This document shows, one piece after another, positions 1 to 64,000 of a DNA stretch of 64,000 nucleotides. The notes below the pieces were generated by a model. It was not told where the DNA came from and did not search any database. It saw only the letters and a program-made list of their open reading frames with translations. Made by a program: the position numbers and the translations under genes. Each line of letters begins with the position of its first letter. Position 1 is the first letter of the stretch. This DNA is from Alphaproteobacteria bacterium (GTDB lineage: Bacteria; Pseudomonadota; Alphaproteobacteria; Micavibrionales; UBA2020): positions 1,035,043 through 1,099,042 of the forward strand of contig JAICWS010000002.1 of NCBI GenBank assembly GCA_025934695.1. Reading direction: 5' to 3'.

Positions 1-1715
1 TCATGGCAGCGCTTCGCCATCGCGGGCGCGTCGATCTGCTTTCCGGCATAGAGGGCGGAATCGACGGCGAGGCAGCTTTCCTTCGCTGCAGTCCGCGCGT
101 CGCCGGACAGGAAACGGTCCATTTCCTGCGCGATCGTTTTCAGCGCGGCGTTAACGGGCAGGCCCCAGTGCTGGTGCGCATAGGTTTGCAGGAATTGGCG
201 GATGTCGTCGGGTGTCTTCGCGTGCATCAATGCCTCAAGCGAAATCCTGTCTTCGTTCGCCGAAACGGGCGACGGCGCGCGCATAGTGGCGGCGTTCTGA
301 CGCGAGAGCTTATGCGACAGGTGGATCACGAGGCCCGCCAGCACGGCCACGGCGCCGCACAGCAGGGCGAGGATGATATATAATGTGTGCGGCACGGCGG
401 GAACGGCGGCAGGCACCTGCGGCGCGGGCATGGTCGCCGTCGGCTTCTGACCCTGCGGCTGAGGCGCGGGTTGCGGAGGCGCCGGCTGCTGGCCCGGTTC
501 GCCCGGCGCCACGTCGATGGTCTTGGCGGGAACGGTGGCATAGGCGATCTTGTTGTTCTCGACATCCCACCAGGGCACGCGGATTTCGGGCAGCGTCAGC
601 TTGCCTTCCTTCTGCGGAATCAGCGTGAAGCTCTGCTGCCGCCAGCCGGAAACCTTGCCGTCGGTGCGCGGACTCTGGCCAATATCAGGTTTGTCGGCAT
701 AGATGCGGAAATTACCCGAAGGATCGATGCGGCCCTCAAGGTCGGGCAGGACGGATCCCGTCGTGCCGATGGCAGACAGCGTCAATTTTCGCGTCAGCGG
801 CTCGCCGACCTTTGGTTTCTGGGCATCGTCCCATTCATCGCCCAGCTTGAGCGCTGAGAGCGGCAGCCACGGGTCCATCGCCGCCGCGGGCTTGCGCACG
901 TCGAGCGTGATGGGTCTGCTTTCAACGGCGAAAGGCTTCATCAGGCTCAAGCCGGGGAAGTTATTGAACTCCTGCATCATGTTGAACGGGTCGGGAATGT
1001 CGAAACCGAACGGGTTGCCGTTCTGGTGCTCCGACGACACGACCTTGCCGTGGAAAGCGAAGGCGGGAATCTCAAGCTTGCCGGGCTGGAGCGGCGTGAT
1101 GAGGTAGCGGATTTCGATGACCGTCGCGCGCGTGCCGCCGATGGTGGCGTCGCGCACTTCCGGTTTCCCCTGCGGCTCGACGACGGCATTGTCGACCTTG
1201 AAGTCGGGCGCGCCGACGTCGGCGATCTTCTTGCGGGCGACGAGCTTGACCGTCAGCACCACGGGCTCGTTCTGGTACGGATCGCGCTTGCTGATCTGCG
1301 CATCAACCGACAGGTCGCTGTCGGCGGAGGCGGGCGCGCTTTTGCCGACCTCGACCGTAATGGCTTCGGTGTGCAGCGTGCCGCTTTCGGTATCGATGGA
1401 GAGGGAAGGGATCGTCAGCGTGCCCGCTTTCTTGGGCAGCATCACGATGTCCCAGCTCGTCGTGTCCGACACTTGGCCATTGATAATATTCGTCTGCGAC
1501 GACTGGCCGCGCGAGACGATGGTGAAGTCGTTGTCCAGCGCCGAGACATCGGGATCGCCCTTCGGCTCGGTCCCCTCCACGCTGAGATCGAGCGTGACGC
1601 TTTCGCCGGCCGGAACAGTCGCACGGTCAACCGTCGCGATGAAGGAGGCCGCAAAGGCGGCGCGGCTGGCGAGAATGAAACAGAGGGCGGCGAGGGTGAT
1701 CAGGATTTTTTTCAT
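1..1715 (-). CDS. batD: BatD-like oxygen-tolerance protein, 3' end beyond window
   Basis: This is the last visible gene of the MoxR/Bat operon. The reading frame is open from the ATG at 1715 to the window edge (about 571 residues), so the C-terminus is missing. The N-terminus is a clear signal peptide (about residues 1-22, ending AAFA). A long beta-rich periplasmic part follows, then a Pro/Gln-rich stretch (about 415-440), a transmembrane helix (about 443-466) and a cytoplasmic tail. This is the layout of BatD proteins, which are thought to act with the BatA/BatB VWA proteins at the inner membrane. Its ATG overlaps the stop of the upstream Bat gene (ATGA), implying translational coupling. The role in oxidative or envelope stress is family knowledge; nothing here shows the substrate. 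Confidence 0.85.
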   Translation of the reverse strand, partial: MKKILITLAALCFILASRAAFAASFIATVDRATVPAGESVTLDLSVEGTEPKGDPDVSALDNDFTIVSRGQSSQTNIINGQVSDTTSWDIVMLPKKAGTLTIPSLSIDTESGTLHTEAITVEVGKSAPASADSDLSVDAQISKRDPYQNEPVVLTVKLVARKKIADVGAPDFKVDNAVVEPQGKPEVRDATIGGTRATVIEIRYLITPLQPGKLEIPAFAFHGKVVSSEHQNGNPFGFDIPDPFNMMQEFNNFPGLSLMKPFAVESRPITLDVRKPAAAMDPWLPLSALKLGDEWDDAQKPKVGEPLTRKLTLSAIGTTGSVLPDLEGRIDPSGNFRIYADKPDIGQSPRTDGKVSGWRQQSFTLIPQKEGKLTLPEIRVPWWDVENNKIAYATVPAKTIDVAPGEPGQQPAPPQPAPQPQGQKPTATMPAPQVPAAVPAVPHTLYIILALLCGAVAVLAGLVIHLSHKLSRQNAATMRAPSPVSANEDRISLEALMHAKTPDDIRQFLQTYAHQHWGLPVNAALKTIAQEMDRFLSGDARTAAKESCLAVDSALYAGKQIDAPAMAKRCH

Positions 1716-3817
1716 GGCGTTTCTTCTGCTCCCTTTTTCGATTGGCGCATCGTCTCGATATAGAACTTGTTCTTGAGGAAGGATTCCGGGTCGTTCTGGA
1801 TGCGGTCGAGCCACTGGTCGGCGTTCACATCCCGCGCAGTGCGGCGGGTATCATGCGGCTGGCCCTGCTGCTGGTTCTCCGGCTGCTGATCCTGGCCTTG
1901 CTGGCCTTCAGGCTTTTGCTGTGCTTCCTGCTGCTGCTGTTGCTGGGTTTGGTCCTGTTTTTGCTGTTCCGCCTGCTTCTGTTCATCCTGCTTTTGCTCT
2001 TGGGCGGACTGGTTCTGTTTATCCTGCTGTGCCTGTTGCTTTTGCTGCTGCTCGGCGGATTGCTGGTCCTGTTTCTGCTGGTGTTGCTGTTCTTGCTGTT
2101 GGTCGGATTGGTTCTGTTTGTCCTGCTGTTCCTGCTGCTTTTGCTGCTGCTGGGCCGATTGCTGATCCTGTTTCTGCTGTTCGGCCTGCTTCTGTTGCTG
2201 TGAGGATGGCGATTGCTGATTCTGTTGCTGTTGCTTGTCCTGCTGCTGCTTGTCCTGCGAATTATTCGCCTGGTTCTGCTGCTGGTCTTGGCCCTGTTTC
2301 TGGTTTTGATCCTGCTGGCTTTTCGACTGGTTCTGCTTGTCGTTCTTGCTTTGCTGCTGGTTTTGATCCTGCTTCTGGTTCTTGTCGCTGCTTTGCTGCT
2401 GTTGCTGCTCGAGCAGTTTTTTGGCGATCTCGAGGTTGTGCTTGGCGTTGTCGTTGCCGGGGTCCTTCTTCAGCACGTCTTCATAGGTATTGATAGCGTC
2501 CTGCACCTTGCCGGCCATCAGCTGCGCGTTGCCGAGGTTGTATTCCGCTTTACCCGTGACATCGGGCCGCTTCGAAGCGGCGAAGGATTTGGCGGCTTCA
2601 TCATAATTCCCCGCCCTGTATTGGGCGACGCCGCGGCGGTAGGGGTCGTCGAATTTCTGCTCCGCCTTGCCGTATTGTTTGTCCTCAAGCGCTTTCTGGC
2701 CCTGCTGGTCCTTGTTCAGGAACAGGTCGCGCCATTCAAAGGCCTGCGCGGAATGCCCCGGCAGCGACAGGAGCAAGACAAGGGCCAGCGGAAAGGCCGC
2801 ATTGCGTCGGAACCAGGGCAGGAGCAGCAGCAGGGCAGGAAAAAGGAAGACATAGAACCGCTCGTCCCAGAAGCGGGTGGTCTTGCCGCTTTCGGTATTG
2901 CTGCTGGAGGGGCGCTCGACTTCGGACAACAGGGCGCGCGTGCCATTGTCGAAGTAATCGGCGCCTGTGTAGATGCCGTTGCCGTCGGACGCGATGCGGC
3001 GCAAGCGGTCCTCGTCGATGCGGAATAGTTGCGTTGCGCCGTCTTTCTGAATGAAGCCGTCCTTGTCGCGCACCGGCGCGCCCTGTTTCGTGCCGACGCC
3101 CATGACATGGATGCGCGCGCCCGCTTCGGTCAGTTTCTTTTCGGCGCGGTAAATCGCGGCATCGCCGTCGTCGAAGCCGCCGTCGCTGATGACCAGCACG
3201 TTCTTTTCGCTGCCCGGCGCTGAGGCCAGCATGCCGCGCGCCATGTCGAGCGCGGGAGCGAGGTTGTGGCCGGAGATATATGACAGGCCCGTGTTGAACG
3301 AGGGCAGCAGGTGGATCAGCGTCTGCCGGTCGTCGGTCAGCGGCGTGATCATGTGCGGGACGCTGTCGAAGACGATAAAGCCGATGTTGACGGCCTTGGC
3401 GCCTTGCGCGATATCCTCGATCTCTTCGCGCGCGCGGGTCAGGCGCGAGGGTTTCACGTCCTGCGCGTCCATGGATTTCGACAGGTCGAGCAGGATGACA
3501 AGATTCCGCGTGGAACTGAAGGCTTTCAGCTCGGTGTAATCCCAGCGCGGGCCTGCCATGGCGACAAGGCCGAGCGCGAAAATCACCGACCAGGCCGCCA
3601 GCGGCAGGCCGAGCCCCTTCTTGCGCGCCGCGCCGCCATCCCCGTCGGCCAGCAGGTGCGGCAGCAGGTGGGCGTCGGCGAAATTGAGCAGCTCGCGGTT
3701 CTGCGCCTTCTCGCGGAAGAACAGCGCGTAGAGCAGCCACAGAAGTGGCAGCAGCGCGAGTCCCCAGAGCCACCCGGGCGATGCGAAATTGAAACTCTGT
3801 CCGGCGTCAGGCGGCAT
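1712..3817 (-). CDS. BatB/BatC-type fusion: VWA domain, TPR, Gln-rich tail
   Basis: A 701-residue membrane protein. It has two N-terminal hydrophobic helices (about 15-34 and 72-89), then a von Willebrand A domain with the metal-site motif DLSKS at 101-105. A further hydrophobic pair lies near 318-358, and TPR-like helices at about 385-465 include AEYNLGNAQL. From about 470 to 645 it is almost entirely Gln with Lys, Asp, Ser and Asn, an unusually long low-complexity tract. A conserved-looking end (WLDRIQNDPESFLKNKF) follows. In Bacteroides and spirochaetes BatB (VWA) and BatC (TPR) are separate; here they are fused. It sits between the batA-like gene and batD and overlaps the latter by 4 bp. 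A membrane scaffold role is inferred from the domains. Confidence 0.85.
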   Translation of the reverse strand: MPPDAGQSFNFASPGWLWGLALLPLLWLLYALFFREKAQNRELLNFADAHLLPHLLADGDGGAARKKGLGLPLAAWSVIFALGLVAMAGPRWDYTELKAFSSTRNLVILLDLSKSMDAQDVKPSRLTRAREEIEDIAQGAKAVNIGFIVFDSVPHMITPLTDDRQTLIHLLPSFNTGLSYISGHNLAPALDMARGMLASAPGSEKNVLVISDGGFDDGDAAIYRAEKKLTEAGARIHVMGVGTKQGAPVRDKDGFIQKDGATQLFRIDEDRLRRIASDGNGIYTGADYFDNGTRALLSEVERPSSSNTESGKTTRFWDERFYVFLFPALLLLLPWFRRNAAFPLALVLLLSLPGHSAQAFEWRDLFLNKDQQGQKALEDKQYGKAEQKFDDPYRRGVAQYRAGNYDEAAKSFAASKRPDVTGKAEYNLGNAQLMAGKVQDAINTYEDVLKKDPGNDNAKHNLEIAKKLLEQQQQQSSDKNQKQDQNQQQSKNDKQNQSKSQQDQNQKQGQDQQQNQANNSQDKQQQDKQQQQNQQSPSSQQQKQAEQQKQDQQSAQQQQKQQEQQDKQNQSDQQQEQQHQQKQDQQSAEQQQKQQAQQDKQNQSAQEQKQDEQKQAEQQKQDQTQQQQQQEAQQKPEGQQGQDQQPENQQQGQPHDTRRTARDVNADQWLDRIQNDPESFLKNKFYIETMRQSKKGAEETP

Positions 3818-4829
3818 GGAGCCTCCTTCCCGGCAACAGCGGCAGAAGGCTTAAGATCGCCAGCAGCGCCAGCGCCGCCCCGAGCGGATAGCGGTAGAGC
3901 GGCGTGCGGATCAGGTACTGGCGCTTGTCGACGGTGCTTTTTTCCAGCTTGTCGATCTGCGCGTAGACATCCTTGAGTGCTTCGGCGTCGGTGGCGCGGT
4001 AAAAGCCGCCGTCCGTCTTGTCGGCGATGGCCTTTAGCAGGTCTTCGTCGACGGGGAACTGGCCGCGCACGATATTGCCGTTTTCATCGGGAATGGGCAC
4101 GGGGCCGGAACTGCCGATGCCGATGGTGTAAATGCGGATGCCGTATTCTTTGGCCAGCTGCGCCGCCTGCAGGGGCGGCAGAGTGCTGGCATTGTCGCCG
4201 CCGTCGGTCAGCAGCACGATCAGACGCGATTTTTCGGGCCGGTCGCGCAGCGCCTTGACGGCAAGGCCGAGCGCGTCGCCGATGGCGGTGGAATCACCCG
4301 CCATGTTGACGGCCGCCGTGTCCAGCATCTTGCCGACGGATTCGGTGTCCTGCGTCAGCGGCGCGTACATATAGGCGTTCGCGCCGAACAGGACGAGGCC
4401 AATACGGTCGTCCTTGCGGTCTTTCACGAATTGGCCGACGGCTTGCTTGGCGACGTCGAGCCGATTGACCTGGTCGTCGCCGTTCGAGAAGTCGAGCGCC
4501 GCCATCGAACCCGACAGGTCGACGGCCAGCATGATATCGTAGCCTTCGGTCGTGACCTCGGCCATCTGGTCGACGATCTGCGGCTGCATCACCGCGCCGA
4601 CAAGCCCAATCCAGGCCAGCCACAACAGCGTGGCGAACAGCAGGTTGGGCTTGCGGTCGGCGGTCGCCTGGGTTTTAAAGGCCATGCGCAGCAGGTCGAG
4701 GTGCGGGAAGCGAAGTGCGCCCAACCGTCCGCCCTCGCGCAAGGCGGGTGCCAGCGCCCGCACGAGCAGCGGCAGCAGTACCAGAAATCCCATCCATGGC
4801 CAGGCGAATTCAAACATTCCTATATCCAT
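3807..4829 (-). CDS. batA: BatA-like VWA membrane protein
   Basis: About 340 residues. An N-terminal hydrophobic segment (about 13-24) and a second helix (about 62-80) precede a VWA domain whose metal-site motif DLSGS lies near 104-108. A C-terminal transmembrane helix ends near residue 334. This is the BatA architecture. The frame stays open further upstream, but that part lies inside the DUF4381 gene and reads as shadow sequence. ATGs at 4829 and 4817 are both possible; I chose 4829, which overlaps the upstream stop. It partners the VWA/TPR fusion immediately downstream (11 bp overlap). Function in stress tolerance or MoxR-dependent assembly is family-based. Confidence 0.85.
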   Translation of the reverse strand: MDIGMFEFAWPWMGFLVLLPLLVRALAPALREGGRLGALRFPHLDLLRMAFKTQATADRKPNLLFATLLWLAWIGLVGAVMQPQIVDQMAEVTTEGYDIMLAVDLSGSMAALDFSNGDDQVNRLDVAKQAVGQFVKDRKDDRIGLVLFGANAYMYAPLTQDTESVGKMLDTAAVNMAGDSTAIGDALGLAVKALRDRPEKSRLIVLLTDGGDNASTLPPLQAAQLAKEYGIRIYTIGIGSSGPVPIPDENGNIVRGQFPVDEDLLKAIADKTDGGFYRATDAEALKDVYAQIDKLEKSTVDKRQYLIRTPLYRYPLGAALALLAILSLLPLLPGRRLHAA

Positions 4830-5287
4830 TTCTCGGCGGCCGTCACCAGCGCATCCATCTCCGCGCCCGCAACCGCCCCCGCCGGCGCATAGGGCGCCTG
4901 CAGCAAAATCTTTCCCTGGGACGCCCAGTCGAATTGCGCGGGGTCGTGCTGCGCGAGCCAGTCGAGCCAGGCGGAGCCCTCGAGCCCCGCGCAGGCATCG
5001 CGGCCGTGGCGCTTCATGGCGGCCTGCCGCAGCAGCGACGACAGGGCCGCCGCCTTTTTTTTCACATCCGTCTCGCCGCGCAGCGCGGAGAGCAGGGCCA
5101 ATTTCTCGGCGTTCCAGTCCGCCTTCGGCGCTTTTGACTTGCGCGGGCGGCGGACATAGATCCGGACGCCGATCACCGCCACCGCCAGCAGCGCCAAAAG
5201 CGCCCACCAGCCGGGCGCGAGCGGCCAAAGGCCGATGGCGTCGAGCCCGTCTATGTCACGCAGTTGTGACAGCAGGTTTTGGTTCAT
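4820..5287 (-). CDS. DUF4381 family membrane protein of the Bat operon
   Basis: 155 residues with one transmembrane helix near the N-terminus (WWALLALLAVAVIGVRIYV, about 26-44), followed by a basic, mostly helical cytoplasmic domain. Size, topology and position between DUF58 and BatA match DUF4381 proteins. I chose the ATG at 5287 because AAGGTGG lies at Shine-Dalgarno distance; the GTG at 5296 is an alternative. It overlaps the end of the DUF58 gene by 32 bp and the start of the batA-like gene, so translation is probably coupled. It is presumed to belong to the same membrane complex. Confidence 0.75.
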   Translation of the reverse strand: MNQNLLSQLRDIDGLDAIGLWPLAPGWWALLALLAVAVIGVRIYVRRPRKSKAPKADWNAEKLALLSALRGETDVKKKAAALSSLLRQAAMKRHGRDACAGLEGSAWLDWLAQHDPAQFDWASQGKILLQAPYAPAGAVAGAEMDALVTAAEKWI

Positions 5288-6197
5288 GCGATCCACCTTG
5301 GCGTCTTCCCGCGCGCTTCAGGCCGTTGACGAGATCGGCGTACACATCGCCGGGCGTCGTCAGCGCGATATGGCCCAGCTTCAGGGAATTGACGATATTG
5401 TCCAGGCGCTGGCGGTTTTCGCGCCACAGCGCCTCGTAAGTCTTCTGGCCCTGCCTGTCGCCCGTATCGATGCGCAGGCGCACGGCGCCGTTGTCAAAAA
5501 CGACCGGGCCGGTCTGCGGCAGGCGGCTGTCCGCCGGGTCGTTGACCGGGACGAGCACGACATCCGCGCGCCGGTGCAACTCGCCCAAGCGCTTTTTCAG
5601 GTCGGGGGTGAGCGTCACGAAATCGCTGAGGATGAAGACCAGCGCGCCCGACGGCACCGCCTTGTTCAGGTAACGCAAATGATCTTCGAGCGTCACGGGC
5701 TTCAGGTGATAATCCTTCCTGTCGCTTAAAATCTTGAGCATCTGCCACAGCGAGCGGCGCGAACGCGACGGGTCGACGAACAGCATGCCGCCCTGCACGT
5801 TGCCGAAGAAAGACGCGCCGACGCGGTTGTTGTTATGGCTGGCCGCCCAGCCGATCAGCGCGGCGGCGCGCGCCGCCTGGATGGACTTGAAGGTCCCGCG
5901 GGTGCCGAAGCGCATGGCGGCGTTCACGTCGGTGCAGACGATGACGCTGCGCTCGCGCTCCTCCGAAAACAATTTTAAGTGCGCCCGGCCGGTGCGGGCG
6001 GTGACGCGCCAGTCGATGTTGCGCACGTCGTCGCCCGGCACATATTCGCGCACTTCCTCGAATTCCAGGCCCTTGCCGCGAAACGGCGAACGGTGGTCGC
6101 CCGATACGATGGACTTCACCTTGCGGCGCGACGAGAGGTCGAGCTTCGCCGCCTTGTAGCCCAGTTGCAGGAGTTCCTCGAAATCGGGGTAAAGCAT
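5256..6197 (-). CDS. DUF58 domain protein (MoxR-associated)
   Basis: 313 residues without membrane helices. The hallmark DUF58 region is visible: RRKVKSIVSGDHRSPFRG, then EFEEVREYVPGDDVRNIDWR near residues 46-64, then a VWA-like fold. This family almost always lies beside moxR and VWA genes, as here (13 bp downstream of moxR). It is thought to recruit clients or the Bat VWA proteins to the MoxR ATPase. The short gap upstream and overlap downstream place it inside the operon. The family assignment is firm, the molecular role less so. Confidence 0.88.
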   Translation of the reverse strand: MLYPDFEELLQLGYKAAKLDLSSRRKVKSIVSGDHRSPFRGKGLEFEEVREYVPGDDVRNIDWRVTARTGRAHLKLFSEERERSVIVCTDVNAAMRFGTRGTFKSIQAARAAALIGWAASHNNNRVGASFFGNVQGGMLFVDPSRSRRSLWQMLKILSDRKDYHLKPVTLEDHLRYLNKAVPSGALVFILSDFVTLTPDLKKRLGELHRRADVVLVPVNDPADSRLPQTGPVVFDNGAVRLRIDTGDRQGQKTYEALWRENRQRLDNIVNSLKLGHIALTTPGDVYADLVNGLKRAGRRQGGSHEPKPAVTTA

Positions 6198-6210
6198 GGG
6201 AGGCCTCGCT

Positions 6211-7224
6211 TTACGGCACCGCCACGACTTCGAGGAGATGCTGGATGATGCGGTCGCGCGTGACGCCTTCGGCCTCCGCCTCGAATGTGGGGATGATGCG
6301 ATGGCGCAGGATATTCGGCGCCACCTGCTGGATGTGATGCGGTGAGACGTAGCTGTCGACCTGCAGCCAGGCCAGCGCCCGCGCTGCGCGGACGATGCCG
6401 AGCGTGGCGCGCGGCGAGGCGCCGAACTGCAGCCAGTTCGCCAGCTTGTCGCTGTATTTTCCCGGCTCGCGCGTCGCGCTCACCAGCGAGACGGCGTAAT
6501 GGCGCAGCTTGTCGTCCATATAAATGGATGCCGCCTCGCGCCGGGCCGCGAAGACATCGGCCTGGTGGATGGCGGGGACGGGCGTTTCCTTATGTTCCGC
6601 CTTTTTCTTCTCCAGGCCTTCGTCGAGCTGGAGAATTTTCATCTCTTCATCGTGGTTCGGGTACCGCACGACGACATGCATCAGGAAACGGTCGAGCTGC
6701 GCTTCGGGCAGGTTATAGGTGCCCTCCTGCTCGATGGGGTTCTGGGTCGCCAGCACCATGTAGAGCTCGGGCAATTTATAGGTCTCGTGGCCGACCGAGA
6801 CCTGTTTTTCCTCCATCGCTTCCAGCAGGGCGGACTGCACCTTGGCCGGCGCCCGGTTGATTTCGTCGGCGAGGATAATGTTGTTGAACAGAGGGCCTTT
6901 GCGGAATTCGAAGACGCCTTTTTCCTGCAGATAGATATCGGTGCCGACGAGGTCGGAGGGCAGCAGGTCGGGCGTAAACTGGATGCGCATGAAATCGCCC
7001 TCGAGCGCGGCGGCAAGCGTCTTGGCCGCCGTCGTCTTGGCGAGGCCCGGCATGCCTTCGATAAGCATGTGGCCATCGCAGAGCAGGCAGATCATCATGC
7101 TGCGGATGAGTTCCTGCTGGCCGATGATGCGGGTTTCAACCGCCTTCTGAAGGTCGGAGAGGCGCCCGACCTTCGTGTCAGGCAGCTTCGCCACGTTTTG
7201 CGTGCTTGTCATGTCCGAGACCAT
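6211..7224 (-). CDS. moxR: MoxR family AAA+ ATPase
   Basis: 337 residues. Walker A is GMPGLAKT (57-64), Walker B is ILADEIN (about 117-123), and a sensor-type LATQNPIEQEGTY stretch is typical of the MoxR group. A C-terminal lid with GASPRATLGIVRAARALAW follows. MoxR ATPases are chaperone-like and act with neighbouring VWA/DUF58 proteins in metal insertion or complex assembly. It is the first gene of the six-gene Bat operon. The ATG at 7224 is preceded by AGGTTC about 9 bases upstream; an in-frame ATG at 7212 is possible. Upstream lies an AT-rich stretch that could hold its promoter. Confidence 0.93.
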   Translation of the reverse strand: MVSDMTSTQNVAKLPDTKVGRLSDLQKAVETRIIGQQELIRSMMICLLCDGHMLIEGMPGLAKTTAAKTLAAALEGDFMRIQFTPDLLPSDLVGTDIYLQEKGVFEFRKGPLFNNIILADEINRAPAKVQSALLEAMEEKQVSVGHETYKLPELYMVLATQNPIEQEGTYNLPEAQLDRFLMHVVVRYPNHDEEMKILQLDEGLEKKKAEHKETPVPAIHQADVFAARREAASIYMDDKLRHYAVSLVSATREPGKYSDKLANWLQFGASPRATLGIVRAARALAWLQVDSYVSPHHIQQVAPNILRHRIIPTFEAEAEGVTRDRIIQHLLEVVAVP

Positions 7225-7343
7225 TTTTTATTGAACCTATTAATAAAATTTATGTCTTTCATCCGTTTAGGCAAGGTAGCCGGAATGCAGGAAAAGGGAT
7301 AGCCGGACAAGCTTGCAGGAGGCTTTCAATCCTTTGAATTTAA

Positions 7344-7372
7344 TTGACATAACATAGCAGAAGGCGTTTAAT
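7344..7372 (+). promoter_or_regulatory. sigma-70-type promoter (TTGACA-N17-TTTAAT)
   Basis: TTGACA at 7344-7349 and TTTAAT at 7367-7372 with a 17 bp spacer, 54 bp upstream of the start at 7426. The short leader contains a hairpin (CGTCC ... GGACG around an inner GGCGC stem). Confidence 0.65.
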
Positions 7373-7425
7373 GGCTCCCGTCCCGCGCCGATTCTGGCGC
7401 TTGGACGACAGAAACGAGGGCATCC

Positions 7426-8184
7426 ATGGCATCGAACAAAGGCACCATCAAATTCGGTCTCGATTTTCCGCAAGGCCAGATCCTGTTCATGGACAATGAC
7501 GGCGGCAATGGCGCCTACTTCCTGCCGCATCAGGGCGCGGAAGGTTTCATGATCTGGGGCGAGCGCAAGGAGCTGTTCGGCAAGAACGCCTTGAGCGTCG
7601 CGCGCGGTGAAGACGTGCAGACACCCTATACTCTCGTGCATGAGTTCAACGAAGCGGGTGCGCTCACCGACGCGCGCTTGATCGCCAACAACCAGACGAC
7701 GCGCGGCGCACTGATGGACACGGCCACGGCGCAGGCGTTGAACGAGGCGATTTCGAAAGAGACGGTAAAACTCTACGGCTACCAGGACCTGCAAAAGCCG
7801 CGCGTATTCAACGCCGCACGCTTCCCCGACGGGCGCCTGCTGATCCAGATGCACAATAAGAACGAGCTTTATCTCGGCTCGCCCGAAACGGGTTACGAGA
7901 AAGTCGACGCGCGCCTGCATGTGCAGGGCGGCAACAGCCTGTATTACAAGACGCCCGCTGGCGAAAACATCGATCTGCCCTACAGCTTTGGCGGCCCGCG
8001 CCATGGCGAACCGCCAATGTATAAAGGGATCGAACTTTCCTACATCGACGTGAAAGGCAACGGCGAACCCGCGCAATTCGGCCTCAACTTCAACGACGGC
8101 CATACGCCGCTGAACCCGTTCAGCCCAGGCCTGCCGCAGAAAGTGGCGGCAAAACCCGCCGCGCCGAAGGGGCCGGCCGTTTAA
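7426..8184 (+). CDS. uncharacterised protein (252 aa)
   Basis: I do not recognise a family. The 252-residue product has no signal peptide or membrane helix and looks like a soluble, beta-rich protein (GQILFMDNDGGNGAYFLP, LLIQMHNKNELYLGSP). It ends in a Pro/Ala/Lys tail, QKVAAKPAAPKGPAV. The start has GAGGG at Shine-Dalgarno distance and a good promoter 54 bp upstream. The ankyrin gene follows after 12 bp, so the two are probably cotranscribed. Similar Pro-rich tails occur on several other unknown proteins of this window. No function can be assigned. Confidence 0.7.
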   Translation: MASNKGTIKFGLDFPQGQILFMDNDGGNGAYFLPHQGAEGFMIWGERKELFGKNALSVARGEDVQTPYTLVHEFNEAGALTDARLIANNQTTRGALMDTATAQALNEAISKETVKLYGYQDLQKPRVFNAARFPDGRLLIQMHNKNELYLGSPETGYEKVDARLHVQGGNSLYYKTPAGENIDLPYSFGGPRHGEPPMYKGIELSYIDVKGNGEPAQFGLNFNDGHTPLNPFSPGLPQKVAAKPAAPKGPAV

Positions 8185-8196
8185 AGAGGCATTTGA

Positions 8197-8862
8197 ATGT
8201 CCGCGCCATCGGGGCAGGAACTTGGCCAGGAGCTGCTGAAAGAAATACGCTCCATGGAAGCCGACGAGGCGAAGATAAAAGCCTTCATCGCGGCGGGCGC
8301 GGACCTGACTGCACGTTGCGGACGAAATGGCTGGGCGCCGCTGCACATGGCAGTTTCCGCCCACAATGCTGCCGCGATCTCTGCGATCATTGTCGCGAAG
8401 GGCGATCCCGATATCCGGGACAATGGTGGCGAGACGCCGCTCCAGACTGCCTGCTGGATGGGCGATTTTGAATCCGCCCGGCTGCTGGTCGAGGCGGGCG
8501 CGAACGTCAACAGCATACGCTCCGACGGCGCGACGCCGCTCCACCTGGCTTCCTTCGCGGATGCGCCCGCCATCATGCGCCTGCTGCTCGACAATGGCGC
8601 GTCGCTTGAGGCGCGCGATTCCGAAGGGCGCACGCCGCTCGAAGATGCGCACGCGTTCGGCAAGGGAGCCGCGGTGGTGGGCGTGCTGGCAGAGGCCGAG
8701 AAGAGGCGCGCCGGGGAGCGGCGCGAGACCGCATCGCGTGCCGAACAGGCGCAAGCAGAGTCGAGAGCCTTCGGCGATTACCTCGAGGCGGGGCTGCCGC
8801 TGATAGCAGACACCAAAGTGCCGCGGCCGCTGCGTCTGCGGGCGCCGAAGCTAAGCTTATAA
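8197..8862 (+). CDS. ankyrin-repeat protein
   Basis: 221 residues with about four ankyrin repeats between residues 25 and 165. The signatures are GWAPLHMAVSAHN, GGETPLQTACWMGDFESARLLVEAGANVN, GATPLHLASF and EGRTPLEDAHAFG. Ankyrin repeats mediate protein-protein contacts; the partner is unknown. There is no signal peptide. A charged helical region follows the repeats, and the protein ends RLRAPKLSL, one of several short ...SL termini here. It lies 12 bp after the preceding unknown gene. Its stop is 10 bp from the stop of the convergent gene at 8873. Confidence 0.8.
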   Translation: MSAPSGQELGQELLKEIRSMEADEAKIKAFIAAGADLTARCGRNGWAPLHMAVSAHNAAAISAIIVAKGDPDIRDNGGETPLQTACWMGDFESARLLVEAGANVNSIRSDGATPLHLASFADAPAIMRLLLDNGASLEARDSEGRTPLEDAHAFGKGAAVVGVLAEAEKRRAGERRETASRAEQAQAESRAFGDYLEAGLPLIADTKVPRPLRLRAPKLSL

Positions 8863-8872
8863 CGGCAGAAGT

Positions 8873-9478
8873 CTAGGCCGGTCCCTTTTCCTTCAGGGAA
8901 GCAAATTCCACTGTCGAGGGGGCCTTCTGCACGGGCGCGGCGGCGGGTGGCGCGTTTCCCGCTGCGTTTGAGAATTTGTTCGAGATATCGGCATCTTCAA
9001 ATCCGGGCGCGGCCGGTTTCGCCATCGCCAGCGATCTGGCACGGTGATAGCCGGCAAGTTCGGTGAAAACTTCCTTCTCATCGGCGGCCAGGCGCTTCAG
9101 CGAGGACTGGGAAAATCCCCAGATCGCGCCTTCAATCGCGCCGCCGGCGCCGAGAATGGCAGTGGCCACTTTTGCCAGAAGCGCGGCACCGACGCCAAAC
9201 GCCCCGGCTGGCACGGCGAGGCCGAAGGTCAGCCCGGCAACGACGGCGAAGCCGACCACGCCCATCGCAACGGTTCTGTCTTCGCGAATGCCATCCATTT
9301 TTTTACGCAGGTACTGCATCTTTTCCTGCATGAAGCCGGGGTAGGCGTCGCTATCCTCGGCGATGGTGACATTGGAGACGATCTGTTGGTGCATCTCTCC
9401 GCCGTCGCCGGTTTGTATTGTCTTGATATCGTTGACGGCGGTCTGGTCGATGCGGCTGATCTTTCGGGGTGATGACAT
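8873..9478 (-). CDS. uncharacterised membrane-hairpin protein with Pro-rich tail
   Basis: 201 residues with no recognised family. The central part (about 70-115) is a Gly/Ala-rich hydrophobic hairpin, AMGVVGFAVVAGLTFGLAVP and GVGAALLAKVATAILGAGGA, that could cross the membrane twice. A soluble helical part precedes it, and an Ala/Pro-rich C-terminus follows. The start at 9478 has AGGAG seven bases upstream; an ATG at 9484 lies too close to that site. It follows the lipoprotein gene (stop at 9507) closely and is likely driven by the same promoter at 10522. A related layout is seen in the protein at 34130. Confidence 0.65.
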   Translation of the reverse strand: MSSPRKISRIDQTAVNDIKTIQTGDGGEMHQQIVSNVTIAEDSDAYPGFMQEKMQYLRKKMDGIREDRTVAMGVVGFAVVAGLTFGLAVPAGAFGVGAALLAKVATAILGAGGAIEGAIWGFSQSSLKRLAADEKEVFTELAGYHRARSLAMAKPAAPGFEDADISNKFSNAAGNAPPAAAPVQKAPSTVEFASLKEKGPA

Positions 9479-9506
9479 ATTCATTCTCCTGATATGAAAT
9501 TCGGCG

Positions 9507-10331
9507 TCAGTACAGCTTGTATCCCGGTCCCGTGCCGTAGGTTTTTACCTTGCCGGTCTGCAGGTCGATATGCGGGCCGGTGCAGGCGCCGGTGCAGATC
9601 GGCGATGAATCAGAATGGCTGCGGGACGCGGGCCTTTCGCCGCTGTCGTCGGCTGGTTGCTGTTCCGGCTGCGCGCCAGAGCCGGGTGACGCCGCCGCGC
9701 GTTTGGGTTTCGCCGCGCCGTCGATGGAAGTGATTTTGTCGATGCCGCCACTTATCCGCGCGCCGGTTGTGGTCTCAAAGGTTTCCTTGTAGTCGGCGGT
9801 ATAGAGCCCATCCGTCGCCTTGGCGCGCACGAGATATGTGGCCGCCATCGGGGACGTGCAGGTGGTGCCGGTGTAGACAGCGCCGACGCTTGGTTCGTCG
9901 TAACCGCCCAGCACCGTAAATTCCATGTCCGTGAATTTGCGCCGCGCGTCGGCATCGAATTTGGCGCGGAGGTCGGCCATGATTTTCCCCGCCGTTCCAT
10001 CGCTGGGGCGGAAATTACAGTAATATGTGTCAAAGCTATTGTGCTGGATCCAGTAACTGCCTGTGTACAACAGCCCGTCGTCTTGCTTCGACGCCATGAT
10101 CACGCGGCAGCCGCTATCGTCTTCCCAAGTATAGTCGCAGCTGTCGGTTTTGATCAGCGTGGCGCCATGGGTTTCAAAATAGGTCTTCGCACTTGCGATG
10201 ACCTGTCCAGCCGTCGGACGCGCTTTCTCGGGCGCCGGATTGGCTGCATCAGGCTTGCTGCTGCAGCCGGAAAGAAGCGCGGCAGATGCAAAGGCTGCGG
10301 TCAAAAAAGTTTTCTTCAATGAAGAGCGCAT
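9507..10331 (-). CDS. putative lipoprotein of unknown function
   Basis: 274 residues. The N-terminus is a lipoprotein signal, KKTFLTAAFASAALLSGC, with the modified Cys at 23 (lipobox LSGC). The mature part has several cysteines that could form disulfides (SCDYTWEDDSGC, YYCNF, TTC and CTGAC near the end) and a beta-rich core without a recognised domain. AGGTG precedes the start. The gene has a near-consensus promoter (10494-10522) and a roughly 160-base leader carrying the folded element described at 10383-10471. It is the first gene of a two-gene unit with 8873. Confidence 0.75.
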   Translation of the reverse strand: MRSSLKKTFLTAAFASAALLSGCSSKPDAANPAPEKARPTAGQVIASAKTYFETHGATLIKTDSCDYTWEDDSGCRVIMASKQDDGLLYTGSYWIQHNSFDTYYCNFRPSDGTAGKIMADLRAKFDADARRKFTDMEFTVLGGYDEPSVGAVYTGTTCTSPMAATYLVRAKATDGLYTADYKETFETTTGARISGGIDKITSIDGAAKPKRAAASPGSGAQPEQQPADDSGERPASRSHSDSSPICTGACTGPHIDLQTGKVKTYGTGPGYKLY

Positions 10332-10382
10332 GGCTCACCTCAATAAAAGAGGGGCAGTCATGCATGATGGTGGGAAACATGA

Positions 10383-10471
10383 ACAGCCCGGGATTATTCT
10401 TGTCACTCGGGCCGTTTTTGCAGGTTGCGCATAAAACCGTCAGGCGCGAAACAGGCGAAATTGCACTGACG
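10383..10471 (-). promoter_or_regulatory. structured 5' leader element, copy A
   Basis: This leader lies between the promoter at 10522 and the lipoprotein start at 10331. In transcript sense it has a hairpin CGTCAG...CTGACG (10471-10438) with an inner GC/GC pair and the loop AATTTCGCCTGTTTC. After CCTGCAAAAACGGCCCG a second hairpin pairs ACGGCCCG with CGGGCTGT (10415-10383). Copies B, F and I (14183, 50032, 33994) share the architecture and loop consensus but have different stem sequences. The similarity to copy F runs over roughly 90 bases. The second hairpin lacks a long T-tract here, so termination would be weak. Confidence 0.6.
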
Positions 10472-10493
10472 TAGCGGCGCATTGCGTGGGATG

Positions 10494-10522
10494 TTTATAG
10501 CGGCTTTTTATGGTTATGTCAA
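10494..10522 (-). promoter_or_regulatory. near-consensus sigma-70 promoter (TTGACA-N17-TATAAA)
   Basis: On the minus strand TTGACA (10522-10517) and TATAAA (10499-10494) are separated by exactly 17 bp. It points to the lipoprotein gene at 10331. Confidence 0.8.
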
Positions 10523-10931
10523 ATTAAATCTGGCAGCGAAAACAGCCCGTTCCGGATAAATTGCGACAAATGCCATGTTTTCGTGGCTGAAAGCCTCGTC
10601 CGGGACGATTCCTTCGCCAAGCCATCGCCAAGGCCGCTTTTTCGCGCTGCTGCCGGGCGAGGGACATGCCGAGAAAAATGCCCGCAAAAGTCATGCGGGT
10701 CCGTGGCAGGATAAAATTCCGCCCCGAACCGATGGCAAAAATGCCGCGCAGGAAGCGATTTATCCGTACGCGCAGAAAAAAGTTCCCGCTCACCCGAAAA
10801 ATATTGTCCTTCCTCCGGAATTGCATTTGAAGGATGCTTTATTAAAATTGTCCCGGAAATTCAGCAGAGCTTCATCACTCGGGTGATATGCTGAAAAACG
10901 GGGCAGAAGAAAAAGAAAGAAAGGAAACCAC
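10523..10931. other. intergenic stretch without a convincing gene
   Basis: This is about 400 bases between a divergent promoter and the RTX gene. A plus-strand frame of about 103 codons (10575-10886) and a minus-strand frame of similar length overlap here. Neither has a convincing ribosome site, composition or recognisable motif, so I call no gene. The end of the stretch holds the AAGGAAA ribosome site of the RTX gene. I see no clear promoter for it. Confidence 0.4.
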
Positions 10932-11567
10932 ATGTCACACGGCGATAACTCAACGTCAGGCACCAATAACGGCAATAGTAATGGTAGCGGCCCGGGGAAT
11001 TCGGGCAGCGGCGGTTACGTCACGCTCACGGGGACGACAGGGGACGACATCCTGGACGGCGGCAATGGGAAGGATGCAATTTTCGGCAGCGACGGCAACG
11101 ACACCCTTTCCGGGGGCAACGGCAACGACCGTCTCGACGGCGGCGCCGGCAATGATACGCTCAATGGTGGCATCGGGCACGACCTGCTGACCGGCGGCGA
11201 CGGCGCCGATACATTCGTCTTCGATTCGAACGCCTTCAAGGGCGGCAACGACACGGTGACCGACTTTACGCCCGCCGTCACGACGACCACCAGCACCACC
11301 GACCCGACGACAGGCCTCGTGACCACGACCACCACGACCGCCGTCAACGACGTCATCGAGCTGCATGCGGTCCTGCACGGGTATGACCCGGCGACGAGCA
11401 ACATCGACGATTTCGTCCATTTCACGGACGACGGCGCCAATTCGGTCATGTCGGTCGCCAACGTGCACGGCCACAGCACCCATTTCGTCACGGTCGCCAC
11501 CCTCGACGGTATCACCGGACTCGACGCCGCGACGATGCTGGCGGCAGGCAATCTTGTGATCAGCTAG
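10932..11567 (+). CDS. RTX (hemolysin-type calcium-binding repeat) protein
   Basis: 211 residues. After a Gly/Ser/Asn-rich start, residues about 34-95 hold six to seven RTX nonapeptides ([52 protein letters not shown]). These bind calcium and fold into a beta-roll after secretion. A Thr-rich spacer follows, then a C-terminal region ([15 protein letters not shown]...) resembling type I secretion target domains, which is where the ABC-exporter signal usually lies. No exporter genes are nearby, so secretion would use machinery elsewhere. It is short for the family and has no catalytic domain. A matrix, adhesion or surface role is inference. AAGGAAA precedes the ATG and a strong terminator follows. 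Confidence 0.88.
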
Positions 11568-11610
11568 GCTTCCAACTTCGGCACCGCCCCCCGGTCCGAA
11601 GCGCAAAAAC

Positions 11611-11649
11611 GCCGTCCCGCGCGAAGCCTCGCGCGGGGCGGCGATTTTT
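11611..11649 (+). terminator. intrinsic terminator after the RTX gene
   Basis: A 14 bp stem (11611-11624 with 11629-11642, one G-U pair) closes a 4-base AGCC loop and is followed by GATTTTTA. Confidence 0.85.
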
Positions 11650-11668
11650 ATGTCAGGCGGACTCGCGT

Positions 11669-12058
11669 TCAGTCCATGAAGTGCGTCGGCGCGAACAGGC
11701 GATCCCAGAAATTTGCACGGTGATAGCGCACGCCCTGCTCCACGTCGCTGATCACGCGGCCCGAGTTCGCATCGACGCTCACGGTATAGATGCCGTAGCG
11801 GTTGTTGATGTCGAAGACGTAGATCGGCCGTCCGTAGGCATCGCGGACCAGTTCGCCGTTGCTGATATTGCCCGGACGTTCACCCACGGCGATTTCCTGC
11901 GCACGCAGCATCCCGATGCGGTCATAAACCACCGCCGGAGCGCCGTAGTGGCGGGTCGTCGTGGTAATTGTCGTCGTATAGGTCTGGGCCGAAGCTGCCG
12001 TGGCGCCAAGCACGCAGGCCAGGACAGCCGGAACAATCGCTTGTTTGAACTTCATCAT
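11669..12058 (-). CDS. secreted small protein, PepSY-like, paralogue of 20054
   Basis: 129 residues with a signal peptide (cleavage near ASA-QTYTT). The mature part ends in a beta-strand pattern, GRPIYVFDINNRYGIYTVSVDANSGRVIS, like PepSY/DUF1236-type periplasmic domains. The gene at 20054-20443 has the same length and layout (QTYTT after the signal peptide, then PIYVFD...V.VNALTGNVVS), so they are paralogues. The start at 12058 is preceded by a perfect AAGGAGGT; the longer frame upstream of it is not needed. Protease modulation or peptidoglycan binding is only suggested by the fold. Confidence 0.7.
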   Translation of the reverse strand: MMKFKQAIVPAVLACVLGATAASAQTYTTTITTTTRHYGAPAVVYDRIGMLRAQEIAVGERPGNISNGELVRDAYGRPIYVFDINNRYGIYTVSVDANSGRVISDVEQGVRYHRANFWDRLFAPTHFMD

Positions 12059-12290
12059 GATAAACCTCCTTGCAAGCACTTTATCATTGAGCCAACGCCC
12101 AAAAGGGGTAGGGGTTCGGGATCGTTCCGGCGGTAAAAGCCATAGATTTCAATGCGAAGGGCAAAAAAACACGTTCAGGCGTGATATTTTGACGTTCTTC
12201 ATCGATGGGGACGGCATCCTTTTGGGCGGCTTGACGCTGGAGATGGGCGGGCTTTAGCCTTCTCCCCGGTCCAATTTTTAAAGCAACCCG

Positions 12291-13784
12291 ATGTCCCGAC
12301 AGCCTGATACCCAAACCAAGGCGCGCGTCTTTGCGATGCTGCTGCTGGCGACGACTGTCCTCAACGGGTGCTCGCCCGTGCAGGACCGCCCGCTGCCGAC
12401 CGTATTGCAGGGGGCCGCTTACAAGGAAGCGAAGGGCCATTGGCTGAAGGTCGATCCGAACCATCCCGGCATCCAGCGCGACTGGTGGAAGGTTTTCAAA
12501 GATCGCGACCTGAACATGCTCGAACAGGAAGCGGCCCTCAACAACGAGGACGTCAAGCAGGCCTTCGCGCGGCTGCAGCAGGCGCGCGCCGTCGCGCATA
12601 TCGACGCCTCGCATCTCTATCCGCAGGTCTCGCTCGACGTCGCGCCGACGCGGTACGAAACCTCGCGCACGACAGCGGGCTTCAACCCGCACTTCTACGA
12701 TAATATCGTGGTCCAGGGCGAAGCCTCGTTCGAGACCGACCTTTGGGGCCGCGTGCGGGCACAGGTCCAGTCCGACAAGAAGGTCATTGAGGCCAATGAA
12801 GACGACCTCGCAGCCGCGCAACTGAGCATCGAGGCGGAAGTCGCTCACGATTATTTCACGCTGCGCAGCTTTGACGATCTCGCGATCCTGCTTGATGAAA
12901 CGGTCGCCAACTACCAGAAGGCCTATGATCTCAACCGCGACGCTTTCAAGGGCGGAATCGCTTCCGAAGCGGACGTCACGGAAGCGGAAACGCAGCTCTA
13001 CGACGCCAAGACGCGCGCCGCCGACAATCGCCTGCATCGCCAACAGACCGAACATGCGATTGCCGTGCTGATCGGCGAGAGCCCGTCGCTCTTTTCATTG
13101 AAGCGCAAAAAATCCATCGCCCTGGTGCCCGCGCCGCCGGCGCCCGGCGTCCCCGCGATGCTGCTGGTGCGACGGCCCGACGTGGCATCCGCCGCGCGTG
13201 AGGTGGAGGCCGCCAACGCCAGCATCGGCGTGGCGCGCGCCGCCTTCTTCCCCGACCTGACGCTGAATACCGCAGGCGGCTATGGCAGCGCGGCCGTGCC
13301 GCTGCTGCTCAAGGCGCCCAGCCTGTTCTGGACGCTGGGTGCCGACCTGCTGACGCCCATTTTCACGGGCGGGCGCCTCGAGGCGCAGGTCAGGCAGGCG
13401 CACGGCAAATACGCCGAAACCGCCTCGCACTACCGCGGCACGGTGTTGACGGCGATTCAGAACGTCGAGGATGCGCTGGTTGCGAACAAGCAGCTCGCCC
13501 TGGAAAGCGGCACCCAGGCCATCGCCACTGCCGCGGCCGAAAAAACGGTCGAACTGATGCGCGTACGCTACAAGGGCGGGGAAACCACTTATCTGGACGT
13601 GGTGGTGGCCCAGAACGCGGCGCTGCAGGCGGAGATCGACAGGATCAACATCCACACGCAGCGCCTCCTGTCCGACACCGACCTGATCCGCGCGCTGGGC
13701 GGCGGCTGGACTAACGGAACAACGATCCTCCATCCCTATCCCCACCCCAAGCCGCGCGCCCGTAAGATCATTCCCCACGACTGA
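12291..13784 (+). CDS. outer-membrane efflux lipoprotein, NodT/OprM family (orphan)
   Basis: 497 residues. The lipobox TVLNGC places the acylated Cys at 27. Two OEP/TolC repeats follow, visible as long helices with LNNEDVKQAFARLQQARA and SIEAEVAHDYFTLRS, then RRPDVASAAREVEAANASIGVARAAFFPDLTLN, the typical family signature. OprM-type trimers form the outer-membrane channel of RND or MFS pumps. No membrane-fusion or pump gene adjoins it, unlike the second copy at 52180. It must therefore serve a pump encoded elsewhere. The ribosome site is weak. The C-terminus is basic and Pro-rich (HPYPHPKPRARK). Confidence 0.88.
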   Translation: MSRQPDTQTKARVFAMLLLATTVLNGCSPVQDRPLPTVLQGAAYKEAKGHWLKVDPNHPGIQRDWWKVFKDRDLNMLEQEAALNNEDVKQAFARLQQARAVAHIDASHLYPQVSLDVAPTRYETSRTTAGFNPHFYDNIVVQGEASFETDLWGRVRAQVQSDKKVIEANEDDLAAAQLSIEAEVAHDYFTLRSFDDLAILLDETVANYQKAYDLNRDAFKGGIASEADVTEAETQLYDAKTRAADNRLHRQQTEHAIAVLIGESPSLFSLKRKKSIALVPAPPAPGVPAMLLVRRPDVASAAREVEAANASIGVARAAFFPDLTLNTAGGYGSAAVPLLLKAPSLFWTLGADLLTPIFTGGRLEAQVRQAHGKYAETASHYRGTVLTAIQNVEDALVANKQLALESGTQAIATAAAEKTVELMRVRYKGGETTYLDVVVAQNAALQAEIDRINIHTQRLLSDTDLIRALGGGWTNGTTILHPYPHPKPRARKIIPHD

Positions 13785-13839
13785 ACACGAATTTACGCAA
13801 ATGAAGCGACGTAGCCGTCTCTTACTTCGCCCGGGATTT

Positions 13840-14154
13840 CTAGAACGACGCCATCAATAGCATGATGCCGATGCCGGCGGCCGCGCCGCCTTTCCATTCG
13901 CGGCGCTCGATGTCTTCGCGGGTCAGCAGCGCCTGCTGCTCTTCGAGCGTGCAGGGCATGTTCTTCCAGTGCAGCTTGTCTTCGCATGTTTGCGCGGCAT
14001 GCATGACGGCCGCCTGTTTATGCTCGTCCACTTTCGCGCTGGCGAAATTGTAAACGCCGGTGATGCCGGTGGTCAGGAGAACGGCCATCGATCCGAGGCC
14101 GACGAGTCTTTTGACGGGAAGCTTGGGAGGTTTCGGAATTCTCGGGAGTTTCAT
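13840..14154 (-). CDS. small two-helix membrane protein, unknown
   Basis: 104 residues. A basic, Pro-rich start (KLPRIPKPPKLPVKR) precedes a transmembrane helix at about 18-38, then a soluble middle with two Cys (TCEDKLHWKNMPCTLEE). A short hydrophobic C-terminal helix (GGAAAGIGIMLLMASF) ends the protein. I know no family. It has a strong promoter at 14262-14290 and leader element copy B between promoter and start. This links its control to the genes at 9507, 34130 and 50189. Confidence 0.65.
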   Translation of the reverse strand: MKLPRIPKPPKLPVKRLVGLGSMAVLLTTGITGVYNFASAKVDEHKQAAVMHAAQTCEDKLHWKNMPCTLEEQQALLTREDIERREWKGGAAAGIGIMLLMASF

Positions 14155-14182
14155 CGTGCTGTTTCCTTCTCTTGATGCATTT

Positions 14183-14239
14183 CGGCTGTTTCAGCCGGGC
14201 GGGAACTGACAGGCAAGAAACAGGCAAAATCGCTCTGTC
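14183..14239 (-). promoter_or_regulatory. structured 5' leader element, copy B
   Basis: In transcript sense GACAG pairs with CTGTC (14239-14208) around an unpaired A, a GC/GC inner stem and the loop GATTTTGCCTGTTTCTT. A second hairpin CGGCTG-aaa-CAGCCG follows (14197-14183). On the plus strand 14204-14237 matches copy A (10435-10468) at 27 of 34 positions, and the changed stem positions keep pairing. Confidence 0.6.
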
Positions 14240-14261
14240 GTGGATACCCAGCGTGGCGGTA

Positions 14262-14290
14262 TCTATAAGAGGTCTGGAATTATATGTCAA
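14262..14290 (-). promoter_or_regulatory. sigma-70 promoter (TTGACA-N17-TATAGA)
   Basis: TTGACA at 14290-14285 and TATAGA at 14267-14262 on the minus strand with a 17 bp spacer, upstream of the small membrane protein at 14154. Confidence 0.75.
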
Positions 14291-14341
14291 ATAGATTATG
14301 GCGGGCGCTATGTTGCGGAAGTAACTGCGAAATCCACCTCG

Positions 14342-14839
14342 CTACGGCCGGATCTCTAGTCGGACGATGATATTCCCCGCATTGATCGGCGCATCGTAGG
14401 CCAGGTATGAAATGCGCACCTGCAGCCCTTCATGGATCGGTCCCCCATGGGAGGCGGTGCGGCTAAAACCGGATGAGGCGCTGAAATCGGAATAGGCAAA
14501 GCAGACATCCTTAACGCAGAAATGCTCCTGCGCGTGGCCGTTGTAGGGCATGGGAATGAAATGTTCGACTGTCCCTTCGACAGTTTTCAGGCCATTCGCG
14601 GCGGCAGCCGTTTGTATGCTGATATATTCATTATACTGGGTATAGAAAACCAGCGCGGTCATCATCATGCAAAAAACAAACCCGAGACCGCCCATAAGCT
14701 TCGACGATTTTCTGCGCCCGGAAAAAGGCTTCAGGAACATCCAGGCAAACAGCGCCGCCAGTAACAGCGGGATCAACAGGGGCGGCCAAGTATGCCAGCC
14801 CTCGTGCGTCGCATCGAAATAGGTCACATAGTCATGCAT
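14342..14839 (-). CDS. membrane protein, DUF3592-like
   Basis: 165 residues. Two transmembrane helices (about 20-36 and 50-66) precede an extracytoplasmic beta-rich domain containing LKTVEGTVEHF...HFCVKDVCFAYSDF and a final VRISYLAYDAPINAGNIIVRLEI. The pattern of small periplasmic beta-strands after two helices recalls DUF3592 proteins, but the match is weak. I chose the ATG at 14839 because GAGG lies six bases upstream; a start at 14851 would place that site inside the gene. No operon partner is evident. Confidence 0.65.
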   Translation of the reverse strand: MHDYVTYFDATHEGWHTWPPLLIPLLLAALFAWMFLKPFSGRRKSSKLMGGLGFVFCMMMTALVFYTQYNEYISIQTAAAANGLKTVEGTVEHFIPMPYNGHAQEHFCVKDVCFAYSDFSASSGFSRTASHGGPIHEGLQVRISYLAYDAPINAGNIIVRLEIRP

Positions 14840-14968
14840 AGCGCGCCTCATTGCTTTTCAGACCATCATAACAATTAGACAGCGCCGCAAAGCAAAAGGT
14901 TTGAGCCGGAATGATATTTTTTGGCGCCGGCCCTGTACCGGCTAATATCCCGGCAAAACAGGCAGATA

Positions 14969-15817
14969 TCACGGATGCGCGGGCGGCGGCGCAGGCTTCG
15001 GGGGCGGCGCGGGCGGCTGAGGGGCTTCCGCGCCATCGGCCTTTTTGTTGAAGGCGGCGGCGACGGGCGCCGGAAGCGGCTTGGATTGAGGCTCCTGCGG
15101 CTGCGGGGCGGGGGCGGATTGTTTTGGAGCTGGCGCCTTCTTGGCTTTCTTTTCCTGCCGGTGCTTGGCAAAGGCCTGCACGAGGGTCTTCGCGCAGGAA
15201 TAGACATCGAAAGCGCAGGTGGCGATGGTCCAGCAGGCGCCGGCGATCAGGAAGCCGCCCGCGATCGTCACGGCGGGCAGCGCCATGATGTGTGGCGCGA
15301 TCGCGACGGCGCAGGCGACGCCGGCGGCGGAGGCGCCCTCGAGCGTCAGTGCGGCCAGGAAAATATCCTGCTGCTGTTCCGTCTTCAGCTGCGGCCAGAA
15401 CCGCATGACGGGGTTTTTGAGAAACTTTTTTGCCCAGGGTTTCTGCGCGATTTTGTTCGCCAGCGCCGCCACCGGCTCGCGCACCGCCTTGGGCGGATTG
15501 AATTTGGGGAAGGTGCGGGCACAGAGGCCTTCCATGCTTTGCCAGGCGCGCGGGAAGCCGTAGCCGATGCCGTAGAGACCGATGCCGCACAGCGCAGCGC
15601 AGCCGGCAAAGCCCGCGACCTGGGCAATCAGGGGCGCGCCCGCGACGAGAAACACGCCGGCGCCCACGCCCTGCGCGATGAAGATGACGCCGTTCGGGAT
15701 CGCATTGAAGCGCGACCAGAACTTGTTGTCCTTGATCAGCCCCTTGGTGAAGTTCACGGCATAACGGAAAAAACCAAGGTTTTCTTCGGGTTTCTGTGTT
15801 TGCGCGGCGGCCTCCAT
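14969..15817 (-). CDS. uncharacterised membrane protein with Pro-rich C-terminus
   Basis: 282 residues with no recognised family. Two hydrophobic blocks rich in Gly and Ala (about 43-85 and 155-200) can each form a membrane hairpin. A basic linker (KHRQEKKAKKAP) separates them from a Pro/Ala/Gln-rich tail of about 55 residues ending PPPKPAPPPAHP. Membrane hairpins with a Pro-rich tail are a recurring theme among the unknown proteins here (8873, 24817, 34130). The ribosome site is weak. The gene is divergent from polX with a 138 bp gap. Confidence 0.65.
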   Translation of the reverse strand: MEAAAQTQKPEENLGFFRYAVNFTKGLIKDNKFWSRFNAIPNGVIFIAQGVGAGVFLVAGAPLIAQVAGFAGCAALCGIGLYGIGYGFPRAWQSMEGLCARTFPKFNPPKAVREPVAALANKIAQKPWAKKFLKNPVMRFWPQLKTEQQQDIFLAALTLEGASAAGVACAVAIAPHIMALPAVTIAGGFLIAGACWTIATCAFDVYSCAKTLVQAFAKHRQEKKAKKAPAPKQSAPAPQPQEPQSKPLPAPVAAAFNKKADGAEAPQPPAPPPKPAPPPAHP

Positions 15818-15955
15818 GTTGATGCCGGTATTACACCATGTTTTTCGCTTGCACGTAAGGCTTTCCGGCGGGCGATTTTCCTAATCCGCCCGCTTTCCGG
15901 GAACCCGGTGGAACCTCCGTTCCTTGGCATAAAAACAATTTTTGCAGGAAAGATC

Positions 15956-17593
15956 ATGACCCTGGAAGCCGAAGAAGTCGCGGGCCTGCTCAAGGAATTC
16001 GGGCAGCGGGTCGCACTGAAAGGCGGCAATCCCTATCGCGCGAAAGCCTATCTGACCGCCGCGCGCAACCTGCGCGCGGCGGGCGCGCCGCTGGACGAGC
16101 TGATCGCGCAGGACCGGCTGACCGCCATCCCCGGCGTCGGCGACGCCATCGCGGATATCATCGGCAAACTCCATCGCCAAGGCACCCATCCGAAACTCGA
16201 GGAGATGCGCAAGGACGTCCCGGCATCCCTGCTGGAACTGGCCGATATTCCCAACCTGCGGCAGGGCGATCTTCAGAAGGTCCGCGCCGCCGGTTTCGAT
16301 GACATCGCAAAACTCGAAGCGGCGCTGGAAAAAGGCACCATCGACACCAAGGCGCTCTCATCAGCCCTCCAGCGCAAGCTGAAAGACGGCATCGAGTTGC
16401 GCCGCCAGTCGCTGGGAAAAATCCATCTTCACCGCGCGGAGGCCGTTCTCGAGCGGGCGGCCGAGGCCATCCGCGCCCGTCGGCCTGATTTGAGCGAGAT
16501 AACCATCGCGGGCGATATGCGGCGCATGTGCGAACTGGTCGGCGACTTCCGGATCGTGGCGGCGGACAGCCGCGACGGGGTGGAAAAGATCAACGACATC
16601 GAATTGATCGTCTGCCCCAAAAGCCATTTCGGCGCGGCGCTGCTCTTCGCGACGGGATCGGCCAATCACCTCGCGCAGCTGGCGGCGCTGGCGGCGAAGA
16701 AAGGCTATCGCCTCGCACCCGACGGCCTGTGGCACGGCAAATCGCGCATCGCAGCGGAAAGCGAGAGCGATATCTACCAGGCGCTGGGGCTGCAATTCAT
16801 CCCGCCCGAACTGCGCGAGGGGCGCGGCGAGGTGGAGCTTGCCGCGAAGAAGCGGCTGCCGGTGCTGGTCACGCTCTCCGATGTGAAGGGCATCCTGCAT
16901 GCGCATACCGACCAGTCCGACGGCGCGGCGACGCTCACCGAAATGGCCGAGGCCTGCCAGGAAAAGGGCTTCAGCTATCTCGGCGTTACCGATCATTCCC
17001 AAAGCGCGCATTACGCGGGCGGCCTCAAAGCCGCCGAGGTCCGCGCCCAGCAGAAAGAAATCGACCGCCTCAACCGCAAGGCGCGCGGCAAGGCGGTGCG
17101 CATCTTCAAGGGCATTGAATCGGATATTCTGTCCGACGGCGCGCTCGACTATCCGGAAAGCGTGCTGAAGAGCTTCGACCTTGTCGTCGCCAGCATTCAC
17201 AGCCAATTCCGCAAGAATAAAGACGAACAAACCGCGCGTCTGATCAAAGCCGTGTCGAACCCGCACACGACGGTGCTGGGGCACATTACCGGACGGCAGC
17301 TGTTGCGCCGCCACGGCTATGACGTGGATATCGAGGCCGTGTTGCGCGCCTGCGCGGAGCATGGCGTGGCGATCGAAGTCAACGGCCATCCCTGGCGGCT
17401 CGACCTCGACTGGCGCTGGCTGCCGCGGGCGCTGGAACTGGGCTGCATGCTTAGCCTCGACCCCGACGCCCATTCCGAAGATGAGATCGACAATGTCCGA
17501 TGGTCGGTCGCCATGGCACGCAAAGGCGGCGCGGCCAAGGGTCAGGTCATCAACTGCCTGTCGCGGCGGGAATTCGAAGGTTATCTGCATTAG
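15956..17593 (+). CDS. polX: PolX family protein: HhH/polymerase X core plus PHP domain
   Basis: 545 residues, close to the usual 570. Order: an N-terminal HhH/8-kDa-like region (ALKGGNPYRAKAYLTAARNLR; IPGVGDAIADII), a polymerase-X nucleotidyltransferase region (about 180-290, ending FIPPELREGRGE), then a PHP domain. The PHP metal motifs look intact: HAH (315-317), TDHS, a LGH motif and DAHS. The polymerase site reads GDMRRMCELVGDFRIV, so the second acid of the usual GDxD pair is Arg199. Bacterial PolX combines gap-filling polymerisation with PHP-dependent 3'-5' exonuclease or AP-endonuclease activity in repair. Here polymerase activity is doubtful. The start follows AGGAAAG. The frame is open 1 kb further upstream, but that stretch is antisense to the gene at 14969. 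Confidence 0.87.
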   Translation: MTLEAEEVAGLLKEFGQRVALKGGNPYRAKAYLTAARNLRAAGAPLDELIAQDRLTAIPGVGDAIADIIGKLHRQGTHPKLEEMRKDVPASLLELADIPNLRQGDLQKVRAAGFDDIAKLEAALEKGTIDTKALSSALQRKLKDGIELRRQSLGKIHLHRAEAVLERAAEAIRARRPDLSEITIAGDMRRMCELVGDFRIVAADSRDGVEKINDIELIVCPKSHFGAALLFATGSANHLAQLAALAAKKGYRLAPDGLWHGKSRIAAESESDIYQALGLQFIPPELREGRGEVELAAKKRLPVLVTLSDVKGILHAHTDQSDGAATLTEMAEACQEKGFSYLGVTDHSQSAHYAGGLKAAEVRAQQKEIDRLNRKARGKAVRIFKGIESDILSDGALDYPESVLKSFDLVVASIHSQFRKNKDEQTARLIKAVSNPHTTVLGHITGRQLLRRHGYDVDIEAVLRACAEHGVAIEVNGHPWRLDLDWRWLPRALELGCMLSLDPDAHSEDEIDNVRWSVAMARKGGAAKGQVINCLSRREFEGYLH

Positions 17594-17645
17594 GCGCCGA
17601 CCCCTATAAAACTTCGAAAATAAATTCAATGAAGCGACTGAACCA

Positions 17646-17757
17646 CCCCGGACTTGTTCCGGGGTCCAAAAGGCCGTCCGGCCGTCACATGAATCAGAAA
17701 TTGCCGCTATGTGACGCGCGGACGCGCTTTTGGATGCCGGAACAAGTCCGGCATGGG
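17646..17757. repeat. long imperfect palindromic repeat between polX and ligC
   Basis: The left arm 17646-17690 (starting CCCCGGACTTGTTCCGGGG) is complementary to the right arm 17709-17757 with a few mismatches, and 18 bases form the loop. Each outer arm is itself a short palindrome around GGACTTGTTCC. Elements with this core are common in alphaproteobacterial intergenic regions. It lies between two convergent genes and could terminate both. Confidence 0.8.
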
Positions 17758-17809
17758 AATGTTGCGTATCTCGCCCTGAAAAATTTTATGAGTACCGGCC
17801 CTAGAATGC

Positions 17810-18799
17810 CTAATGCAAAATCTGGTCCATCGTGCATTGCGCGGGCGGCTTGTCGGGGCGGAAGCCGAGGAGGCGCGTGCCGTGGCGGAAGCGCTCGTCG
17901 GTGACATGGTCATAGGCGACTTCGGCCACGATTTTGGGCGCCAGCGGCTCCCATTCGGCCGAACGCTCGGTGCTCCAGCGGCTGGGCGCACCGGGCGCGC
18001 GGCCGGTGAAGCCGGGCTTCTGCACGATCTTCTCCAGCATATCCGTCAGCTCCTGGCGGTCCTTCGAGGGGATGGAGGAGGTGAAGCCGACGTGATGCAG
18101 CGCGCCCTCGTCATCATAGAGGCCGAGCAGCAGCGAGCCTATTTGATGGGAATTGCTGGCATAGCGAAACCCGCCGACGACGCAATCCGCGGTGCGGATC
18201 AGCTTGTACTTCCGCATCGCGCGCTCGCCGGGCTGGTATTTGTCATGGCGGTTCTTGGCGACGAGGCCATCGACATGCCATTTCTTGTTTTTAAGCCAGC
18301 CCATGGCGGTCGAGGCGCGCGGCGATTGCGGCGACAGGATGATCTGCCTTTCGCCGACGCAATTTTTTTTGTGAAACGCTTCCAGGCGTGCGCGCCGTTC
18401 TTCGAAGGGAAGCGCGGTTAGTTCTTTCTTTGCTTCCTCGAGCAGGTCGAAGACGACAAAGCTGGCTGGCTGCTCGCGCGACAGTTTCTCGACCCGGCTT
18501 GCTGCCGGATGCAGGCGCAGCTGCAGATCGGAAAAGGAATAATGGTCGCCGCGGCCGATCAGCAGCTCGCCGTCGAGAACGAAATGCGGCGCTGATAGCC
18601 GTTTCAGCATCGCCGCAATCTCGGGGAAATAGCGGCCGAGCGGCTTGCCCGATTTCGATCGCAGCTCGACCTCGTTCCCGCGCCGGAAGGCGAGGCAGCG
18701 GAAGCCGTCCCATTTGGGCTCGTACAGCCATTCGCGCCCGCGCGGCAACTCGGCGACCAGGCGGGCTTCCATCGGAAGAAGGTCTTTTGTCAGCGGCAT
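17810..18799 (-). CDS. ligC: ATP-dependent DNA ligase, LigC type
   Basis: 329 residues. The adenylation motif EPKWDGFR gives catalytic Lys29. Further nucleotidyltransferase motifs are FVLDGELL, FVVFDLL, VDGLVAKNR and MRKYKLIR, followed by an OB-fold. The size and absence of primase or nuclease domains fit LigC rather than LigD. Such ligases seal nicks in base-excision or end-joining repair using ATP. It is convergent with polX, so the two repair genes are neighbours but not one operon. No Ku gene is visible. GAGGA precedes the ATG at 18799; longer starts lack a ribosome site. Confidence 0.9.
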   Translation of the reverse strand: MPLTKDLLPMEARLVAELPRGREWLYEPKWDGFRCLAFRRGNEVELRSKSGKPLGRYFPEIAAMLKRLSAPHFVLDGELLIGRGDHYSFSDLQLRLHPAASRVEKLSREQPASFVVFDLLEEAKKELTALPFEERRARLEAFHKKNCVGERQIILSPQSPRASTAMGWLKNKKWHVDGLVAKNRHDKYQPGERAMRKYKLIRTADCVVGGFRYASNSHQIGSLLLGLYDDEGALHHVGFTSSIPSKDRQELTDMLEKIVQKPGFTGRAPGAPSRWSTERSAEWEPLAPKIVAEVAYDHVTDERFRHGTRLLGFRPDKPPAQCTMDQILH

Positions 18800-18893
18800 G
18801 AAATATCCTCGAACCCAGCCAACGGGCAGGCAAATCAACAATTCCTTTTAGGCAAGCTCCTCGAAATAAAGGATTTATTAGGTTCGTTTTTCT

Positions 18894-18922
18894 TTGACAT
18901 AATATTTACAGCCATATATGAT
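18894..18922 (+). promoter_or_regulatory. sigma-70 promoter (TTGACA-N17-TATGAT)
   Basis: TTGACA at 18894-18899 and TATGAT at 18917-18922 with a 17 bp spacer, about 40 bp upstream of the small gene at 18964. Confidence 0.75.
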
Positions 18923-18963
18923 ATCCCAGCAATCTGATCAACAATCGCATCAAGGTGACCGAT

Positions 18964-19311
18964 ATGCTGAAAGAACCCTGCCTCCACGAAACCCATGGCG
19001 TCCCGACCAGCTGCACGGTTGCGGATTATCATCCGCTGACATTTACCGAGATGCGCGATTACATCCTCTTGGCCTTCAACGACAACAGCAAAGCCGCCGC
19101 GGTGCAGGTGCGTCTTAATCAGGGGATCAAGGGCATTGTTTGCCCGCATGAAATCGAAGGGCCGGTGGCCAAAAAAAGCGCAGAACTCGATCAGGTTTTC
19201 GTCGACAGCCTGCACGCCGGCGATCCCGCGGGCGCCATCGCAAAAATTGGCGACATCCTCGAGTTGACGCCGATCAAGACGCTGCAGCCGCTGAAGCTCA
19301 GGCAAGGCTAA
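18964..19311 (+). CDS. uncharacterised small protein (115 aa)
   Basis: No family recognised. The soluble 115-residue product contains three Cys/His-bearing stretches near the start (KEPCLHETHGVPTSC) and again CPHE in the middle, which could bind metal. The gene has a strong promoter and an AAGGTG ribosome site six bases before the ATG at 18964; a GTG at 18955 overlaps that site. The next small frame begins 63 bp downstream. Confidence 0.65.
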   Translation: MLKEPCLHETHGVPTSCTVADYHPLTFTEMRDYILLAFNDNSKAAAVQVRLNQGIKGIVCPHEIEGPVAKKSAELDQVFVDSLHAGDPAGAIAKIGDILELTPIKTLQPLKLRQG

Positions 19312-19374
19312 TCATCCTGTCCTTGGAACTCCCACGACATGCAATGCCTTGGCATAGCCGTAGCAAGGTGAATC

Positions 19375-19572
19375 ATGCGTAAATCGAAACGGTTTGGAAA
19401 ACTGGTGGGCAAGGGGCAACAGGAAGGCGGAGGCGGACAGGCCGGCGCCATCGGCTGTCCCGGCGACATTCCCAACAAGACAGTGACCGGCGCCCGCCGG
19501 CGCGGCGTTACAGAGCCGGATGCAAAAATATCGCGGGCGGGCCCCGGCGACCAAAGCCAGGCGCATCCCTGA
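19375..19572 (+). CDS. possible small basic Gly-rich protein (65 aa)
   Basis: A 65-codon frame with AAGGTG a few bases before the ATG, like the gene upstream. The product is basic and Gly-rich (KRFGKLVGKGQQEGGGG) without recognised motifs. Its reality rests only on the ribosome site and position, so it may be non-coding. Confidence 0.4.
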   Translation: MRKSKRFGKLVGKGQQEGGGGQAGAIGCPGDIPNKTVTGARRRGVTEPDAKISRAGPGDQSQAHP

Positions 19573-19613
19573 ATGCGAAACTGCGCGTCGAAAAGACCGC
19601 CGTTATTATTTAA

Positions 19614-19643
19614 TTGACGGGCTTTTCTCGATTCCCATATCAT
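19614..19643 (+). promoter_or_regulatory. sigma-70 promoter (TTGACG-N18-TATCAT)
   Basis: TTGACG at 19614-19619 and TATCAT at 19638-19643 with an 18 bp spacer, 29 bp before the start at 19673. Confidence 0.65.
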
Positions 19644-19672
19644 GGTGCCATAACCCCAACGAAAGGCACCCC

Positions 19673-20041
19673 ATGAGGCTTTTGCCCGATGCTGCAAAAC
19701 TGAAAGAGGTTTTCAATTGGTTCGCATCGCCCGCCGCACGCAGCTATACGCTCGGCGAAGCTTTCCAGCATTACGTTCAGCACAGGCCTTATGACGAGAT
19801 TCACACCAACCAACTGGGCTTCACCAACGCCGGGCGTCTTCTCGAGCGGGTGCATATGGCCGCGGGGATTTTGACGGCAGGCCTGCTGGTTGTCTGCGCG
19901 CCGGCCAGTCTTCCCGCTCTTGCGATCGCGGGCGGCTTCCTCGTGGGTTACAAAATCATGGGCCTTGCTGCGGGAAAGCTGGCGGACGGTGTTGCGTCGG
20001 GCAGGTTTTACAATCCCGAGCAGCCGCGTCCGCGACTTTGA
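19673..20041 (+). CDS. uncharacterised small membrane-hairpin protein
   Basis: 122 residues. A soluble N-terminal half (FQHYVQHRPYDEIHTNQLGF) is followed by a hydrophobic block (about 64-100, AAGILTAGLLVVCAPASLPALAIAGG...) that could cross the membrane twice, then a short basic tail. No family is recognised. GAAAGG precedes the ATG, and a promoter sits immediately upstream. The frame is open further 5', but the promoter lies inside that extension, which argues against it. Confidence 0.65.
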   Translation: MRLLPDAAKLKEVFNWFASPAARSYTLGEAFQHYVQHRPYDEIHTNQLGFTNAGRLLERVHMAAGILTAGLLVVCAPASLPALAIAGGFLVGYKIMGLAAGKLADGVASGRFYNPEQPRPRL

Positions 20042-20053
20042 AAAGCGGCCGGA

Positions 20054-20443
20054 TTAATCCGGATACATCTGCCCGAAGCGTCCGTCGAAACGGTCCATGC
20101 GCGGATTGGCGAAACGGCTGACGACATTGCCCGTGAGCGCATTGACCCGCACGATATGCGACATGTCGCCGCTACGGACATCAAACACATAGATGGGCTC
20201 GCCAAGCGAGTTCTGGGTCAAACCCGAACGCTCAATCCGGCCAGGCTCGGCATCGAGTGCGCGCGCGCTGGCGGTATTCATGTCGATAATGCCGGCGATG
20301 GCGGGCGTGTAGATCGTCGTCGGCGTGTAGAACGTGGTCGTCCGCACAACGCGGGTGGTATATGTTTGCGCGCCGGCGGAAGCCGCGCACAGCAACAGGC
20401 ATGCCGCCGCCGCGGGCATCAGGGCGTATTTGAAGCGAAACAT
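20054..20443 (-). CDS. secreted small protein, PepSY-like, paralogue of 11669
   Basis: 129 residues, exactly the length of its paralogue at 11669-12058. A signal peptide ends near SAGA-QTYTT. The mature protein has GEPIYVFDVRSGDMSHIVRVNALTGNVVSRF, the same strand-turn-strand motif as the paralogue. The N-terminal mature parts, both rich in Thr and Tyr, have diverged more. GAGGAG lies at Shine-Dalgarno distance from the ATG at 20443. It converges on the gene at 19673, whose stop is 12 bp away. Function unknown. Confidence 0.7.
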   Translation of the reverse strand: MFRFKYALMPAAAACLLLCAASAGAQTYTTRVVRTTTFYTPTTIYTPAIAGIIDMNTASARALDAEPGRIERSGLTQNSLGEPIYVFDVRSGDMSHIVRVNALTGNVVSRFANPRMDRFDGRFGQMYPD

Positions 20444-20551
20444 GGATTTTTCTCCTCTTAAGGAACCTTGTGCCAAACAGCCAATGCGCCAGCGAAGGGA
20501 ACGTTTCGGGAATTCGACGCAAGGCGGAATTAAATGGACTTTGATTAAAAT

Positions 20552-21697
20552 TTATTTTGGCGGGTTGGGCGCGGACCTGCGCGGAACGCTTGCATTCTGG
20601 ACCCAGGGATCGTTCAGCGCTGCGCTGGCGTTATGCTGGGCATCGATGCCCCAGTAATTCCTGCCGTCGCCCTGTGCATTGCTCCAGGTCATGAAATATA
20701 TCGTCTCCGGCATATGGGTCTGGATATTCGTGATTGCCTTGTGCAGGTCATAAGGAGGGTCGGTCATCGTCTTGTAAGCGGAGGACTGCAGCCCGAGTTC
20801 GGCGAGCGCAAAGGGCTTGCCGGTTTTCATGAGAGCCTTGTAACCACGCGCCTTGCCGCCGCGCGTCCCGTAATTGTAAGCGTCATAGCCGACGATATCT
20901 ACATACTGCGCGCCCGGATAGTAAGGGAGCGGTTTGTTGGTGCCCGCGGCATAGACCCATAACAGGTTGTGCAGCCCTTTGGTGTTGGTGAGGTAATCGA
21001 ACGTCTGGATCCACAGCTTCGGGAATTCCTTTTGCCGTCCCCACCAGAACCAGTCGCCGTCCATTTCCATCATGGGACGGAACAGCACGGTAACGCCGGC
21101 ATCCTGCAACTGCTGAAGCCCGTCGGCGATTTTATCGAGGTTGGCCATATAGGCCTTATAGGCGGGCGTGCCGGGCGTGACCACATCGGCGAAATTTACC
21201 TTCCGGTCCCCCAGTCCGTGGCCGGCCCAAGGGTTGGGCATATGCACGTCGATATCGACGAGCGCGGCCTTGTTCCAGTGATCGATCATGCTGGCGTTGA
21301 CGCTGCCGGTGCTGATGATCATGCCTTCACCAGTGAAGTCGGCGTAATCGGCGCCGACCAATCCGACCCGCTGGCCGGTCATTTTTTCGATGCGCTGCAG
21401 CTCCACCTCATCGACCTTGCCGTATCCCGTCCATTGGCCGGAGATAAGGCGGTGACTGGACTGGTTGGGCAGCTTGCTCAGATAATTGAATACGTCGCGC
21501 GTGGCAGGCGACGCATGGGGATCGGCAGTGGCGGAAAGATTGGCCGGGCGAGTGTCTGTAATTGTCGTGGACGGTGAGGGATTATGCTGGCGTCCACTCA
21601 TGAAGAATCCGGCGCCGGTGATGGCAGCGGCGGCAAAACTCAGCGACAGGGCCGCCGTGCGAAGAAGGCGGCCGGGTTTTCCCTTGAGCAGTTTCAA
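20552..21697 (-). CDS. GH26 family glycoside hydrolase (endo-beta-mannanase-like)
   Basis: 381 residues. An N-terminal membrane anchor or signal (about 13-33) is followed by a Ser/Thr/Pro linker and a TIM-barrel GH26 domain. The acid/base site is FRPMMEMDGDWFWWG (Glu211) and the nucleophile is in FALAELG (Glu300). GH26 enzymes cleave beta-1,4-mannans or related glucans with retention. The family normally has His before the acid/base Glu; here it is Met210, which may alter activity. The initiation codon is TTG at 21697 with GGAAGA upstream, only 26 bp after a good -10 box. An ATG 32 codons later would remove the anchor. It stands alone. Confidence 0.83.
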   Translation of the reverse strand: MKLLKGKPGRLLRTAALSLSFAAAAITGAGFFMSGRQHNPSPSTTITDTRPANLSATADPHASPATRDVFNYLSKLPNQSSHRLISGQWTGYGKVDEVELQRIEKMTGQRVGLVGADYADFTGEGMIISTGSVNASMIDHWNKAALVDIDVHMPNPWAGHGLGDRKVNFADVVTPGTPAYKAYMANLDKIADGLQQLQDAGVTVLFRPMMEMDGDWFWWGRQKEFPKLWIQTFDYLTNTKGLHNLLWVYAAGTNKPLPYYPGAQYVDIVGYDAYNYGTRGGKARGYKALMKTGKPFALAELGLQSSAYKTMTDPPYDLHKAITNIQTHMPETIYFMTWSNAQGDGRNYWGIDAQHNASAALNDPWVQNASVPRRSAPNPPK

Positions 21698-21723
21698 TCT
21701 TCCGTCCCGGCTTGTTGTTTGTC

Positions 21724-21752
21724 ATAATATTTTATAAGGGCCTGAAAGTCAA
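21724..21752 (-). promoter_or_regulatory. sigma-70 promoter (TTGACT-N17-TATTAT)
   Basis: TTGACT at 21752-21747 and TATTAT at 21729-21724 on the minus strand, 17 bp apart, directly upstream of the GH26 gene. The very short leader supports its TTG start. Confidence 0.7.
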
Positions 21753-21871
21753 GGGATTTTGTTCCGCGGGGAGCGGTCCTATCCGCTTGAATTTATTCCC
21801 ATCGCGTCGGCCCAGAGGCTATATTCGCGCTTCACGGCCTTTGATATCCTCGAAGGACACTTGGGGGCAGC

Positions 21872-23866
21872 ATGGAAAGCGAAGCATTCAAACAGGATCT
21901 GGCCAAAGCATCGAAAGGCGATGTGAAGGCGATGAACAATGTCGCCGAGGCTTATTTTCGCGGCAAGGATGCTCCGAAAGACCTCGCGAAATCTTTCGAA
22001 TGGTTCAGGAAGGGAGGGGACAAAGGCAACGCTTACGCCCTCTATCGCCTCGGCCTCGCGTATCAGAAAGGTTGGGGTTGCGACGCGGATGAAGACCGCG
22101 CCATCGACGCGCTGAAACTTTCTCTCGACAAGGGCGGCACCGGCGCCTGCAAGACGCTGGCCGCGATTTACGCCGATGAGCAGAGCATCAGCTATGACCG
22201 GGACCAGCTCCGCAAATACGCGGAGATGGGCATTGCGAACGGCTGCGACACCTGCATGTTTCTTTTGGGACGGGATTATGCCCTGAACCACAGCAAGCGT
22301 GCGCTGCCGCTGCTGCAACAGGCGGCGGATAAGGGCAATACCCGCGCGATGGTCGAAATCGGCCAATATTACCGGTTCGCGCGCGGAACCGAAAAGGACG
22401 AGGCCAAGGCTTTCGACTGGTTCAAAAAAGCGGCCGATGCCGGCGACGCGACGGGGTGCCTTCGTGCAGGGAGAGCCTGTTATCGCGGCGAGGGCAGCCC
22501 CGTCGACAAGAAACTGGCCGCGGAATATGGCGAAAAGGCGCGCGCGGGCGGCGAGCTGGAGGCCTGTGAATTTCTCTATGACATCTATTCCGATGAGGGG
22601 CCGCTGTTCGACAGTGCGAAGGCCATCGAGGCGCTGGAGTACGGGCAGCAGCGCGGCAGCCGCGAATGCGAAAGGCTGCGCGCCGAGGATTACGCCCGCA
22701 AAGGCAACCTTGCCGAATATCTTCCGCGGATCGAAAAATGCGCCGCCTGGGGCGTGGCGGATGAGGCGGGCGCCCGGGCCCTGTCTTCGCTCGCGATCTA
22801 CCACCTGACGGACGGCAACGATCCGGCGCGCGGCTTCGGTTATCTGGCGCAGATCATGAAGCAGTTCAGGGATTTCTTCTGGAACTATACGAGTTCCGTG
22901 CCGGTCTTTTACGTCCTGTGCCTGCTCACGGGCCATGGCACACAGAAAGACCCGGCAGCGGGCATGGCGGCGCTGAAGATGGCGGCGGATTTCGGCAACG
23001 ATGCCGCCAATGATCTTATTGTAAAGCGAAGGTTAACGGGCCCGCGCGCCCAGCAGGCCAAGCGCATCTTCGGCGACGCGCTGCAGGTCATTCTGCGTTC
23101 GGATGTCAGGCTCATGCTGGAGATGCGGAAAATCTCGCCCGAACTGGCCGACATGCCGCTGCCCGAGGTGCCCCCGGAGGACCTGGAGCTGGACGTCGCT
23201 CCCTACCTCGATCCTGTCGAGTCCGTCACCGCCGCGGTGCTGCCCGAAGCTGGGGTCATCGGCAAGCTGCGCGAACGCGCGGAAAAGGGCGACCTCAACG
23301 CCATGTTCCGTCTCGGCAAGGAGGCCCTCCGGGGCCGCGACATGTTGCGCGACGACAAGACCGGTGTGATGTGGCTGCGCACCGCGGGGGACAAGGGACA
23401 TCTGCAAGCGCAGGTGTTTCTCGCCACCGCTTACAGGCTGGGAGACCGGCTTCCCCAGAACGACAAGGAAGCGGCTTACTGGATCGCCAAGGCGGCGACC
23501 GGCGGCGACGTCGAGAGCCAGTACCTGATGGGGCTTTTTTCCTTCAAGGGTATGGGCGGCATCCCCGCATCCGTGACAGCCGCGGTCAACTGGTATACGA
23601 AGGCCGCGCAGGCAGGGCACGCCGGGGCAATGACGGGGCTCGGCGGCTGTTATCTGGCCGCCAAGGGTACCGCCGGGAACGAAACCGAGGCGTTCAAATG
23701 GTTCTGCAAGGCCGCCGACGCGGGCGATGCCGGCGGCCAGTACCTGCTGGCCCAATGTTTTATCCGTGGCTGGGGCGTTCCCAAAAATCCTGGCATGGCA
23801 CAGCAATGGCTTCGCAAGGCAGCCGAACAGGGGCATGCGGAAGCCAAAAAGCTGGTTGGAGGTTAA
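21872..23866 (+). CDS. Sel1-like repeat protein (664 aa)
   Basis: A soluble helical-repeat protein. Sel1-type units with the pattern AxxxLGxxYxxGxGxxxDxxKAxxWxxKAA occur from residue about 14 to 260, for example FEWFRKGGDKGNAYALYRLG, and again from about 450 to 660, for example FKWFCKAADAGDAGGQYLLA. A less regular middle joins the two solenoids. Sel1 proteins are scaffolds for signalling or envelope complexes. There is no signal peptide, so it is probably cytoplasmic. GGGGG precedes the ATG. Its stop overlaps the last codon of the convergent ankyrin gene by 4 bp. Confidence 0.85.
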   Translation: MESEAFKQDLAKASKGDVKAMNNVAEAYFRGKDAPKDLAKSFEWFRKGGDKGNAYALYRLGLAYQKGWGCDADEDRAIDALKLSLDKGGTGACKTLAAIYADEQSISYDRDQLRKYAEMGIANGCDTCMFLLGRDYALNHSKRALPLLQQAADKGNTRAMVEIGQYYRFARGTEKDEAKAFDWFKKAADAGDATGCLRAGRACYRGEGSPVDKKLAAEYGEKARAGGELEACEFLYDIYSDEGPLFDSAKAIEALEYGQQRGSRECERLRAEDYARKGNLAEYLPRIEKCAAWGVADEAGARALSSLAIYHLTDGNDPARGFGYLAQIMKQFRDFFWNYTSSVPVFYVLCLLTGHGTQKDPAAGMAALKMAADFGNDAANDLIVKRRLTGPRAQQAKRIFGDALQVILRSDVRLMLEMRKISPELADMPLPEVPPEDLELDVAPYLDPVESVTAAVLPEAGVIGKLRERAEKGDLNAMFRLGKEALRGRDMLRDDKTGVMWLRTAGDKGHLQAQVFLATAYRLGDRLPQNDKEAAYWIAKAATGGDVESQYLMGLFSFKGMGGIPASVTAAVNWYTKAAQAGHAGAMTGLGGCYLAAKGTAGNETEAFKWFCKAADAGDAGGQYLLAQCFIRGWGVPKNPGMAQQWLRKAAEQGHAEAKKLVGG

Positions 23867-24795
23867 TTTCCCGAGAAGCCGTTTTGCGGCTTGTTTATGC
23901 GGGGCTTGTCCAGCTTGCGTGAAAAAACTTCTTTTTCCGGGATGATGCCACCGCGGCGCACGTGCTCGTCAAAAGCCGCGCGCAGGGACGGGGTGTCGGC
24001 AAGCGCGTCAAATGTTTCCCGCGTTGATATCTCGACGGGTCCCGCTTCGCCTTTGCGAATAACAGAAATTCTCTCGCGCGCGGTGAAATCGTAAATTTCT
24101 TCCAGAACACATTCGCCGAGGGCATGTTTGAAAACGATATCGAGGGCCCGCTGTTCCGCTGCTTGCGGGGCAGCAACCGGCGCGCATGCCGGTGCCGGTG
24201 CCGGTTCCGGTTCCGGTGCCGGGGCCGGTGCGGCGCGCAGCAGTGCCGCGACCCTTGTATGGCCGCCTGCCTCGGCGCATCCCACCGCGTTCATGCCGTC
24301 CTTGCCGGGCAGATCGCGGCTGGCGCCGGCGCCGAGCAAAAGCCGGACAATTTCGGAATTGCCCGCGTGCGCCGCGAGCGTGAGCGCCGTCACATGGTGC
24401 GGGGTTTGGGTGGTGTAATATGACGTTTCCCTGAAGAACCCGCCAACGCCGCTGTTCTTGTTTTCCACTTGATAGGAGTGGCTCGTCATGTAGGTATGCA
24501 CGGCGTCGGGCGCGGCCCCGGCCTCGAGCAGAAGCCGGACAATCGCGGGATCGCCGCGCTCGACCGCGTGGATCAGCGGCGTTTTCGCGGGCGGGGCGCC
24601 TTGCACATCAGCACCTTTTTCCACGAGCAAACAGGCCATCGACCATTTCCCCGCCGTGATCGCCGCGACCAGCGGCGCTGCCGGGCCACCATTCATCTCC
24701 GCGCCCTGGGCGAGGGCGAGAAGGGCTTTATTCTCATCCCCGCGCTTTGCCGCGCGGAGGAGCATCCTGTTCAATCGCGTTTTCTTGTCAAACAT
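23863..24795 (-). CDS. ankyrin-repeat protein with C-terminal unknown domain
   Basis: 310 residues. Ankyrin repeats span about residues 8-190 (LLRAAKRGDENKALLALAQGAE; KTPLIHAVERGDPAIVRLLLEAGA; TALTLAAHAGNSEIVRLLLGAGA; GMNAVGCAEAGGHTRVAALL). A Pro/Glu/Ala linker of about 25 residues comes from a GGTGCC-type DNA repeat. The C-terminal part (ALDIVFKHALGECVLEEIYDFTARERISVI...) is not recognised. GAGGAG precedes the ATG. It follows the coiled-coil gene at 24817 by 21 bp and probably shares its promoter. Confidence 0.8.
   Translation of the reverse strand: MFDKKTRLNRMLLRAAKRGDENKALLALAQGAEMNGGPAAPLVAAITAGKWSMACLLVEKGADVQGAPPAKTPLIHAVERGDPAIVRLLLEAGAAPDAVHTYMTSHSYQVENKNSGVGGFFRETSYYTTQTPHHVTALTLAAHAGNSEIVRLLLGAGASRDLPGKDGMNAVGCAEAGGHTRVAALLRAAPAPAPEPEPAPAPACAPVAAPQAAEQRALDIVFKHALGECVLEEIYDFTARERISVIRKGEAGPVEISTRETFDALADTPSLRAAFDEHVRRGGIIPEKEVFSRKLDKPRINKPQNGFSGN
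24188..24232. repeat. GCCGGT-type hexanucleotide tract
   Basis: About seven imperfect copies of GCCGGT/TCCGGT in the linker of the ankyrin gene, encoding alternating Ala-Pro and Glu-Pro. Length change by whole units keeps the frame. Confidence 0.7.
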
Positions 24796-24816
24796 GTCCG
24801 CACTCCTCGGAACGGG

Positions 24817-25662
24817 CTACAGGCTCAGGCTGCGGGATTTGGCAACCGGGCGCGGTGGTGTGTCGTCCTGCTCAGGCGCGGGCGGTGGGGCGGCGGCGGG
24901 AACGGTTTCCGGCAGGGCGTCCTGCGGCTTCGGCTTTTCGCGGCGGCGGCCGACAGCGCCGAGGCCGGTCAGGCTAAAGAGAAATCCCGCGGCTTCGAGC
25001 GCATCGATCAGCCCCTGTCCGTGGTCATGGCTGCTTTCCGATGTGGCGGCGCTGCGCATGATGTTGGTGATGGATTCCGCCCTGGCGTCGGATATTTTTT
25101 GGGGATCCGTTCCGGCAAGGCCCATTCCTCCCACCACCTCGTCGCGCTCGGTCAGCGCGTCCGAGAAGGGGGAGAAGAAATCGGTGATATCGCCCATCTG
25201 GCGGTCTCTCGCCTTGTCGAACAGCGTGGTGTACATATGGTCCGCTTCTTTCTCGGGCACCACATTGTTGAACAGGATTTCCTTGCGGTAGGCGGCGAGA
25301 CGCTCGTGCTGCGCCTGCATGTCGCGCATATTCTGCTCGTTCGCCTGGGCGACAGCGGCCAGCTGGTCCGACAGCTTCGCGTCGGTCTTGCCGAGGTTTG
25401 CCTGCGCCTGTTCGACCGACTTCCTGTTGATCTCGATCCGGTACTGCTGCGACAAAATCTCGTCCGCCATGGTCTGCAGCCTGTTCACTTCGGCGTCATG
25501 CATCTGCACATTGGCGACAGGCGCGGAAGAGGACAGCGGGTGCGTGTCATGCATCGCGACGCCGATCCCGATGCCCGCGGTCAGGGCGACGGAGGTTGCG
25601 ATGTAGCCGCCGTGCGTCACGGTGCGGTTGAAGATGCGCGAGAGTTTTTTGACGAGGGACAT
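24817..25662 (-). CDS. uncharacterised coiled-coil membrane protein
   Basis: 281 residues. One transmembrane helix near the N-terminus (about 17-36) precedes a long helical coiled-coil region (about 55-130: EVNRLQTMADEILSQQYRIE, AQANEQNMRDMQAQHERLA). A less hydrophobic helix lies near 222-238, followed by a Pro-rich tail ending KSRSLSL. No family is recognised. It is the first gene of a two-gene unit with the ankyrin protein. AGGAAAA precedes the start and a promoter lies 28 bp upstream. Its terminal ...SL is shared with the proteins at 8197 and 34130. Confidence 0.65.
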   Translation of the reverse strand: MSLVKKLSRIFNRTVTHGGYIATSVALTAGIGIGVAMHDTHPLSSSAPVANVQMHDAEVNRLQTMADEILSQQYRIEINRKSVEQAQANLGKTDAKLSDQLAAVAQANEQNMRDMQAQHERLAAYRKEILFNNVVPEKEADHMYTTLFDKARDRQMGDITDFFSPFSDALTERDEVVGGMGLAGTDPQKISDARAESITNIMRSAATSESSHDHGQGLIDALEAAGFLFSLTGLGAVGRRREKPKPQDALPETVPAAAPPPAPEQDDTPPRPVAKSRSLSL

Positions 25663-25689
25663 GGTTTTTCCTGCTGAAGCCTCGCGGGC

Positions 25690-25718
25690 ACTATACAGCA
25701 GCGATTTTCATATAGCAA
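25690..25718 (-). promoter_or_regulatory. sigma-70 promoter (TTGCTA-N17-TATAGT)
   Basis: TTGCTA at 25718-25713 and TATAGT at 25695-25690 on the minus strand, 17 bp apart, with a 27-base leader to the gene at 25662. Confidence 0.55.
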
Positions 25719-25788
25719 ACGCTTTTCTGGAAAGAAAATTCTGATTAAGCGGCTGATTTCAAACCGGAAATCGTGCGGAAGGACGATC

Positions 25789-26889
25789 TCAAGCGCCGAG
25801 CGACTTCTTCAGAATCTGCTTGCGGATCGCCTTAATGAGCATGGCGGCGTCCATGGCCTTGTTGCGCGCGGATTTCATGAACGGGTTCTTCATGCCCGCG
25901 ATGCGCACCGCAATCTTGCTGTCGCGGATAGTGGCGTCGCCCTCGGCGCGGCGTTCTTTCGTATAGCCTTTGGTATCGTCCTCCGCGATGCGACGGGCGA
26001 GGGAGACGGCGTCCTTGATGCCGAGGTTCATGCCGCCCTGCACGCCCGCGGGCGGATAAGTGTGGGCCGCATCGCCCGCCAGGAAGATATTGCCCTTCTG
26101 GTAGGTCTTGACCTGGCGCACGCTGACGTCGAAGGCGGCGTTGAAATGCAGCTTGTCGACGGTGTGCTTGCCCTTGATACAGGACATCGCATCCGCCGTG
26201 TTGGCGACGGCGCGATAACGGTTGCCGCCCAAGGGGACGACGACGGCGAACTTGCCGCCCTTGACGAGGAAATACTGGATTTCATCCTGGCCGTGCGGCC
26301 AGTCCTTGCTGTCGAATTCCGCCGCGCTCCATTTATTGGAATATTTTTCCTCGCTGAACTTGACGCCCATCTGCTCGCGCACCTTGCTGTTGACGCCATC
26401 GGCGCCGATGACGGCATTGAAGGTTTCGGTGAGCGTCTTGCCGCCGCGTTCCATGACGGCTTCGATGGTGCCATCTTTTTTCTTCGTCAGGCTGACCAGC
26501 TTGGTCTTGTACTGCACGTTGCCGCCCAGTTCCTCGAACCTTGTCTGCATGATCTGTTCGGTGCGGTACTGCGGCAGGCAGAGCAGGAAATTGTATTTAT
26601 GCGGCAGGTCGTTGAAATCGAGCGTGGTGCTTTTGCCCTTGGCCGTGTTGACCCTGGCCTGCTTGACCTTGATGCCCTCGGCGATCAGGCGCGGGGTCAC
26701 GCCCGCGTCTTCCAGCAGCTCCAGCGACCGGACGCTGACGCCCGTTGCGCGGCTCTTGGGATCGATGCCGTCCTTCGCGTCGATAACCTGCGGCACGATC
26801 CCGCGCCGCGCCAGCTCGAACGCCGACGTCAGGCCCGTCGGGCCGGCGCCGACGATGAGAACCTTCTTGGGGTTCTTCGCAGGGGACAT
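25789..26889 (-). CDS. FAD-dependent monooxygenase (PHBH/UbiH-like fold)
   Basis: 366 residues. The FAD fingerprint GAGPTGL is at about 14-20, the second FAD motif is VIGADGVNSKVRE, and the C-terminal GDAAHTYPPAGVQGGMNLGIKDA motif is that of group A flavoprotein hydroxylases. Such enzymes use NAD(P)H and oxygen to hydroxylate aromatic substrates; the substrate here cannot be told. Compared with longer TfdB-type enzymes it lacks the C-terminal thioredoxin-like domain. No aromatic-catabolism genes adjoin it, so it appears to be single. Start at 26889. Confidence 0.87.
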   Translation of the reverse strand: MSPAKNPKKVLIVGAGPTGLTSAFELARRGIVPQVIDAKDGIDPKSRATGVSVRSLELLEDAGVTPRLIAEGIKVKQARVNTAKGKSTTLDFNDLPHKYNFLLCLPQYRTEQIMQTRFEELGGNVQYKTKLVSLTKKKDGTIEAVMERGGKTLTETFNAVIGADGVNSKVREQMGVKFSEEKYSNKWSAAEFDSKDWPHGQDEIQYFLVKGGKFAVVVPLGGNRYRAVANTADAMSCIKGKHTVDKLHFNAAFDVSVRQVKTYQKGNIFLAGDAAHTYPPAGVQGGMNLGIKDAVSLARRIAEDDTKGYTKERRAEGDATIRDSKIAVRIAGMKNPFMKSARNKAMDAAMLIKAIRKQILKKSLGA

Positions 26890-27008
26890 GGCATAAGCCT
26901 TTCGTATGATTCGATAGGCTATATTAGCTTATGCTCAAGCTGACTACAAGGGGGCGCAAAAAAGCACGCACCGCGCTATGAATTTGGAATTCGCCACCGG
27001 TTTTTACG

Positions 27009-27266
27009 TTAAGCGATGCTGACGAACCGGACCATCTGGCCGCTGGCCATGGGGGAGTTTTTTATGAGGACGAGTTCGGGCACAGCTTCCTTCGCCAGGA
27101 CACGCGCGGCATATTGCTGCTGTTGTCCTTCGATGGCCTCGTCGATCGACATTCCCGTGGTCGGATTCCATCCGCGGATCGGATCGATGAGGTCCGACTT
27201 CCAGCTCGGGACCTTGGCGGTCGCGGACTTGCCGCGCTTGAAAACGACGAAGAAACCTTTTTCCAT
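27009..27266 (-). CDS. uncharacterised small protein (85 aa)
   Basis: No family recognised. The soluble 85-residue product (GFFVVFKRGKSATAKVPSWKSDLIDP; AARVLAKEAVPELVLIKNSP) has no signal peptide. The ATG at 27266 has GGAGG about ten bases upstream; a longer frame upstream lacks such a site. It stands alone between the monooxygenase and the cold-shock genes. Confidence 0.6.
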   Translation of the reverse strand: MEKGFFVVFKRGKSATAKVPSWKSDLIDPIRGWNPTTGMSIDEAIEGQQQQYAARVLAKEAVPELVLIKNSPMASGQMVRFVSIA

Positions 27267-27589
27267 GGGTAAGCGCCCTCCATAAAGCCTGCTTACGGTT
27301 GGGCGGCGATTTCGTTCCAAAAAAAAGCGGCCGGCCTCCGTTTATTTCAAAAACGGCCTGCCTGCGGCTCTGCAGTGTGATTCTCAGGCGCGGTGCCTTT
27401 CCCGCAAGCATCTATCGCGTTTCATCCACCGCCTTTGATATCGTGAGACAATCCGGCGTTTTTTCGAATTCGCTTGTATTCCTGCTCAAAAGGTCTACTT
27501 TGAAACTATTCGAATTACTCAAGTCTTATCTTGTTTGTTCGCCATCAAAGGCATTCCCCCAAGACATCGCTGCTTTCGAATAGGGACCG
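27267..27589. other. intergenic region upstream of cspA, no gene seen
   Basis: About 320 bases without a supported gene. The sequence contains a short hairpin (CCGTTT...AAACGG near 27337) and an AT-rich part toward the cold-shock gene that may hold its promoter and long leader. I could not choose a promoter with confidence. Confidence 0.4.
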
Positions 27590-27626
27590 ACGCAATCGTT
27601 GCGTACGGCTCATGCACGAAACGTGC
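27590..27626 (+). promoter_or_regulatory. two-hairpin leader of cspA, copy 1
   Basis: Hairpin 1 is ACGCAA-tcg-TTGCGT (27590-27604). Hairpin 2 is GCACG-aaa-CGTGC (27614-27626), just before the AAAAGGAGG ribosome site. The same two hairpins recur before the second gene with compensatory changes. Confidence 0.6.
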
Positions 27627-27647
27627 GTTTTCTAAAAGGAGGCCAAT

Positions 27648-27854
27648 ATGGCTCAAGGTACAGTTAAATTCTTCAACTCTCAAAAAGGTTTCGGTTTCAT
27701 CCAGCCTGAAGATGGCAGCAAAGATGTATTCGTTCACATCAGCGCCGTCGAAGCCGCGGGACTGCGCAGCCTGAATGAAGGCCAGAAAGTCACTTTTGAT
27801 ATCGTGACCGAGAGAGGCAAATCCGCCGCCGCCAATCTTAAGGTAGCTGCCTAA
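27648..27854 (+). CDS. cspA: cold-shock protein CspA family
   Basis: 68 residues, one complete cold-shock domain. RNP1 is KGFGFIQ and RNP2 is VFVHIS, both canonical, with the aromatic residues that stack on single-stranded nucleic acid. CspA proteins are RNA chaperones that keep mRNA unfolded, often under structured leaders. Here the leader carries two hairpins and a strong AAAAGGAGG site. A diverged duplicate follows 132 bp downstream. Confidence 0.95.
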
Positions 27855-27929
27855 GCTTTCGATACGCCGGAAGATGCGCGAAGCTAAAAAAGTTTCGGCA
27901 TTTTCCGGTCTTCGCTCGATGACGGCCGG

Positions 27930-27966
27930 CGCAATCGTTGCGGGCGGCCCTGCGCATGGAATGCGC
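27930..27966 (+). promoter_or_regulatory. two-hairpin leader, copy 2
   Basis: Hairpin 1 is CGCAA-tcg-TTGCG (27930-27942) and hairpin 2 is GCGCAT-gga-ATGCGC (27952-27966). The second stem differs from copy 1 in sequence but stays paired, so structure rather than sequence has been kept. AAGGAGG follows. Confidence 0.6.
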
Positions 27967-27986
27967 GTTTTTCCAAGGAGGCCAAT

Positions 27987-28184
27987 TTGGCGCAAGGTAC
28001 TGTTAAATGGTTTAACGCCGGGTTCGGGCTGATTCAGCCGGATCTGGGCATCAATGACGTGTTCGTCAATATCGCCGCGGTCGAAGCGGCGGGTCTGCGC
28101 GGCCTGAACGAAGGCCAGAAGGTGACGTTCGATATCGTCACGCAGCGCGGCAAAGCGGCGGCCAGCAATCTGAAGGTCGCCTGA
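27987..28184 (+). CDS. diverged cold-shock-like protein, tandem duplicate of cspA
   Basis: 65 residues, very similar to the gene upstream but altered where it matters. The initiation codon is TTG. Three residues are missing before RNP1, which reads AGFGLIQ instead of KGFGFIQ. RNP2 is VFVNIA instead of VFVHIS. The rest ([33 protein letters not shown]) is almost unchanged, and the ribosome site is intact. It is probably translated, but RNA binding should be weakened or changed. It could be a decaying copy or a specialised variant. Confidence 0.8.
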   Translation: MAQGTVKWFNAGFGLIQPDLGINDVFVNIAAVEAAGLRGLNEGQKVTFDIVTQRGKAAASNLKVA

Positions 28185-28266
28185 GTTTTTTACGCCGGGG
28201 ATTTTTCGGTGGGAGCTTTTAACAGCTTCCCTATCTTCCCTGGCGCAGTTTAGAAGAAAGAGTTTC

Positions 28267-28416
28267 ATGAAGACGATTATCAATACCGACAATAAACCGG
28301 CCCCCGACGACGACAAGAAGGCAGGCGGTCCGTCGCGCGACCGCATTCGCCAGGATAAATTCTCGACGTTGCACCTGCCCTGTTTCCTGTCGGATCTGAA
28401 CAAGCATAAATCCTAA
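28267..28416 (+). CDS. very small unknown protein (49 aa)
   Basis: A 49-codon frame that starts MKTIINTDNKPAPDDDKKAGG and ends SDLNKHKS. GAAAGAG lies before the ATG. The composition is coding-like and hydrophilic with a single Cys. It begins a run of five closely spaced plus-strand small genes that ends at the terminator at 29510. No function known. Confidence 0.5.
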   Translation: MKTIINTDNKPAPDDDKKAGGPSRDRIRQDKFSTLHLPCFLSDLNKHKS

Positions 28417-28456
28417 AAATATTGCCACGCGTGGCAAAGCCAGAAGGAGCGATGCC

Positions 28457-28672
28457 ATGACGAAAGACCATCTTTACAACACCGCGCAGGAACAGGACAA
28501 CCAGCCCAAGGCCGCCGGCGACGCCGTCACGGCCGCCGGGCGACAGCCGCCGCATCCGTTTTTACAGCCCCCGGCCCCACGCCCGCCCGGCATGCCCGCC
28601 ACGTCTCCGGCGCAACCGCAAGCGCCCGCCAAGCCCGCCGTGCCTCCTCAGGAGAAGCAGGGTGATGAATGA
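28457..28672 (+). CDS. small Pro-rich protein (71 aa)
   Basis: 71 residues. The hydrophilic start (TKDHLYNTAQEQDNQPK) is followed by a Pro/Ala-rich stretch, PPAPRPPGMPATSPAQPQ, likely disordered. AGAAGGAG precedes the ATG at good distance. The stop overlaps the next ATG (ATGA), so translation of the following gene is coupled. No family known. Confidence 0.6.
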   Translation: MTKDHLYNTAQEQDNQPKAAGDAVTAAGRQPPHPFLQPPAPRPPGMPATSPAQPQAPAKPAVPPQEKQGDE

Positions 28673-28947
28673 AAAACGCAACCGAGCCCCGGCCGGAATA
28701 CCAGAACGTCGCTTTCTTTAACCTGACGGTGCCCACAGGATTCGATGAGCGCAACCCGGGCGGCGCCGTTCTGTTGATGGCGAGCGAGAAATTCGGCTTC
28801 TCGCCGGATGATTTCAATCCCGGTCACGGCGGACGTTTTTACGGCGCCAGCAAATACGGGTTTACCTTCGAAGTCCAGGTCAAATGGGCGGTGGCGGAAA
28901 ACCTGTCGGCGAAAAGCCATCCCAGCGTGCTGAGCATATTCCCATGA
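28669..28947 (+). CDS. uncharacterised small protein (92 aa)
   Basis: A soluble 92-residue product (PEYQNVAFFNLTVPTGFDERNP; GGRFYGASKYGFTFEVQVKWAVAENL) without recognised motifs. It overlaps the genes on both sides by 4 bp (ATGA at each end), which supports its being real and part of one operon. Confidence 0.65.
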   Translation: MKNATEPRPEYQNVAFFNLTVPTGFDERNPGGAVLLMASEKFGFSPDDFNPGHGGRFYGASKYGFTFEVQVKWAVAENLSAKSHPSVLSIFP

Positions 28948-29237
28948 AGATCGCGTTACGCAACAGGAGCGGCAACAAGGGCTCGAAGGCCGCATCCCTC
29001 ATACCGCCCGCCACTGTCGCGGCGGCTGGCCGCACGCTGTTCGGCTCGCACTGGCAATCTCCGCTGGCGAAAGCCCTCAAGGTGCACGATCAGGTGATGC
29101 GGCGCTGGACCAATGACGGCTGCCCCGCGTCGCACGCGGCGGCGCTTGAAGAGCTGCTGCGGGACCGCGCCGTGGAAATCGGCCAGGTCCTTAAAAATCT
29201 TGCCATGTTCGAGACGGACGGCGATGCAACAGAATAG
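28944..29237 (+). CDS. small helix-turn-helix DNA-binding protein
   Basis: 97 residues. The stretch LFGSHWQSPLAKALKVHDQVMRRWTNDGCPAS (about 32-63) fits the WQxxLAxxLxVxxRxVRRW pattern of small HTH regulators found in alphaproteobacteria and their phages. A basic N-terminus and a C-terminal helix complete it. As the only recognisable member of the five-gene operon it may autoregulate it. The ATG at 28944 overlaps the preceding stop; a longer frame upstream duplicates that gene's coding sequence and is unlikely. Confidence 0.7.
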   Translation: MKIALRNRSGNKGSKAASLIPPATVAAAGRTLFGSHWQSPLAKALKVHDQVMRRWTNDGCPASHAAALEELLRDRAVEIGQVLKNLAMFETDGDATE

Positions 29238-29248
29238 CGGCGGCGGTC

Positions 29249-29470
29249 ATGAAGGAAGATATCGACCGGCTTGACATGGACGGCATCGCCACATTCCGCG
29301 CCGCCACGGACCGCGGACGCAGCTGGATGCGGCGCGAATATCCGACAAAATACAATTCGCTCAATCAGGTCGTTCTTTTCCGCATTCCCTCCCAGGCGCA
29401 TGATATGGAAGACTTTGTCCAGAAAGCGGCCAAAATCGGCCTCGTTATTCGTACACTACGCGAAGTGTAA
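29249..29470 (+). CDS. uncharacterised small protein (73 aa)
   Basis: 73 residues, charged and helical (KEDIDRLDMDGIATFRAATDRGRSWMRREYPTKY), without a known family. It starts 11 bp after the HTH gene and is the last gene before a terminator, so it belongs to the same operon. No function can be given. Confidence 0.6.
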   Translation: MKEDIDRLDMDGIATFRAATDRGRSWMRREYPTKYNSLNQVVLFRIPSQAHDMEDFVQKAAKIGLVIRTLREV

Positions 29471-29509
29471 CCGGCGGTTTGCCCGGGACATATATTTTTC
29501 CACAACAGA

Positions 29510-29548
29510 AAACAGTCCCTGCCGATAAAGACAGGGGCTGTTTCTTTT
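29510..29548 (+). terminator. intrinsic terminator of the small-protein operon
   Basis: AAACAGTCCCTG (29510-29521) pairs with CAGGGGCTGTTT (29532-29543, one G-U) and is followed by CTTTTTC. It also lies 3' of the convergent gene at 29567 and may serve both. Confidence 0.85.
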
Positions 29549-29566
29549 TCTTTTTGATCAGCTGGC

Positions 29567-29971
29567 TCAGATCGGCTTGAGTGCCTGCATCTTGGGCGTC
29601 TTGCTGACGTCTTCGCACTGGTCAAACGCGCGCTTTGTCATTTCGATGAGTTTTGCATCCCACTTCGGCGTCAGAGGGGGATTGCTGTCAAGCGTCGCCG
29701 CCATGAAGGCGCCGCTGATATACATCTTCGGCGGGAAATTGCTGTCATCGACATAACCGCCTTCAGGCTTGGTGCCCTTGATCGCGTTCTTGATCGCGAT
29801 GACGCTGCCGACAAGCAAGCTTGCCGGCTTGTCGACGACGTTGAGGTAAATCTTCTCGCCGACCGAGAGTTCGGCCTTGTAAATCGCTTTGGTTTTCTTG
29901 CGGAGCTCCGACATCGAAACAACTTTGTCTGCAGCTTCGCTGAATGCCGCGCCGGGGGATGCTTTAGCCAT
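29567..29971 (-). CDS. uncharacterised protein (134 aa)
   Basis: 134 residues with no recognised family. It has a basic helical N-terminal third (SELRKKTKAIYKAELSVGEK), a moderately hydrophobic segment (PASLLVGSVIAIKNAI, about 49-64) and a Pro/Lys-rich remainder. The ATG at 29971 has AGAGGAAAAG in front; a longer frame upstream has no such site. A promoter candidate lies at 30044-30073. Confidence 0.6.
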   Translation of the reverse strand: MAKASPGAAFSEAADKVVSMSELRKKTKAIYKAELSVGEKIYLNVVDKPASLLVGSVIAIKNAIKGTKPEGGYVDDSNFPPKMYISGAFMAATLDSNPPLTPKWDAKLIEMTKRAFDQCEDVSKTPKMQALKPI

Positions 29972-30043
29972 GTTTTCTTTTCCTCTTTGTGAATAACTGC
30001 CGTTTGAAGTCAATTTCCAGGTGCTTTTACACCCTAGGTAGGC

Positions 30044-30073
30044 ACGGTAACAGATCGCCGTATATTATGTCAA
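30044..30073 (-). promoter_or_regulatory. possible promoter (TTGACA-N18-TACCGT)
   Basis: TTGACATAATAT at 30073-30062 is the same -35 block seen at other promoters here, but the -10 (TACCGT, 30049-30044) is poor. It points to the gene at 29971. Confidence 0.4.
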
Positions 30074-30212
30074 ATATTTTTCAGGGAAGGAAAGAGGGGA
30101 GATGAATTGTACCGCAATTCCAGTAGGTTATATGACGCAACTCGTGATCCCCCGAAAAGTCTGTGAAGGGTTTCGAGAAGCCGCGCCGACCCCATTTATG
30201 ATGCCGCCGCGT

Positions 30213-30242
30213 TTGACAGTCCCGACCAGGGCAAGTTATGGT
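30213..30242 (+). promoter_or_regulatory. probable coaD promoter (TTGACA-N18-TATGGT)
   Basis: TTGACA at 30213-30218 and TATGGT at 30237-30242, 18 bp apart, 35 bp before the coaD start. Confidence 0.55.
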
Positions 30243-30277
30243 TAGCGCATCTTTTAGGAAAATCCGAAGGGCGCACG

Positions 30278-30817
30278 ATGGGTGACACGACACAGAAGGG
30301 CGGCGTATACGCAGGGACATTCGATCCCGTCACGCTGGGGCATCTCGACATCATCCTCCAGGCCGGGCGCGTGGTGCCGCGGCTGATCATCCTCGTCGCC
30401 GTCAACGCCGGCAAGAACCCGGTCTTCACCGATGACGAGCGCGTCGAGATGCTGCGCCATGAAATCGACACGCATATCAAGCCGGCCCTGGCGAAGGAAG
30501 GCATCACCTGCGACATCACGGTCGAAAAGCATTCGGGCCTGACCGCCGCCTTCATGGAAGCGCATAACGCGCCCTTTTATATCCGCGGTTTGCGCCCCGG
30601 CACCGATTTCGACAACGAATACCCGATCGCCATGGCGGGCCGGAAGGAATATCCGCAGTTCCAGCCGCTGTTCTTCGTCGCCAGCGACGCGAACCTCAAC
30701 TACGTCTCCTCCAGCATCGCCCGCGAACTCGCCAAGCTGGGCGGGAAGAGCCTCACGTCACATGTGACCCCGCACGTGGCGGAGAAGATGAAGAAGCGGT
30801 TGAGACCGGAGGGGTGA
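30278..30817 (+). CDS. coaD: pantetheine-phosphate adenylyltransferase
   Basis: 179 residues. The nucleotidyltransferase motif GTFDPVTLGHLDI (13-25) carries the TxGH signature, and NYVSSSIARELAKLGG matches the ISSTxVR-type C-terminal motif. CoaD transfers AMP from ATP to 4'-phosphopantetheine, the fourth step of coenzyme A synthesis, in the cytoplasm. It is slightly longer than the usual 160 residues. GAAGGG precedes the ATG, and a promoter lies just upstream. No other CoA gene is nearby. Confidence 0.95.
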   Translation: MGDTTQKGGVYAGTFDPVTLGHLDIILQAGRVVPRLIILVAVNAGKNPVFTDDERVEMLRHEIDTHIKPALAKEGITCDITVEKHSGLTAAFMEAHNAPFYIRGLRPGTDFDNEYPIAMAGRKEYPQFQPLFFVASDANLNYVSSSIARELAKLGGKSLTSHVTPHVAEKMKKRLRPEG

Positions 30818-30845
30818 GGGGAATTCTGTGGGTAGGTTTTCTTGA

Positions 30846-31946
30846 TTATGGGGGCGGGGTCGGATGCCGCAGAGCATATAGAACTCCATCGCCATCGATA
30901 GCAAAAATTCGTTCTTTAGATACGTCCGGCAGACAGCAACCGCTCGTGGGTTCGGAGGTTCGAAGCGCGTATAACCATTCGCCTTTATCTGCGCTTACAA
31001 CATCCATGCCCATCAATCCAGACGCATATATCAAACCCGACATGGGGCTAAATCGTGCGCCAAACGCATACTCAGAGCATTGAATGTCTTGGGTAGCTCC
31101 AGAGCTATCCACCATTGCAACCTTGATGCTCTCAGAATTGTATCGTTGCTCCTGCTCGTTGGACATGCCCTCCATCCATTCGAGCCTTCGAAATGCTAAA
31201 ACATGTGACGGGGTGCCGGCGGCAAAGGAAACGTGATAACCCGGCCATTCAACTCGGTTGTTTATCTTGCCCGTAGCGGGGTCCAGAAAATAAAGCGAAT
31301 TCGCGGGAACGACAAGCTGCTTGTTGAAAGGGAAGAGGCGATGAATGCAGGGACCATCAAGCTCAGTCTTCCAAATTGGTGTCCCCTCGTCTGCCGAAAA
31401 AGCTTGGGCAAATCGTCCATTCGTTGCCGTGATTACGAGGCCGTCAACAACGCAGGCGGTTGCATTCACATCGCTCTTGCGCCCAGCTGACAGTTGTTGC
31501 TTCCAAATTGTGTGGCCATTTTCCACGTCAAGGCAGTGCAACCATCCCTGGCGGTCGCCCAAAAAGAGGCGCTTTCCGTCTATTTTAGGCTTCGAATAAA
31601 TCATTTCCCGTTCGGAGCCATAAGGGCAGAACTCCCAAATGATCTCGCCAGTCGCGGGACTGAGTGAATATAAGCTCTTCGATGTTTTGGCCAAAAGCAG
31701 GCCAGCTTTAAATTCGACAACGCTATCGCCTAAAGAGGGCAGTTTGTGGTGCCAGAGAAGCTCGCCGGATGCCGCATTTACTGCGTACACACCTCCCGGT
31801 GAAAATGCCGAAATAAACAACGTCCCGTTGCTCAGCCTGGGGTTGGGTCGATCAATTTGGTGTACCCCGCCAGAGAATTTTACATCTGGCAGAGGAGTGC
31901 GCCAGATCTTCAAATCTTCGAAGGAATATTGATGGGGCTGTTTCAT
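30846..31946 (-). CDS. PQQ-like beta-propeller repeat protein
   Basis: 366 residues. Repeated blades of the form GxLYAVNAASGELLWHHKLP, SLYSLSPATGEIIWEF, LHCLDVENGHTIWKQQL and SLYFLDPATGKINN show a seven- or eight-blade propeller. No signal peptide is visible, so it may be cytoplasmic, unlike BamB. Propellers of this kind serve as interaction platforms; PQQ-binding residues are not evident. GC content is visibly lower than in flanking genes, suggesting acquisition. The ribosome site is weak. No partner gene is clear. Confidence 0.8.
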   Translation of the reverse strand: MKQPHQYSFEDLKIWRTPLPDVKFSGGVHQIDRPNPRLSNGTLFISAFSPGGVYAVNAASGELLWHHKLPSLGDSVVEFKAGLLLAKTSKSLYSLSPATGEIIWEFCPYGSEREMIYSKPKIDGKRLFLGDRQGWLHCLDVENGHTIWKQQLSAGRKSDVNATACVVDGLVITATNGRFAQAFSADEGTPIWKTELDGPCIHRLFPFNKQLVVPANSLYFLDPATGKINNRVEWPGYHVSFAAGTPSHVLAFRRLEWMEGMSNEQEQRYNSESIKVAMVDSSGATQDIQCSEYAFGARFSPMSGLIYASGLMGMDVVSADKGEWLYALRTSEPTSGCCLPDVSKERIFAIDGDGVLYALRHPTPPP

Positions 31947-32067
31947 TCCGGGAATGAGACGTTCTCTATATTAGATTAGAAGCAGCATATAAGAAGGGGG
32001 CGGAGTAATTTTCAAATTAATCGACTTTGATCTTTTGATTTACGCCGAGGTCCGTCGGGATCTGTCT

Positions 32068-32477
32068 TTACTGTCCATAAGCGGTTCCCCCGCCCATGCC
32101 ATCGCCGGTAAATGTTGTCGTGCCATCGGGACCATAAGCAGTGCCGCCGCCCATACATCGCTGGTGTAGGTCGTCGTGCCGCTCGGACCGTAAGCAGTGC
32201 CGCCGCCCATACCATCGCCGGTATAGGTCGTCGTTCCGCTGGGACCATAGGCAGTCCCTCCGCCCATGCCATCGCTCGTGAAGGTTGTAGTGCCGCCCGG
32301 GCCGTAAGCAGTGAAACCGCCCATCCCATCGCTTGTGAACGTCGTCACGCCGTCCGGACCGTAGGCGGTGCCGCCGCCCATTCCATCGCTTGAAAATTTG
32401 GTGGTGTCGGCAAGGGCTGCGGAAGAGAATAGAAGAAAACCAGCAATGATCAGATATGACGAAGTTTTTTTAAACAT
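32068..32477 (-). pseudogene. secreted 19-residue-repeat protein, frameshifted
   Basis: The frame starts at 32477 with a signal peptide (ending ALA-DTTKF) and continues as tandem 19-residue units SDGMGGGTAYGPDGVTTFT. In the fifth unit one base is missing near 32155 (CATACATCGC where the other units have CATACCATCGC), shifting into an unrelated tail that ends near 32040. With that base restored the frame reads on through a sixth unit and ends GGGTAYGQ followed by TAA at 32068, about 136 residues in all. This could be a true mutation, slippage-driven on/off switching, or a sequencing error. Surface or matrix function is only a guess. Confidence 0.7.
32085..32400. repeat. 57-bp tandem repeats (about 5.5 units)
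   Basis: Units of 57 bp encoding (S/G)DGMGGGTAYGPxGTTT(F/Y)T. The units are similar but not identical, and the fifth carries the one-base deletion. Confidence 0.85.
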
Positions 32478-32505
32478 GAAACACCATTTGCACTGAAAAA
32501 TAAAA

Positions 32506-32595
32506 TGGCGGACAGGGAGGGATTCGAACCCTCGATAGGCTTACACCTATACTAGTTTTCGAGACTAGCGCCTTCAACCGCTCGGCCACCTGTCC
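32506..32595 (-). tRNA. tRNA-Ser (CGA)
   Basis: The 90-base gene is on the minus strand. The acceptor stem GGACAGG (5' end at 32595) pairs with CCTGTCC, then discriminator G and an encoded CCA (to 32506). The anticodon stem CTAGT/ACTAG encloses the loop CTCGAAA, giving anticodon CGA, which reads UCG. The long variable arm (TATAGGTGTAAGCCTATC) is typical of tRNA-Ser, and GGTTCGAATCC forms the T-loop. Confidence 0.95.
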
Positions 32596-32640
32596 GTCTC
32601 TAAGAATATGTTAGTACCAAAATCTCAACGCGCTCTGCAA

Positions 32641-32708
32641 CGATCCGGTCGGGCTTGCACCCATACTCGTTGCAGGACTGGCGCCTTCAACCGCTCGGCC
32701 ACCTGTCC
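32641..32708 (-). pseudogene. decayed tRNA-Ser copy (5' half and variable arm only)
   Basis: Starting at 32708 the first 28 bases of the tRNA-Ser sequence (acceptor strand, D-arm, anticodon-stem start) are repeated exactly, with the five flanking bases GTCTC as well. The anticodon stem no longer pairs well, and the T-arm and 3' acceptor strand are missing. The variable-arm-like part (TATGGGTGCAAGCCCG) remains. It lies 113 bp upstream of the intact tRNA gene. Confidence 0.75.
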
Positions 32709-32839
32709 GTCTCGTCAGGCGGGCAATGTATCAGAAAATGCCGATTCCGAAAAGTCTTTGTTTTAGAAGGAATTTCAAGGATTCAAAGGACTTCCGGGGC
32801 CGCGGCGTCTAAAATTCATCAAGGACAGGGGAGGTTGCC

Positions 32840-33655
32840 ATGGTTTCACGCATCTTCGTCATCGTGGCGCTGCTGCTGGCCGTCGTTGGTCGAGCGGAGG
32901 CTTGCAAGTACGTTGCAAGGCCCGTCGAAGGATCCGTCGCGGCGTCGGCCACGGCCTTCGTGGGCTCGGTCAGGACGGTCGAGAACGGGCTCGTCATTTT
33001 GAACGTCGAGAAAGCCATCCGCGGCGCGAAGGACGGCGATGAATTCGACACCGACCTGCATCCCGACAAGGGCGATTGCGGCATCGTCTTCAAACCCGGC
33101 GAGCGCTGGCTGTACCTGGGCAACGACGCGACCTCGGGCTCGCTGCTGCTGCAGGACGAGTTCGGCCGCTTGCAGGCTGACAATCTCGCCGCCGCGAAAA
33201 AACTGGCGCCCGGCATCGCCGACGACGGCAGCGACGTGCAATCTGGCACCAGCACCGTGATGTGCATGAAAAACTCTGGCGACCAGCGGGAAAGCCGCAC
33301 TTCAGCGGGAATCGCCATCCGTCTCGACAACGGCGTTTCCGCCACGGTCAAGGCGGACCCCGACGAATTCAACTGCCCGAACGAGGTGCACAGCTACACC
33401 GCCGGCGGCAAAGGGGAAGCGACGATCGTCGTCTGCCCGAAGTCGAGCGGCGATCAGAATCTGCCCTGCCAGTCCCGTCCGGGCACGGTCACCATTAGCG
33501 GCGCCCCTGACGGGGGCAGCCTCACGGGGCAGATCAGGACCGAGGAGGGGGAGTACCACCAGACCTTCGTATTCCGCGTCAAGCGCCTGAAAGACGAGGC
33601 CCAGTGCGATGTCAGATCGGCGCGCAGTGGCGGCTGCGGCCCCAATACGCAGTAG
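32840..33655 (+). CDS. secreted Cys-rich protein, possibly NTR/TIMP-like
   Basis: 271 residues. The signal peptide (about 1-21) ends just before a Cys (AEA-CKYVARP). The following beta-rich part (ATAFVGSVRTVENGLVILNVEKAIRG ... CGIVFKPGERWLYLG) resembles bacterial NTR/TIMP-like domains, which begin with a Cys and have this strand pattern; the match is tentative. The C-terminal half adds several Cys pairs (NCPNEVHS, VVCPKSSGDQNLPCQS, QCDVRSARSGGCG). GGGGAGG precedes the ATG. It stands before a small unknown gene. A periplasmic or secreted, disulfide-bonded protein is likely. Confidence 0.7.
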   Translation: MVSRIFVIVALLLAVVGRAEACKYVARPVEGSVAASATAFVGSVRTVENGLVILNVEKAIRGAKDGDEFDTDLHPDKGDCGIVFKPGERWLYLGNDATSGSLLLQDEFGRLQADNLAAAKKLAPGIADDGSDVQSGTSTVMCMKNSGDQRESRTSAGIAIRLDNGVSATVKADPDEFNCPNEVHSYTAGGKGEATIVVCPKSSGDQNLPCQSRPGTVTISGAPDGGSLTGQIRTEEGEYHQTFVFRVKRLKDEAQCDVRSARSGGCGPNTQ

Positions 33656-33707
33656 GGGCGGGAACTATCGCCATTCCTGGGCATTTGGCTGATTAAGGAG
33701 CACTGCC

Positions 33708-33929
33708 ATGGACATGGATGCCGACACCGCCAAAGGCGGCTATTACACCGTCAATCTCGATATCGAGGGAAAAAAGATCCCCTACATCGTCTTCGCGCGC
33801 TCGCATTTTCACGCGGCGCGGCGGGTCAAGGAGGCAACCGGCTATGTCGCGACCGACAAGGACGTCGAAGGGCCGTTTAACGGCGGCTATGGCTGGGAGC
33901 ATCCGGAAACGCCCAGCTATTACCACTAG
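33708..33929 (+). CDS. uncharacterised small protein (73 aa)
   Basis: 73 residues, soluble, with YYTVNLDIEGKKIPYIVFARSHFHAARRVKEATGY and a His/Tyr-rich end. No family known. AAGGAG precedes the ATG. It lies 52 bp after the secreted protein gene and could be cotranscribed. Confidence 0.6.
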   Translation: MDMDADTAKGGYYTVNLDIEGKKIPYIVFARSHFHAARRVKEATGYVATDKDVEGPFNGGYGWEHPETPSYYH

Positions 33930-33942
33930 TTACCGCCTCCGA

Positions 33943-33971
33943 TTGACAATCCTTTAGCCGCAGAATATACA
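33943..33971 (+). promoter_or_regulatory. sigma-70 promoter (TTGACA-N17-TATACA)
   Basis: TTGACA at 33943-33948 and TATACA at 33966-33971, 17 bp apart, opening a leader of about 150 bases to the gene at 34130. Confidence 0.75.
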
Positions 33972-33993
33972 TAAAGCCGCAGGCCGAAGCCAT

Positions 33994-34037
33994 GCTCCGG
34001 GGCGGTTTTCCAGCGAAGTTTCTCGCCCCGCCGGAGC
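33994..34037 (+). promoter_or_regulatory. structured 5' leader element, copy I
   Basis: GCTCCGG (33994-34000) pairs with CCGGAGC (34031-34037). A 3-base bulge and an inner GGCG/CGCC stem enclose the loop GTTTTCCAGCGAAGTTTCT (34005-34023). The loop has the same TTTTCC...GTTTC form as copies A, B and F, and GTTTC lies 46 bases after the -10 box. CCTGTAAAACTCC follows, resembling the CCTGnAAAACnGCC of the other copies. This is the most diverged copy. Confidence 0.5.
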
Positions 34038-34129
34038 GGACCTGATTGTCCCGCCACGCCTGTAAAACTCCACGCCGACAAGCACGGCCTTCTTTCGAGG
34101 GCCGCACGCAACGGATGAGGAGTTTTGCC

Positions 34130-34819
34130 ATGGGCCGCTTTTTCGACCGCATCAATTTCGTCAAGCGCCGCCGTGCGGCGAAGGCGCAAAGCCAGCAGCA
34201 GCAGGCGCGCGTCGTCGCCGCCTTCGACGAAGAGCTGCGTGAATTCATGGAGGAGAGGCTCGCCACGCCCGATCCGGTCGCGCGTTATATCGCGCTGTCC
34301 GACCTGCCGCGCGTTTTCGAGGCGCGCTGCGGCCATCTCCAGGAACAGGAATTCAAGCGGCTGGCGAAGAAAAGCGGCGACAGGATGATGACCGTCATGA
34401 AATGCGGCGGGGTCGCGGGCGTCGGCATGGCCGTGGGCTTCGGCCTCGCCTTCGGGCCGGCTGCCGCGCTCTTCGGCGCCTTTGCGGGCGCGCTGGTCGC
34501 GGCAGCCCCCGGCGTGGATGTGACTGGCGACCCGCTGGCGGGAGAAAGAGAAGCAGCGGCCCGCTTCGCCGCGCCGTTCCGCGACTGCGTCGACAAATAC
34601 CGGGCCGAGATCGGCGGCCTCTGCGCGCGCCTCGAAGACGAACATCTTGACACCTTCGCGGCATCGAAGGAATGGAGCCGGCTTACCGTCATCAACCCTG
34701 GCCTGTATAAAAAAGCCAGCGACGCGTTCCGCGCCAGCGTCGCCAAACGCGCGGATGCGCCGCCCGCCACGCCTGCCGCGCCGCCGCCCGCGCCGCCGCA
34801 AAAGGGCTTTTCCCTGTAA
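34130..34819 (+). CDS. uncharacterised membrane-hairpin protein with Pro-rich tail
   Basis: 229 residues. A basic helical N-terminus (INFVKRRRAAKAQSQQQQAR) precedes a Gly/Ala-rich hydrophobic hairpin (about 93-125, GVAGVGMAVGFGLAFGPAAA...). A helical domain follows, then a Pro/Ala tail ending PPPAPPQKGFSL. The layout resembles 8873 and, more loosely, 24817, and the ...SL ending recurs. The ATG at 34130 has GAGGAG eight bases upstream; the ATG at 34115 overlaps that site. It is preceded by a promoter and leader element copy I. Function unknown. Confidence 0.65.
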   Translation: MGRFFDRINFVKRRRAAKAQSQQQQARVVAAFDEELREFMEERLATPDPVARYIALSDLPRVFEARCGHLQEQEFKRLAKKSGDRMMTVMKCGGVAGVGMAVGFGLAFGPAAALFGAFAGALVAAAPGVDVTGDPLAGEREAAARFAAPFRDCVDKYRAEIGGLCARLEDEHLDTFAASKEWSRLTVINPGLYKKASDAFRASVAKRADAPPATPAAPPPAPPQKGFSL

Positions 34820-34826
34820 AGCAAAA

Positions 34827-34857
34827 CAGGCGGCCCTTGTGGGGGCCGCCTGCTTTT
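34827..34857. terminator. bidirectional terminator
   Basis: CAGGCGGCCC pairs with GGGCCGCCTG (loop about TTGTGG), flanked by AAAA on the left and CTTTT on the right. It can end both the gene at 34819 and the convergent cytochrome gene. Confidence 0.85.
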
Positions 34858-34879
34858 AATTCCAATTAGCCTAGAAGAA

Positions 34880-35392
34880 TTACTTCTGCGTCTCGAGCCA
34901 GTGAATGATGGCCGCGCGCTCTTCGGGCTTCTTGAGGCCCATGAAGGTCATCTTGGTGCCCGGAATGGTTTTCTGCGGGTTCCACAGGAATTCGTTCAGC
35001 GCGGCTTCGGTCCATTTCTCGGACGCATGGGCCTTCATCGCATCCGAATAAGCATAGCCTTCCATATGTGCGTGCGGGCCGCCGACCACGCCGAACAGGT
35101 TCGGGCCGATCTTGGCGGGCTCGCCCTTGCCGAGCGAGTGGCAGGACGCGCAGACGGAAGAAATCTTCGCGCCCAGCGCGACATCGCCTTTCGAGACGTC
35201 GATCGGCTCGGCCTTTTCCGCCGCGGCGGGAGCAGCGCCGGACTCGCCGCCCGACGGGACGCCCGCGATTTCATAGGCGTTCTTTTCCAGCGGCTCTTTC
35301 TCATACACTTCGTGCGAGATGAACCAGCACAACATGCCGACGATGCCCGCGGTCAGGATTGCGGCGAAGATTTTATTGACTTCCATGTTCAT
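34880..35392 (-). CDS. cycM: membrane-anchored cytochrome c (CycM/c552-like)
   Basis: 170 residues. An uncleaved N-terminal helix (about 8-25) anchors the protein. A linker rich in Ala, Glu and Pro precedes a single class I cytochrome c domain. The heme site is CASCH (Cys81, Cys84, His85), and the axial Met is in PGTKMTFMG. CycM proteins carry electrons from the bc1 complex to the aa3 oxidase in alphaproteobacteria. No oxidase structural genes adjoin it, but SCO1 and CtaG are at the right end of the window. It stands alone. Confidence 0.92.
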   Translation of the reverse strand: MNMEVNKIFAAILTAGIVGMLCWFISHEVYEKEPLEKNAYEIAGVPSGGESGAAPAAAEKAEPIDVSKGDVALGAKISSVCASCHSLGKGEPAKIGPNLFGVVGGPHAHMEGYAYSDAMKAHASEKWTEAALNEFLWNPQKTIPGTKMTFMGLKKPEERAAIIHWLETQK

Positions 35393-35431
35393 GGGGAATG
35401 AGACCTAGTTGTTCTTTTTATTGCGTTCAAA

Positions 35432-35950
35432 TTAGCCTGTTTTGCGCTTCGAATCCAGCAGTTTGCGTTCGTTGACGATCGGCTCGGTGGGCTGAATGTC
35501 GACGTCCCAGGGGAAGTAGATCCAGGTGTCCTGGGAGACCCAGGTGACATAAGTATCCACGAGCGGCTCGCCCGCGGGTTTTGCGTAAACGGTCGCGAAA
35601 TGCGCCTTGGGCAGCGACTGGCGGATGATCTTGGCGGTGTTGCCGGTATCCACGAGGTCGTCGATGACGAGCCAGTTGGTCCCGTCGCCCGTCATGTCCT
35701 TGTTCACGTCTTTGAGGATCTTGGCGGCGCGCTGGCTCTTGTCATCATAGGACGAGATGCACAGGGTTTCGATGACCTTGATGTCGAGCTCGCGCGCCAC
35801 GATGCCGGCCGGGATCATGCCGCCGCGCGTAATCGCGACGATGCCTTTCCATTCCTCCTGCTTTTCGACCAGCCGCCAAGCCAGCGCCTTGCAGTCGCGG
35901 TGGAACTGGTCCCAGGAGACGAGGAAGCGTTTGGATGCGGTTTCGGTCAC
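35432..35950 (-). CDS. gpt: xanthine(-guanine) phosphoribosyltransferase
   Basis: 172 residues. The PRPP-binding motif is VIDDLVDTGNT (about 95-105), and the hood-region sequence AITRGGMIPAGIVARELDIK is typical of XGPRT. The enzyme makes XMP or GMP from xanthine or guanine and PRPP for purine salvage. I place the start at the GTG at 35950 (MTETASKRFL), with AAGGA at proper spacing. The frame continues upstream but only through the palindromic repeat at 35965, which is not plausible protein. Confidence 0.9.
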   Translation of the reverse strand: MTETASKRFLVSWDQFHRDCKALAWRLVEKQEEWKGIVAITRGGMIPAGIVARELDIKVIETLCISSYDDKSQRAAKILKDVNKDMTGDGTNWLVIDDLVDTGNTAKIIRQSLPKAHFATVYAKPAGEPLVDTYVTWVSQDTWIYFPWDVDIQPTEPIVNERKLLDSKRKTG

Positions 35951-35964
35951 GGTCTTAATCCTTC

Positions 35965-36076
35965 TTCCCGGCGAAAGCCGGGGTCTGGCATATAGCAGCA
36001 TGCGCGGGTGGTGCCGTTTAAAACGGCTTCCGCTTGTCCTGCCGCACCTTTTTAGACCCCGGCGTTCGCCGGGGTT
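35965..36076. repeat. nested palindromic repeat upstream of gpt
   Basis: The left arm (35965-35986, CCCGGCgaaaGCCGGGG) and right arm (36054-36076, CCCCGGCgttcgCCGGGG) are inverted copies. The centre holds a 15-base palindrome GCCGTTTAAAACGGC (36013-36027). The element lies directly before the ribosome site of gpt and so forms part of its leader or promoter. Confidence 0.75.
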
Positions 36077-36206
36077 ACATGGATGGCTATATATACATGA
36101 CCCCACCGGGGCAAGCCAAGACTTGCCGAAAAAAGTGAAATTTCTCTATAGGGCGGCGCGGGCGCTTTGATATAAAAGTTCTTAAGGGAGCTTTCAGGGC
36201 CTCATT

Positions 36207-36632
36207 ATGACTATTGCAATCTGGTTTCCGCCGGCCATCCTGGCGCTGGCCATCTGGGGAGTCACTTCCTTCCTCCCGAAAATCGCCCTGCGCGCGCTCT
36301 CGCCGTTCCAGATGATCATTTACCATTCGATCTTCTTCCTCGCGGGCGCGCTCATTGCCCAGCTCTTCTACGGCATGCCGGAATTCCAGCTGCCCGCCGT
36401 GTTCTTCGCGATGGGGACGGGGGCCTGCGGCACCTTCGGGCAGATTTTGTACCTGATGGCGCTCAAGCGCGGGCCGGTCACCTATGTGTCGATGATTTCC
36501 TCGCTCTATCCGCTGATCGCGACCGTTCTCGCGGTCACGCTGCTGAAGGATCCGATCACGCTCAAGCAGGGCTGCGGCGTGGCGCTCGGCATCGCCTCGA
36601 TCATTTTGCTGGTGAAGGCCGATGGGAAATGA
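36207..36632 (+). CDS. half-size EamA/DMT transporter subunit 1
   Basis: 141 residues with about five transmembrane helices, one EamA repeat (PFQMIIYHSIFFLAGALIAQL; GTFGQILYLMALKRGPVTYVSMISSLYPLIATVLAVTLLKDPITLKQGCGVALGIASIILL). Full EamA proteins have two such repeats and ten helices. The next gene encodes a second single repeat and overlaps by 11 bp, so the two likely form a heterodimer equal to one full transporter. Substrate unknown; metabolite efflux is usual for the family. Confidence 0.85.
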   Translation: MTIAIWFPPAILALAIWGVTSFLPKIALRALSPFQMIIYHSIFFLAGALIAQLFYGMPEFQLPAVFFAMGTGACGTFGQILYLMALKRGPVTYVSMISSLYPLIATVLAVTLLKDPITLKQGCGVALGIASIILLVKADGK

Positions 36633-37053
36633 GCCGCCAAATCACTGGCTGCCGCCCGCGATGGGCGCGCTCGCCGTCTGGGGCCTCTGGGCCTTTTTCC
36701 CCAAGATCGCGCTGCAGACGATGCAGCCGCACAGCGTCATTTTCTACGAGGCGATGGGCAACCTCTGCGTGTCGCTGCCCGTCCTGATTTTCATTTTGAA
36801 GTTCAAATTGCAGAAGGACAATCTCGCCATCGCGATCACCGGCGGGTCGAGCCTGCTGACCGTCTGCGCGATCTTGAGCTTCTTCTTCGCGCTGCGTCAC
36901 GGGCCCGTCGCCGTCATCGTGACCATGACCGCGATGTACCCGATGATCGCCCTCATCCTCGCGCGCATATTTTTGCACGAGCGCATCAACAAGATCCAGA
37001 TGGCCGCCGTCGCCATGGCGATGGCCTCGATCCTACTGTTGGCGACGAGCTAG
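36622..37053 (+). CDS. half-size EamA/DMT transporter subunit 2
   Basis: 143 residues with about five transmembrane helices, a second single EamA repeat (LAVWGLWAFFPKIALQTMQPHSVIFYEAMGN; FFALRHGPVAVIVTMTAMYPMIALILARIFLHERI). It starts inside the end of the first subunit gene (GAAGGCCGATG), so the two are made together. Their similarity (WG...FPKIAL; RGP/HGPV; SLYP/AMYP) points to duplication. A paired small-transporter arrangement, as in heteromeric SMR pumps, is inferred. Confidence 0.85.
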   Translation: MGNEPPNHWLPPAMGALAVWGLWAFFPKIALQTMQPHSVIFYEAMGNLCVSLPVLIFILKFKLQKDNLAIAITGGSSLLTVCAILSFFFALRHGPVAVIVTMTAMYPMIALILARIFLHERINKIQMAAVAMAMASILLLATS

Positions 37054-37129
37054 ATCAAATTTCGTTTCAAGTGCAATATGCCCTCTCCCCCTCTGGAGGA
37101 GGGGAAGTGAAGTGATTGCATTAAAAAAG

Positions 37130-37708
37130 TCATTTGCACGGCTTCCACGGGCTGCAGTCGCCTGTTTGCGGCATCAGCCTGAAGCGCTGGGCCTTTTCTT
37201 TCAGGCGGTCCTGGATTTCTTCGGCGCTGCGAGCCTGGGCTTCTTCTTTGGCTTTTGCCTGCGCGACGTCGTTCCGGGTCATCATGGCGGCATCGTCCGT
37301 GCGCACGCAGCGAATGGACAAGGGATCGGTCATATAGCCGGGTTCCTGGAACCCGTCGCTGAAACGCTGGCAGATTGCGCCGATGCCGTTATTGTCCACC
37401 GGCGTGGACGACCAGTACCAGGTGGCGTGGCCTTGTCCGGTCATATCGAACCCGCCGATCGCCGCCGCGCCGTTGAACAGCACGGTCAGCTCGTCGCGGT
37501 CAGGGACGCGCCAGTCGTCATGGCCGTGGGCGTCGACCTTCGCCGCATGCACGGCCGCGTCGTTGAAGCTCATCAGGACCGGCAGGTCGGCGGCCATCGC
37601 GTACATGGGTTTGTGGTCGACCGGGGAAACGCCGGCGTAAACGGTACCATCGGCCATCACTGTGCCGGGTTCAGGCGTCTTCGGGCGGGGATCATCTGTC
37701 ATAGGCAT
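37130..37708 (-). CDS. DUF1566-like protein
   Basis: 192 residues. The region HDDWRVPDRDELTVLFN ... GHATWYWSSTPVDNNGIGAICQRFSDGFQE ... PLSIRCVR matches the pattern of DUF1566 domains, which resemble C-type-lectin-like folds of surface proteins. A charged helical tail follows. No signal peptide is visible, which is unusual for this family. The start is ATG 37708 or 37702; no good ribosome site is seen. Convergent with the EamA pair. Confidence 0.7.
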   Translation of the reverse strand: MPMTDDPRPKTPEPGTVMADGTVYAGVSPVDHKPMYAMAADLPVLMSFNDAAVHAAKVDAHGHDDWRVPDRDELTVLFNGAAAIGGFDMTGQGHATWYWSSTPVDNNGIGAICQRFSDGFQEPGYMTDPLSIRCVRTDDAAMMTRNDVAQAKAKEEAQARSAEEIQDRLKEKAQRFRLMPQTGDCSPWKPCK

Positions 37709-37800
37709 ATATTACGTTGTTCGCGCCGCCTACCTTTACGGATTCTGGCGCGCTTGTCAAAACCGACGAAGGGTATCGCAGCGCCGTCAAATTCGCTACA

Positions 37801-39018
37801 ATGATTTTCCAGATGGAAAACGTCATCGAAGACATCGAGCTGCTGCTCCTCATTTCCGCCCTCGTCGCCATGCTGGCGGCACGGCTGCGCATGCCGTATA
37901 TCGTTGGCCTCGTCCTGGCGGGCCTCGTGCTGGCGTTCCTGCGGGTGCCCGTCGAAATTCCGCTGACGCAGGAACTGGTCTATTTCATCCTGCTGCCGCC
38001 GCTGATTTTCGAGGCGGCGTTTTATATTCCCTGGAAAGAGCTGCGCAAGGATCTGGCGATAATTCTGGCCTTCGTGACATTGGGCGTCGTGCTGTCGGCG
38101 GGCGTCACGGCCCTGGGCATGCACCAATGGGCCGGCTGGGGATGGCCGGCCGCGCTCTGCTTCGGCGCGCTCATCGCCGCGACCGACCCGGTGTCCGTCA
38201 TCGCCACCTTCAAGGAGGCGGGCGTGCATGGGCGGTTGCGCCTGCTGCTGGAAGCCGAAAGCGTGCTGAACGACGGCACGGCTGCGGTCGTCTTCGCGGT
38301 CGCGCTCGCCATCGCGGGCGGCGGCGCGCCCGGGCCGCTCGAGACTGCGGAGCTGCTTGTCTACCAGCTGTTCGGCGGCATTTTGTGCGGCGGCGTGCTG
38401 GCGGGCTTTGTGCTGATGATGGCGGGCCGTACCGATGATCATCTTATCGAAATCACCTTCACCACCATCGCCGCCTGGGGATCTTTCCTGCTGGCCGAGC
38501 ATTTCCACGTCTCCGGCGTGATTGCCTGCATGACGGCGGGGCTGATCCTCGGCAATTACGGCTCGCTGGGTTCGCTGACCGATTTCGGGCGCACGGCGGT
38601 GACGGCCTTTTGGGAATATGCGGCCTTCGTCTCCAATTCGATCATTTTCATCCTGATCGGCATGTACGAGGGTAAGCAGCACATGCTGGCGGCGCTGGTG
38701 CCGGCGGGCATCGCGATCGCGCTCGTCACGCTGGGCCGGGCAGTTGCGATATATCCGGTCGCGCTGTTGTTCCGCCGCTCGCGCTGGCGCGTGAAGACGC
38801 GGCATCAGCATGTGCTGTTCTGGGGCGGCCTGCGCGGCGCGCTTGCGCTGGCGCTCGCCCTCGACCTGCCGCACGACATGCCGCAGCGCGAGGCGGTCAT
38901 TACGGTCACTTTCGCGGTCGTCGCCTTCTCCGTCTTCGCCCAGGCCTCGACCATGGGCCCGCTGCTGCGCAAGCTGGGGGAAATACCGGCGCATTTCAAG
39001 AAGGCGGGACGGGATTAA
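37801..39018 (+). CDS. Na+/H+ antiporter, CPA1/NhaP family
   Basis: 405 residues with about twelve transmembrane helices. The cation-site motifs FGALIAATDPVSVIATFKE and LLLEAESVLNDGTAAVVF are those of CPA1 exchangers, and FWGGLRGALALALALDL is the conserved C-terminal helix motif. It should exchange Na+ or K+ for H+ at the inner membrane for pH and salt homeostasis. The C-terminal cytoplasmic domain found in longer members is absent. I chose ATG 37801; ATG 37813 is possible, and the upstream extension to 37717 is unlikely protein. Its TAA forms the left edge of the repeat at 39018. Confidence 0.9.
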   Translation: MIFQMENVIEDIELLLLISALVAMLAARLRMPYIVGLVLAGLVLAFLRVPVEIPLTQELVYFILLPPLIFEAAFYIPWKELRKDLAIILAFVTLGVVLSAGVTALGMHQWAGWGWPAALCFGALIAATDPVSVIATFKEAGVHGRLRLLLEAESVLNDGTAAVVFAVALAIAGGGAPGPLETAELLVYQLFGGILCGGVLAGFVLMMAGRTDDHLIEITFTTIAAWGSFLLAEHFHVSGVIACMTAGLILGNYGSLGSLTDFGRTAVTAFWEYAAFVSNSIIFILIGMYEGKQHMLAALVPAGIAIALVTLGRAVAIYPVALLFRRSRWRVKTRHQHVLFWGGLRGALALALALDLPHDMPQREAVITVTFAVVAFSVFAQASTMGPLLRKLGEIPAHFKKAGRD

Positions 39019-39192
39019 CGCGGAGCCCTGGAGAACCGGAGCCTTTCTGAAGCGCGCGCAGCGCATTTATCCCGAGTGGGGGAATTCACACGAAGTTACG
39101 AAGATACGAAGTGCATTTGCCGCAGAAATTCTTCGTTACTTGGTAACTTCGTGTGAAATCCGGTGATGGGATGATTGCGCTGCGCGCGCAGT
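39018..39192. repeat. nested inverted repeat, copy 1
   Basis: The outer part begins ACGCGGAGCCCTGGAG directly at the antiporter stop and ends GCGCTGCGCGCGCAG directly at the cdd stop. The inner arms (39085-39111 and 39131-39157, 27 bp each, three mismatches) contain three CGAAG-type units: TTCACACGAAGTTACGAAG. It separates two convergent genes. Confidence 0.85.
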
Positions 39193-39645
39193 TCAGACGA
39201 GGTTCCCATCTTTCCAGTAGTCGCCGTATTTGAGCGGCAGCAGGTCGACGGAGCGGACCTTGTAGAGGTGCTTGGCGCCCGGATCGCGCAGGATGACGAA
39301 GCCGGCGGGGGCGAAGTCGGTGATGACCTCGCGGCAGCGGCCGCAGGGCGAGATGACCTTGGGATCTTTCAGAAGCTCGTGATAGACGGCGACGATGGTC
39401 GTGATTTTGCGCTCGGGCTCGCGGTTCGCCTCGGCGATGGCGAAGGGCTCGGCGCACATCGAGATGCTGCCCACGTCGGCGGTCAGATTGTTCGAGGTGA
39501 TGACGCGCCCGTCATCGAGCCGCACCGCCGCGCCCACCAGCGCGGGCGCCTTTTCGCCGAAGATCTGCAGCACGGGGCGCTTGATCGCCTCCGCCGCCGC
39601 GGCGACCAGCTCGTGGTCTTCTTTGGTGAGCTCCAGTCTGTTCAT
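39193..39645 (-). CDS. cdd: cytidine deaminase
   Basis: 150 residues. The zinc site is formed by MCAEPFAIAEA (Cys64 as ligand, Glu66 as proton shuttle) and PCGRCREV (Cys101, Cys104), the three-cysteine arrangement of tetrameric cytidine deaminases and blasticidin-S-deaminase relatives. It hydrolyses cytidine or deoxycytidine to the uridine form in pyrimidine salvage. The C-terminus (HLYKVRSVDLLPLKYGDYWKDG) is longer than in typical Cdd, so a nucleoside analogue as substrate is conceivable. Both flanks are nested inverted repeats. Confidence 0.87.
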   Translation of the reverse strand: MNRLELTKEDHELVAAAAEAIKRPVLQIFGEKAPALVGAAVRLDDGRVITSNNLTADVGSISMCAEPFAIAEANREPERKITTIVAVYHELLKDPKVISPCGRCREVITDFAPAGFVILRDPGAKHLYKVRSVDLLPLKYGDYWKDGNLV

Positions 39646-39694
39646 AAGTCTCCCCTGTTTGCTGATATTACAGGGTTTTGGCGCGGCGTGGAAT

Positions 39695-39917
39695 ACGGAT
39701 TTTTACCCGGAAACCCGGAGTCTTTCCCGCTTCGCGCGAAGCGCATTAATCCCGAGTGGGGAAATTCACACGGAGTTACGGAGTAACGGAGCGCTATGGC
39801 CGCCGCGAGCCTCCGTTACTCCGTAACTCCGTGTGAAATCCGATAATAGGGATTAATGCGCTGCGCGCGGCATTCAGAACGGACTCCGGACCTCCGGGTC
39901 TCCGCGTGAAAATCCGT
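39695..39917. repeat. nested inverted repeat, copy 2 (most regular)
   Basis: The inner arms 39765-39791 and 39811-39837 are a perfect 27-bp inverted repeat with three CGGAG units. Around them GCGCATTAATCCC (left) pairs with GGGATTAATGCGC (right). The outer arms run from ACGGATTTTTACCC to TCCGCGTGAAAATCCGT and again carry CCGGAG units. The right edge ends on the first base of the prmB stop codon. Confidence 0.9.
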
Positions 39918-40894
39918 TAGGCCCTTACGCCCATCTGGTCGCGGGTGAGCCAGAAGACTTCGCCTTCGGAATTTTCCGTGTCCATCCACAAAAAGGGCAG
40001 GTTGTCGTATTCGGCTTCCAGCCGCTCGCGTCCGTAGCCGATTTCGCAGATCAGGCGTCCCTCCGGCGTCAGGTGTTTGGGCGCCTCGGCCAGGATGCGG
40101 CGCACGATATCGAGACCGTCTTCATTCCCGTCGACGGCCAGCGCCATGCGCGGCTCGTACAGATATTCCTTGGGCATGTCCTGCATCAGCTCGGCGTCGA
40201 CATAGGGCGGATTGGTGATGATGAAATCGTACTTCTTGCCCTTGAGCGGCGCGAACACGTCGCCATGATAAAGGGTGATGCGGTCTTCCATGCCCGCTTG
40301 TTTTACGTTGATCTTCGCGACCTCGAGCGCGTCCTTCGACAGGTCGACGGCGTCGACCGTCGCGTTCGGGAACAGCATCGCCGCCAGGATGGCAAGGCAG
40401 CCCGAGCCCGTGCAGAGATCGAGCACGCTGCCGATCTCGCCCGGCTCCGCGATCAACGAGAAACCATCGTTGCCGATCACGTCGGTGAACAACAGGTCGG
40501 CGATATAGGAACGCGGGACGATCACGCGCTCGTCCACGTAAAAGGGCACGCCGCGCAGGTAGGTTTTCTTCAGGATATAGGCGAGCGGCTTGCGCGTGGT
40601 CACGCGCTGCTCGATGGTTTCCGCAAGAAGTTTTCGTTCGGCGGGCAGCAGCTTCGCGTCGTAATAGGGCTCCAGCTGCTCGATGGGCAGTTTCAAACTT
40701 TCCAGCACCAGGAACACCGCCTCGTCGAAAGGCGAAAAGGTCCCGTGCCCGAACGACAGGCCGGCGCGGGTGAATTTGCTGACCGCATAGCGAATGAAAT
40801 CGCGCGGCGTCGCGAGCTCGCGGATGGCCGTCGCTGGGTCGAGCTTGATGAGCGAGGCGGCGGCAGGTTTTGCTTTGGCGGGTTTCTTCTTCAT
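39917..40894 (-). CDS. prmB: 50S ribosomal protein L3 glutamine methyltransferase
   Basis: 325 residues. The SAM-binding motif I is VLDLCTGSGCLAIL (about 157-170), and the catalytic NPPYVDAE motif (228-235) is that of glutamine N5-methyltransferases. The N-terminal helical domain and the segment PLAYIL fit PrmB/HemK, and the length favours PrmB over PrmC. It methylates a Gln of ribosomal protein L3 during ribosome assembly. The extra Lys/Ala-rich start (KKKPAKAKPAAAS) is unusual but short. Single gene; an inverted repeat follows its stop directly. Confidence 0.9.
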   Translation of the reverse strand: MKKKPAKAKPAAASLIKLDPATAIRELATPRDFIRYAVSKFTRAGLSFGHGTFSPFDEAVFLVLESLKLPIEQLEPYYDAKLLPAERKLLAETIEQRVTTRKPLAYILKKTYLRGVPFYVDERVIVPRSYIADLLFTDVIGNDGFSLIAEPGEIGSVLDLCTGSGCLAILAAMLFPNATVDAVDLSKDALEVAKINVKQAGMEDRITLYHGDVFAPLKGKKYDFIITNPPYVDAELMQDMPKEYLYEPRMALAVDGNEDGLDIVRRILAEAPKHLTPEGRLICEIGYGRERLEAEYDNLPFLWMDTENSEGEVFWLTRDQMGVRA

Positions 40895-40994
40895 GGAGGC
40901 CGTTCCGGTGGCAATTATGTCATACTGTTCCCGCAGGCGGGCGAGTCTGCCTGTTTATACACAATATGGACAAGGAAAGATAGTTATCCGTCCG

Positions 40995-43127
40995 CTAAAC
41001 CATGTCTTCGATGCGGATCGGCAGGCGGCGGATGCGGCGCCCGGTGGCGTGAAAAACGGCGTTGGCGACCGCGGCATTGACGCCGACGATGCCGATTTCG
41101 CCGATGCCCTTGATGCCCATCGGGTTCACCGCATTGTCTTCCTCGGGCACGAGGAGGACGTCGATCTCGGGCGCATCCGCGTTTACGGGGATCAGGTAGT
41201 CGGCCAGGTTGTCGTTGGTATAGCGCGCGGCGCGCAGGTCGATCTCGGTCTTCTCGAACAGCGCCGCCGAAATGCCCCAGATCATGCCGCCCATATACTG
41301 GCTATAGGCCGTCAGCGGATTGATGATGGTGCCCGACGCGAAGGCGCTGACCATGCGCGGTGTGCGGATTTCGCCGGTGCGGCCATGCACGCGCACCTCG
41401 ATGAAATGCGCGCCGAATGCATAGGCGGTGCAGTCCTTGCGGCCGAAGCCGCGCGATATCGCCATCTGGCCGTGGTTGATTTTGTCCATCGCACTGTCGG
41501 GAAGGCCATTGGGCACATTGGCCGCGGTTTCCTCAATGACGCCCGTTTCGCCTTGCGCCCGCTTCGCGTTGACCTTGTCGCAGGCGGCGGCGACCGCATG
41601 GCAGATGCTGGCCGTGTGGCTCGATCCCGCGGCGAGGCTGGCGGCGGGCAGATCGGTATGGCCCAGTTCCACGCTGACGTTTTCGACCGGGAGCTTGAGC
41701 GCCTGCGCGGCCGTCATGGCGATGACGGTATAGGCGCCCGTGCCGAGGTCCTGGCCGGCGAGGCCAATGCTCGCCTTGTCGCCGTCGAGCCGCACGGTTG
41801 CGCCGCACGGCGCGATATTGGAAGGATAAGCCGCCGTCGCGCAGCCCCAGCCGATTTTCCAGTCGCCGTCGCGCATCGCGCCGGGGACGGGGTTGCGCTG
41901 CTTCCAGCCAAAGCGCTCCGCCGCCGCGTCGTAGCATTTCATGAGCGAACGGCTCGACCAGGGCAGGCCGTTGATGGGGTCTTTCGGCGCATCGTTGAGG
42001 CGGCGCAGCTCGACCGGGTCCATCTTCAAGGCATAGGCCAGCTCGTCCATCGCCGATTCAAGCGGGAACATATAGGGCGTATCGGGCGGCGCGCGCATGA
42101 AGCCTGGCGTGTTGCGGTCGGCATGGACGAGGTTGACCGCGGTCTCGACATTCGGGCAGGCGTAGATGCGCGCGGTGCTCTCCGTGCCCGAGACATTGTA
42201 TTGGGAGGGCCGCGAGGTCAGTTCCCATCCTTCGTGGATCAGCGCGGTCAGCCGCCCGTTCGCATCCGCACCGAGGCGCAGGCGATGGCGCGTCTCGGCC
42301 CGGTAAGTGGCGATGGTGAAGCCTTGGTCGCGCGTGGCGACAAGCTTGACCGGGCGCTTGAGGCGCCGGGCCGCGACCGCGATCCAGGCCGTGCGCGCGG
42401 TGGTGCCGCCCTTGCTGCCGAAAGCGCCGCCGGTAAAGCGCGAGACGACGGTGACCTTGGCCGGGTCGATTCCCAGCTGTTTCGCCACATTGTTTTTCAG
42501 CCCGTAGACGAACTGGCTCGGCTCGTAGATCGTCAGCTTATCGCCCTGCCAGAAACAGGTCGTGGTGAACAGCTCCATCGGGTTGTGATGCTGCGTCGGT
42601 GTTTCATAGCGCTGGTCGATCTTCACGGGCGCCGCGCCGAAGGCTTTTTCCGGGTCGCCTATTTTCGGATCTTCATGGTCGCCGGGCTCGCGTTTTTCTT
42701 CCTGCGCGCCCGGACTGCCGAAGGTGGCGGATGGCTTTTCCTCGTCATAGTCGACATGGACGCGGTTCGCGGCTTCGCGCGCGGCCTCATAGGTCTCTGC
42801 CACAACCACTGCGATGATCTGCCCGTCGTGCCAGATGCGGTCAGATTCAAGCGTGGTCGTGGGCTTGCCCTTGCTGGTTGGCGCGGGCGGCTTGGCGTCG
42901 CCGCCCACGTTCCAATGGGTCAGGATGTCGAGCACGCCGGGGACGGCTTTGGCCTCGTCGAGGTCGAAGGACTTCACTTTGCCGCGGGCGATGGCGCTCG
43001 TCACCAGGAAGGCCCAGACCGCGCCGGGTGCGGGCTCATCGGATGGGTAACGCGCAGCACCGGTGACTTTCGCCGGGCCATCGATGCGCGGCCTGGCCTT
43101 GCCGATAATGGATGTGTCGTCGGCCAT
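40995..43127 (-). CDS. paoC: aldehyde oxidoreductase, molybdenum-binding subunit (PaoC-like)
   Basis: 710 residues. The N-terminal half has the xanthine-oxidase a/b hammerhead fold (PRIDGPAKVTGAARY), followed by molybdopterin-binding segments (RFTGGAFGSKGG; GQDLGTGAYTVIAM; AAGSSHTASI). Near the C-terminus GIKGIGEIG contains the catalytic Glu of the family. Together with the two upstream genes it forms a three-subunit PaoABC-type enzyme. In E. coli this periplasmic enzyme oxidises aromatic and other aldehydes using a cytosine-dinucleotide molybdenum cofactor. It is the last gene of the operon, 2 bp after paoB. Confidence 0.92.
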   Translation of the reverse strand: MADDTSIIGKARPRIDGPAKVTGAARYPSDEPAPGAVWAFLVTSAIARGKVKSFDLDEAKAVPGVLDILTHWNVGGDAKPPAPTSKGKPTTTLESDRIWHDGQIIAVVVAETYEAAREAANRVHVDYDEEKPSATFGSPGAQEEKREPGDHEDPKIGDPEKAFGAAPVKIDQRYETPTQHHNPMELFTTTCFWQGDKLTIYEPSQFVYGLKNNVAKQLGIDPAKVTVVSRFTGGAFGSKGGTTARTAWIAVAARRLKRPVKLVATRDQGFTIATYRAETRHRLRLGADANGRLTALIHEGWELTSRPSQYNVSGTESTARIYACPNVETAVNLVHADRNTPGFMRAPPDTPYMFPLESAMDELAYALKMDPVELRRLNDAPKDPINGLPWSSRSLMKCYDAAAERFGWKQRNPVPGAMRDGDWKIGWGCATAAYPSNIAPCGATVRLDGDKASIGLAGQDLGTGAYTVIAMTAAQALKLPVENVSVELGHTDLPAASLAAGSSHTASICHAVAAACDKVNAKRAQGETGVIEETAANVPNGLPDSAMDKINHGQMAISRGFGRKDCTAYAFGAHFIEVRVHGRTGEIRTPRMVSAFASGTIINPLTAYSQYMGGMIWGISAALFEKTEIDLRAARYTNDNLADYLIPVNADAPEIDVLLVPEEDNAVNPMGIKGIGEIGIVGVNAAVANAVFHATGRRIRRLPIRIEDMV

Positions 43128-43129
43128 GC

Positions 43130-44113
43130 TTATACCTCCATCGCCGCCGCCTGCAGCAGAGCGCGGACCAGCGTGCGCTTGCCGAGTTCAGTCTTGAAGC
43201 CGTTGCCCTCGCGGGTGGTGGCGTCCGCGAAAGCGGCGTCGGCGGCGGATTGCGCCGCGGTTTCGTCGATGATTTTTCCGGTCAGCGCCTTCTCGGCTTC
43301 CTGCGCGCGCCAGGGGACCGTAGCGACGCCGCCGAGGCCGATGCGCGCCGCGCGTACACGGCGGTCCTTGTCAAGGTCGAGCGCGACGGCGGCGGAAGCC
43401 AGCGCGAAATCGTAAGCCTCGCGGTCGCGGATTTTCAGGTAGAGCGAGCGGCGCAGCCAGGGCGCGGCAGGAACGGTAAAACCGGTGATGAGATCGCCTG
43501 CCGAAAGGCTCGTTTCGATATGCGGCGTGGTTCCCGGCAGTCGATGCAACTCGCCGAAAGGCAGGCGGTGTTTTCCGGACGTGCCCAGGATTTCCACCTG
43601 CGCGTCGAGCGCGGCGAGCGCGACGGCAAAATCACCGGGGTAGGTGGCGATGCACTGGTCGCTGACGCCCAGCACGGCATGGCGGCGGTTGACGCCGTCC
43701 ATGGCGGCGCAGCCCGAGCCGGGGGCGCGCTTGTTGCAGGCTTTCCAGCTCGGGTCGCGGAAGTAGGTGCAGCGCGTGCGCTGGAGCACATTGCCGCCGA
43801 GGCTCGCCATGTTGCGGATCTGCGGGCTCGCCGCCTGCCGCAGGGACTGGGCAATGACAGGATAATCCCGGAGAATGGCGGGATGCTCCGCCGCTTCCGC
43901 CATCCGCACCAGCGCGCCCAGGCGCAGCGCATCCTTTCCCGCCTCGATTTCGCCGTATTGTTTGTCGAGACCGTTGATATCCACGACATGGGCGGGCTGC
44001 ATGACGTCTAGTTTCATCAGGTCGACGAGCGTCGTGCCGCCGGCCAGATATTGTCCGCCCGCTGCGACGGCGCTTGGCGCATCCCCGGCTTTGTCGTAGG
44101 CAAAACTGCGCAT
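43130..44113 (-). CDS. paoB: aldehyde oxidoreductase, FAD-binding subunit (PaoB-like)
   Basis: 327 residues. FAD-binding motifs are QYLAGGTTLVDLMKLDV and ASLGGNVLQRTRC. The cysteines in RCTYFRDPSWKACNKRAPGSGCAAMDG match the additional 4Fe-4S site reported for E. coli PaoB, which ordinary xanthine dehydrogenase FAD subunits lack. It transfers electrons from the Fe-S subunit to the acceptor. One base pair separates it from the paoA stop codon, so it is part of one operon. Confidence 0.92.
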   Translation of the reverse strand: MRSFAYDKAGDAPSAVAAGGQYLAGGTTLVDLMKLDVMQPAHVVDINGLDKQYGEIEAGKDALRLGALVRMAEAAEHPAILRDYPVIAQSLRQAASPQIRNMASLGGNVLQRTRCTYFRDPSWKACNKRAPGSGCAAMDGVNRRHAVLGVSDQCIATYPGDFAVALAALDAQVEILGTSGKHRLPFGELHRLPGTTPHIETSLSAGDLITGFTVPAAPWLRRSLYLKIRDREAYDFALASAAVALDLDKDRRVRAARIGLGGVATVPWRAQEAEKALTGKIIDETAAQSAADAAFADATTREGNGFKTELGKRTLVRALLQAAAMEV

Positions 44114-44114
44114 G

Positions 44115-44738
44115 TCAGCCCCTTTCCGTCGCGCCGCGCGCCTGCTTGATCGCGGCCACGATCTTCGGATAGGCGGCGCAGCGGCAGAGATTGCCGCTCA
44201 TGTACTCGCGGATATCGGCGTCGGTTTCGGCATGCTTTTCCTTGATGCATGCAACCGCCGACATGATCTGCCCCGGCGTGCAATAGCCGCACTGGAACGC
44301 GTCGTGATCGACAAAGGCCTGCTGCACCGGGTGAAGCTTTTTCCCCTCGGCGAGGCCCTCGATGGTCGCGACATCCTTGCCGTCCGCGGTGGCGGCGAGG
44401 GTCAGGCAGGATAGCACCCTGCGCCCGTTCACATGGACGGTGCAGGCCCCGCACTGCCCATGGTCGCAGCCTTTTTTTGAGCCGGTGAGCCCCGCATGCT
44501 CGCGCAGCGCGTCGAGCAGCGTCACGCGGCTGTCGAGCTTGAATGTATTGTCGCGACCGTTGATGCGCAGCCGCGTGGTGATCGTCGAGGGCGGACGTAC
44601 TGTCTCCGCCGCACGGGCATGCCGAAAGAAGCCGAAAAACCTGGCCCAGGCCCCCGCCGCCAGCAGGCCCATGCCGCCTTTCAGGAGCTTCCTGCGGGTG
44701 ATGCGCCAGCGGCGCAAGGGGGTGACAGTAAAAGTCAT
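44115..44738 (-). CDS. paoA: aldehyde oxidoreductase, 2Fe-2S subunit with Tat signal (PaoA-like)
   Basis: 207 residues. A twin-arginine signal, ITRRKLLKGGMGLLAAGAWA, at the N-terminus directs the folded complex to the periplasm. The ferredoxin-like domain has KKGCDHGQCGACTVHVNG...C, and the helical domain has CGYCTPGQIM and CRCAAYPKIV; together these bind two 2Fe-2S clusters. This is the electron-relay subunit. It follows mocA by 9 bp. The Tat signal is as in E. coli PaoA and implies cotransport of the other subunits. Confidence 0.93.
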   Translation of the reverse strand: MTFTVTPLRRWRITRRKLLKGGMGLLAAGAWARFFGFFRHARAAETVRPPSTITTRLRINGRDNTFKLDSRVTLLDALREHAGLTGSKKGCDHGQCGACTVHVNGRRVLSCLTLAATADGKDVATIEGLAEGKKLHPVQQAFVDHDAFQCGYCTPGQIMSAVACIKEKHAETDADIREYMSGNLCRCAAYPKIVAAIKQARGATERG

Positions 44739-44747
44739 ATGGGGTTC

Positions 44748-45383
44748 CTAAACGCGCCGCTCGCGCCTGTTTCGTTGCCCGGACTCGTCCCCGGCAACGA
44801 AAGCAGCCAATTTTTCCAGGTCTTCCTGACGGTCGACGTCGTCCAGCGAGAAAGGCGATTCGAGCGTCCCGTATTCGCTCGCTGACAGCGTCGCTTTGAG
44901 GCCGACAGGCCCGCGCAGCGTCAACAGCTTGCCAAAAAACCGCGCTGGTACGGCGGCGGGCGGGCCTTCCGCGTCGCCGTCTGCCGTCAGCATGCAGCAA
45001 TCGCGCTGCATGGCGTGGCGTCCCAGCATGCGCAGATGGTCGGGCAGGACGAAGGGCTGGTCGACGGGCAGGATCAGGACCATCGGCGCCGCGCGGTCCT
45101 GCGCGAGCACCGCTTCGGCGCCGGCGCGGATGGAGCTGCCCATGCCCTGCGGCCAGTCGCGGTTGAAAACCGACAGCGCGCCATCAAGAGAGCCCGCGAT
45201 CTTGTCGTGATGCGCGCCCGTCACGACCATGACGCGCGGCCCGCTGACCGTGCGCGCGGTGGCCAGCGCGCGGGACAGCAGCGTGCCGCCATCCCATTTC
45301 GCCAGGGCCTTCGGGCTGCCGAAGCGTTTGCTCGCCCCGGCGGCCAGAAGGATGCTCCAGCTTTTGGCGTCGATGCCCGTCAT
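44748..45383 (-). CDS. mocA: molybdenum cofactor cytidylyltransferase (MocA-like)
   Basis: 211 residues. The nucleotidyltransferase signature LLAAGASKRFGSPKAL is near the start, and VDQPFVLPDHLRML is the metal-binding region. MocA adds CMP to molybdopterin to make the cytosine-dinucleotide cofactor used by PaoABC-type enzymes; the related MobA makes the guanine form. The pairing with paoABC supports the MocA reading. I chose the ATG at 45383, which overlaps the xdhC stop (ATGA); the longer frame runs inside xdhC. Confidence 0.87.
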   Translation of the reverse strand: MTGIDAKSWSILLAAGASKRFGSPKALAKWDGGTLLSRALATARTVSGPRVMVVTGAHHDKIAGSLDGALSVFNRDWPQGMGSSIRAGAEAVLAQDRAAPMVLILPVDQPFVLPDHLRMLGRHAMQRDCCMLTADGDAEGPPAAVPARFFGKLLTLRGPVGLKATLSASEYGTLESPFSLDDVDRQEDLEKLAAFVAGDESGQRNRRERRV

Positions 45384-46321
45384 GCGGACCTCAGGAGCGA
45401 CTGCACCTGGGCGATGACGGACAGGGCAATGCATTCCGGCTCGCGGCCGCCGGTAAACAGCCCCGCGGGCGCGTGCACGCGGCTCTCCCAGTCGGGGTCG
45501 AGCGTGATGCCGCGCATCGACGCGAGATCGTCCTTCAGCTGCTCATAGCGCTTGCGGGGCCCGAGGCAGCCGATATATCCCAGCCGCTTGTCCGCGAGCT
45601 GCGCCATGATTTCCAGGTCGGCTTCGTAATTATGCGTCATCAGTACGACAGCGTTGCGCATGCCCTCGGGGATCTGCCGCGGAAGTTCGTTTACCTGAAA
45701 AACTTCGGCGCGATAGGGGGTGCAAGTTACGGGGAGCACCACGTCGGTGCGATAGTCAAGGAAGCGCAACTGCCAGCCGAGCGGCGGCACCATTTCCGCG
45801 AAAGGATGCGCATCAACGCCACAGCCGACGACATGAAGTCCGACCGGCTGCACCCAGGGATCAAAGAACAGGTTGTCGTTGGCGCTGGCCGGATGGCCGC
45901 AGAACCTGCGTTCGGCCATGCTCTCGCCGCGCAGGGAGACGGCGACGCCCGCCGCCTTGCGATCGGCGCCGTAGGGGAGGTACAGCTCCATCTCGCTCGT
46001 TTGCGCGGGCAGCCGTTCGAACAGGATGCGGATTTTGCCGGCGCAGCCGGTCTGATAGCCCATCAGCCGGTCGCCTTCCGCCATGGTGCTGAAGCTTTCG
46101 ATGAAGGGCATGGCGTCCCAGTTGTCGCGCGCCAGCCGCTCGATATCGCCCTCAAGGCAGCCGCCGCTCAAGACTCCGCAGGAGCCGCCGTCGCGCGCCA
46201 CGATCTTCTTCGCGCCGATCGAACGATAGCCGGAATGCTCCTTGGCAACGATCGTGCAAAGCGCCAGCGGCTCGCCGCCGCGGCGTTTCCAGAATTCCTG
46301 CAGTTGGATAATGCTGCGCAT
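45380..46321 (-). CDS. xdhC: XdhC/PaoD family molybdenum-cofactor insertion protein
   Basis: 313 residues. The N-terminal XdhC/CoxI part has CTIVAKEHSGYRSIGAKKIVARDGGSCGVLSGGCLE, and the C-terminal Rossmann part has LHVVGCGVDAHPF and VLMTHNYEADLEIMAQL. These proteins bind the mature cofactor, mediate its sulfuration and insert it into xanthine dehydrogenase-type enzymes; PaoD does this for PaoABC. It is the first gene of the operon. The ATG at 46321 has GAAGGA in front; a start at 46420 would add 33 residues that do not look like the family. Confidence 0.88.
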   Translation of the reverse strand: MRSIIQLQEFWKRRGGEPLALCTIVAKEHSGYRSIGAKKIVARDGGSCGVLSGGCLEGDIERLARDNWDAMPFIESFSTMAEGDRLMGYQTGCAGKIRILFERLPAQTSEMELYLPYGADRKAAGVAVSLRGESMAERRFCGHPASANDNLFFDPWVQPVGLHVVGCGVDAHPFAEMVPPLGWQLRFLDYRTDVVLPVTCTPYRAEVFQVNELPRQIPEGMRNAVVLMTHNYEADLEIMAQLADKRLGYIGCLGPRKRYEQLKDDLASMRGITLDPDWESRVHAPAGLFTGGREPECIALSVIAQVQSLLRSA

Positions 46322-46534
46322 AGAAAATCCTTCGCCGTTCCTGGAAGCGGCGGCGATCCAACTATTTTTTTTGGGATTGGTTCCGGGGACCGTTGGGCGG
46401 GGGAACCGCAGTGGTTTCATCCTTTTGGCGGCTTATTGAATAGGTCTTGCAGGAGGCGCATTCGCCCCCTCTCCCGCAACAGCGCTTCCCGTTGGGGAAA
46501 TGCGGGAATTCATATGGCTCCAAATGAGAATTCT
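46322..46534. other. long leader region of the xdhC-pao operon
   Basis: About 210 bases between the promoter and the xdhC start without a supported gene. It contains a hairpin (TCCCGC...GCGGGA near 46470-46508). A role as a control region, for example sensing the molybdenum cofactor, is conceivable, but I see no match to the known Moco riboswitch. Confidence 0.35.
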
Positions 46535-46563
46535 ATGATATCCCGGATCATGAATTACGTCAA
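46535..46563 (-). promoter_or_regulatory. sigma-70 promoter of the xdhC-pao operon (TTGACG-N17-TATCAT)
   Basis: TTGACG at 46563-46558 and TATCAT at 46540-46535 on the minus strand, 17 bp apart. It is the only good promoter upstream of the five-gene operon. Confidence 0.7.
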
Positions 46564-46632
46564 ATATTGGTGATTGGAAGGGGCAGCAGAAAAGCGCGCA
46601 TCGGTCGCGATAGGGAATAACCGGCGCGGAAG

Positions 46633-46872
46633 TTAATCGCCGACTGATTTCTCAATCTGGATTCGCCGGTCCAACAATTCGCTGAACGCGCGAAATTCAG
46701 GGTCTTTTAAGATCGCCTCGCGATTCTCGACCAGCCTTTTAAACTCTAAAAAACAGATGTTTTGCTCGAAGCGGTTCCCCATTTCGTCAAGGAGCCGGCC
46801 TTGCTCGATCTCTTCGATCAGGCGCTTGCCTGCTTCCAGGAGCGCCTCCAATCTTTCTTCTGCATCGTCCAT
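46633..46872 (-). CDS. uncharacterised small helical protein (79 aa)
   Basis: 79 residues, strongly acidic and helical (DDAEERLEALLEAGKRLIEEIEQGRLLDEMG), possibly coiled coil, with one Cys. No family is known. The ribosome site is marginal (GGAGA touching the ATG). It is divergent from the cyclase gene. Confidence 0.5.
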   Translation of the reverse strand: MDDAEERLEALLEAGKRLIEEIEQGRLLDEMGNRFEQNICFLEFKRLVENREAILKDPEFRAFSELLDRRIQIEKSVGD

Positions 46873-47034
46873 TCTCCGCTAACGCCAGGAGGAAACGAAA
46901 GTTTCTTGCCGCCCATATAACCCGCCCGACATAGCGGATATATGGTAAGCTCTCCGGCACCGGCGAGCGCGGCATGCTTTATTCATTAAGAATTAAATGC
47001 GAAGATTCAGCAGCTTTCTTGGGCGGAGGAGAGA

Positions 47035-48435
47035 TTGTCGGACACGAACGCACAAAATAACGGCGCCACCGCCGACCAGCTGCCGCTCACCGCCAGCGAA
47101 CTGCAGGTCATCGACCAGTTCCGCCGCCAGAAAAGCACCGCGGTCCTGACCATCCTGTTCACCGACATCAAGGGCTTCACCCGGATGACCGAGGAGCATG
47201 GCGAAGCCTATTCGAACAAGATCCGCAAGCATCACGATGATATCGTCGTGCCCGTCCTCGAGCGCGACGGCGGCGGGCGCGTCATCAAGCATATCGGCGA
47301 TTCCGTTATGGCGGTGTTTTCCGAACCGTCGACCGCGGTCGCGCGCTCGCTCGAGGTGCAGGAAAAGCTTGCGGCTTTCAACGCCGCGCATCCCGAGCTC
47401 GACAAGATCAGCGTGCGCATGGGCCTGCACTGCGGGCAGGTGACGACCGAGGACGACGTGAACGCCGATGTCTTCGGCCGCCACGTCAACCGCGCGGCGC
47501 GCGTGGAATCGCTGGCCGACGGCGGGCAGGTGCTGGTCACCTACACGGTTTTCGACAGCGCGCACGGCTGGCTCAATGCCAAGTCCGACATGCCGGTTGC
47601 GTGGCAAAAACACGGCCGCTACGCGTTGAAAGGCATCCCCGAGCCGGTCGAGATTTACGAAGCCTATAACCCGAAGCTGACGCAGCCCAAGGCGCCGCCG
47701 GGCGGGTTGAAGGCGGGCGGAATTTCGTCGAAGAAACTGGCGGGCGCGGCGCTGGGGCTGATCCTGATCGCCGTGGCGGCCACCTACGCGCTGATCCGCA
47801 TCGCCGGCAGCACGCCCGAGGTCAGCGTGATCGATTACGATTCAGACTGGGCGAAACTGTGGGACGGCTCGCCCTTTACCGTCGGCGGCGAACCCAAGCA
47901 GCATATCCGCCCGGTGCTGACGCCCCTGAAAGCGGGGCATTATATGCTGTGGGCGGACCGCAGCCCGATCGTGCGCTTCTTCGCGCCCTTCGACGTGAAG
48001 CCCGGCAAGAACCTGATCGAGATGCGGTTCGACCGCGACGAGCTGCCGGGCATGGAGCGCCGCGTCGAATACGATCCGAAAGGCCCGAACGAGGTGAAGG
48101 AAAGCGACGATGCGACCTATACCACCTATGACGCGGATATGAACCCGCATGAGCGCAAGGCGCATATCGACATGGACCTCAAGGCCGCGCTCGACCCGCA
48201 GGACGCGAAGAAGGTCGATTTCACCGCGAGCTGGACGATCCTCCTCGACGGCAAGCCCATCAGCCAGGACAGCCTGACCGACCACAACATGCTCAACGAT
48301 GGCGAGGGGCACAGGCTGGCGCCGAAAATCCTGTGGAGCGACGACTTCCACTATTACTACATCTCCTATTACACCAGCGCCGGCGCCTTCGATGTCACCA
48401 TCGAGGCGAATTTCGCGGATTATAAGAATAGGTGA
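47035..48435 (+). CDS. class III adenylate cyclase with C-terminal periplasmic domain
   Basis: 466 residues. The N-terminal cyclase domain has metal-binding Asp44 (LFTDIKGF) and Asp89 (HIGDSVMAVF), and transition-state residues Asn151 and Arg155 (GRHVNRAAR). Lys85 and Asp144 at the purine-selecting positions favour ATP over GTP. A single transmembrane helix (about 234-256) follows, then a roughly 200-residue domain that should be periplasmic. Most membrane cyclases have the sensor before the catalytic domain, so this order is unusual. It starts with TTG after GGAGGAG. The next gene overlaps its stop. It may transmit a periplasmic signal into cAMP synthesis. Confidence 0.9.
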   Translation: MSDTNAQNNGATADQLPLTASELQVIDQFRRQKSTAVLTILFTDIKGFTRMTEEHGEAYSNKIRKHHDDIVVPVLERDGGGRVIKHIGDSVMAVFSEPSTAVARSLEVQEKLAAFNAAHPELDKISVRMGLHCGQVTTEDDVNADVFGRHVNRAARVESLADGGQVLVTYTVFDSAHGWLNAKSDMPVAWQKHGRYALKGIPEPVEIYEAYNPKLTQPKAPPGGLKAGGISSKKLAGAALGLILIAVAATYALIRIAGSTPEVSVIDYDSDWAKLWDGSPFTVGGEPKQHIRPVLTPLKAGHYMLWADRSPIVRFFAPFDVKPGKNLIEMRFDRDELPGMERRVEYDPKGPNEVKESDDATYTTYDADMNPHERKAHIDMDLKAALDPQDAKKVDFTASWTILLDGKPISQDSLTDHNMLNDGEGHRLAPKILWSDDFHYYYISYYTSAGAFDVTIEANFADYKNR

Positions 48436-49196
48436 GCGATTGGATGAAATTAGGTCTGTGTTCCTCCAATTCAGTCGGTAGGCGAACAATACTTGCTCTT
48501 CTCGCGCTGGCGGTGTTTCTGCCGGTGGTCGAGGTTAACCAAGCGGATGCAGGGATATTTTCAGATACAATTACTATTCGCTACCGAATGACGGTTGTGG
48601 TCGATACTCCTGAAGGTGTTAAAACTGGCACTGCTGTTCGCGAGGCTGGCGCATATTCGGAAATGCGAATTCTCCCTCAACAAGGCGGAACACATTATAA
48701 TGTGACTGAAGGGGAGGCGATACCAATCGACTTGGGCAAGAGAGGCTTTCTTTTTTCTGCAATCACACCTGAAAAAGAAGCGCGCACAGTTGTCCAAAAT
48801 TTGCGGAATGCGACGTATGGAGAAAAAGTCACCGTCGACCCGTCCACAGCGCTTTTTATTCAGTTTCAGAACATCAATGACCCATTGTCCGCGAGGGAAG
48901 TGTGTACTCCGGAAAGCTGTTCGGCAATAGCGAAGAGCTATCCAAAAGGACACGAGCCGCGTATGGCGACGTTTGAGGATGCCTATGGTCCCGGCGTATC
49001 GGTAAAGGAAGTAACGGTTGAGATTTCCACCGATGATGTTACTCGGGGTATTGAGAAGTTGATACCGTGGCTACCGCAAAAGTTGAAGACGCAAGGTACG
49101 TTAACCGCAGATAATCCTAGAAAGAAGCCGTTTTCCGACCCGACTGGCCTTTATTTAGGAGGCGATGCGTTTGTTATTGGGAGATCTTTCAAATAA
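48432..49196 (+). CDS. exported protein of unknown function, lower GC
   Basis: 254 residues. A basic start and hydrophobic segment (RRTILALLALAVFLPVVEV) suggest export; the rest is soluble. The stretch ITIRYRMTVVVDTPEGVKTGTAVREA ... GEAIPIDLGKRGFLFSAI recalls a family of hypothetical proteins widespread in alphaproteobacteria, of unknown role. The GTG start overlaps the cyclase stop (GTGA). Its GC content is clearly lower than that of the cyclase gene, so it may have been acquired separately. A periplasmic partner for the cyclase sensor domain is conceivable. Confidence 0.65.
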   Translation: MSDWMKLGLCSSNSVGRRTILALLALAVFLPVVEVNQADAGIFSDTITIRYRMTVVVDTPEGVKTGTAVREAGAYSEMRILPQQGGTHYNVTEGEAIPIDLGKRGFLFSAITPEKEARTVVQNLRNATYGEKVTVDPSTALFIQFQNINDPLSAREVCTPESCSAIAKSYPKGHEPRMATFEDAYGPGVSVKEVTVEISTDDVTRGIEKLIPWLPQKLKTQGTLTADNPRKKPFSDPTGLYLGGDAFVIGRSFK

Positions 49197-49271
49197 ACAC
49201 AGTTTATTTAGTGAACGGAGTTTATTTAGTGAACGGATCGGCTAAATTGAAATCGCGTCCGAAACATACGC

Positions 49272-49934
49272 TCAGGTAAGCTTCGCAATCACCACCTTTT
49301 TCGGATCCAGCTTTCGGCCGATCGACCAGTTGAATTCGAACTGCCGCCGGAAGGTTTCCGCGATCATCGGGTTTTGGATCAGGAGCGCCTGCTGGGGCGG
49401 GCCCCAGTTGATGATGGCCATGCGGTCGGCATACACGTAGTAGGGCGTTTGCTGGAACAGGTATTTCGGGATGGCGCGGTAGAATTCGGGCGGGCCCGTC
49501 AATACCGTGTCGCCTTCCGAAATCAGCAGGCGCGTCGTGATGTTCTTTTTTCGCCAGTCGAGCGCCTGCTGCAGGTCCTTGCCGTACTTCTTGATCCACA
49601 GGCGCTCGTCGACGCCGCTGAGTAGGACTTCGCCGCCGGTCTTCGCGTAACATTCCTCGACGTCGCGCCATATCCTGAACGCGGAGTCATGACCTTCGAA
49701 AACCTGCAGGTGGAATTTTTCGCGCCGCAGGCGCACGCCCGGGTCCGGCGTGAATTCGATGCCGGCATTTTCAAGCCCGCTGCGCACGGCCAGCCAGGTG
49801 GCGGGGCGCGGCGAACCTTTGCCCTGTTCCAGCCCGGCGACGGCCGCGACAGACAGGCCGCTCGCCTCCGCGAGGGTCGCCTGATCCCAATCCAGCAGTG
49901 CGCGCGCGGCTTTGACCTGTAAATTAGTTAACAT
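49272..49934 (-). CDS. XRE-family regulator with C-terminal sensor-like domain
   Basis: 220 residues. The N-terminal XRE helix-turn-helix (about 4-58) is clear: QVKAARALLDWDQATLAEASGLSVAAVAGLEQGKGSPRPATWLAVRSGLENAGIEF. The rest (HDSAFRIWRDVEECYAKTGGEVLLSGVDERLWIKKYG ... ADRMAIINWGPPQQALLIQNP) resembles the PLD-like sensor fold found in some regulators, but without an HKD motif. It likely binds DNA under control of a small ligand. The ATG at 49934 follows an AT-rich region; the frame upstream of it is not needed. It is divergent from the promoter at 49981 and could control it. Confidence 0.8.
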   Translation of the reverse strand: MLTNLQVKAARALLDWDQATLAEASGLSVAAVAGLEQGKGSPRPATWLAVRSGLENAGIEFTPDPGVRLRREKFHLQVFEGHDSAFRIWRDVEECYAKTGGEVLLSGVDERLWIKKYGKDLQQALDWRKKNITTRLLISEGDTVLTGPPEFYRAIPKYLFQQTPYYVYADRMAIINWGPPQQALLIQNPMIAETFRRQFEFNWSIGRKLDPKKVVIAKLT

Positions 49935-49980
49935 TATTAAATAATAGCACACAAAAACTAATTTTAACTGAATATGCGCT

Positions 49981-50010
49981 TTGACATAATCACGCAGAAT
50001 CGGATATAAC
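49981..50010 (+). promoter_or_regulatory. sigma-70 promoter (TTGACA-N18-TATAAC)
   Basis: TTGACA at 49981-49986 and TATAAC at 50005-50010. The intergenic space is shared with the divergent XRE regulator. Confidence 0.75.
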
Positions 50011-50031
50011 AGAGATGTACAGGACGCAACT

Positions 50032-50125
50032 ACCGGCCCGGCGTTTTCCGCTTGTTTCCCGCCCACGGTCCACTTGGCGATCCTGCTAAAACAGCCCGTG
50101 AATGATATTCGGGGCTGTTTTTTTT
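50032..50125 (+). ncRNA. structured leader element copy F with its own terminator
   Basis: Hairpin 1: ACCG (50032) pairs with CGGT (50066-50069); an internal loop and GGCG/CGCC inner stem enclose TTTTCCGCTTGTTTCC (50044-50059). CCTGCTAAAACAGCCC follows. Hairpin 2 pairs AAAACAGCCC (50088-50097) with GGGCTGTTTT (50112-50121) and runs into T's, a full intrinsic terminator 64 bp before the gene at 50189. Transcription from 49981 would therefore give an RNA of about 110 bases, with read-through to the gene. It is either a small RNA or an attenuator. It aligns with copy A over about 90 bases. Confidence 0.6.
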
Positions 50126-50188
50126 ATGCGGCGGATTTCCCTTCACGGATGAAAGAAATGCGACCAAGTAACCCAATGGAGGATGACA

Positions 50189-50584
50189 ATGGCAAGACTT
50201 ACGAAACTGAAGCTTCTGGAAGCTTTCACCGGCGCGGCTGCGGCAAAGCAGGGCGGCAAGATTATCTTCTCTCCACTCGATCAGGGGCGGGCGGGGGAGC
50301 TCGTCGGCAAGTTGCTGGATGCGGGCGTGCTGCAGCGCGGCGCGGTCACCGGCGTCTCGGAGATCCGTGAACCGGTAAGCCCTCTCGACGGCATGGACAC
50401 CCGCTACATGTCGCCGGAGCAAACGGCGCGCATACGCCAGGAACGCAGCTATCCCCAGATCTACAGGAACGTGGTTACTTTCGTTCCCGTCGACAAGGCC
50501 GATATTTCCTTTGACGGTCCGGCGCGTACGCTTGCGGTGAGCGCAAAAAAAATCAGCACGGCGTCCATACAGCGAAAGAAATAG
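50189..50584 (+). CDS. uncharacterised protein behind structured leader
   Basis: 131 residues, basic and soluble (LTKLKLLEAFTGAAAAKQGGKIIFSPLDQGRAGELVGKLLDAGVLQRG ... PVDKADISFDGPARTLAVSAKK). No family recognised. GGAGG lies six bases before the ATG at 50189; an ATG at 50183 overlaps that site. The only promoter seen (49981) is separated from it by leader copy F and a terminator, so expression probably depends on read-through. Confidence 0.6.
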   Translation: MARLTKLKLLEAFTGAAAAKQGGKIIFSPLDQGRAGELVGKLLDAGVLQRGAVTGVSEIREPVSPLDGMDTRYMSPEQTARIRQERSYPQIYRNVVTFVPVDKADISFDGPARTLAVSAKKISTASIQRKK

Positions 50585-50680
50585 TCGGCCGGCATCAACG
50601 CCCGCCGCTGACGCCGATTAAGACCTAACACAGTCAATGCCGCTGGGAAGGCCTAAGCTTTTCCGGCGGCACGACTGAAG

Positions 50681-50905
50681 AGGATTTAACGCGGAGACCC
50701 GGAGGTGCGGAGTTCCTTCCTGACTTCGCGCGAAGCGCATTCGTCTATATTGTAAGTTTAACGCGAAGGCCGAAGTCCCGAAGAGGCCGCGCAGCCGAAC
50801 CGTTTCTTCGGAGCTTCGGGTCTTCGCGTTAAATTCCCATTTGGGTCAATTGCGCTGCGCGCGGTTTTAGAAAGACTCCGGACCTCCGGGTCTCCGGGTT
50901 AAAAT
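50681..50905. repeat. nested inverted repeat, copy 3
   Basis: The outer arms begin TTTAACGCGGAGACCCGGAGGTGCGGAG and end CTCCGGACCTCCGGGTCTCCGGGTTAAAATTCC. The CTTCGCGCGAAGCGC and GCGCTGCGCGCG blocks lie as in copies 1 and 2. The inner arms (50757-50785 and 50804-50833) use CGAAG units (AACGCGAAGGCCGAAGTCCCGAAG). The right edge contains the last codons and stop of alkB. Confidence 0.88.
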
Positions 50906-51480
50906 TCCTTAGTCAGCATATTTCTGAAGGTAATGGAGTATCGCAGCTCTTCGACAGGCGGAATACTGTGTTCCCATTCCCAGCGTACCGGGCCCGACAG
51001 GAGGTAGGCGGAGCGCGGTTCCACGATCAGGCTTTTGCGATCCCATTTGTCGCCGTCCTGCCGGCGCAGGCGGAACTTGCAGGGCGCGCGCAATGAAATG
51101 CCCACGACCTGCTCGAAGATGGGGCGGTCGCGGTGCCAGCCGATGCCGGCGCCCGCGGCATATTCGTTGACCAGCACATGCTCGATGGTATCGGGGTTCA
51201 TCCCGAGGCGGGAAACCTGTCCGCCCAGTTCGCGGAGGTAATCGGGTATCTTCTCGGCCTTTTTCAGCCTGGCCTTGCTGAAATCATAATGCCAGCCAAA
51301 AGAAACGACGCGGCGCTTGCCCTTATAACCATGAAAGTCGAATTCCGTGAACGGCAATTCCGCCAGCCGCGCCACAAGCTCCTGCTCCTGCGCGCGGGGG
51401 ATGAAATCCGGCTGATAAACAAAGCCGGCCGGATAGGCGGAAGCCTGCGGCTCCACAGATGAAAACAGGTCGGGCTGCAT
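50899..51480 (-). CDS. alkB: AlkB-like 2-oxoglutarate/Fe(II) dioxygenase
   Basis: 193 residues. The iron ligands are His116 and Asp118 (IGWHRDRP) and His171 (WEWEHSIPP). The 2-oxoglutarate-binding arginines are in ELRYSITFRN (Arg180, Arg186). The Tyr in VNEYAAGAG is conserved in the family. AlkB enzymes reverse 1-methyladenine and 3-methylcytosine lesions in DNA or RNA. The ATG at 51480 (MQPDLFSS) gives the usual length; the longer frame upstream reads as shadow. The final codons (KEF-stop) coincide with the edge of an inverted repeat. Confidence 0.9.
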   Translation of the reverse strand: MQPDLFSSVEPQASAYPAGFVYQPDFIPRAQEQELVARLAELPFTEFDFHGYKGKRRVVSFGWHYDFSKARLKKAEKIPDYLRELGGQVSRLGMNPDTIEHVLVNEYAAGAGIGWHRDRPIFEQVVGISLRAPCKFRLRRQDGDKWDRKSLIVEPRSAYLLSGPVRWEWEHSIPPVEELRYSITFRNMLTKEF

Positions 51481-51538
51481 AACTGATTTTATATAGGCCG
51501 AATCAAGGTTTTTTCTATTGGTCAGCATGGGAAAGAGA

Positions 51539-52120
51539 TCACTTCTCGTTTGCCAAAAATGCCTGCGCCCGCGGGTCATCCTTGCGGACCTTGATGGGGT
51601 TGAGCTCGACGCCGTAGGGCATCCGGCGTTCCTCGATGAGAACGATTTCATCCTCGGCCAGAATGCCCAAATCCACGTCGCGGTCGGGAAGGACGGTGTA
51701 ATAGCGGTTGCCGACCGCGACCATGATCGTCATGTTCTCCAGCTTCGCCCAGCGGCGGAAGTTGGTGTGATAGGGTTCGGCGCGCCAGGCGTCGGGGCGC
51801 TGCGGGTCGACGTGGACGGTCATGCGCGAGCCGCCCGCGCCGTGGACCGCCACGACCATTTTCGAGTGCGTCGGCTTCCACTCATCGCCGAGGCCCGGCA
51901 TCGTCATCCAGGCGCAGAAGAACTGGCGGCATTCATTGGGGCGCGTCGCGTAGATGCCGCAGCCCTTGCCGGGCTTGCAGTGCCGGCACCATATGCCTGC
52001 CGGCTTTTCGACCGCGTCGATTTTGGTGAGCTTGCAGCACATGGCGCAAGTGCCGCAACTGCGGCCAGGCACCACGCGGGCGGCGGCATTGCCATCGCCT
52101 GTCCCTTCTTCAACCGTCAT
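51539..52120 (-). CDS. YkgJ-family cysteine-cluster protein
   Basis: 193 residues. Eight or more cysteines near the N-terminus (SCGTCAMCCKLTKI ... WCRHCKPGKGCGIYATRPNECRQFFCAW) form the zinc- or iron-sulfur-binding cluster of the YkgJ/CxxCxxCC family. The remainder is a small beta-rich domain. Function unknown; some members are thought to act in metal-dependent modification. It lies 58 bp upstream of alkB on the same strand and may be cotranscribed with it. Confidence 0.85.
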   Translation of the reverse strand: MTVEEGTGDGNAAARVVPGRSCGTCAMCCKLTKIDAVEKPAGIWCRHCKPGKGCGIYATRPNECRQFFCAWMTMPGLGDEWKPTHSKMVVAVHGAGGSRMTVHVDPQRPDAWRAEPYHTNFRRWAKLENMTIMVAVGNRYYTVLPDRDVDLGILAEDEIVLIEERRMPYGVELNPIKVRKDDPRAQAFLANEK

Positions 52121-52179
52121 GAAGCATCCCCGTCATGCTTTCAATTTTACATGGTTTGGACGCGGAAGAATATGCCCGT

Positions 52180-53616
52180 TCAGCCGCCGAGCTGCGCCCC
52201 GCCGCCCAGGGCAAGATAAAGCTGGGCCTCGCTGGTGAGCAGTTTGGCCTGCGCGCGGGAGAGGCCGAGCTGCGCCTGGCTGCGCTGGCGTTCGGCGTCG
52301 AGCACCTGGAGAATGCCGGAATTTCCGGCCGCGAAGCTTTTGCGCGCGATATCGACGTTCGCGGCGGCGATGCGCAGGGCCTCGCGCTGGTCGCGCACGT
52401 CGGCGGTGCCGTTGCGGATCGCCTGCAGCGCATCCGCCACCTGGCCGAAGGCCTGGAGCACGGTTTTCTCATAATTCGCTTCCGCCGCCTTGTAATCATC
52501 CACCGCCTGCCGGCGTTTGGCCTGCAGCGTTCCCCCATTGAATATGGGCGCGGTCAGATTGCCGGCAACGGCGAAGGCATTTGATTTCAGGCTGAACAGC
52601 TGCGCCGGCGTCAGCGCTTCCTGCATCGTATTGGCGGTGAGGGTGATGTTCGGATACAGCGCGGCGGTCGCGACTCCGATCGAGGCGCTCGCTGCATGCA
52701 GCTGCGCCTCCGCCGCCATAATGTCGGGACGCCGGTGCACAAGCTCGGAGGGAAGTGACAGCGGCAGCGTATCAGGCGCATGGAAGTCGGCGAGCGCGAA
52801 TTCCGGCGGGTTCCAGTCGCCCGGCGCATGTCCCGCCAGTATGGCGACCGCGTGCCGCGCGGTGTCGAGCGACTGGTGCAGAGCGGGAAGCTCCGCCCGG
52901 TCATTCGCCAGCTGGCTCTGCGCGCTTAAAATATCCGTGCGTGTGCCGGCGCCAGCGGTGAACCGGGCCTGGACGAGTTTCAGGTTCTTTTCGTCTTCGG
53001 CGATGACCTGCGTGACTGCCGCAAGCTCTGCGCGCGCGCTTGCCATCGCGAGGGCCTGCATGGTCAGGTTGCCACTCAGGGTCAAGTAGGCCGCATCGCG
53101 CTCATAGCCCTGGAATTCCGCCAGCGCCCGGTCGCGCTCGACGCCGCGGCGCAACCCGCCGGTGTAGTCCAGCACATAGCTCAGCGACGGGCCGATCTCG
53201 TAATAGGTGAAGGGCGGAATTTTGAAGTTACTGGGACCGAACAAGGCCGCGCCATATTTCTGGCGCGCGACGCTGCCGTTCAGCTGCACTTGCGGAAACA
53301 GCGCGCCGCGCGTGGCATTGACGTTTTCCCGCGCCGCCGCCAGCGTGGCCTCGGCGGAAGCGAGGTCAGGGCTGTGCGCAAAGGCTTCCTGCATCGAGGC
53401 GTCGAGCGGCGGGGAGCGGAATTCCTGCCACCAGGCGGAGGGCATCGGCTTGTCTGTATCCATCAGCGGCGCCCCCTTAGGCGCCGGTGTGTCATGAGCG
53501 GCGGTATAACTCTGCGTCCCCGGTGGCGCGGGAGGACGAAAGTTCGGCCCGACGGTGCAGGCGGACAGCAGCATTCCCGCCGCCAACAAGGCGATTTTGT
53601 TCGATGCCCTGCTCAT
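52180..53616 (-). CDS. outer-membrane efflux lipoprotein, NodT family
   Basis: 478 residues. Lipobox LLSAC puts the acylated Cys at 20. Two OEP repeats contain HSPDLASAEATLAAARENVNATRGALFPQVQLNGS and RRPDIMAAEAQLHAASASIGVATAALYPNITL, the NodT signature. It is the outer-membrane channel of the EmrAB system encoded just upstream (4 bp overlap with emrB). It differs from the orphan copy at 12291, so the window holds two OprM-type channels. Confidence 0.92.
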   Translation of the reverse strand: MSRASNKIALLAAGMLLSACTVGPNFRPPAPPGTQSYTAAHDTPAPKGAPLMDTDKPMPSAWWQEFRSPPLDASMQEAFAHSPDLASAEATLAAARENVNATRGALFPQVQLNGSVARQKYGAALFGPSNFKIPPFTYYEIGPSLSYVLDYTGGLRRGVERDRALAEFQGYERDAAYLTLSGNLTMQALAMASARAELAAVTQVIAEDEKNLKLVQARFTAGAGTRTDILSAQSQLANDRAELPALHQSLDTARHAVAILAGHAPGDWNPPEFALADFHAPDTLPLSLPSELVHRRPDIMAAEAQLHAASASIGVATAALYPNITLTANTMQEALTPAQLFSLKSNAFAVAGNLTAPIFNGGTLQAKRRQAVDDYKAAEANYEKTVLQAFGQVADALQAIRNGTADVRDQREALRIAAANVDIARKSFAAGNSGILQVLDAERQRSQAQLGLSRAQAKLLTSEAQLYLALGGGAQLGG

Positions 53617-55133
53617 TCCATCACCGCATGATGTTTTCCGCCGCCCGGTCTGTTGCGCCGCAGGATGATGAGGGCCGGCATGGAGACCAGCGTCAGCACC
53701 ATCATCAGCCGGAAATCATCGATATAGGCGATGGTCGCCGCCTGGCGCGTGACGGCAGCGTTCAGCGCGGCGATGCCGCTGGCGCTCGTCGTGTCCACCG
53801 TCGATGTGCTCAACTGCGCCGCCGCGTTAAGACCCGTAACATGCGCGCTCAAGGATTCATGCATGATTTGTGTGTTCCGCGTCAGCAGGAACTGCACGAC
53901 GGAAATACCGATGCTGGAGCCTACGTTTCTTAACAGGTTAAAAAACGCCGTGCCCTCCGTGCGCATACTCTTCGGCAGGGTGGCGAAGGCAACCGTACTT
54001 AAAGGAACCCAGATAAGGCCGATGCCGAAGCCCTGCGCGATACCGGCCACGATGATCAGCTGCTTGCCCATCAGGAGCGAGATATGCGTCATCTGCCACA
54101 GGGAAAAGCCGGTGATCGCAAAGCCCGCCGCCATGACCTTGCGCGCGTCGACATAATTCAGCAGCCGCCCGACGAGGAACATTGCCATCATCGTGCCCGC
54201 GCCGCGCGGCGCGGTGACGAGGCCGGTCGTCAGCACCGGGTAATCCATGAGGTTCTGCAGGAACGGCGGAATGAGCGCCAGCGTCGCGAACAAAACCACG
54301 CCCACGATGAAGATGAAGATATTCGCCGTCACGAAGTTGCGGTCGGCGAAGAGCGCCGGGCGAATGAAAGGCTTTGGATAGGACAGCATGTGGATGAGGA
54401 ACAGGTAAAACGATACGCCCGCGATGACGGCCTCGGTCACGATTTCCGGCGAGGAGAACCAGTCCTTCAGCTCGCCCCGATCCATCATCATTTGTAAAGC
54501 GCCGACGCCCAGCGACAGCGTGATGAAGCCGAAAAAATCGAACGGCTCCTTGTGCGTGTCGGTGCTGCGCGGCAGGGAAAACAACAGCCCCAGGAAGGCC
54601 AGCGCGCCGATGGGCACATTGATGTAAAAGACCCAGCGCCAGTTGTAATCGTCGGTCAGCCAGCCGCCGAGCGCGGGACCCAAGATCGGTCCCATCGTGA
54701 CGCCGATGCCCCAGGTCGACATGGCGCGGGCATGGGTTTCGGGCGGGTTGATGTCGAACAGGATCGCCTGCGATAGCGGCACGAGCGCCGCGCCCCCGAC
54801 CCCCTGCAGCAGCCGGAACAGCACGAGTTGCGGCAGGCTCTGCGCCATGCCACAGAGCGCAGAGGCGACGGTGAAACAGGCAATCGAGGCGAGGAAGACC
54901 AGCTTGCGGTCGAAACGCCGCGCCAGCCAGCCGGTGAGGGGGATCATGATGGCGGCGGCCACAATGTAAGAGGTCAGCACCCAGGTCATCTGGTCTTGCG
55001 TGGCCGACAGCGTGCCCTGCATGCGGGGCAGTGCGACGTTGGCGATGGTGGAATCGAGCGCCTGCATGATTGTCGCGAGCATGACGGAAACGGTGATCAG
55101 CCCGCGGTTCGGAAACTCTTCGCCGGCCTGCAT
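53613..55133 (-). CDS. emrB: MFS multidrug transporter, EmrB/QacA (DHA2) family
   Basis: 506 residues with fourteen transmembrane helices. The DHA2 motif C region (WGIGVTMGPILGPALGGWLTDDYNWRWVFYINVPIG) is clear, and LDSTIANVALPRM is in helix 1. It exports hydrophobic toxic compounds by proton antiport through EmrA and the NodT channel. It begins 5 bp after emrA and overlaps the channel gene by 4 bp. Confidence 0.95.
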   Translation of the reverse strand: MQAGEEFPNRGLITVSVMLATIMQALDSTIANVALPRMQGTLSATQDQMTWVLTSYIVAAAIMIPLTGWLARRFDRKLVFLASIACFTVASALCGMAQSLPQLVLFRLLQGVGGAALVPLSQAILFDINPPETHARAMSTWGIGVTMGPILGPALGGWLTDDYNWRWVFYINVPIGALAFLGLLFSLPRSTDTHKEPFDFFGFITLSLGVGALQMMMDRGELKDWFSSPEIVTEAVIAGVSFYLFLIHMLSYPKPFIRPALFADRNFVTANIFIFIVGVVLFATLALIPPFLQNLMDYPVLTTGLVTAPRGAGTMMAMFLVGRLLNYVDARKVMAAGFAITGFSLWQMTHISLLMGKQLIIVAGIAQGFGIGLIWVPLSTVAFATLPKSMRTEGTAFFNLLRNVGSSIGISVVQFLLTRNTQIMHESLSAHVTGLNAAAQLSTSTVDTTSASGIAALNAAVTRQAATIAYIDDFRLMMVLTLVSMPALIILRRNRPGGGKHHAVME

Positions 55134-55138
55134 GTGGC

Positions 55139-56221
55139 TTATCCCCCGAACAGGGAGCGGCGATGCTGCGTATCGACCGTCACGGTGACGCTGAGCCCGG
55201 GGTTCAGCGGCACGCCGTTCAGGTCGTCCCGGTCGATGGCGATGCGCACGGGCACCCGCTGGACGACTTTCACCCAGTTGCCGCTGGCATTTTCAGGCGG
55301 CAGCAGCGAAAAGGATGAACCGGTGCCGGGGCTGATGCTCGACACGATGCCGCGAAATTCGCGAGCGTCATAGGCGTCGATTTTGAAAGTCGCGGCCTGT
55401 CCTGGCCTCATATAGGTCAGGTCGGTTTCCTTGAAATTGCCTTCGACGTAGATATCGCTGGTCGAGACGAGCGAGAACAGCGGCGCGGCGGCGTTCACAT
55501 AGTCGCCGACCTGCAGCTGCTCCACTTTCGTCACGACGCCGTCGATGGGCGCGGTGACGGTCGCATAGCTCATATTCAGATTGGCCTGGTCGAGCGCGGC
55601 CTGCGCAGCCTTGACGTCAGGATGCTCGTTCACATCGATGTCGGGGTCGCCGCCGAGTTTCGCCAGCGCGGCATTGGCCACTTCCTGCGCCGCCGCCACT
55701 TTTTCGCGGGCCGATTGAAGCGAGAGGTTCGCCTGGTCCAGTTGCGCCTTCGATGAGATCCCGGAGGCCGCCAGTTTTTCCTGGCGCGCATACTCCTTCT
55801 GGGCGTAATCGAGCGTGTCCTGCGCCGTCTTCAGATCGGCCAGGCGCTGCTTGTATTCCGCTTTCTGCGACTGGACCTGGAGCTTTTCCGCCGCCAGTTT
55901 CGCCGCCGCATTGTCGATGGCGATTTTCAGCGGCCGTGGGTCGAGCCGGAACAGGACTTGCGATTTTTTGACAGGCTGGTTGTCGCGGACGTCGAGCTCC
56001 GACACCCGGCCGCTGATATTCGTGCTGATGGCGACGCGCCCGGCCTGGATGTAAGCGTCGTCGGTGCTCATGTAACGACCGCTGCCAAGCCAGAAAATAA
56101 GCCCCGCAATCGCCAGCAGCAAAGGTCCGCCGACCATCAGCCTGCGCCGGTGTCGCTGGAAGAAGGTAGGCGGACGGTTTTTAGCTTCCGCTGGTTTTTG
56201 CTTTTCCGGCGTCTGGGTCAT
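55139..56221 (-). CDS. emrA: membrane fusion protein, EmrA/HlyD family
   Basis: 360 residues. One N-terminal transmembrane helix (about 31-47), then a biotinyl-lipoyl half-motif (STDDAYIQAGRVAISTNISGRVSELDV), a long alpha-helical hairpin (AAKLAAEKLQVQSQKAEYKQRLADL...) and the second lipoyl half with YATVTAPIDGVVTKV. This is the EmrA adapter linking the pump to the channel. It is the first gene of the efflux operon. The frame ends LFGG, typical in length. No regulator gene adjoins it. Confidence 0.94.
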   Translation of the reverse strand: MTQTPEKQKPAEAKNRPPTFFQRHRRRLMVGGPLLLAIAGLIFWLGSGRYMSTDDAYIQAGRVAISTNISGRVSELDVRDNQPVKKSQVLFRLDPRPLKIAIDNAAAKLAAEKLQVQSQKAEYKQRLADLKTAQDTLDYAQKEYARQEKLAASGISSKAQLDQANLSLQSAREKVAAAQEVANAALAKLGGDPDIDVNEHPDVKAAQAALDQANLNMSYATVTAPIDGVVTKVEQLQVGDYVNAAAPLFSLVSTSDIYVEGNFKETDLTYMRPGQAATFKIDAYDAREFRGIVSSISPGTGSSFSLLPPENASGNWVKVVQRVPVRIAIDRDDLNGVPLNPGLSVTVTVDTQHRRSLFGG

Positions 56222-56289
56222 AGGATGTCATTTTCAGAATCTGTCCTGCGAGGGGCAGGCGGCCGCAACATGAGGATTTCAACAAATAG

Positions 56290-56335
56290 AGGCCGCATTC
56301 GTTCCGCTCCGGCGCGAAAGGAGCAGCGGGCCTCA
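56290..56335 (-). terminator. possible terminator after the ASRT-like gene
   Basis: On the minus strand GAGGCCCGC pairs with GCGGCCTC and an inner GCTCC pairs with GGAGC. TATTTGTTG follows, a weak T-tract. It separates the four-gene operon from emrA. Confidence 0.45.
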
Positions 56336-56353
56336 CCCTTCAAGGGGGGGGTC

Positions 56354-56722
56354 CTAAAGTTCGCCGTAGGCGATGGTGGACAGCAGCGCGTTGTTAGAGG
56401 CGCGGCCGTCGAGGCGCGTATGCTGGACGACGACCGGCACATCCGATTCAAGCAGGCTGGAATAATCGGTGCCCTTGGGGATCGTTTCGGGGTCCTTCAG
56501 GTCATTGAAGCGCAGGTGCAACGTGCGCTCGGCCGGGACGGTGACCAGATAGGGCCCGGCGGGATTGCGGTCGGCGAAGAAAATCGTGATCCGCACATGC
56601 GCCTCGCGGGGAGTCGCGTTGAGGATGCAGGCCGTCTCATGGCTGATCATGTCGCGCGGCTTCGACGGATCATCGGGCGGGATATAACCTTCGGCGATGA
56701 CCCATTTCCTTTTGCCGATCAT
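56354..56722 (-). CDS. sensory-rhodopsin-transducer (ASRT)-like small-molecule-binding protein
   Basis: 122 residues. The sequence WVIAEGYIPP ... SHETACILNATPREAHVRITIFFADRNPAGPYLVTVPAERTLHLRFNDL ... VPVVVQHTRLD matches the family of the Anabaena sensory rhodopsin transducer. Many members occur without a rhodopsin, beside sugar-metabolism genes, and have been proposed to bind small molecules. No rhodopsin gene is here; the three upstream genes are metabolic enzymes, so a catabolic role is more likely. AAAGGAG precedes the ATG, which overlaps the upstream stop by 4 bp. Confidence 0.85.
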   Translation of the reverse strand: MIGKRKWVIAEGYIPPDDPSKPRDMISHETACILNATPREAHVRITIFFADRNPAGPYLVTVPAERTLHLRFNDLKDPETIPKGTDYSSLLESDVPVVVQHTRLDGRASNNALLSTIAYGEL

Positions 56723-59571
56723 AGCGGGCTCCTTTCTTTCCATCTGCCGGTCAGCACCTCGGGCAGCGTCAGCGCCGCGCGCGGCGAGAAAGCGGCGATC
56801 TGCGTGCGGCACGAAAAGCCGGTCGCCACGATAATGTCGCCGGATGAGGCCGTGTCGACATGGCCGCGCAGCGACTGGTCATAGACGGTTTTCGAGACGG
56901 GGAATTTTTCCTTCTCGTAACCGAATGACCCCGCCATACCGCAGCAGCCGCTGTCGAGCATCGTCACCTCGCCCATGTGCTTCAGGATATCTTCATCCGC
57001 CTTCATGCCGAGGATGGATTTCTGGTGGCAATGGCCGTGCACGACCAGCCGCCGGTCGCCGCGCGGTGGCTTGAACGTTGTGTGCTTCGTCAGGAATTCC
57101 GCCAGCGTCAGCGTGCGCTTTGCCAGTTTCTGCGCGCGCGGATCGTCCGGGTAAATCGCCGTCAGCTCGTCGCGAAAGACCGACAGGCAGCTGGGCTCGA
57201 CGCCGACGATCCAGCCACCGTCGCCGACCTCGCCGCCCAGCTGGTTCATCAGCGTTTCAAGGTGCGCCCTGGCGCGGTCGAGCATGCCGAAGTCGTAATA
57301 GGGGCGGCCGCAGCAGATATTCTTCTGCGTCAGGCGCACGTCCCAGCCAGCCTGGCGAATGACCTCCGCCGCCGCATAGAGGACCTGCGGCGTAAAGCAG
57401 TTGTTGAAGGTATCGGCCCAGAGGATAACCTGTTTCTCGTGCAGCGGCGTTCGTTTAAAGCTTTGCCGGAAGGTGCGCGGCGCGAAGCGCGGTATCTGGC
57501 GTTCGGGGTGGATGCCGGCGATAGTTTTAAAAGCGCCGGTATTCGCGACGGCATTGGCGATCGCGGGCATGCCGGGGATGGAGGTCGCCAGGCGCGCCCA
57601 GGTCGGGATCATGCCGATGGCGTAATGCGTCAGCGGGTGCAGCTTGCCATCATAGTAATGATGCAGGAACTCCGATTTATAGGTCGCCATGTCGACGTTG
57701 ACCGGGCATTCATGCTTGCAGGCCTTGCACGACAGGCAGAGGTTGAGCGCCTCCTTGACAGGCTCGGCCTTCCAGCCGTCCTTGACCGGGTCGGCCTGCA
57801 GCATTTCCTGGAACAGGCGCGCACGGCCCCGCGTGGAATGTTTTTCTTCCAGGGTCGCGCGGTAGCTGGGGCACATCACGCCGCCTGATTTGCGGCGGCA
57901 TTCGCCGACGCCCACGCAGCGGAGCGCGGCGCGGCGGAAATCGCCCTCGCTTTCGCGGTATTTGAACACGGTCTCCAGCGGCTTGGGGTGAAAATCCGGC
58001 CCGAAGCGCAGGCCCTCGTCGAGTTTCTTGGGATGGACCTTGTCGCCCGGGTTCATCTTGTTCAGCGGGTCCCAGATGTCCTTGAACTCCTGGAAGGCCT
58101 TGAGGATGCGCGGCGTGTACATTTTGGGCAGCAGTTCCGAGCGCGACTGGCCGTCGCCATGTTCGCCCGACAACGACCCGCCCATTTTGGAAACAAGCGT
58201 CGCCGCTTCTTCCATGAAAGAGCGGAAATTCTTGACCTCCTTCTCGGTGTGCAGGCCGGAATCGAGCCGCATATGGATAAGGCCGTCGCCGAAATGTCCG
58301 TACATGGCGGCGTGGTAATCATGCTTGTCCATCAGCGCGCGCAGGGCGCGAACGTAATCGCCGAGCTTGTCGCGCGGCACGGCTGAATCTTCCCAGCCTT
58401 CCCAGGTATCGCGCTTCTGGCCCGGAACCCAGGTCGTGACAGGCAGGCCCGCCTTGCGGATATCCCACAGTGCCGCGCGTTCCTTCGGGTCTTCGACCAG
58501 TTCGACGCCTGTCACATGCGGGCGGCCCTTCATCGCGGCGATAAGTTTATTCGCCTTGTCGCGCGCTTCCACAGCATTCGCGCCGCCGAACTGGATCATC
58601 AGCCAGGCCTTGCCCGCCGGCAGGTCCTTGATATGCTCGGTCATGAAATGTTTTTTCTGCATTTCATCCGTCATCATGTGGTCCATGCCTTCGCAGGCGA
58701 TCGGGCCGAAACTGATGATCTCCGGCACCGCGTCCGCCGCGTCGGCCAGTCCATCGAAGCCCAGGATCAATAAATTTTTTACCGAAGGATTGGCGACCAG
58801 CTGCACCGTCGCGCGCAGGATGGTGGCGCAGGTGCTCTCGGTGCCGACGAGCGCGCGCCCGACGTGGAAGCCGTTTTCGGGCAGCAGTTGCTCCAGCCGG
58901 TAGCCCGACACGAGTCGCGGCAGGTGCGGGAAGGTTTCGCGGATTTCGTCGCCATAGGTTTCCTGCAGCGACCAGAGGCGGCGATAAATTTCGCCCAGCC
59001 GCCCGCCCTGCGCGAACAGCCGCGCGCGTTCAGCTTCATCGGTGCGGCCCGCGGTCAGGCGATGTCCGTCATACGTCATGACCTCGAGCGCATGGACGTT
59101 GTCGACGGTCCGTCCCGCCATGACGGAATGCACGCCGCAGGAGTTGTTGCCGATCATGCCGCCCAGCGTATTGTGATTGTGCGTCGACGGATCCGGGCCG
59201 AAGGTCAGCCCGTGCACATTCGCCGCGTCGCGCAGATCATCCAGCACGCAGCCGGGCTCGACGGTCGCGAGGCGGCTTTCCGGGTCGAGTGAGACAATTT
59301 CGCGGCAGTATTTCGAACTATCGACGATGACGGCGCCTTCCGACACCGTTTGCCCGGCCAGCGAGGTGCCGCCGCCGCGGTGGACAATAGTCGCGGCATG
59401 GCGCGCGCAGACTTCGACAGTTTTCGCGATATCCTCGACCGTGCGCGGCACGACGACGCCTAAGGGGACATGCCGGTAGTTCGACGAGTCGCTGGCGTAA
59501 AGCGCGCGGTCCCCGGCGTCAAAGCGGATTTCGCCGTTCACTTCCCGGCGCAGGTCCTGTTCCAGCGTCAT
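56719..59571 (-). CDS. FAD- and 4Fe-4S-dependent 2-hydroxyacid dehydrogenase (YdiJ-like)
   Basis: 950 residues, a fusion. N-terminal PCMH-type FAD domain: VHRGGGTSLAGQTVSEGAVIVDSSKY, then IGNNSCGVHSVMAGRTVDNV. A FAD-oxidase C domain includes YGHFGDGLIHMRL and GEHGDGQSRSELL. A ferredoxin-type domain has CVGVGECRRKSGGVMCPSY and CLSCKACKHECPVNVD. C-terminal CCG domains have NCFTPQ ... CCGRPYYDFG and SGCCGMAGSFGYE. This is the architecture of E. coli YdiJ, which oxidises D-2-hydroxyglutarate, and of D-lactate dehydrogenases. Electrons would go to quinone or another carrier. It overlaps both neighbours by 4 bp. Confidence 0.9.
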   Translation of the reverse strand: MTLEQDLRREVNGEIRFDAGDRALYASDSSNYRHVPLGVVVPRTVEDIAKTVEVCARHAATIVHRGGGTSLAGQTVSEGAVIVDSSKYCREIVSLDPESRLATVEPGCVLDDLRDAANVHGLTFGPDPSTHNHNTLGGMIGNNSCGVHSVMAGRTVDNVHALEVMTYDGHRLTAGRTDEAERARLFAQGGRLGEIYRRLWSLQETYGDEIRETFPHLPRLVSGYRLEQLLPENGFHVGRALVGTESTCATILRATVQLVANPSVKNLLILGFDGLADAADAVPEIISFGPIACEGMDHMMTDEMQKKHFMTEHIKDLPAGKAWLMIQFGGANAVEARDKANKLIAAMKGRPHVTGVELVEDPKERAALWDIRKAGLPVTTWVPGQKRDTWEGWEDSAVPRDKLGDYVRALRALMDKHDYHAAMYGHFGDGLIHMRLDSGLHTEKEVKNFRSFMEEAATLVSKMGGSLSGEHGDGQSRSELLPKMYTPRILKAFQEFKDIWDPLNKMNPGDKVHPKKLDEGLRFGPDFHPKPLETVFKYRESEGDFRRAALRCVGVGECRRKSGGVMCPSYRATLEEKHSTRGRARLFQEMLQADPVKDGWKAEPVKEALNLCLSCKACKHECPVNVDMATYKSEFLHHYYDGKLHPLTHYAIGMIPTWARLATSIPGMPAIANAVANTGAFKTIAGIHPERQIPRFAPRTFRQSFKRTPLHEKQVILWADTFNNCFTPQVLYAAAEVIRQAGWDVRLTQKNICCGRPYYDFGMLDRARAHLETLMNQLGGEVGDGGWIVGVEPSCLSVFRDELTAIYPDDPRAQKLAKRTLTLAEFLTKHTTFKPPRGDRRLVVHGHCHQKSILGMKADEDILKHMGEVTMLDSGCCGMAGSFGYEKEKFPVSKTVYDQSLRGHVDTASSGDIIVATGFSCRTQIAAFSPRAALTLPEVLTGRWKERSPL

Positions 59572-60656
59572 GCGGCATACCTCATGGCATCCGGCTCTTT
59601 CAGCAGCAGGCCAGAACCCGTGCCGTCAACGAAGGGCGACAGCCGCCCGCGCACAACCGCGGGCACGCCCTCGAAGATCATGGATTCGATGCGCGCATGG
59701 TCATAGAAATACTCCATGTGCACGATGTTCGGCAGGTGGCAGCAGACAGGCAGATGCAGCGCCGGCGCGCAATGGGATGAGACGGGGAGATTATGCGCGC
59801 GCGCGATCTGCGCCGCCTCGATAAACCCGCTATAACCTTGGCAGCGCGTGGCGTCGAGCTGCAGCACGTCGACCGCCTGAGCTTCCAGCATCCGTCGCGC
59901 GTAACAGGCGCTGTCCGCATATTCACCCGCCGCGATGTTCATGCCGGGCGGACCTTGGGTCCGTGTCCGCTCCAGCCCTTCGAGATCGGCGGAGGGCACC
60001 GGCTCCTCGAACCAGGTCACGCCGTATTCGAGAAAGTCTTCGGCGAAGCCAAGGGCCTGCTTAACGGTGTAGGCGCCGTTGGCGTCGACGAACAGTTCAT
60101 TTTCCGCGCCCAGCGCGCCTTGCGCTGCCACGACGCGGTCCATGTCGAGCTCGGGCTGGCTGCCGATCTTGATCTTGGCGCGCGTGATGCCCTTTTCGCG
60201 CCAGCTGAAGATCTGCTCGCGTATCGCCGCCTCGTCGTAGGTGGTAAAGCCGCCGCTGCCGTAAACGGGGATCGAGTCCATCGCCATGCCCATCAGCGAG
60301 GCGAGGGGGATCTGCAGCAGGCGCGCCTTCAGGTCCCACAGGGCGGTGTCGACGGCGGAAATGGCATAGGAAACCTGGCCCGAAACGCCCAGGTTGCGCG
60401 CGGCATGCCGCATCGCAGCGAGGCAATTCGGGATGTCGAAGGCGTTGCGACCCTGGACGGCGGGACCCAGTACGTCGAAGATTAGATGGGCGGCGGCGCG
60501 GGAGGCGTAGGTATAGCCCATGCCCGTCTGCCCATGCGCGGACACCAGCGCGATGACGATCGTCGTGCTGTTCCAGGCCAGCGTTCCGTCGGCTTCCGGC
60601 CGGTCGGTCGGGATCGTGAAAGCGCGCGCCTTGACGCCGGATATTGCCGCGCGCAT
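59568..60656 (-). CDS. enolase-superfamily dehydratase (mandelate racemase group)
   Basis: 362 residues. Active-site pieces in order: RAKIKIG (KxK base), LFVDANGAY (Asp), WFEEPVP (Glu), AGEYADS (Glu), VLQLDATRCQGYSGF (Asp) and VSSHCAPALH (His of the His-Asp dyad). These are the residues of mandelate racemase-type sugar-acid dehydratases, which need Mg2+. The substrate is probably an aldonic acid. I start at ATG 60656, which overlaps the upstream stop (TGATG); the longer frame is antisense or shadow. Third from the end of the four-gene operon. Confidence 0.9.
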   Translation of the reverse strand: MRAAISGVKARAFTIPTDRPEADGTLAWNSTTIVIALVSAHGQTGMGYTYASRAAAHLIFDVLGPAVQGRNAFDIPNCLAAMRHAARNLGVSGQVSYAISAVDTALWDLKARLLQIPLASLMGMAMDSIPVYGSGGFTTYDEAAIREQIFSWREKGITRAKIKIGSQPELDMDRVVAAQGALGAENELFVDANGAYTVKQALGFAEDFLEYGVTWFEEPVPSADLEGLERTRTQGPPGMNIAAGEYADSACYARRMLEAQAVDVLQLDATRCQGYSGFIEAAQIARAHNLPVSSHCAPALHLPVCCHLPNIVHMEYFYDHARIESMIFEGVPAVVRGRLSPFVDGTGSGLLLKEPDAMRYAA

Positions 60657-62410
60657 CAGATGATCTCCCGCGCCTTGTCCTTCATGACGGTTTTCATGAT
60701 TGCCATGGCGTCGGGCGTGCCGCGCACGATGGATTCCATGAAGGCTTTGGCCTGCTGGAAGTCGATATGCGCGGGGAAGGGCGGCTCGAACGGGTCGACG
60801 ACCGCCTCGATCACGGCGGGGCCTTCGACGAAAAGCGCCTGCTTCAGGATATCCGCGCAGGTCGCGGGGTCGTCGATGCGGAAGCCGGCGACGCCGCAGG
60901 CCTCGGCGTATTTCACGAAATCGAACGGCTGCAGGTCGCAGACATATTCGGGGTTGCCCAGCATGACCATCTGTTCCCATTTGATCTGGCCGAGCTCGTT
61001 GTTCTTGAACACGATGATCTTGATGGGCAGATCGTATTTCTTGGCCGTGAGCATCTCTGCCATCAGCATCGTGAAGCCGCCGTCGCCCACCAGGGCGACC
61101 ACCTGCCGTCCCGGGAAAGCGACTTGAGCGCCGATGGCATAGGGCAAGCCGCAGGCCATGGTTGCGAGGTTACCGGACAGGGTGCAGAACTGGTTGCGCT
61201 TGACCTCGATATAACGCGCATACCAGGTGGCGATGGTGCCGGAATCGCTTAAGATGATCGCATCATCGTTCAAAATCTTGTTCAGCTCGTGCGCGACGAC
61301 TTGCGGCTTCATCGGTGTGTCCTGGCGCGTGCCGTAGTCCGCCATCACCTCCAGCCAATCCTGTTTCACTTTCTGGATTTTTTCGAGGAAGCTGCGGTCC
61401 TGATTGGGCTTCAGCAGGGGTAACAGCGCGCGAAGCGTTTGTAACGTGTCGCCGACAAGGCCGACGTCGGCCGGATAGCGCAAGCCGATGCGCGATGCGT
61501 CGATATCGAGCTGCACGCATTTCGCCTTGCCGGGTTTCGGATAAAACTCGATGTAGGGGAATGAGGAGCCGACGATGAACAGCGTGTCGCAGTCCTCCAG
61601 CGCCTCGTAGCTCGGCCGCGTGCCCAATAATCCGACCGACCCGGTGCAGAAGGGGCTGCCGTCCGGCACCGAGGCCTTGCCGAGCAACGGTTTCGCAATG
61701 ACGGCGCCGAGCGCGTCGGCCACCGCTTCCACCAACGCACCCGCGCCGATGGCGCCGCGGCCCGACAGGATGACGATCTTCTTGCCCGCGTTCAGGATTT
61801 CAGCGGCCTCGTTCAGGGCCTCCGCTGGCGGCATCTGCGGCTGCGCGGCGATCTGGTTCGAGACGTGGTGCGGGACGTTGCGCTTCGAGCGCATGTCGTC
61901 GCTCACCGCGACTTCCTGCAGATCGACCGGCATGGTGACATGGGCGACGCCGCGGCGTGAGATGGCGGTGCGGCAGGCGAGTTCGACCACGTTTTCCACG
62001 TGCGCCGCGCCCATGATGCGCGTGTTATAGACGGCGACGTCCTCGAAAACCTTGTCGAGCTCGACGTCCTGCTGGGTATGTGTGTTGACGAGGTCATGGA
62101 ATTGCAGGCCGGTGATGGCCAGCACCGGCGCGCCGTCGAGCTTCGCGTCATAGAGGCCATTGAGCAGGTGGATGCCGCCGGGGCCGGATGTCGCGACACA
62201 GACGCCAAGCTTGCCGGTCGATTTCGCGTAGGAGGTCGCCATGAAGGCGGCCGCTTCCTCATGCCGCACCTGGATAAAGCGAATATCGTCCTGGCGCTTG
62301 CGGAATGCCTCGATAATGCCGTTGATGCCGTCGCCCGGGATGCCGAAGACGGTGCGCACGTCCCATTTGTACAGGGTATCCACCAATACGTCAGATGCCG
62401 TCTGCGACAT
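60656..62410 (-). CDS. thiamine-pyrophosphate enzyme (pyruvate oxidase/decarboxylase-like)
   Basis: 584 residues. Three domains: the N-terminal pyrimidine-binding part with catalytic Glu in VRHEEAAAFMA (Glu51 region), a central part with GRGAIGAGALVEAVADALGA, and the C-terminal PP-binding part with GDGGFTMLMAEMLTAKKYDLPIKIIVFKNNELG (metal-binding GDG...NN). It most resembles PoxB-type enzymes of the acetolactate-synthase superfamily; the substrate is a 2-oxo acid. ATG 62410 has GGAG six bases upstream; 62422 is an alternative. First gene of the operon. Confidence 0.9.
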   Translation of the reverse strand: MSQTASDVLVDTLYKWDVRTVFGIPGDGINGIIEAFRKRQDDIRFIQVRHEEAAAFMATSYAKSTGKLGVCVATSGPGGIHLLNGLYDAKLDGAPVLAITGLQFHDLVNTHTQQDVELDKVFEDVAVYNTRIMGAAHVENVVELACRTAISRRGVAHVTMPVDLQEVAVSDDMRSKRNVPHHVSNQIAAQPQMPPAEALNEAAEILNAGKKIVILSGRGAIGAGALVEAVADALGAVIAKPLLGKASVPDGSPFCTGSVGLLGTRPSYEALEDCDTLFIVGSSFPYIEFYPKPGKAKCVQLDIDASRIGLRYPADVGLVGDTLQTLRALLPLLKPNQDRSFLEKIQKVKQDWLEVMADYGTRQDTPMKPQVVAHELNKILNDDAIILSDSGTIATWYARYIEVKRNQFCTLSGNLATMACGLPYAIGAQVAFPGRQVVALVGDGGFTMLMAEMLTAKKYDLPIKIIVFKNNELGQIKWEQMVMLGNPEYVCDLQPFDFVKYAEACGVAGFRIDDPATCADILKQALFVEGPAVIEAVVDPFEPPFPAHIDFQQAKAFMESIVRGTPDAMAIMKTVMKDKAREII

Positions 62411-62542
62411 AATCGACTCCATTGATTTACAAGATGAATCCTGACGCTCCTTCCCAAACGCGGGCGCGACCCTGCGGTTCCTTCGCATAACTGAACAAAA
62501 AGGGCGGTTGATTCGTTAGGGGCCCATCGAGGGTCTTTCGCC

Positions 62543-63133
62543 ATGCATCGCCTGAATGGGGCAGTCCTGCCGTCACTTTTCATCGTGCTCGCCATCGCGG
62601 GAGCGTTGCTTTTCCTGTCGCCCGCGCGAGGGGAGTGGCGGATACAGAATATTTCCGGCCATTTGCCGAAACTGTCTTTCGCGCTGGTCGATGATCAGGG
62701 CAGGGCTGTTTCGGCAAATGATTATCGCGGCCGCGTTGTACTGCTTTATTTCGGCTTCGCCGGATGTTCGGCCCAATGTCCTATCACCATGGACCGCGTC
62801 ACCCATCTGCTGGCGCAAATGGGACAGGATGCGCAAGGCGTCAGGGTCTTGTTCGTCACCATCGACCCACGGCATGACAAGCCGCAACAACTAAAGTCCT
62901 TCCTCGCCGCCTTTAGTCCCCGGCAAATGACGGGACTGACGGGGGATGAGTTGCATATTGCCACCCTCGCGAGGGCTTATCGCACCGCCTGGCGGCCCGA
63001 CCGCGGCGTCGATATCAGCCACGGCGACACGGTCTATATCTTCGGCCGGGATGGAAATGCACGTCTGCTGCTGACGCCGGAGGATAAGGACAGCGACGCG
63101 GTCGAGGCCCTGCGGCGGCTGGTGAACACATGA
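62543..63133 (+). CDS. sco1: SCO1/SenC copper chaperone
   Basis: 196 residues. An N-terminal membrane anchor (about 10-27) precedes a thioredoxin-like domain. The copper site is FGFAGCSAQCP (Cys75, Cys79) with distal His160 (VDISHGDTVYIF). SCO proteins deliver copper to the CuA centre of cytochrome c oxidase in the periplasm. It overlaps ctaG by 4 bp. The operon is divergent from the TPP enzyme gene. Confidence 0.93.
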   Translation: MHRLNGAVLPSLFIVLAIAGALLFLSPARGEWRIQNISGHLPKLSFALVDDQGRAVSANDYRGRVVLLYFGFAGCSAQCPITMDRVTHLLAQMGQDAQGVRVLFVTIDPRHDKPQQLKSFLAAFSPRQMTGLTGDELHIATLARAYRTAWRPDRGVDISHGDTVYIFGRDGNARLLLTPEDKDSDAVEALRRLVNT

Positions 63134-63948
63134 GCATGCTGTCGTTTTTTATCCCCTGGGAGCCGTCATGGCTGGCCGCAACCGGCCTGCTGGCGGCGGC
63201 CTGGTGCTATATGAAAGGCAGTGGCGGCGAGCCGGCGGGGCGCAGATTGGCTTTCTGGACCGGATTCACGTTGCTCTATGTGATGCTTCAGACGCAGTTT
63301 GATTATTATGCCGAACACGCTTTCTTCATGCATCGCACGCAAAACTTTGTGCTGCATCATCTGGCGCCCTTCCTGATCGCCGCGGCCTTTCCAACGCAGG
63401 CGCTGCGGCGCGGATTACCTACGCCGTTATGCAAGATGCTCGACGCCACGGCAGTTTCTTTTCCGCGAGTGGTTTCCGATGCGATGAGCGGGCCTGTCAC
63501 CGCCGTCGTGATCTTCAATGCGTTGATCGGGTTCTGGCTCATTCCGCAGATCCACCTCGCTGGCATGATGGACTGGCGGCTTTACCGCGTCATGAACTGG
63601 GGGATGCTGGTGAATGGGCTGATGTTCTGGAGTCTTGTCCTCGATCCGCACTCGCGCCATGGTTTGGGCAAGCGCATCATCATGATGCTGGCGGCCTGCC
63701 CCGGGCAGATCGCGATGGGCGCCTTGCTGTGTTTCAGCGGCCGCGACTTTTATCCTGTTTATAATATCTGCGGGCGCATCTTTGCCCTGTCGCCGATCGC
63801 TGACCAGCAGATCGGTGGCATTATCCTGTGGGTGCCGGGCACGATGATGAGCGTCGTCGGCGTGCTCTTCGTTATCTGGCGGGAGCTGCGGGCCGCTTTT
63901 GCGCCCGCGCCGCGCTTACCGCCGCGGGCGTCTTTGGATCTTCCTTGA
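63130..63948 (+). CDS. ctaG: cytochrome c oxidase assembly protein, caa3-CtaG type
   Basis: 272 residues with about seven transmembrane helices. Conserved His/Met-rich segments of the family are visible: YYAEHAFFMHRTQNFVLHHLAPFLIA, LVLDPHSRHGLGKRI and DQQIGGIILWVPG. CtaG of this type is needed for assembly of caa3-type oxidase, probably in copper delivery. Cotranslated with sco1. Its last 77 bp may overlap an opposite-strand gene entering from the right edge. Confidence 0.9.
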   Translation: MSMLSFFIPWEPSWLAATGLLAAAWCYMKGSGGEPAGRRLAFWTGFTLLYVMLQTQFDYYAEHAFFMHRTQNFVLHHLAPFLIAAAFPTQALRRGLPTPLCKMLDATAVSFPRVVSDAMSGPVTAVVIFNALIGFWLIPQIHLAGMMDWRLYRVMNWGMLVNGLMFWSLVLDPHSRHGLGKRIIMMLAACPGQIAMGALLCFSGRDFYPVYNICGRIFALSPIADQQIGGIILWVPGTMMSVVGVLFVIWRELRAAFAPAPRLPPRASLDLP

Positions 63949-64000
63949 CCTTGGCGCGCACGTCGGCCACGGTGCGCGCGGAAACCATGGGCGCGCCGTT
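63872..64000 (-). CDS. possible 3' end of a minus-strand gene entering from the right
   Basis: An open frame runs from the window edge to a TAA at 63874-63872. It reads NGAPMVSARTVADVRAKVKEDP and ends in an Ala/Arg-rich tail. The composition is plausible for the C-terminus of a protein, but it overlaps the ctaG coding sequence and is too short to identify. Confidence 0.35.
   Translation of the reverse strand, partial: NGAPMVSARTVADVRAKVKEDPKTPAAVSAARAQKRPAAPAR

Follow-up and report, generated by a model that had tools for sequence, protein, structure and literature searches.

REP/REPIN elements, MITEs and intervening sequences (IVS) are among the described systems closest to the palindromes considered here. 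In the sections of PMC2817692 and PMC3116915 that deal with REP and REPIN elements, the linked RAYT gene lies between inverted repeats, gene and repeats coevolve, and the number of repeats tracks the gene; a GTAG or CGTC tag adjoining the REP is described in PMC3733652. MITEs are short elements with terminal inverted repeats, insertion polymorphism and gene-less copies that share their ends with a gene-carrying element. The IVS of Coxiella, as described in a section of PMC4990558, has three tandem heptamers upstream of an S23 ORF that looks dispensable.

The elements described here share features with each of these systems. Like REPINs, they are dispersed intergenic hairpin palindromes made of two inverted repeats (45 pairs at 38 loci), with a linked gene between matching repeats, coevolution of the two, and a copy number that tracks the presence of the gene. 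They differ from the REPIN/RAYT system in having arms of three spaced units apiece, a linked GxxExxY protein that has the PD-(D/E)XK fold and is not a Y1/HUH transposase, and gene-carrying elements that can occur several to a genome (up to 6 matches). As with MITEs, the elements are short, have terminal inverted repeats and are polymorphic for insertion (congeners G124–G127 are without copies 1 and 2), and a gene-carrying element of the same genome has its ends in common with gene-less copies; here, however, the terminal repeats are multi-unit arms. As in IVS with S23/IVP, a small ORF lies within long inverted arms of short tandem units, but the protein belongs to another family (a PF05635 search for S23/IVP genes gave 0 matches in the source genome), and the elements lie between genes, unlike the IVS of the published section, which lie in 23S rRNA. 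We consider it probable (roughly 0.6) that the palindromes are MITE- or REPIN-like elements that a PD-(D/E)XK nuclease either mobilises or moves with. On the best reading, the three palindromes of the window are gene-less, non-autonomous members of a family whose gene-carrying members encode GxxExxY between inverted arms.

Three nested palindromes

The window, which is the whole 64,000-nucleotide stretch of DNA analysed, has three nested palindromes at roughly the positions given by an earlier sequence-only reading (Table 1). Their arms are built from three short units, CGGAG or CGAAG, with an 8-nt period, and both these triple units and the accompanying CGCGAAGCGC / GCGCTGCGCGCG block were found as that reading had described them. 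So was the perfect 27-bp inner inverted repeat of copy 2, which is the sole perfect stem of at least 16 bp with a loop of at most 60 in the 64-kb window. The layered plan proposed for all three copies holds insofar as nested arms exist, but it is incomplete in each: the left outer arm of copy 2 is degenerate, the left inner arm of copy 3 is one base short, and copy 1 runs directly up to the stop codon of an adjacent gene in reverse orientation, which leaves it with no right outer arm. Measured against dinucleotide shuffles, folding energies correspond to z values of −9.3, −12.2 and −11.5 for copies 1, 2 and 3, and for each copy 0 of 200 shuffles fold as well.

Table 1. Positions of arms and blocks in the three palindromes of the window.
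Feature	Position	Strand	Remarks
Copy 1 left outer arm	39021-39041	+	CGGAG-CCC-TGGAG-AAC-CGGAG
Copy 1 left GCGC block	39054-39073	+	
Copy 1 left inner arm	39085-39111	+	three CGAAG units, TA-spacer class
Copy 1 right inner arm	39131-39157	-	
Copy 1 right GCGC block	39168-39187	-	
Copy 2 left outer arm	39695-39720	+	degenerate; 88% complementary to right arm
Copy 2 left block	39733-39753	+	GCGCATTAATCCC
Copy 2 left inner arm	39765-39791	+	TTCACACGGAGTTACGGAGTAACGGAG; identical to left arm of GxxExxY gene element L052
Copy 2 right inner arm	39811-39837	-	perfect complement of left inner arm
Copy 2 right GCGC block	39849-39869	-	
Copy 2 right outer arm	39884-39917	-	CGGAG units, C-spacer class
Copy 3 left outer arm	50685-50713	+	CGGAG, C-spacer class
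Copy 3 left GCGC block	50725-50741	+	by eye
Copy 3 left inner arm	50757-50783	+	CGAAG, C-spacer class, one base missing; by eye
Copy 3 right inner arm	50806-50833	-	
Copy 3 right GCGC block	50848-50863	-	
Copy 3 right outer arm	50875-50903	-	

A dispersed family with four subfamilies

Three copies proved to be a large undercount. In the source genome (G000; 4,126,303 bases in 7 contigs), the pattern CGRAGNNNCGRAGNNNCGRAG with at most one mismatch has 108 matches (48 + 60) and a control pattern read backwards has 7, while exact triple-unit matches number 90 versus 0 for controls. Forty stretches, some of them picked for a gene or block instead, were fetched and hold 100 of the 108 listed matches. 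From 38 of the fetched loci we obtained 104 arms and 45 inverted pairs, with at most two mismatches allowed. Full-length copies stop at the arms and have unrelated flanks, as in copy 3 and the locus L066, which are 86.6% identical over 239 bp. No target-site duplication was seen by eye at element edges, and the congeners are too diverged in intergenic DNA to define one.

The unit states of the 104 arms are AAA in 50, GGG in 44 and mixed in 10. As the sequence-only reading had noticed from three copies, both arms have changed together: the majority type is concordant in 43 of the 45 inverted pairs. Unit (G or A) and spacer (TA or C) together define four subfamilies, with 10 pairs of type G/TA, 22 of A/TA, 8 of G/C and 5 of A/C. 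Within an element, unit-state likeness is 0.889, versus 0.898 between elements of one subclass; the corresponding values for spacers are 0.781 and 0.717. Since arms paired in one element resemble each other hardly more than arms drawn from different elements of one subclass do, concordance in this genome mostly reflects the four subfamilies and not repair of individual copies, and neither the ongoing gene conversion nor the selection for a cruciform that had been suggested for each copy is needed. What stands from that proposal is that the repeats form a dispersed, mobile-like family in which the two arms agree. The conditions under which it would have fallen do not hold, since copies are numerous and the congener G123 carries them too.

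All 8 fully nested pairs, a small sample, have a G-type outer pair, and in none of them do the outer and inner pairs share a class. One element, L072, has a CGCCAAG-type palindrome inside its CGGAG arms, whereas the similar CGGAG element L065 is without it.

Other triplet-type palindromes are nested with CGGAG/CGAAG arms in L072 (578-800) and L074 (530-740), the CGCCAAG type lying inside and the CACGAAT type outside.

GxxExxY genes between matching arms

GxxExxY genes commonly have odd, repeat-derived ends, and were therefore tested for arms. The source genome has two such genes (TIGR04256/PF13366, PD-(D/E)XK nuclease fold), which score 148 and 140.7 bits with TIGR04256 (cut-off 35) and 146.5 and 134.8 bits with PF13366 (cut-off 22). 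The linked genes are thus members of PDDEXK_3/GxxExxY, far above both cut-offs. Gene 1 sits between CGGAG arms, the left of which is identical to the inner arm of copy 2 at 27 of 27 positions, and its element lies directly upstream of a gene that resembles pyruvate dehydrogenase E1-beta (Biotin_lipoyl + Transket_pyr). Gene 2 sits between CACRRAT arms of the form CACAGATGGACACAGATGAACACGGAT (L054). Because the CACRRAT triplet family has 29 matches in the source genome versus 0 for controls, gene 2 too has gene-less partners.

The family names state neither a role nor a link to repeats, whereas here the genes are tied to repeats. In open-licence PMC literature we found no description linking GxxExxY, PDDEXK_3, PF13366 or TIGR04256 to repeats; in the part of PMC8934634 that mentions it, GxxExxY appears merely as a gene label. 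Exact repeat words sought in the open-licence literature gave hits that, among the matches listed, are all unrelated by title.

Presence and absence in congeners

Copies 1 and 2 are absent from the orthologous sites of G124–G127. The gene-1 element is missing there as well: its site measures 17–21 nt in these four congeners versus 523 in the source genome. A gene between arms, gene-less copies with the identical arm type and insertion polymorphism occur together in one family, whose copies have spread as wholes. A clean empty site for gene 2 was not found, since relatives carry other sequence there. In a side observation, relatives hold differing stretches of about 460–700 nt at the gene-2 site (L355–L359), which marks it as variable.

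In the congener G123, the copy-1 site holds a different palindrome, of the CCCCGGCG...CGCCGGGG-like kind, and at its copy-2 site a CGGAG-armed element with another interior is truncated by the contig end. At the gene-1 site, six of six CGGAG units are kept while every one of the four spacers differs, on both arms; the GxxExxY proteins of G123 (L345) and the source genome (L040) are identical at 74 of 120 positions (62%), versus 227 of 250 (91%) for the neighbouring protein. Either the gene and its arms diverge rapidly and together at this site, or two related elements were inserted separately. In the five G123 stretches that were read, CGGAG triplets carry spacers of class C, as do the arms of G123's own gene; one degenerate CGAAG-like arm is the exception.

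Three genomes of the genus carry the gene and have 90, 15 and 2 triplet sites, and the three that lack it have 0. Across the order (142 genomes), PF13366 is present in 56, exact CGRAG triplets in 40 and both in 32. With counts that include the arms of the GxxExxY genes themselves, any exact CGRAG triplet occurs in 32 of 56 genomes with PF13366 versus 8 of 86 without (Fisher 7e-10, ignoring kinship), and at least four occur in 18 of 56 versus 1 of 86 (kinship again ignored). Some genomes without a detected gene still have palindromes, such as G102 with 8 matches. Among the 56 gene-bearing genomes there is a weak unit-specific link between the arm type of the gene and the gene-less copies, with p = 0.018 for CCAAG extras against CCAAG-armed genes and p = 0.065 for CGRAG extras against CGRAG-armed genes, the unit classes of the genes having been set by eye.

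Arms of GxxExxY genes across phyla

Scanning GTDB genomes with alignment A2 gave at least 80 named GxxExxY loci. Taking the 99th percentile of 390 control windows as the threshold, inverted multi-unit arms are present at 53 of 78 testable loci from 13 phyla, among the matches listed. The same 390-window score is reached in the order by 70 of 89 testable gene copies (94 loci fetched from 111 PF13366 match rows). No arm at the 99% threshold was found at 25 of the 78 named loci, among the matches listed, and at 19 of the 89 loci of the order. The usual arms have at least three units, such as CACNNAG, CGCNNAG or CACNNAT, spaced 8–12 nt apart. Under a stricter test of each flank, triples stand on both sides in 41 of 107 loci versus 1 of 400 control windows. 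GxxExxY and inverted arms are thus associated.

In 37 of these 41 loci the left unit equals the right, whereas 2000 mispairings averaged 8.5 such loci and never gave more than 18. Mapped onto a tree of the 41 proteins, unit type requires 12 changes versus 21.8 after shuffling, with 0 of 200 shuffles as low. The arm unit differs by lineage, matches within an element and is distributed in line with the GxxExxY protein tree. Between proteins with half of their residues different, the unit is retained six times over, and we therefore infer that the arm units are under selection. Concerted change of the arms, which within the source genome reflects subfamilies, reappears between gene-carrying elements of different lineages and at the gene-1 site of G123. 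Same-unit extras near the genes at 26 loci of other phyla are not significantly enriched (5 observed versus a shuffle mean of 2.8).

Some GxxExxY reading frames (L187, L194, L210 and others) begin inside an arm, so that arm DNA is read as GxxExxY protein, as in the stretch NHRDTETQRD.

In a survey of relatives with automatically chosen ORFs, some of which may be wrong, S23/IVP loci have inverted multi-unit arms in 17 of 24 cases at the 99% level or above (591 control windows). The PF05635 loci L141–L170 of these relatives have inverted arms of 3–4 short units with a period of about 7–8 nt, for example TTGCAAG, CTCCGAAT and TTGGAAG, around a protein unrelated to GxxExxY.

Fold and conservation of the GxxExxY protein

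For the Rhodospirillales homologue L212, AlphaFold2 gave a model with a pLDDT of 94 (alignment A3, 58 sequences). All 58 sequences share D70, E80, K82 and Q94. An invariant D...ExK set is the established pattern expected of an active PD-(D/E)XK nuclease, and the invariance of D70, E80 and K82 suggests selection for nuclease activity; catalysis is thus predicted for the family. With VIA-align, the top structural match is Cas4 SSO0001 (Z 9.3, rmsd 4.3, 101 residues) and the Hjc Holliday junction resolvase scores Z 6.8; many other matches have Z below 8, and may reflect a common arrangement alone. Foldseek alone gave no match at E ≤ 0.001, and a solved structural relative sought by sequence was not found. 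Three GxxExxY proteins have no PHROGs or PADLOC match, and identification as a known phage or defence protein was rejected.

Alternative explanations

The alternative that survives best holds that the arms are a mobile unit moved by a host or other pathway, and that GxxExxY, like S23/IVP, is a passenger or homing parasite in the loop. The S23/IVP genes of relatives, with arms of similar plan, indicate that such arms are not unique to GxxExxY; the Coxiella IVS, with its heptamers and dispensable-looking ORF in the described section (PMC4990558), agrees with such a role, and the arms hold several kinds of interior, namely a gene, a CCCCGACG-type palindrome, a GCGC block or another triplet palindrome. 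Nonetheless, we regard it as rather doubtful, since unit type tracks the GxxExxY protein tree, the number of palindromes depends on the presence of the gene, the invariance of D70, E80 and K82 in all 58 sequences suggests selection for activity, and the source genome has no S23 gene.

Retention of the palindromes as RNA or DNA structures, whether terminators, mRNA stabilisers or nucleoid sites that spread by chance duplication, would fit their intergenic positions and very stable hairpins. It appears improbable, given that four congeners dispense with copies 1 and 2, that identical arm types flank genes, and that the spacers of the two arms are often mismatched whereas the unit cores are preserved (an alignment-dependent estimate). 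No Rfam family matches the window between 35500 and 52000, and a known RNA family was rejected on that ground.

Classical REP/REPIN elements mobilised by a RAYT (Y1 HUH) transposase, a link raised in the sequence-only reading, have a similar plan of intergenic inverted repeats in many copies, with a coevolving linked gene between repeats in the sections of PMC2817692 and PMC3116915 cited above. The linked gene here has a different fold, and a search for the RAYT/Y1 family PF01797 gave 0 matches in the source genome versus matches in 5 of 14 control genomes. This explanation is therefore very improbable, and is refuted for the source genome barring a RAYT too divergent for PF01797. Finally, unrelated local palindromes or decaying relics of no common origin, a reading to which degenerate copies such as copy 1, short of an arm, might lend some colour, are refuted by the copy number (108 versus 7 control matches) and by full-length identity of up to 86.6%.

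Proposed mechanism and implications

If the palindromes are elements mobilised by or with the nuclease, the GxxExxY protein might bind the units on both arms, draw the arms together, and cut or nick at the units. Further copies of the element would then arise between other genes, in many cases inside other palindromes, and gene-less copies would use the protein in trans. Candidate chemistries include hairpin excision, double-strand-break copying and homing. The giant nested form would arise when one palindrome comes to sit inside another of a different subclass, through insertion into, or close to the centre of, the resident palindrome; the nested composite would then also spread as one unit.

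These observations suggest that the GxxExxY family drives a widespread, so far unnamed kind of mobile DNA. In a broader form of this proposal, on which we would give even odds, GxxExxY proteins would be the nucleases that mobilise palindromic elements of a phylum-wide class, in which each lineage reads its own triple unit and moves both gene-carrying and gene-less copies. They would then be a PD-(D/E)XK counterpart of RAYT/REPIN, and might form a branch within some larger group to which S23/IVS elements also belong. The association offers a large protein family, named by its motif alone, a putative role and a substrate that can be tested, and would account for triplet repeats that are common between genes in many phyla (CACAGAG, CACGAAG, CGCCAAG, CACGGAT and others). 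Its natural pairings of protein and unit also allow a study of how a small nuclease recognises a 5–7 bp word that is repeated. If the enzyme is the mobiliser, the spread of miniature elements gains a nuclease fold absent from RAYT and DDE elements.

A further palindrome, CCCCGGCG...CGCCGGGG, lies at 36057-36075 of the window and has many copies in the source genome and its congeners. Some CGGAG-armed elements (L056, L058, L073 and L076) have a palindrome resembling it as their interior.

Follow-up and report, generated by a model that had tools for sequence, protein, structure and literature searches.

A multicopy structured leader RNA as a candidate riboswitch-like class in one alphaproteobacterial order

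Several small genes of unknown function in a stretch of 64 kb (the window), part of contig C2 of a 4.13 Mb genome, are headed by the same type of promoter and a similar RNA hairpin, which raises the question of what these leaders are and how they could act on the genes behind them. The initial annotation described four such leaders (A, B, F, and I), each with a promoter, a fixed loop, and stems that differ in sequence and stay paired, and inspection of the window sequence found all promoters, loops, and stems at their places (Table 1). It took them for a four-copy family functioning at the RNA level, heading a regulon of small unknown genes and resembling no described RNA.

Table 1. Positions of leaders, promoters, hairpins, and downstream genes in the window
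Feature	Position	Strand	Evidence
Leader A promoter, TTGACA 10522–10517, TATAAA 10499–10494	10494–10522	−	Sequence, pattern scan
Leader A structured RNA, P1 GCA.UGCGC/GCGCA..UGC, P2 CGUCAG/CUGACG, loop AUUU..GUUUC, tail AAAAAC	10410–10488	−	R1, 85 bits (E 1.2e-18)
Leader A tail hairpin AAAACGGCCCG/CGGGCUGUU, weak U-run	10381–10419	−	Folding
Gene after leader A, 274-aa lipoprotein-like orphan	9507–10331	−	ORF; without Pfam or NCBIfam match
Leader B promoter, TTGACATA..TATA	14264–14290	−	Sequence, pattern scan
Leader B structured RNA, tail CUGAAACAGCC	14184–14255	−	R1, 48.5 bits (E 1.2e-9)
Leader B alternative hairpin CGGCUG-AAA-CAGCCG; breaks P1, tail A's in triloop	14183–14197	−	Centroid structure
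Gene after leader B, 104-aa orphan	13840–14154	−	ORF
Leader I promoter, TTGACA..TATACA	33943–33971	+	Sequence, pattern scan
Leader I structured RNA (divergent)	33979–34071	+	Read by hand; R3, P2 part only, 14.7 bits
Leader I parts: P1 33979–33984/34058–34063, P2 33994–34004/34024–34037, UUUU 34006–34009, GUUUC 34018–34022, AAAAC 34064–34068			
Leader I lock hairpin, AAAACUCC (34064–34071) pairs with GGAGUUUU (34119–34126)	34064–34126	+	−33.1 kcal/mol, z −5.2
Gene after leader I, 229-aa orphan	34130–34819	+	ORF
Leader F promoter, TTGACA 49981–49986, TATAAC 50005–50010	49981–50010	+	Sequence, pattern scan
Leader F structured RNA, P1 CAGGACGC/GGCGAUCCUG, P2, UUUU 50044–50047, GUUUC 50054–50058, AAAAC 50088–50092	50020–50096	+	R1, 31.9 bits (match 50023–50096)
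Leader F intrinsic terminator AAAACAGCCC/GGGGCUGUUUUUUUU, 5′ arm = tail	50088–50123	+	−17.3 kcal/mol, z −5.2
Gene after leader F, 133-aa orphan	50183–50584	+	ORF

Results

Size and distribution of the leader family

In the 4.13 Mb genome, a simple pattern (TTGACA, 16–19 bases, TATA, then GTTTC) matched at 29 places, two of the matches falling on one copy, and a reversed-pattern control had no match. Covariance models were built from nine copies aligned by sequence alone (R1), from 51 copies (R2), and from 101 copies (R3). At E ≤ 1, R1 gave 36 matches across the genome, and R2 found 49 copies at E ≤ 0.1, to which R3 added five insert-bearing variants at E ≤ 0.01 with the same promoter ahead (L150, L170, L171, L172, and L181), so that the supposed family of four had to be enlarged more than 10-fold. 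The five variants carry an extra hairpin in their 5′ part and a P2 helix of the GUGCCGGAYGG type.

A 16S fragment, at most 88.5% identical to plasmid-borne copies, the best of which come from Alphaproteobacteria, supports assignment of the organism to this class. Relatives of the organism yielded many further copies. R2 found 1 to 17 of them in nine of 17 further genomes from the organism's own taxonomic family, and all four genera of this family have at least one R2 match, the single match in one genus (g3) being weak (E 0.09). R3 found one copy in each of two genomes from a second family of the order (L147 and L148). The leader family thus has about 50 copies in the genome and is present in two families of one order. 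Samples of the class (385 genomes) and the phylum (398 genomes), run under stricter filters that lose weak matches, yielded no match other than those in the genome that holds the window. The pattern matched 19 times in 84,980 species genomes and 3 times in viral contigs, and none of these matches was confirmed by the model.

In the window, R1 recovered leaders A, B, and F, leader A being among the nine copies from which R1 had been built. Leader I had no R1 match and only a partial R3 match; it is too divergent to be detected as a whole by the RNA models. Read by hand, it has P1 (GCAGGC/GCCUGU), P2 (GCUCCGG/CCGGAGC), UUUU, GUUUC, AAAAC, and an 8-bp hairpin over a ribosome-binding site, and so fits the family plan with every part present.

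Promoter type shared by the leaders

TTGACA occurs at most 60 nt upstream of 82 of the 101 aligned leaders, and in 59 of these 82 it lies 34 or 35 nt from the first conserved base, a distance that places the start of the RNA at about +1, although there are no expression data. The promoters have spacers of 15 to 18 nt and TATA-like −10 boxes and belong to a rigidly spaced TTGACATAAT/TATA type. Comparison of the copies establishes that leaders are coupled to this predicted promoter.

The promoter type itself is strikingly enriched. The genome of the window (G000) contains 75 TTGACATAA-TATA promoters, compared with none in the control, and they mostly head small orphan genes with or without a leader. 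Bases after the −35 box (TAAT/TAAC) are conserved beyond the normal −35 element. Most of the leaderless promoters that were fetched run directly into small genes, several of them of a similar leucine-rich or orphan type; one in the window (18894–18918, plus strand, TTGACATAAT/TATA) leads straight into a small ORF.

Two covarying helices

The predicted fold consists of a helix P2 (for example CGGCAG-UCG with CGA-CUGCCG) enclosed by an outer helix P1 (for example GCA-GGCGC/GCGCC-UGC or GCG-GAGAG/CUCUC-CGC). Across 101 copies, 89.4% of the P1 and P2 cells are paired, compared with 71.5% in shuffled and 17 to 57% in slid controls, and two-sided changes number 240, compared with 58 in shuffles. This alignment had been fitted to the structure. 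A MAFFT alignment of nine sequences, made from sequence only and then given the structure, pointed in the same direction (88.8% versus 79.5% paired), and RNAalifold on the sequence-only alignment of nine predicted P2 and not P1. By comparison, the putative helices P1 and P2 covary strongly; the significant covariation across 101 copies bears out the claim of RNA-level function.

An almost invariant loop and tail

On its 5′ side, the P2 loop has UU in all 101 copies, and in 100 of them its 3′ side reads UUUC. The UU and UUC of the loop and residue A149 of the tail are invariant, and the other positions of the UUU, GUUUC, and AAAC elements are nearly so, while the helices vary freely; an AAAC tail after P1 is nearly always kept. 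GUUU and AAAC could pair to give an H-type pseudoknot, in which UUU would be in position for U·A-U triples. The pair is retained in variants, namely one compensatory GCUU/AAGC change (L052) and two U-G cases, and the insert-bearing L150 also has AAAGC. Since the strands are almost invariant, covariation hardly tests this pairing, and a slide control was ambiguous (85% versus 70% at +3). The evidence for the pseudoknot is thin and its pairing is inferred, as is the U·A-U triplex, for which there is nothing beyond sequence and topology.

Long-loop copies may form an additional apical stem between the UUU and GUUUC strands, which would turn the loop into a U-rich internal loop. At least three Watson–Crick pairs are possible in 15 of 26 such copies, compared with a mean of 3.5 in shuffles, none of 1000 of which reached 15 (Watson–Crick only, 3 bp). 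This result depends on the second of two definitions tried; under the earlier one (4 bp, G-U allowed), 8 of 26 copies had a stem, with 5.7 expected.

The tail as one arm of a downstream hairpin

The tail, AAACNNCC, doubles as the 5′ arm of a hairpin further downstream, and the 3′ arm of this hairpin bears a U-run or a ribosome-binding site. The five bases following AAA have a perfect 5-bp partner downstream in 60 of 98 leaders, at a median offset of 20 nt (middle half 18–22), compared with 12.7 (maximum 24) for shuffled flanks and 36 (maximum 47) when tails are swapped between leaders. The excess over swapped tails means that tail and arm change together, as in the pairs CAGCC/GGCUG, CAACC/GGUUG, CAUCC/GGAUG, and CCAAC/GUUGG, and comparison of the copies thereby establishes a predicted tail hairpin with co-changing arms.

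Start codons lie mostly 25 to 30 nt or at least 80 nt past the tail. In nine copies of the short type, the 3′ arm holds a ribosome-binding-like site and ends 2 to 6 nt before the start codon; folding gives the same design in leader I, where the lock hairpin covers the site GAGGAG ahead of the ATG at 34130, and in the out-of-family copies L147 and L148. In the long type, the hairpin is terminator-like, canonical with eight U in leader F and L018 and weak in most others. Runs of at least four U accompany only about a third of the terminator-like hairpins, so transcription termination is uncertain for many copies, leader A included. Some copies (e.g., L077 and L081) lack a clear downstream hairpin.

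The initial annotation had placed CCTGnAAAACnGCC and a second hairpin after the stem of all four window leaders. The motif is present in A and F and absent from B (CGGCTGAAACAGCC) and I (CCTGTAAAACTCC). The second hairpin, formed with the AAAAC tail, occurs as the canonical terminator of F, the ribosome-binding-site lock of I, and a hairpin with a weak U-run in A; in leader B, the tail instead folds upstream (CGGCUG-AAA-CAGCCG) in a third arrangement that breaks P1. The minimum free energy structures contain P1, P2, and the terminator for F and, for the lone strand of A, P1, P2, and the tail hairpin. The earlier design of promoter, P2, and loop was correct as far as it went and lacked the outer helix P1, the RNA start at about +1, the pseudoknot option, and the competing terminator or ribosome-binding-site hairpin. 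P1, the pseudoknot option, and the competing hairpin are what suggest a mechanism.

A proposed switch and the nature of its signal

AAAC is required by both the pseudoknot, itself only weakly tested, and the tail hairpin. In the proposed mechanism, nascent RNA starting at about +1 would fold P1 and P2, after which the loop GUUU(C) could pair with the AAAC following P1 to give an H-type pseudoknot in which the UUU strand could form U·A-U major-groove triples. Once formed, the pseudoknot would make the tail unavailable; without it, AAACNNCC would pair with the downstream GGNNGUUU and form a terminator-like hairpin or bury the ribosome-binding site. Because the two structures exclude each other, the leader is best read as a riboswitch-like ON switch that acts in cis on some 50 mostly orphan genes. 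The hairpin would be the OFF state in both platform types, so a signal that stabilizes the pseudoknot would act as an activator and turn the gene ON with either platform. The pseudoknot, the triplex, mutual exclusion in vivo, the ON polarity, and a small-molecule signal are all inferred. Small molecules are the commonest precedent for such a stabilizer, which is not a result of this study.

A protein remains possible as the signal. The same cis switch might respond to a protein or RNA chaperone, for instance a binder of U-rich loops, or to a trans-acting small RNA. The conserved unpaired bases are U-rich, as RNA chaperones like, and some 50 unrelated targets would suit one global regulator. 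We nevertheless consider these signals rather unlikely, because neither the AAAC partner nor its participation in two exclusive structures requires a protein, and the loop lacks any conserved stretch of more than about 5 nt with which a small RNA could pair.

A switch without ligand or pseudoknot function, that is, an RNA thermometer or a passive folding timer whose hairpin melts or is outrun, would be in keeping with ribosome-binding-site hairpins that adjoin start codons. Several lock hairpins are strong, however (−10 to −33 kcal/mol), and such a device would have no need of a conserved 80-nt fold upstream in which loop bases are invariant, which makes this explanation improbable.

Genes behind the leaders

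An ORF of 45 codons or more (median 160 aa) comes after each of the 101 aligned leaders, 87 of these ORFs have a Shine–Dalgarno-like site, and most of the proteins belong to no family, which supports the view of a regulon of small unknown genes. Placement ahead of predicted genes is evident from comparison of the copies. These ORFs, and the many copies in which a ribosome-binding-site hairpin 2 to 6 nt from the start codon takes the place of a terminator, speak strongly against free-standing small RNAs that end at the terminator with the downstream gene incidental, an idea for which the canonical terminators of F and L018 could be cited and which we regard as very doubtful.

Pfam matches were few among 91 proteins: five ankyrin proteins, two alpha/beta hydrolases, one nicotinate phosphoribosyltransferase, and single weak others. 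The protein families indicated no common function and gave no hint of a ligand. The proteins encoded behind the two out-of-family copies look secreted, as judged by eye. A leucine-rich repeat family (PGDLDLS..LPDLS..V.G.F.C..N.LTSLEGAP) recurs behind L021, L048, L018, L051, L059, L125, L158, and L173, and ankyrin and MORN-like proteins also recur behind these promoters. At L002, a second TTGACA promoter lies between the leader and the nicotinate/nicotinamide phosphoribosyltransferase gene, and this gene is probably transcribed from a promoter of its own.

The leader is retained ahead of similar genes in sister species: the gene in genome G002 resembling that of leader A bears one (L135), as does the gene in genome G001 resembling that of leader B (L069). 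Many leaders are clustered on contig C3 of genome G000 (approximately 830–1175 kb), which suggests that accessory genes abound there. A mobile repeat, spreading a promoter–leader cassette and keeping the structure for its own mobility, would account for the high copy number, this clustering, and the unrelated downstream genes, and is hardly tenable given that the copies are highly diverged yet paired, stay with similar genes in sister species, and have expression platforms adapted to each gene.

Discussion

In 101 copies, a conserved and structured 5′ leader lies immediately ahead of a gene, which is one of the features expected of RNAs of the riboswitch kind. We conclude, with a probability of roughly two in three, that it is a new class of riboswitch-like cis-regulatory RNA. 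It is best classed as an orphan riboswitch candidate, as full membership in the kind would require a known ligand and a pseudoknot that has been tested directly. A more specific version is tentative and may well not hold: the leader's own terminator or ribosome-binding-site hairpin would lose its A-tract to a U·A-U triplex pseudoknot, giving one lineage a single global switch, perhaps for a signaling molecule, that controls about 50 orphan genes, which evolve fast and often contain repeats.

The view that no RNA of this form has been described stood up to our searches. At gathering thresholds, Rfam 15 (4227 models) matched only a tRNA in the window, and at E ≤ 1 it matched nothing over the leader core at 16 leader loci; membership in any Rfam 15 family was rejected, as no covariance model matched at the leaders. 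The literature searched contained no description of an RNA of this form.

The closest likenesses are of topology. The guanidine-III riboswitch is an H-type pseudoknot with a major-groove triplex (PMC5696562) and a translational ON switch (PMC6061858). SAM-II, which was described from alphaproteobacteria, and SAM-V are likewise H-type pseudoknots with a major-groove triplex and control transcription or translation (PMC6061858). The order of elements in the leader (stem, U strand, GUUU strand, stem, AAAC) equals that of all three pseudoknots, its own triplex being inferred. Unlike guanidine-III, the leader has no Rfam match and adds the outer helix P1, a core signature of U and A only, and about 50 copies per genome; no guanidine genes were identified with the leaders. 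With SAM-II and SAM-V, it shares occurrence in alphaproteobacteria and, as proposed here, control of transcription or translation and an H-type pseudoknot with a major-groove triplex. However, the bound pseudoknot of SAM-V is OFF, whereas that of the leader would be ON, and neither SAM or methionine genes downstream of the leaders nor an Rfam match was seen.

Elements of the ENE/MALAT1 type contain a U-rich internal loop triplex, are eukaryotic or viral, and protect RNA 3′ ends (PMC12501189, PMC11411715). The leader resembles them in having a stem, a U-rich internal loop, an optional apical stem, and a downstream A-tract that could form U·A-U triples. This sequence arrangement is present, and the apical stem is supported in long-loop copies, yet the triplex has not been demonstrated. 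In contrast to ENEs, the leader is bacterial and 5′, and a terminator or ribosome-binding-site hairpin makes use of the same A-tract. Multicopy signal riboswitches such as the c-di-GMP classes occur in many copies per genome ahead of diverse genes. The leader is like them in both respects and differs in its fold, the lack of an Rfam match, and its unknown signal.

If the proposal is true, the leaders represent a class of RNA switch that Rfam does not contain and that is unusual in being used about 50 times in one genome. The invariant UUU, GUUUC, and AAAC elements are direct and easily mutated test sites. Nearly all of the genes concerned are of unknown function, several of them with ankyrin, leucine-rich, or MORN-like repeats, and knowing the signal would reveal under which conditions, and to what end, the lineage uses them.
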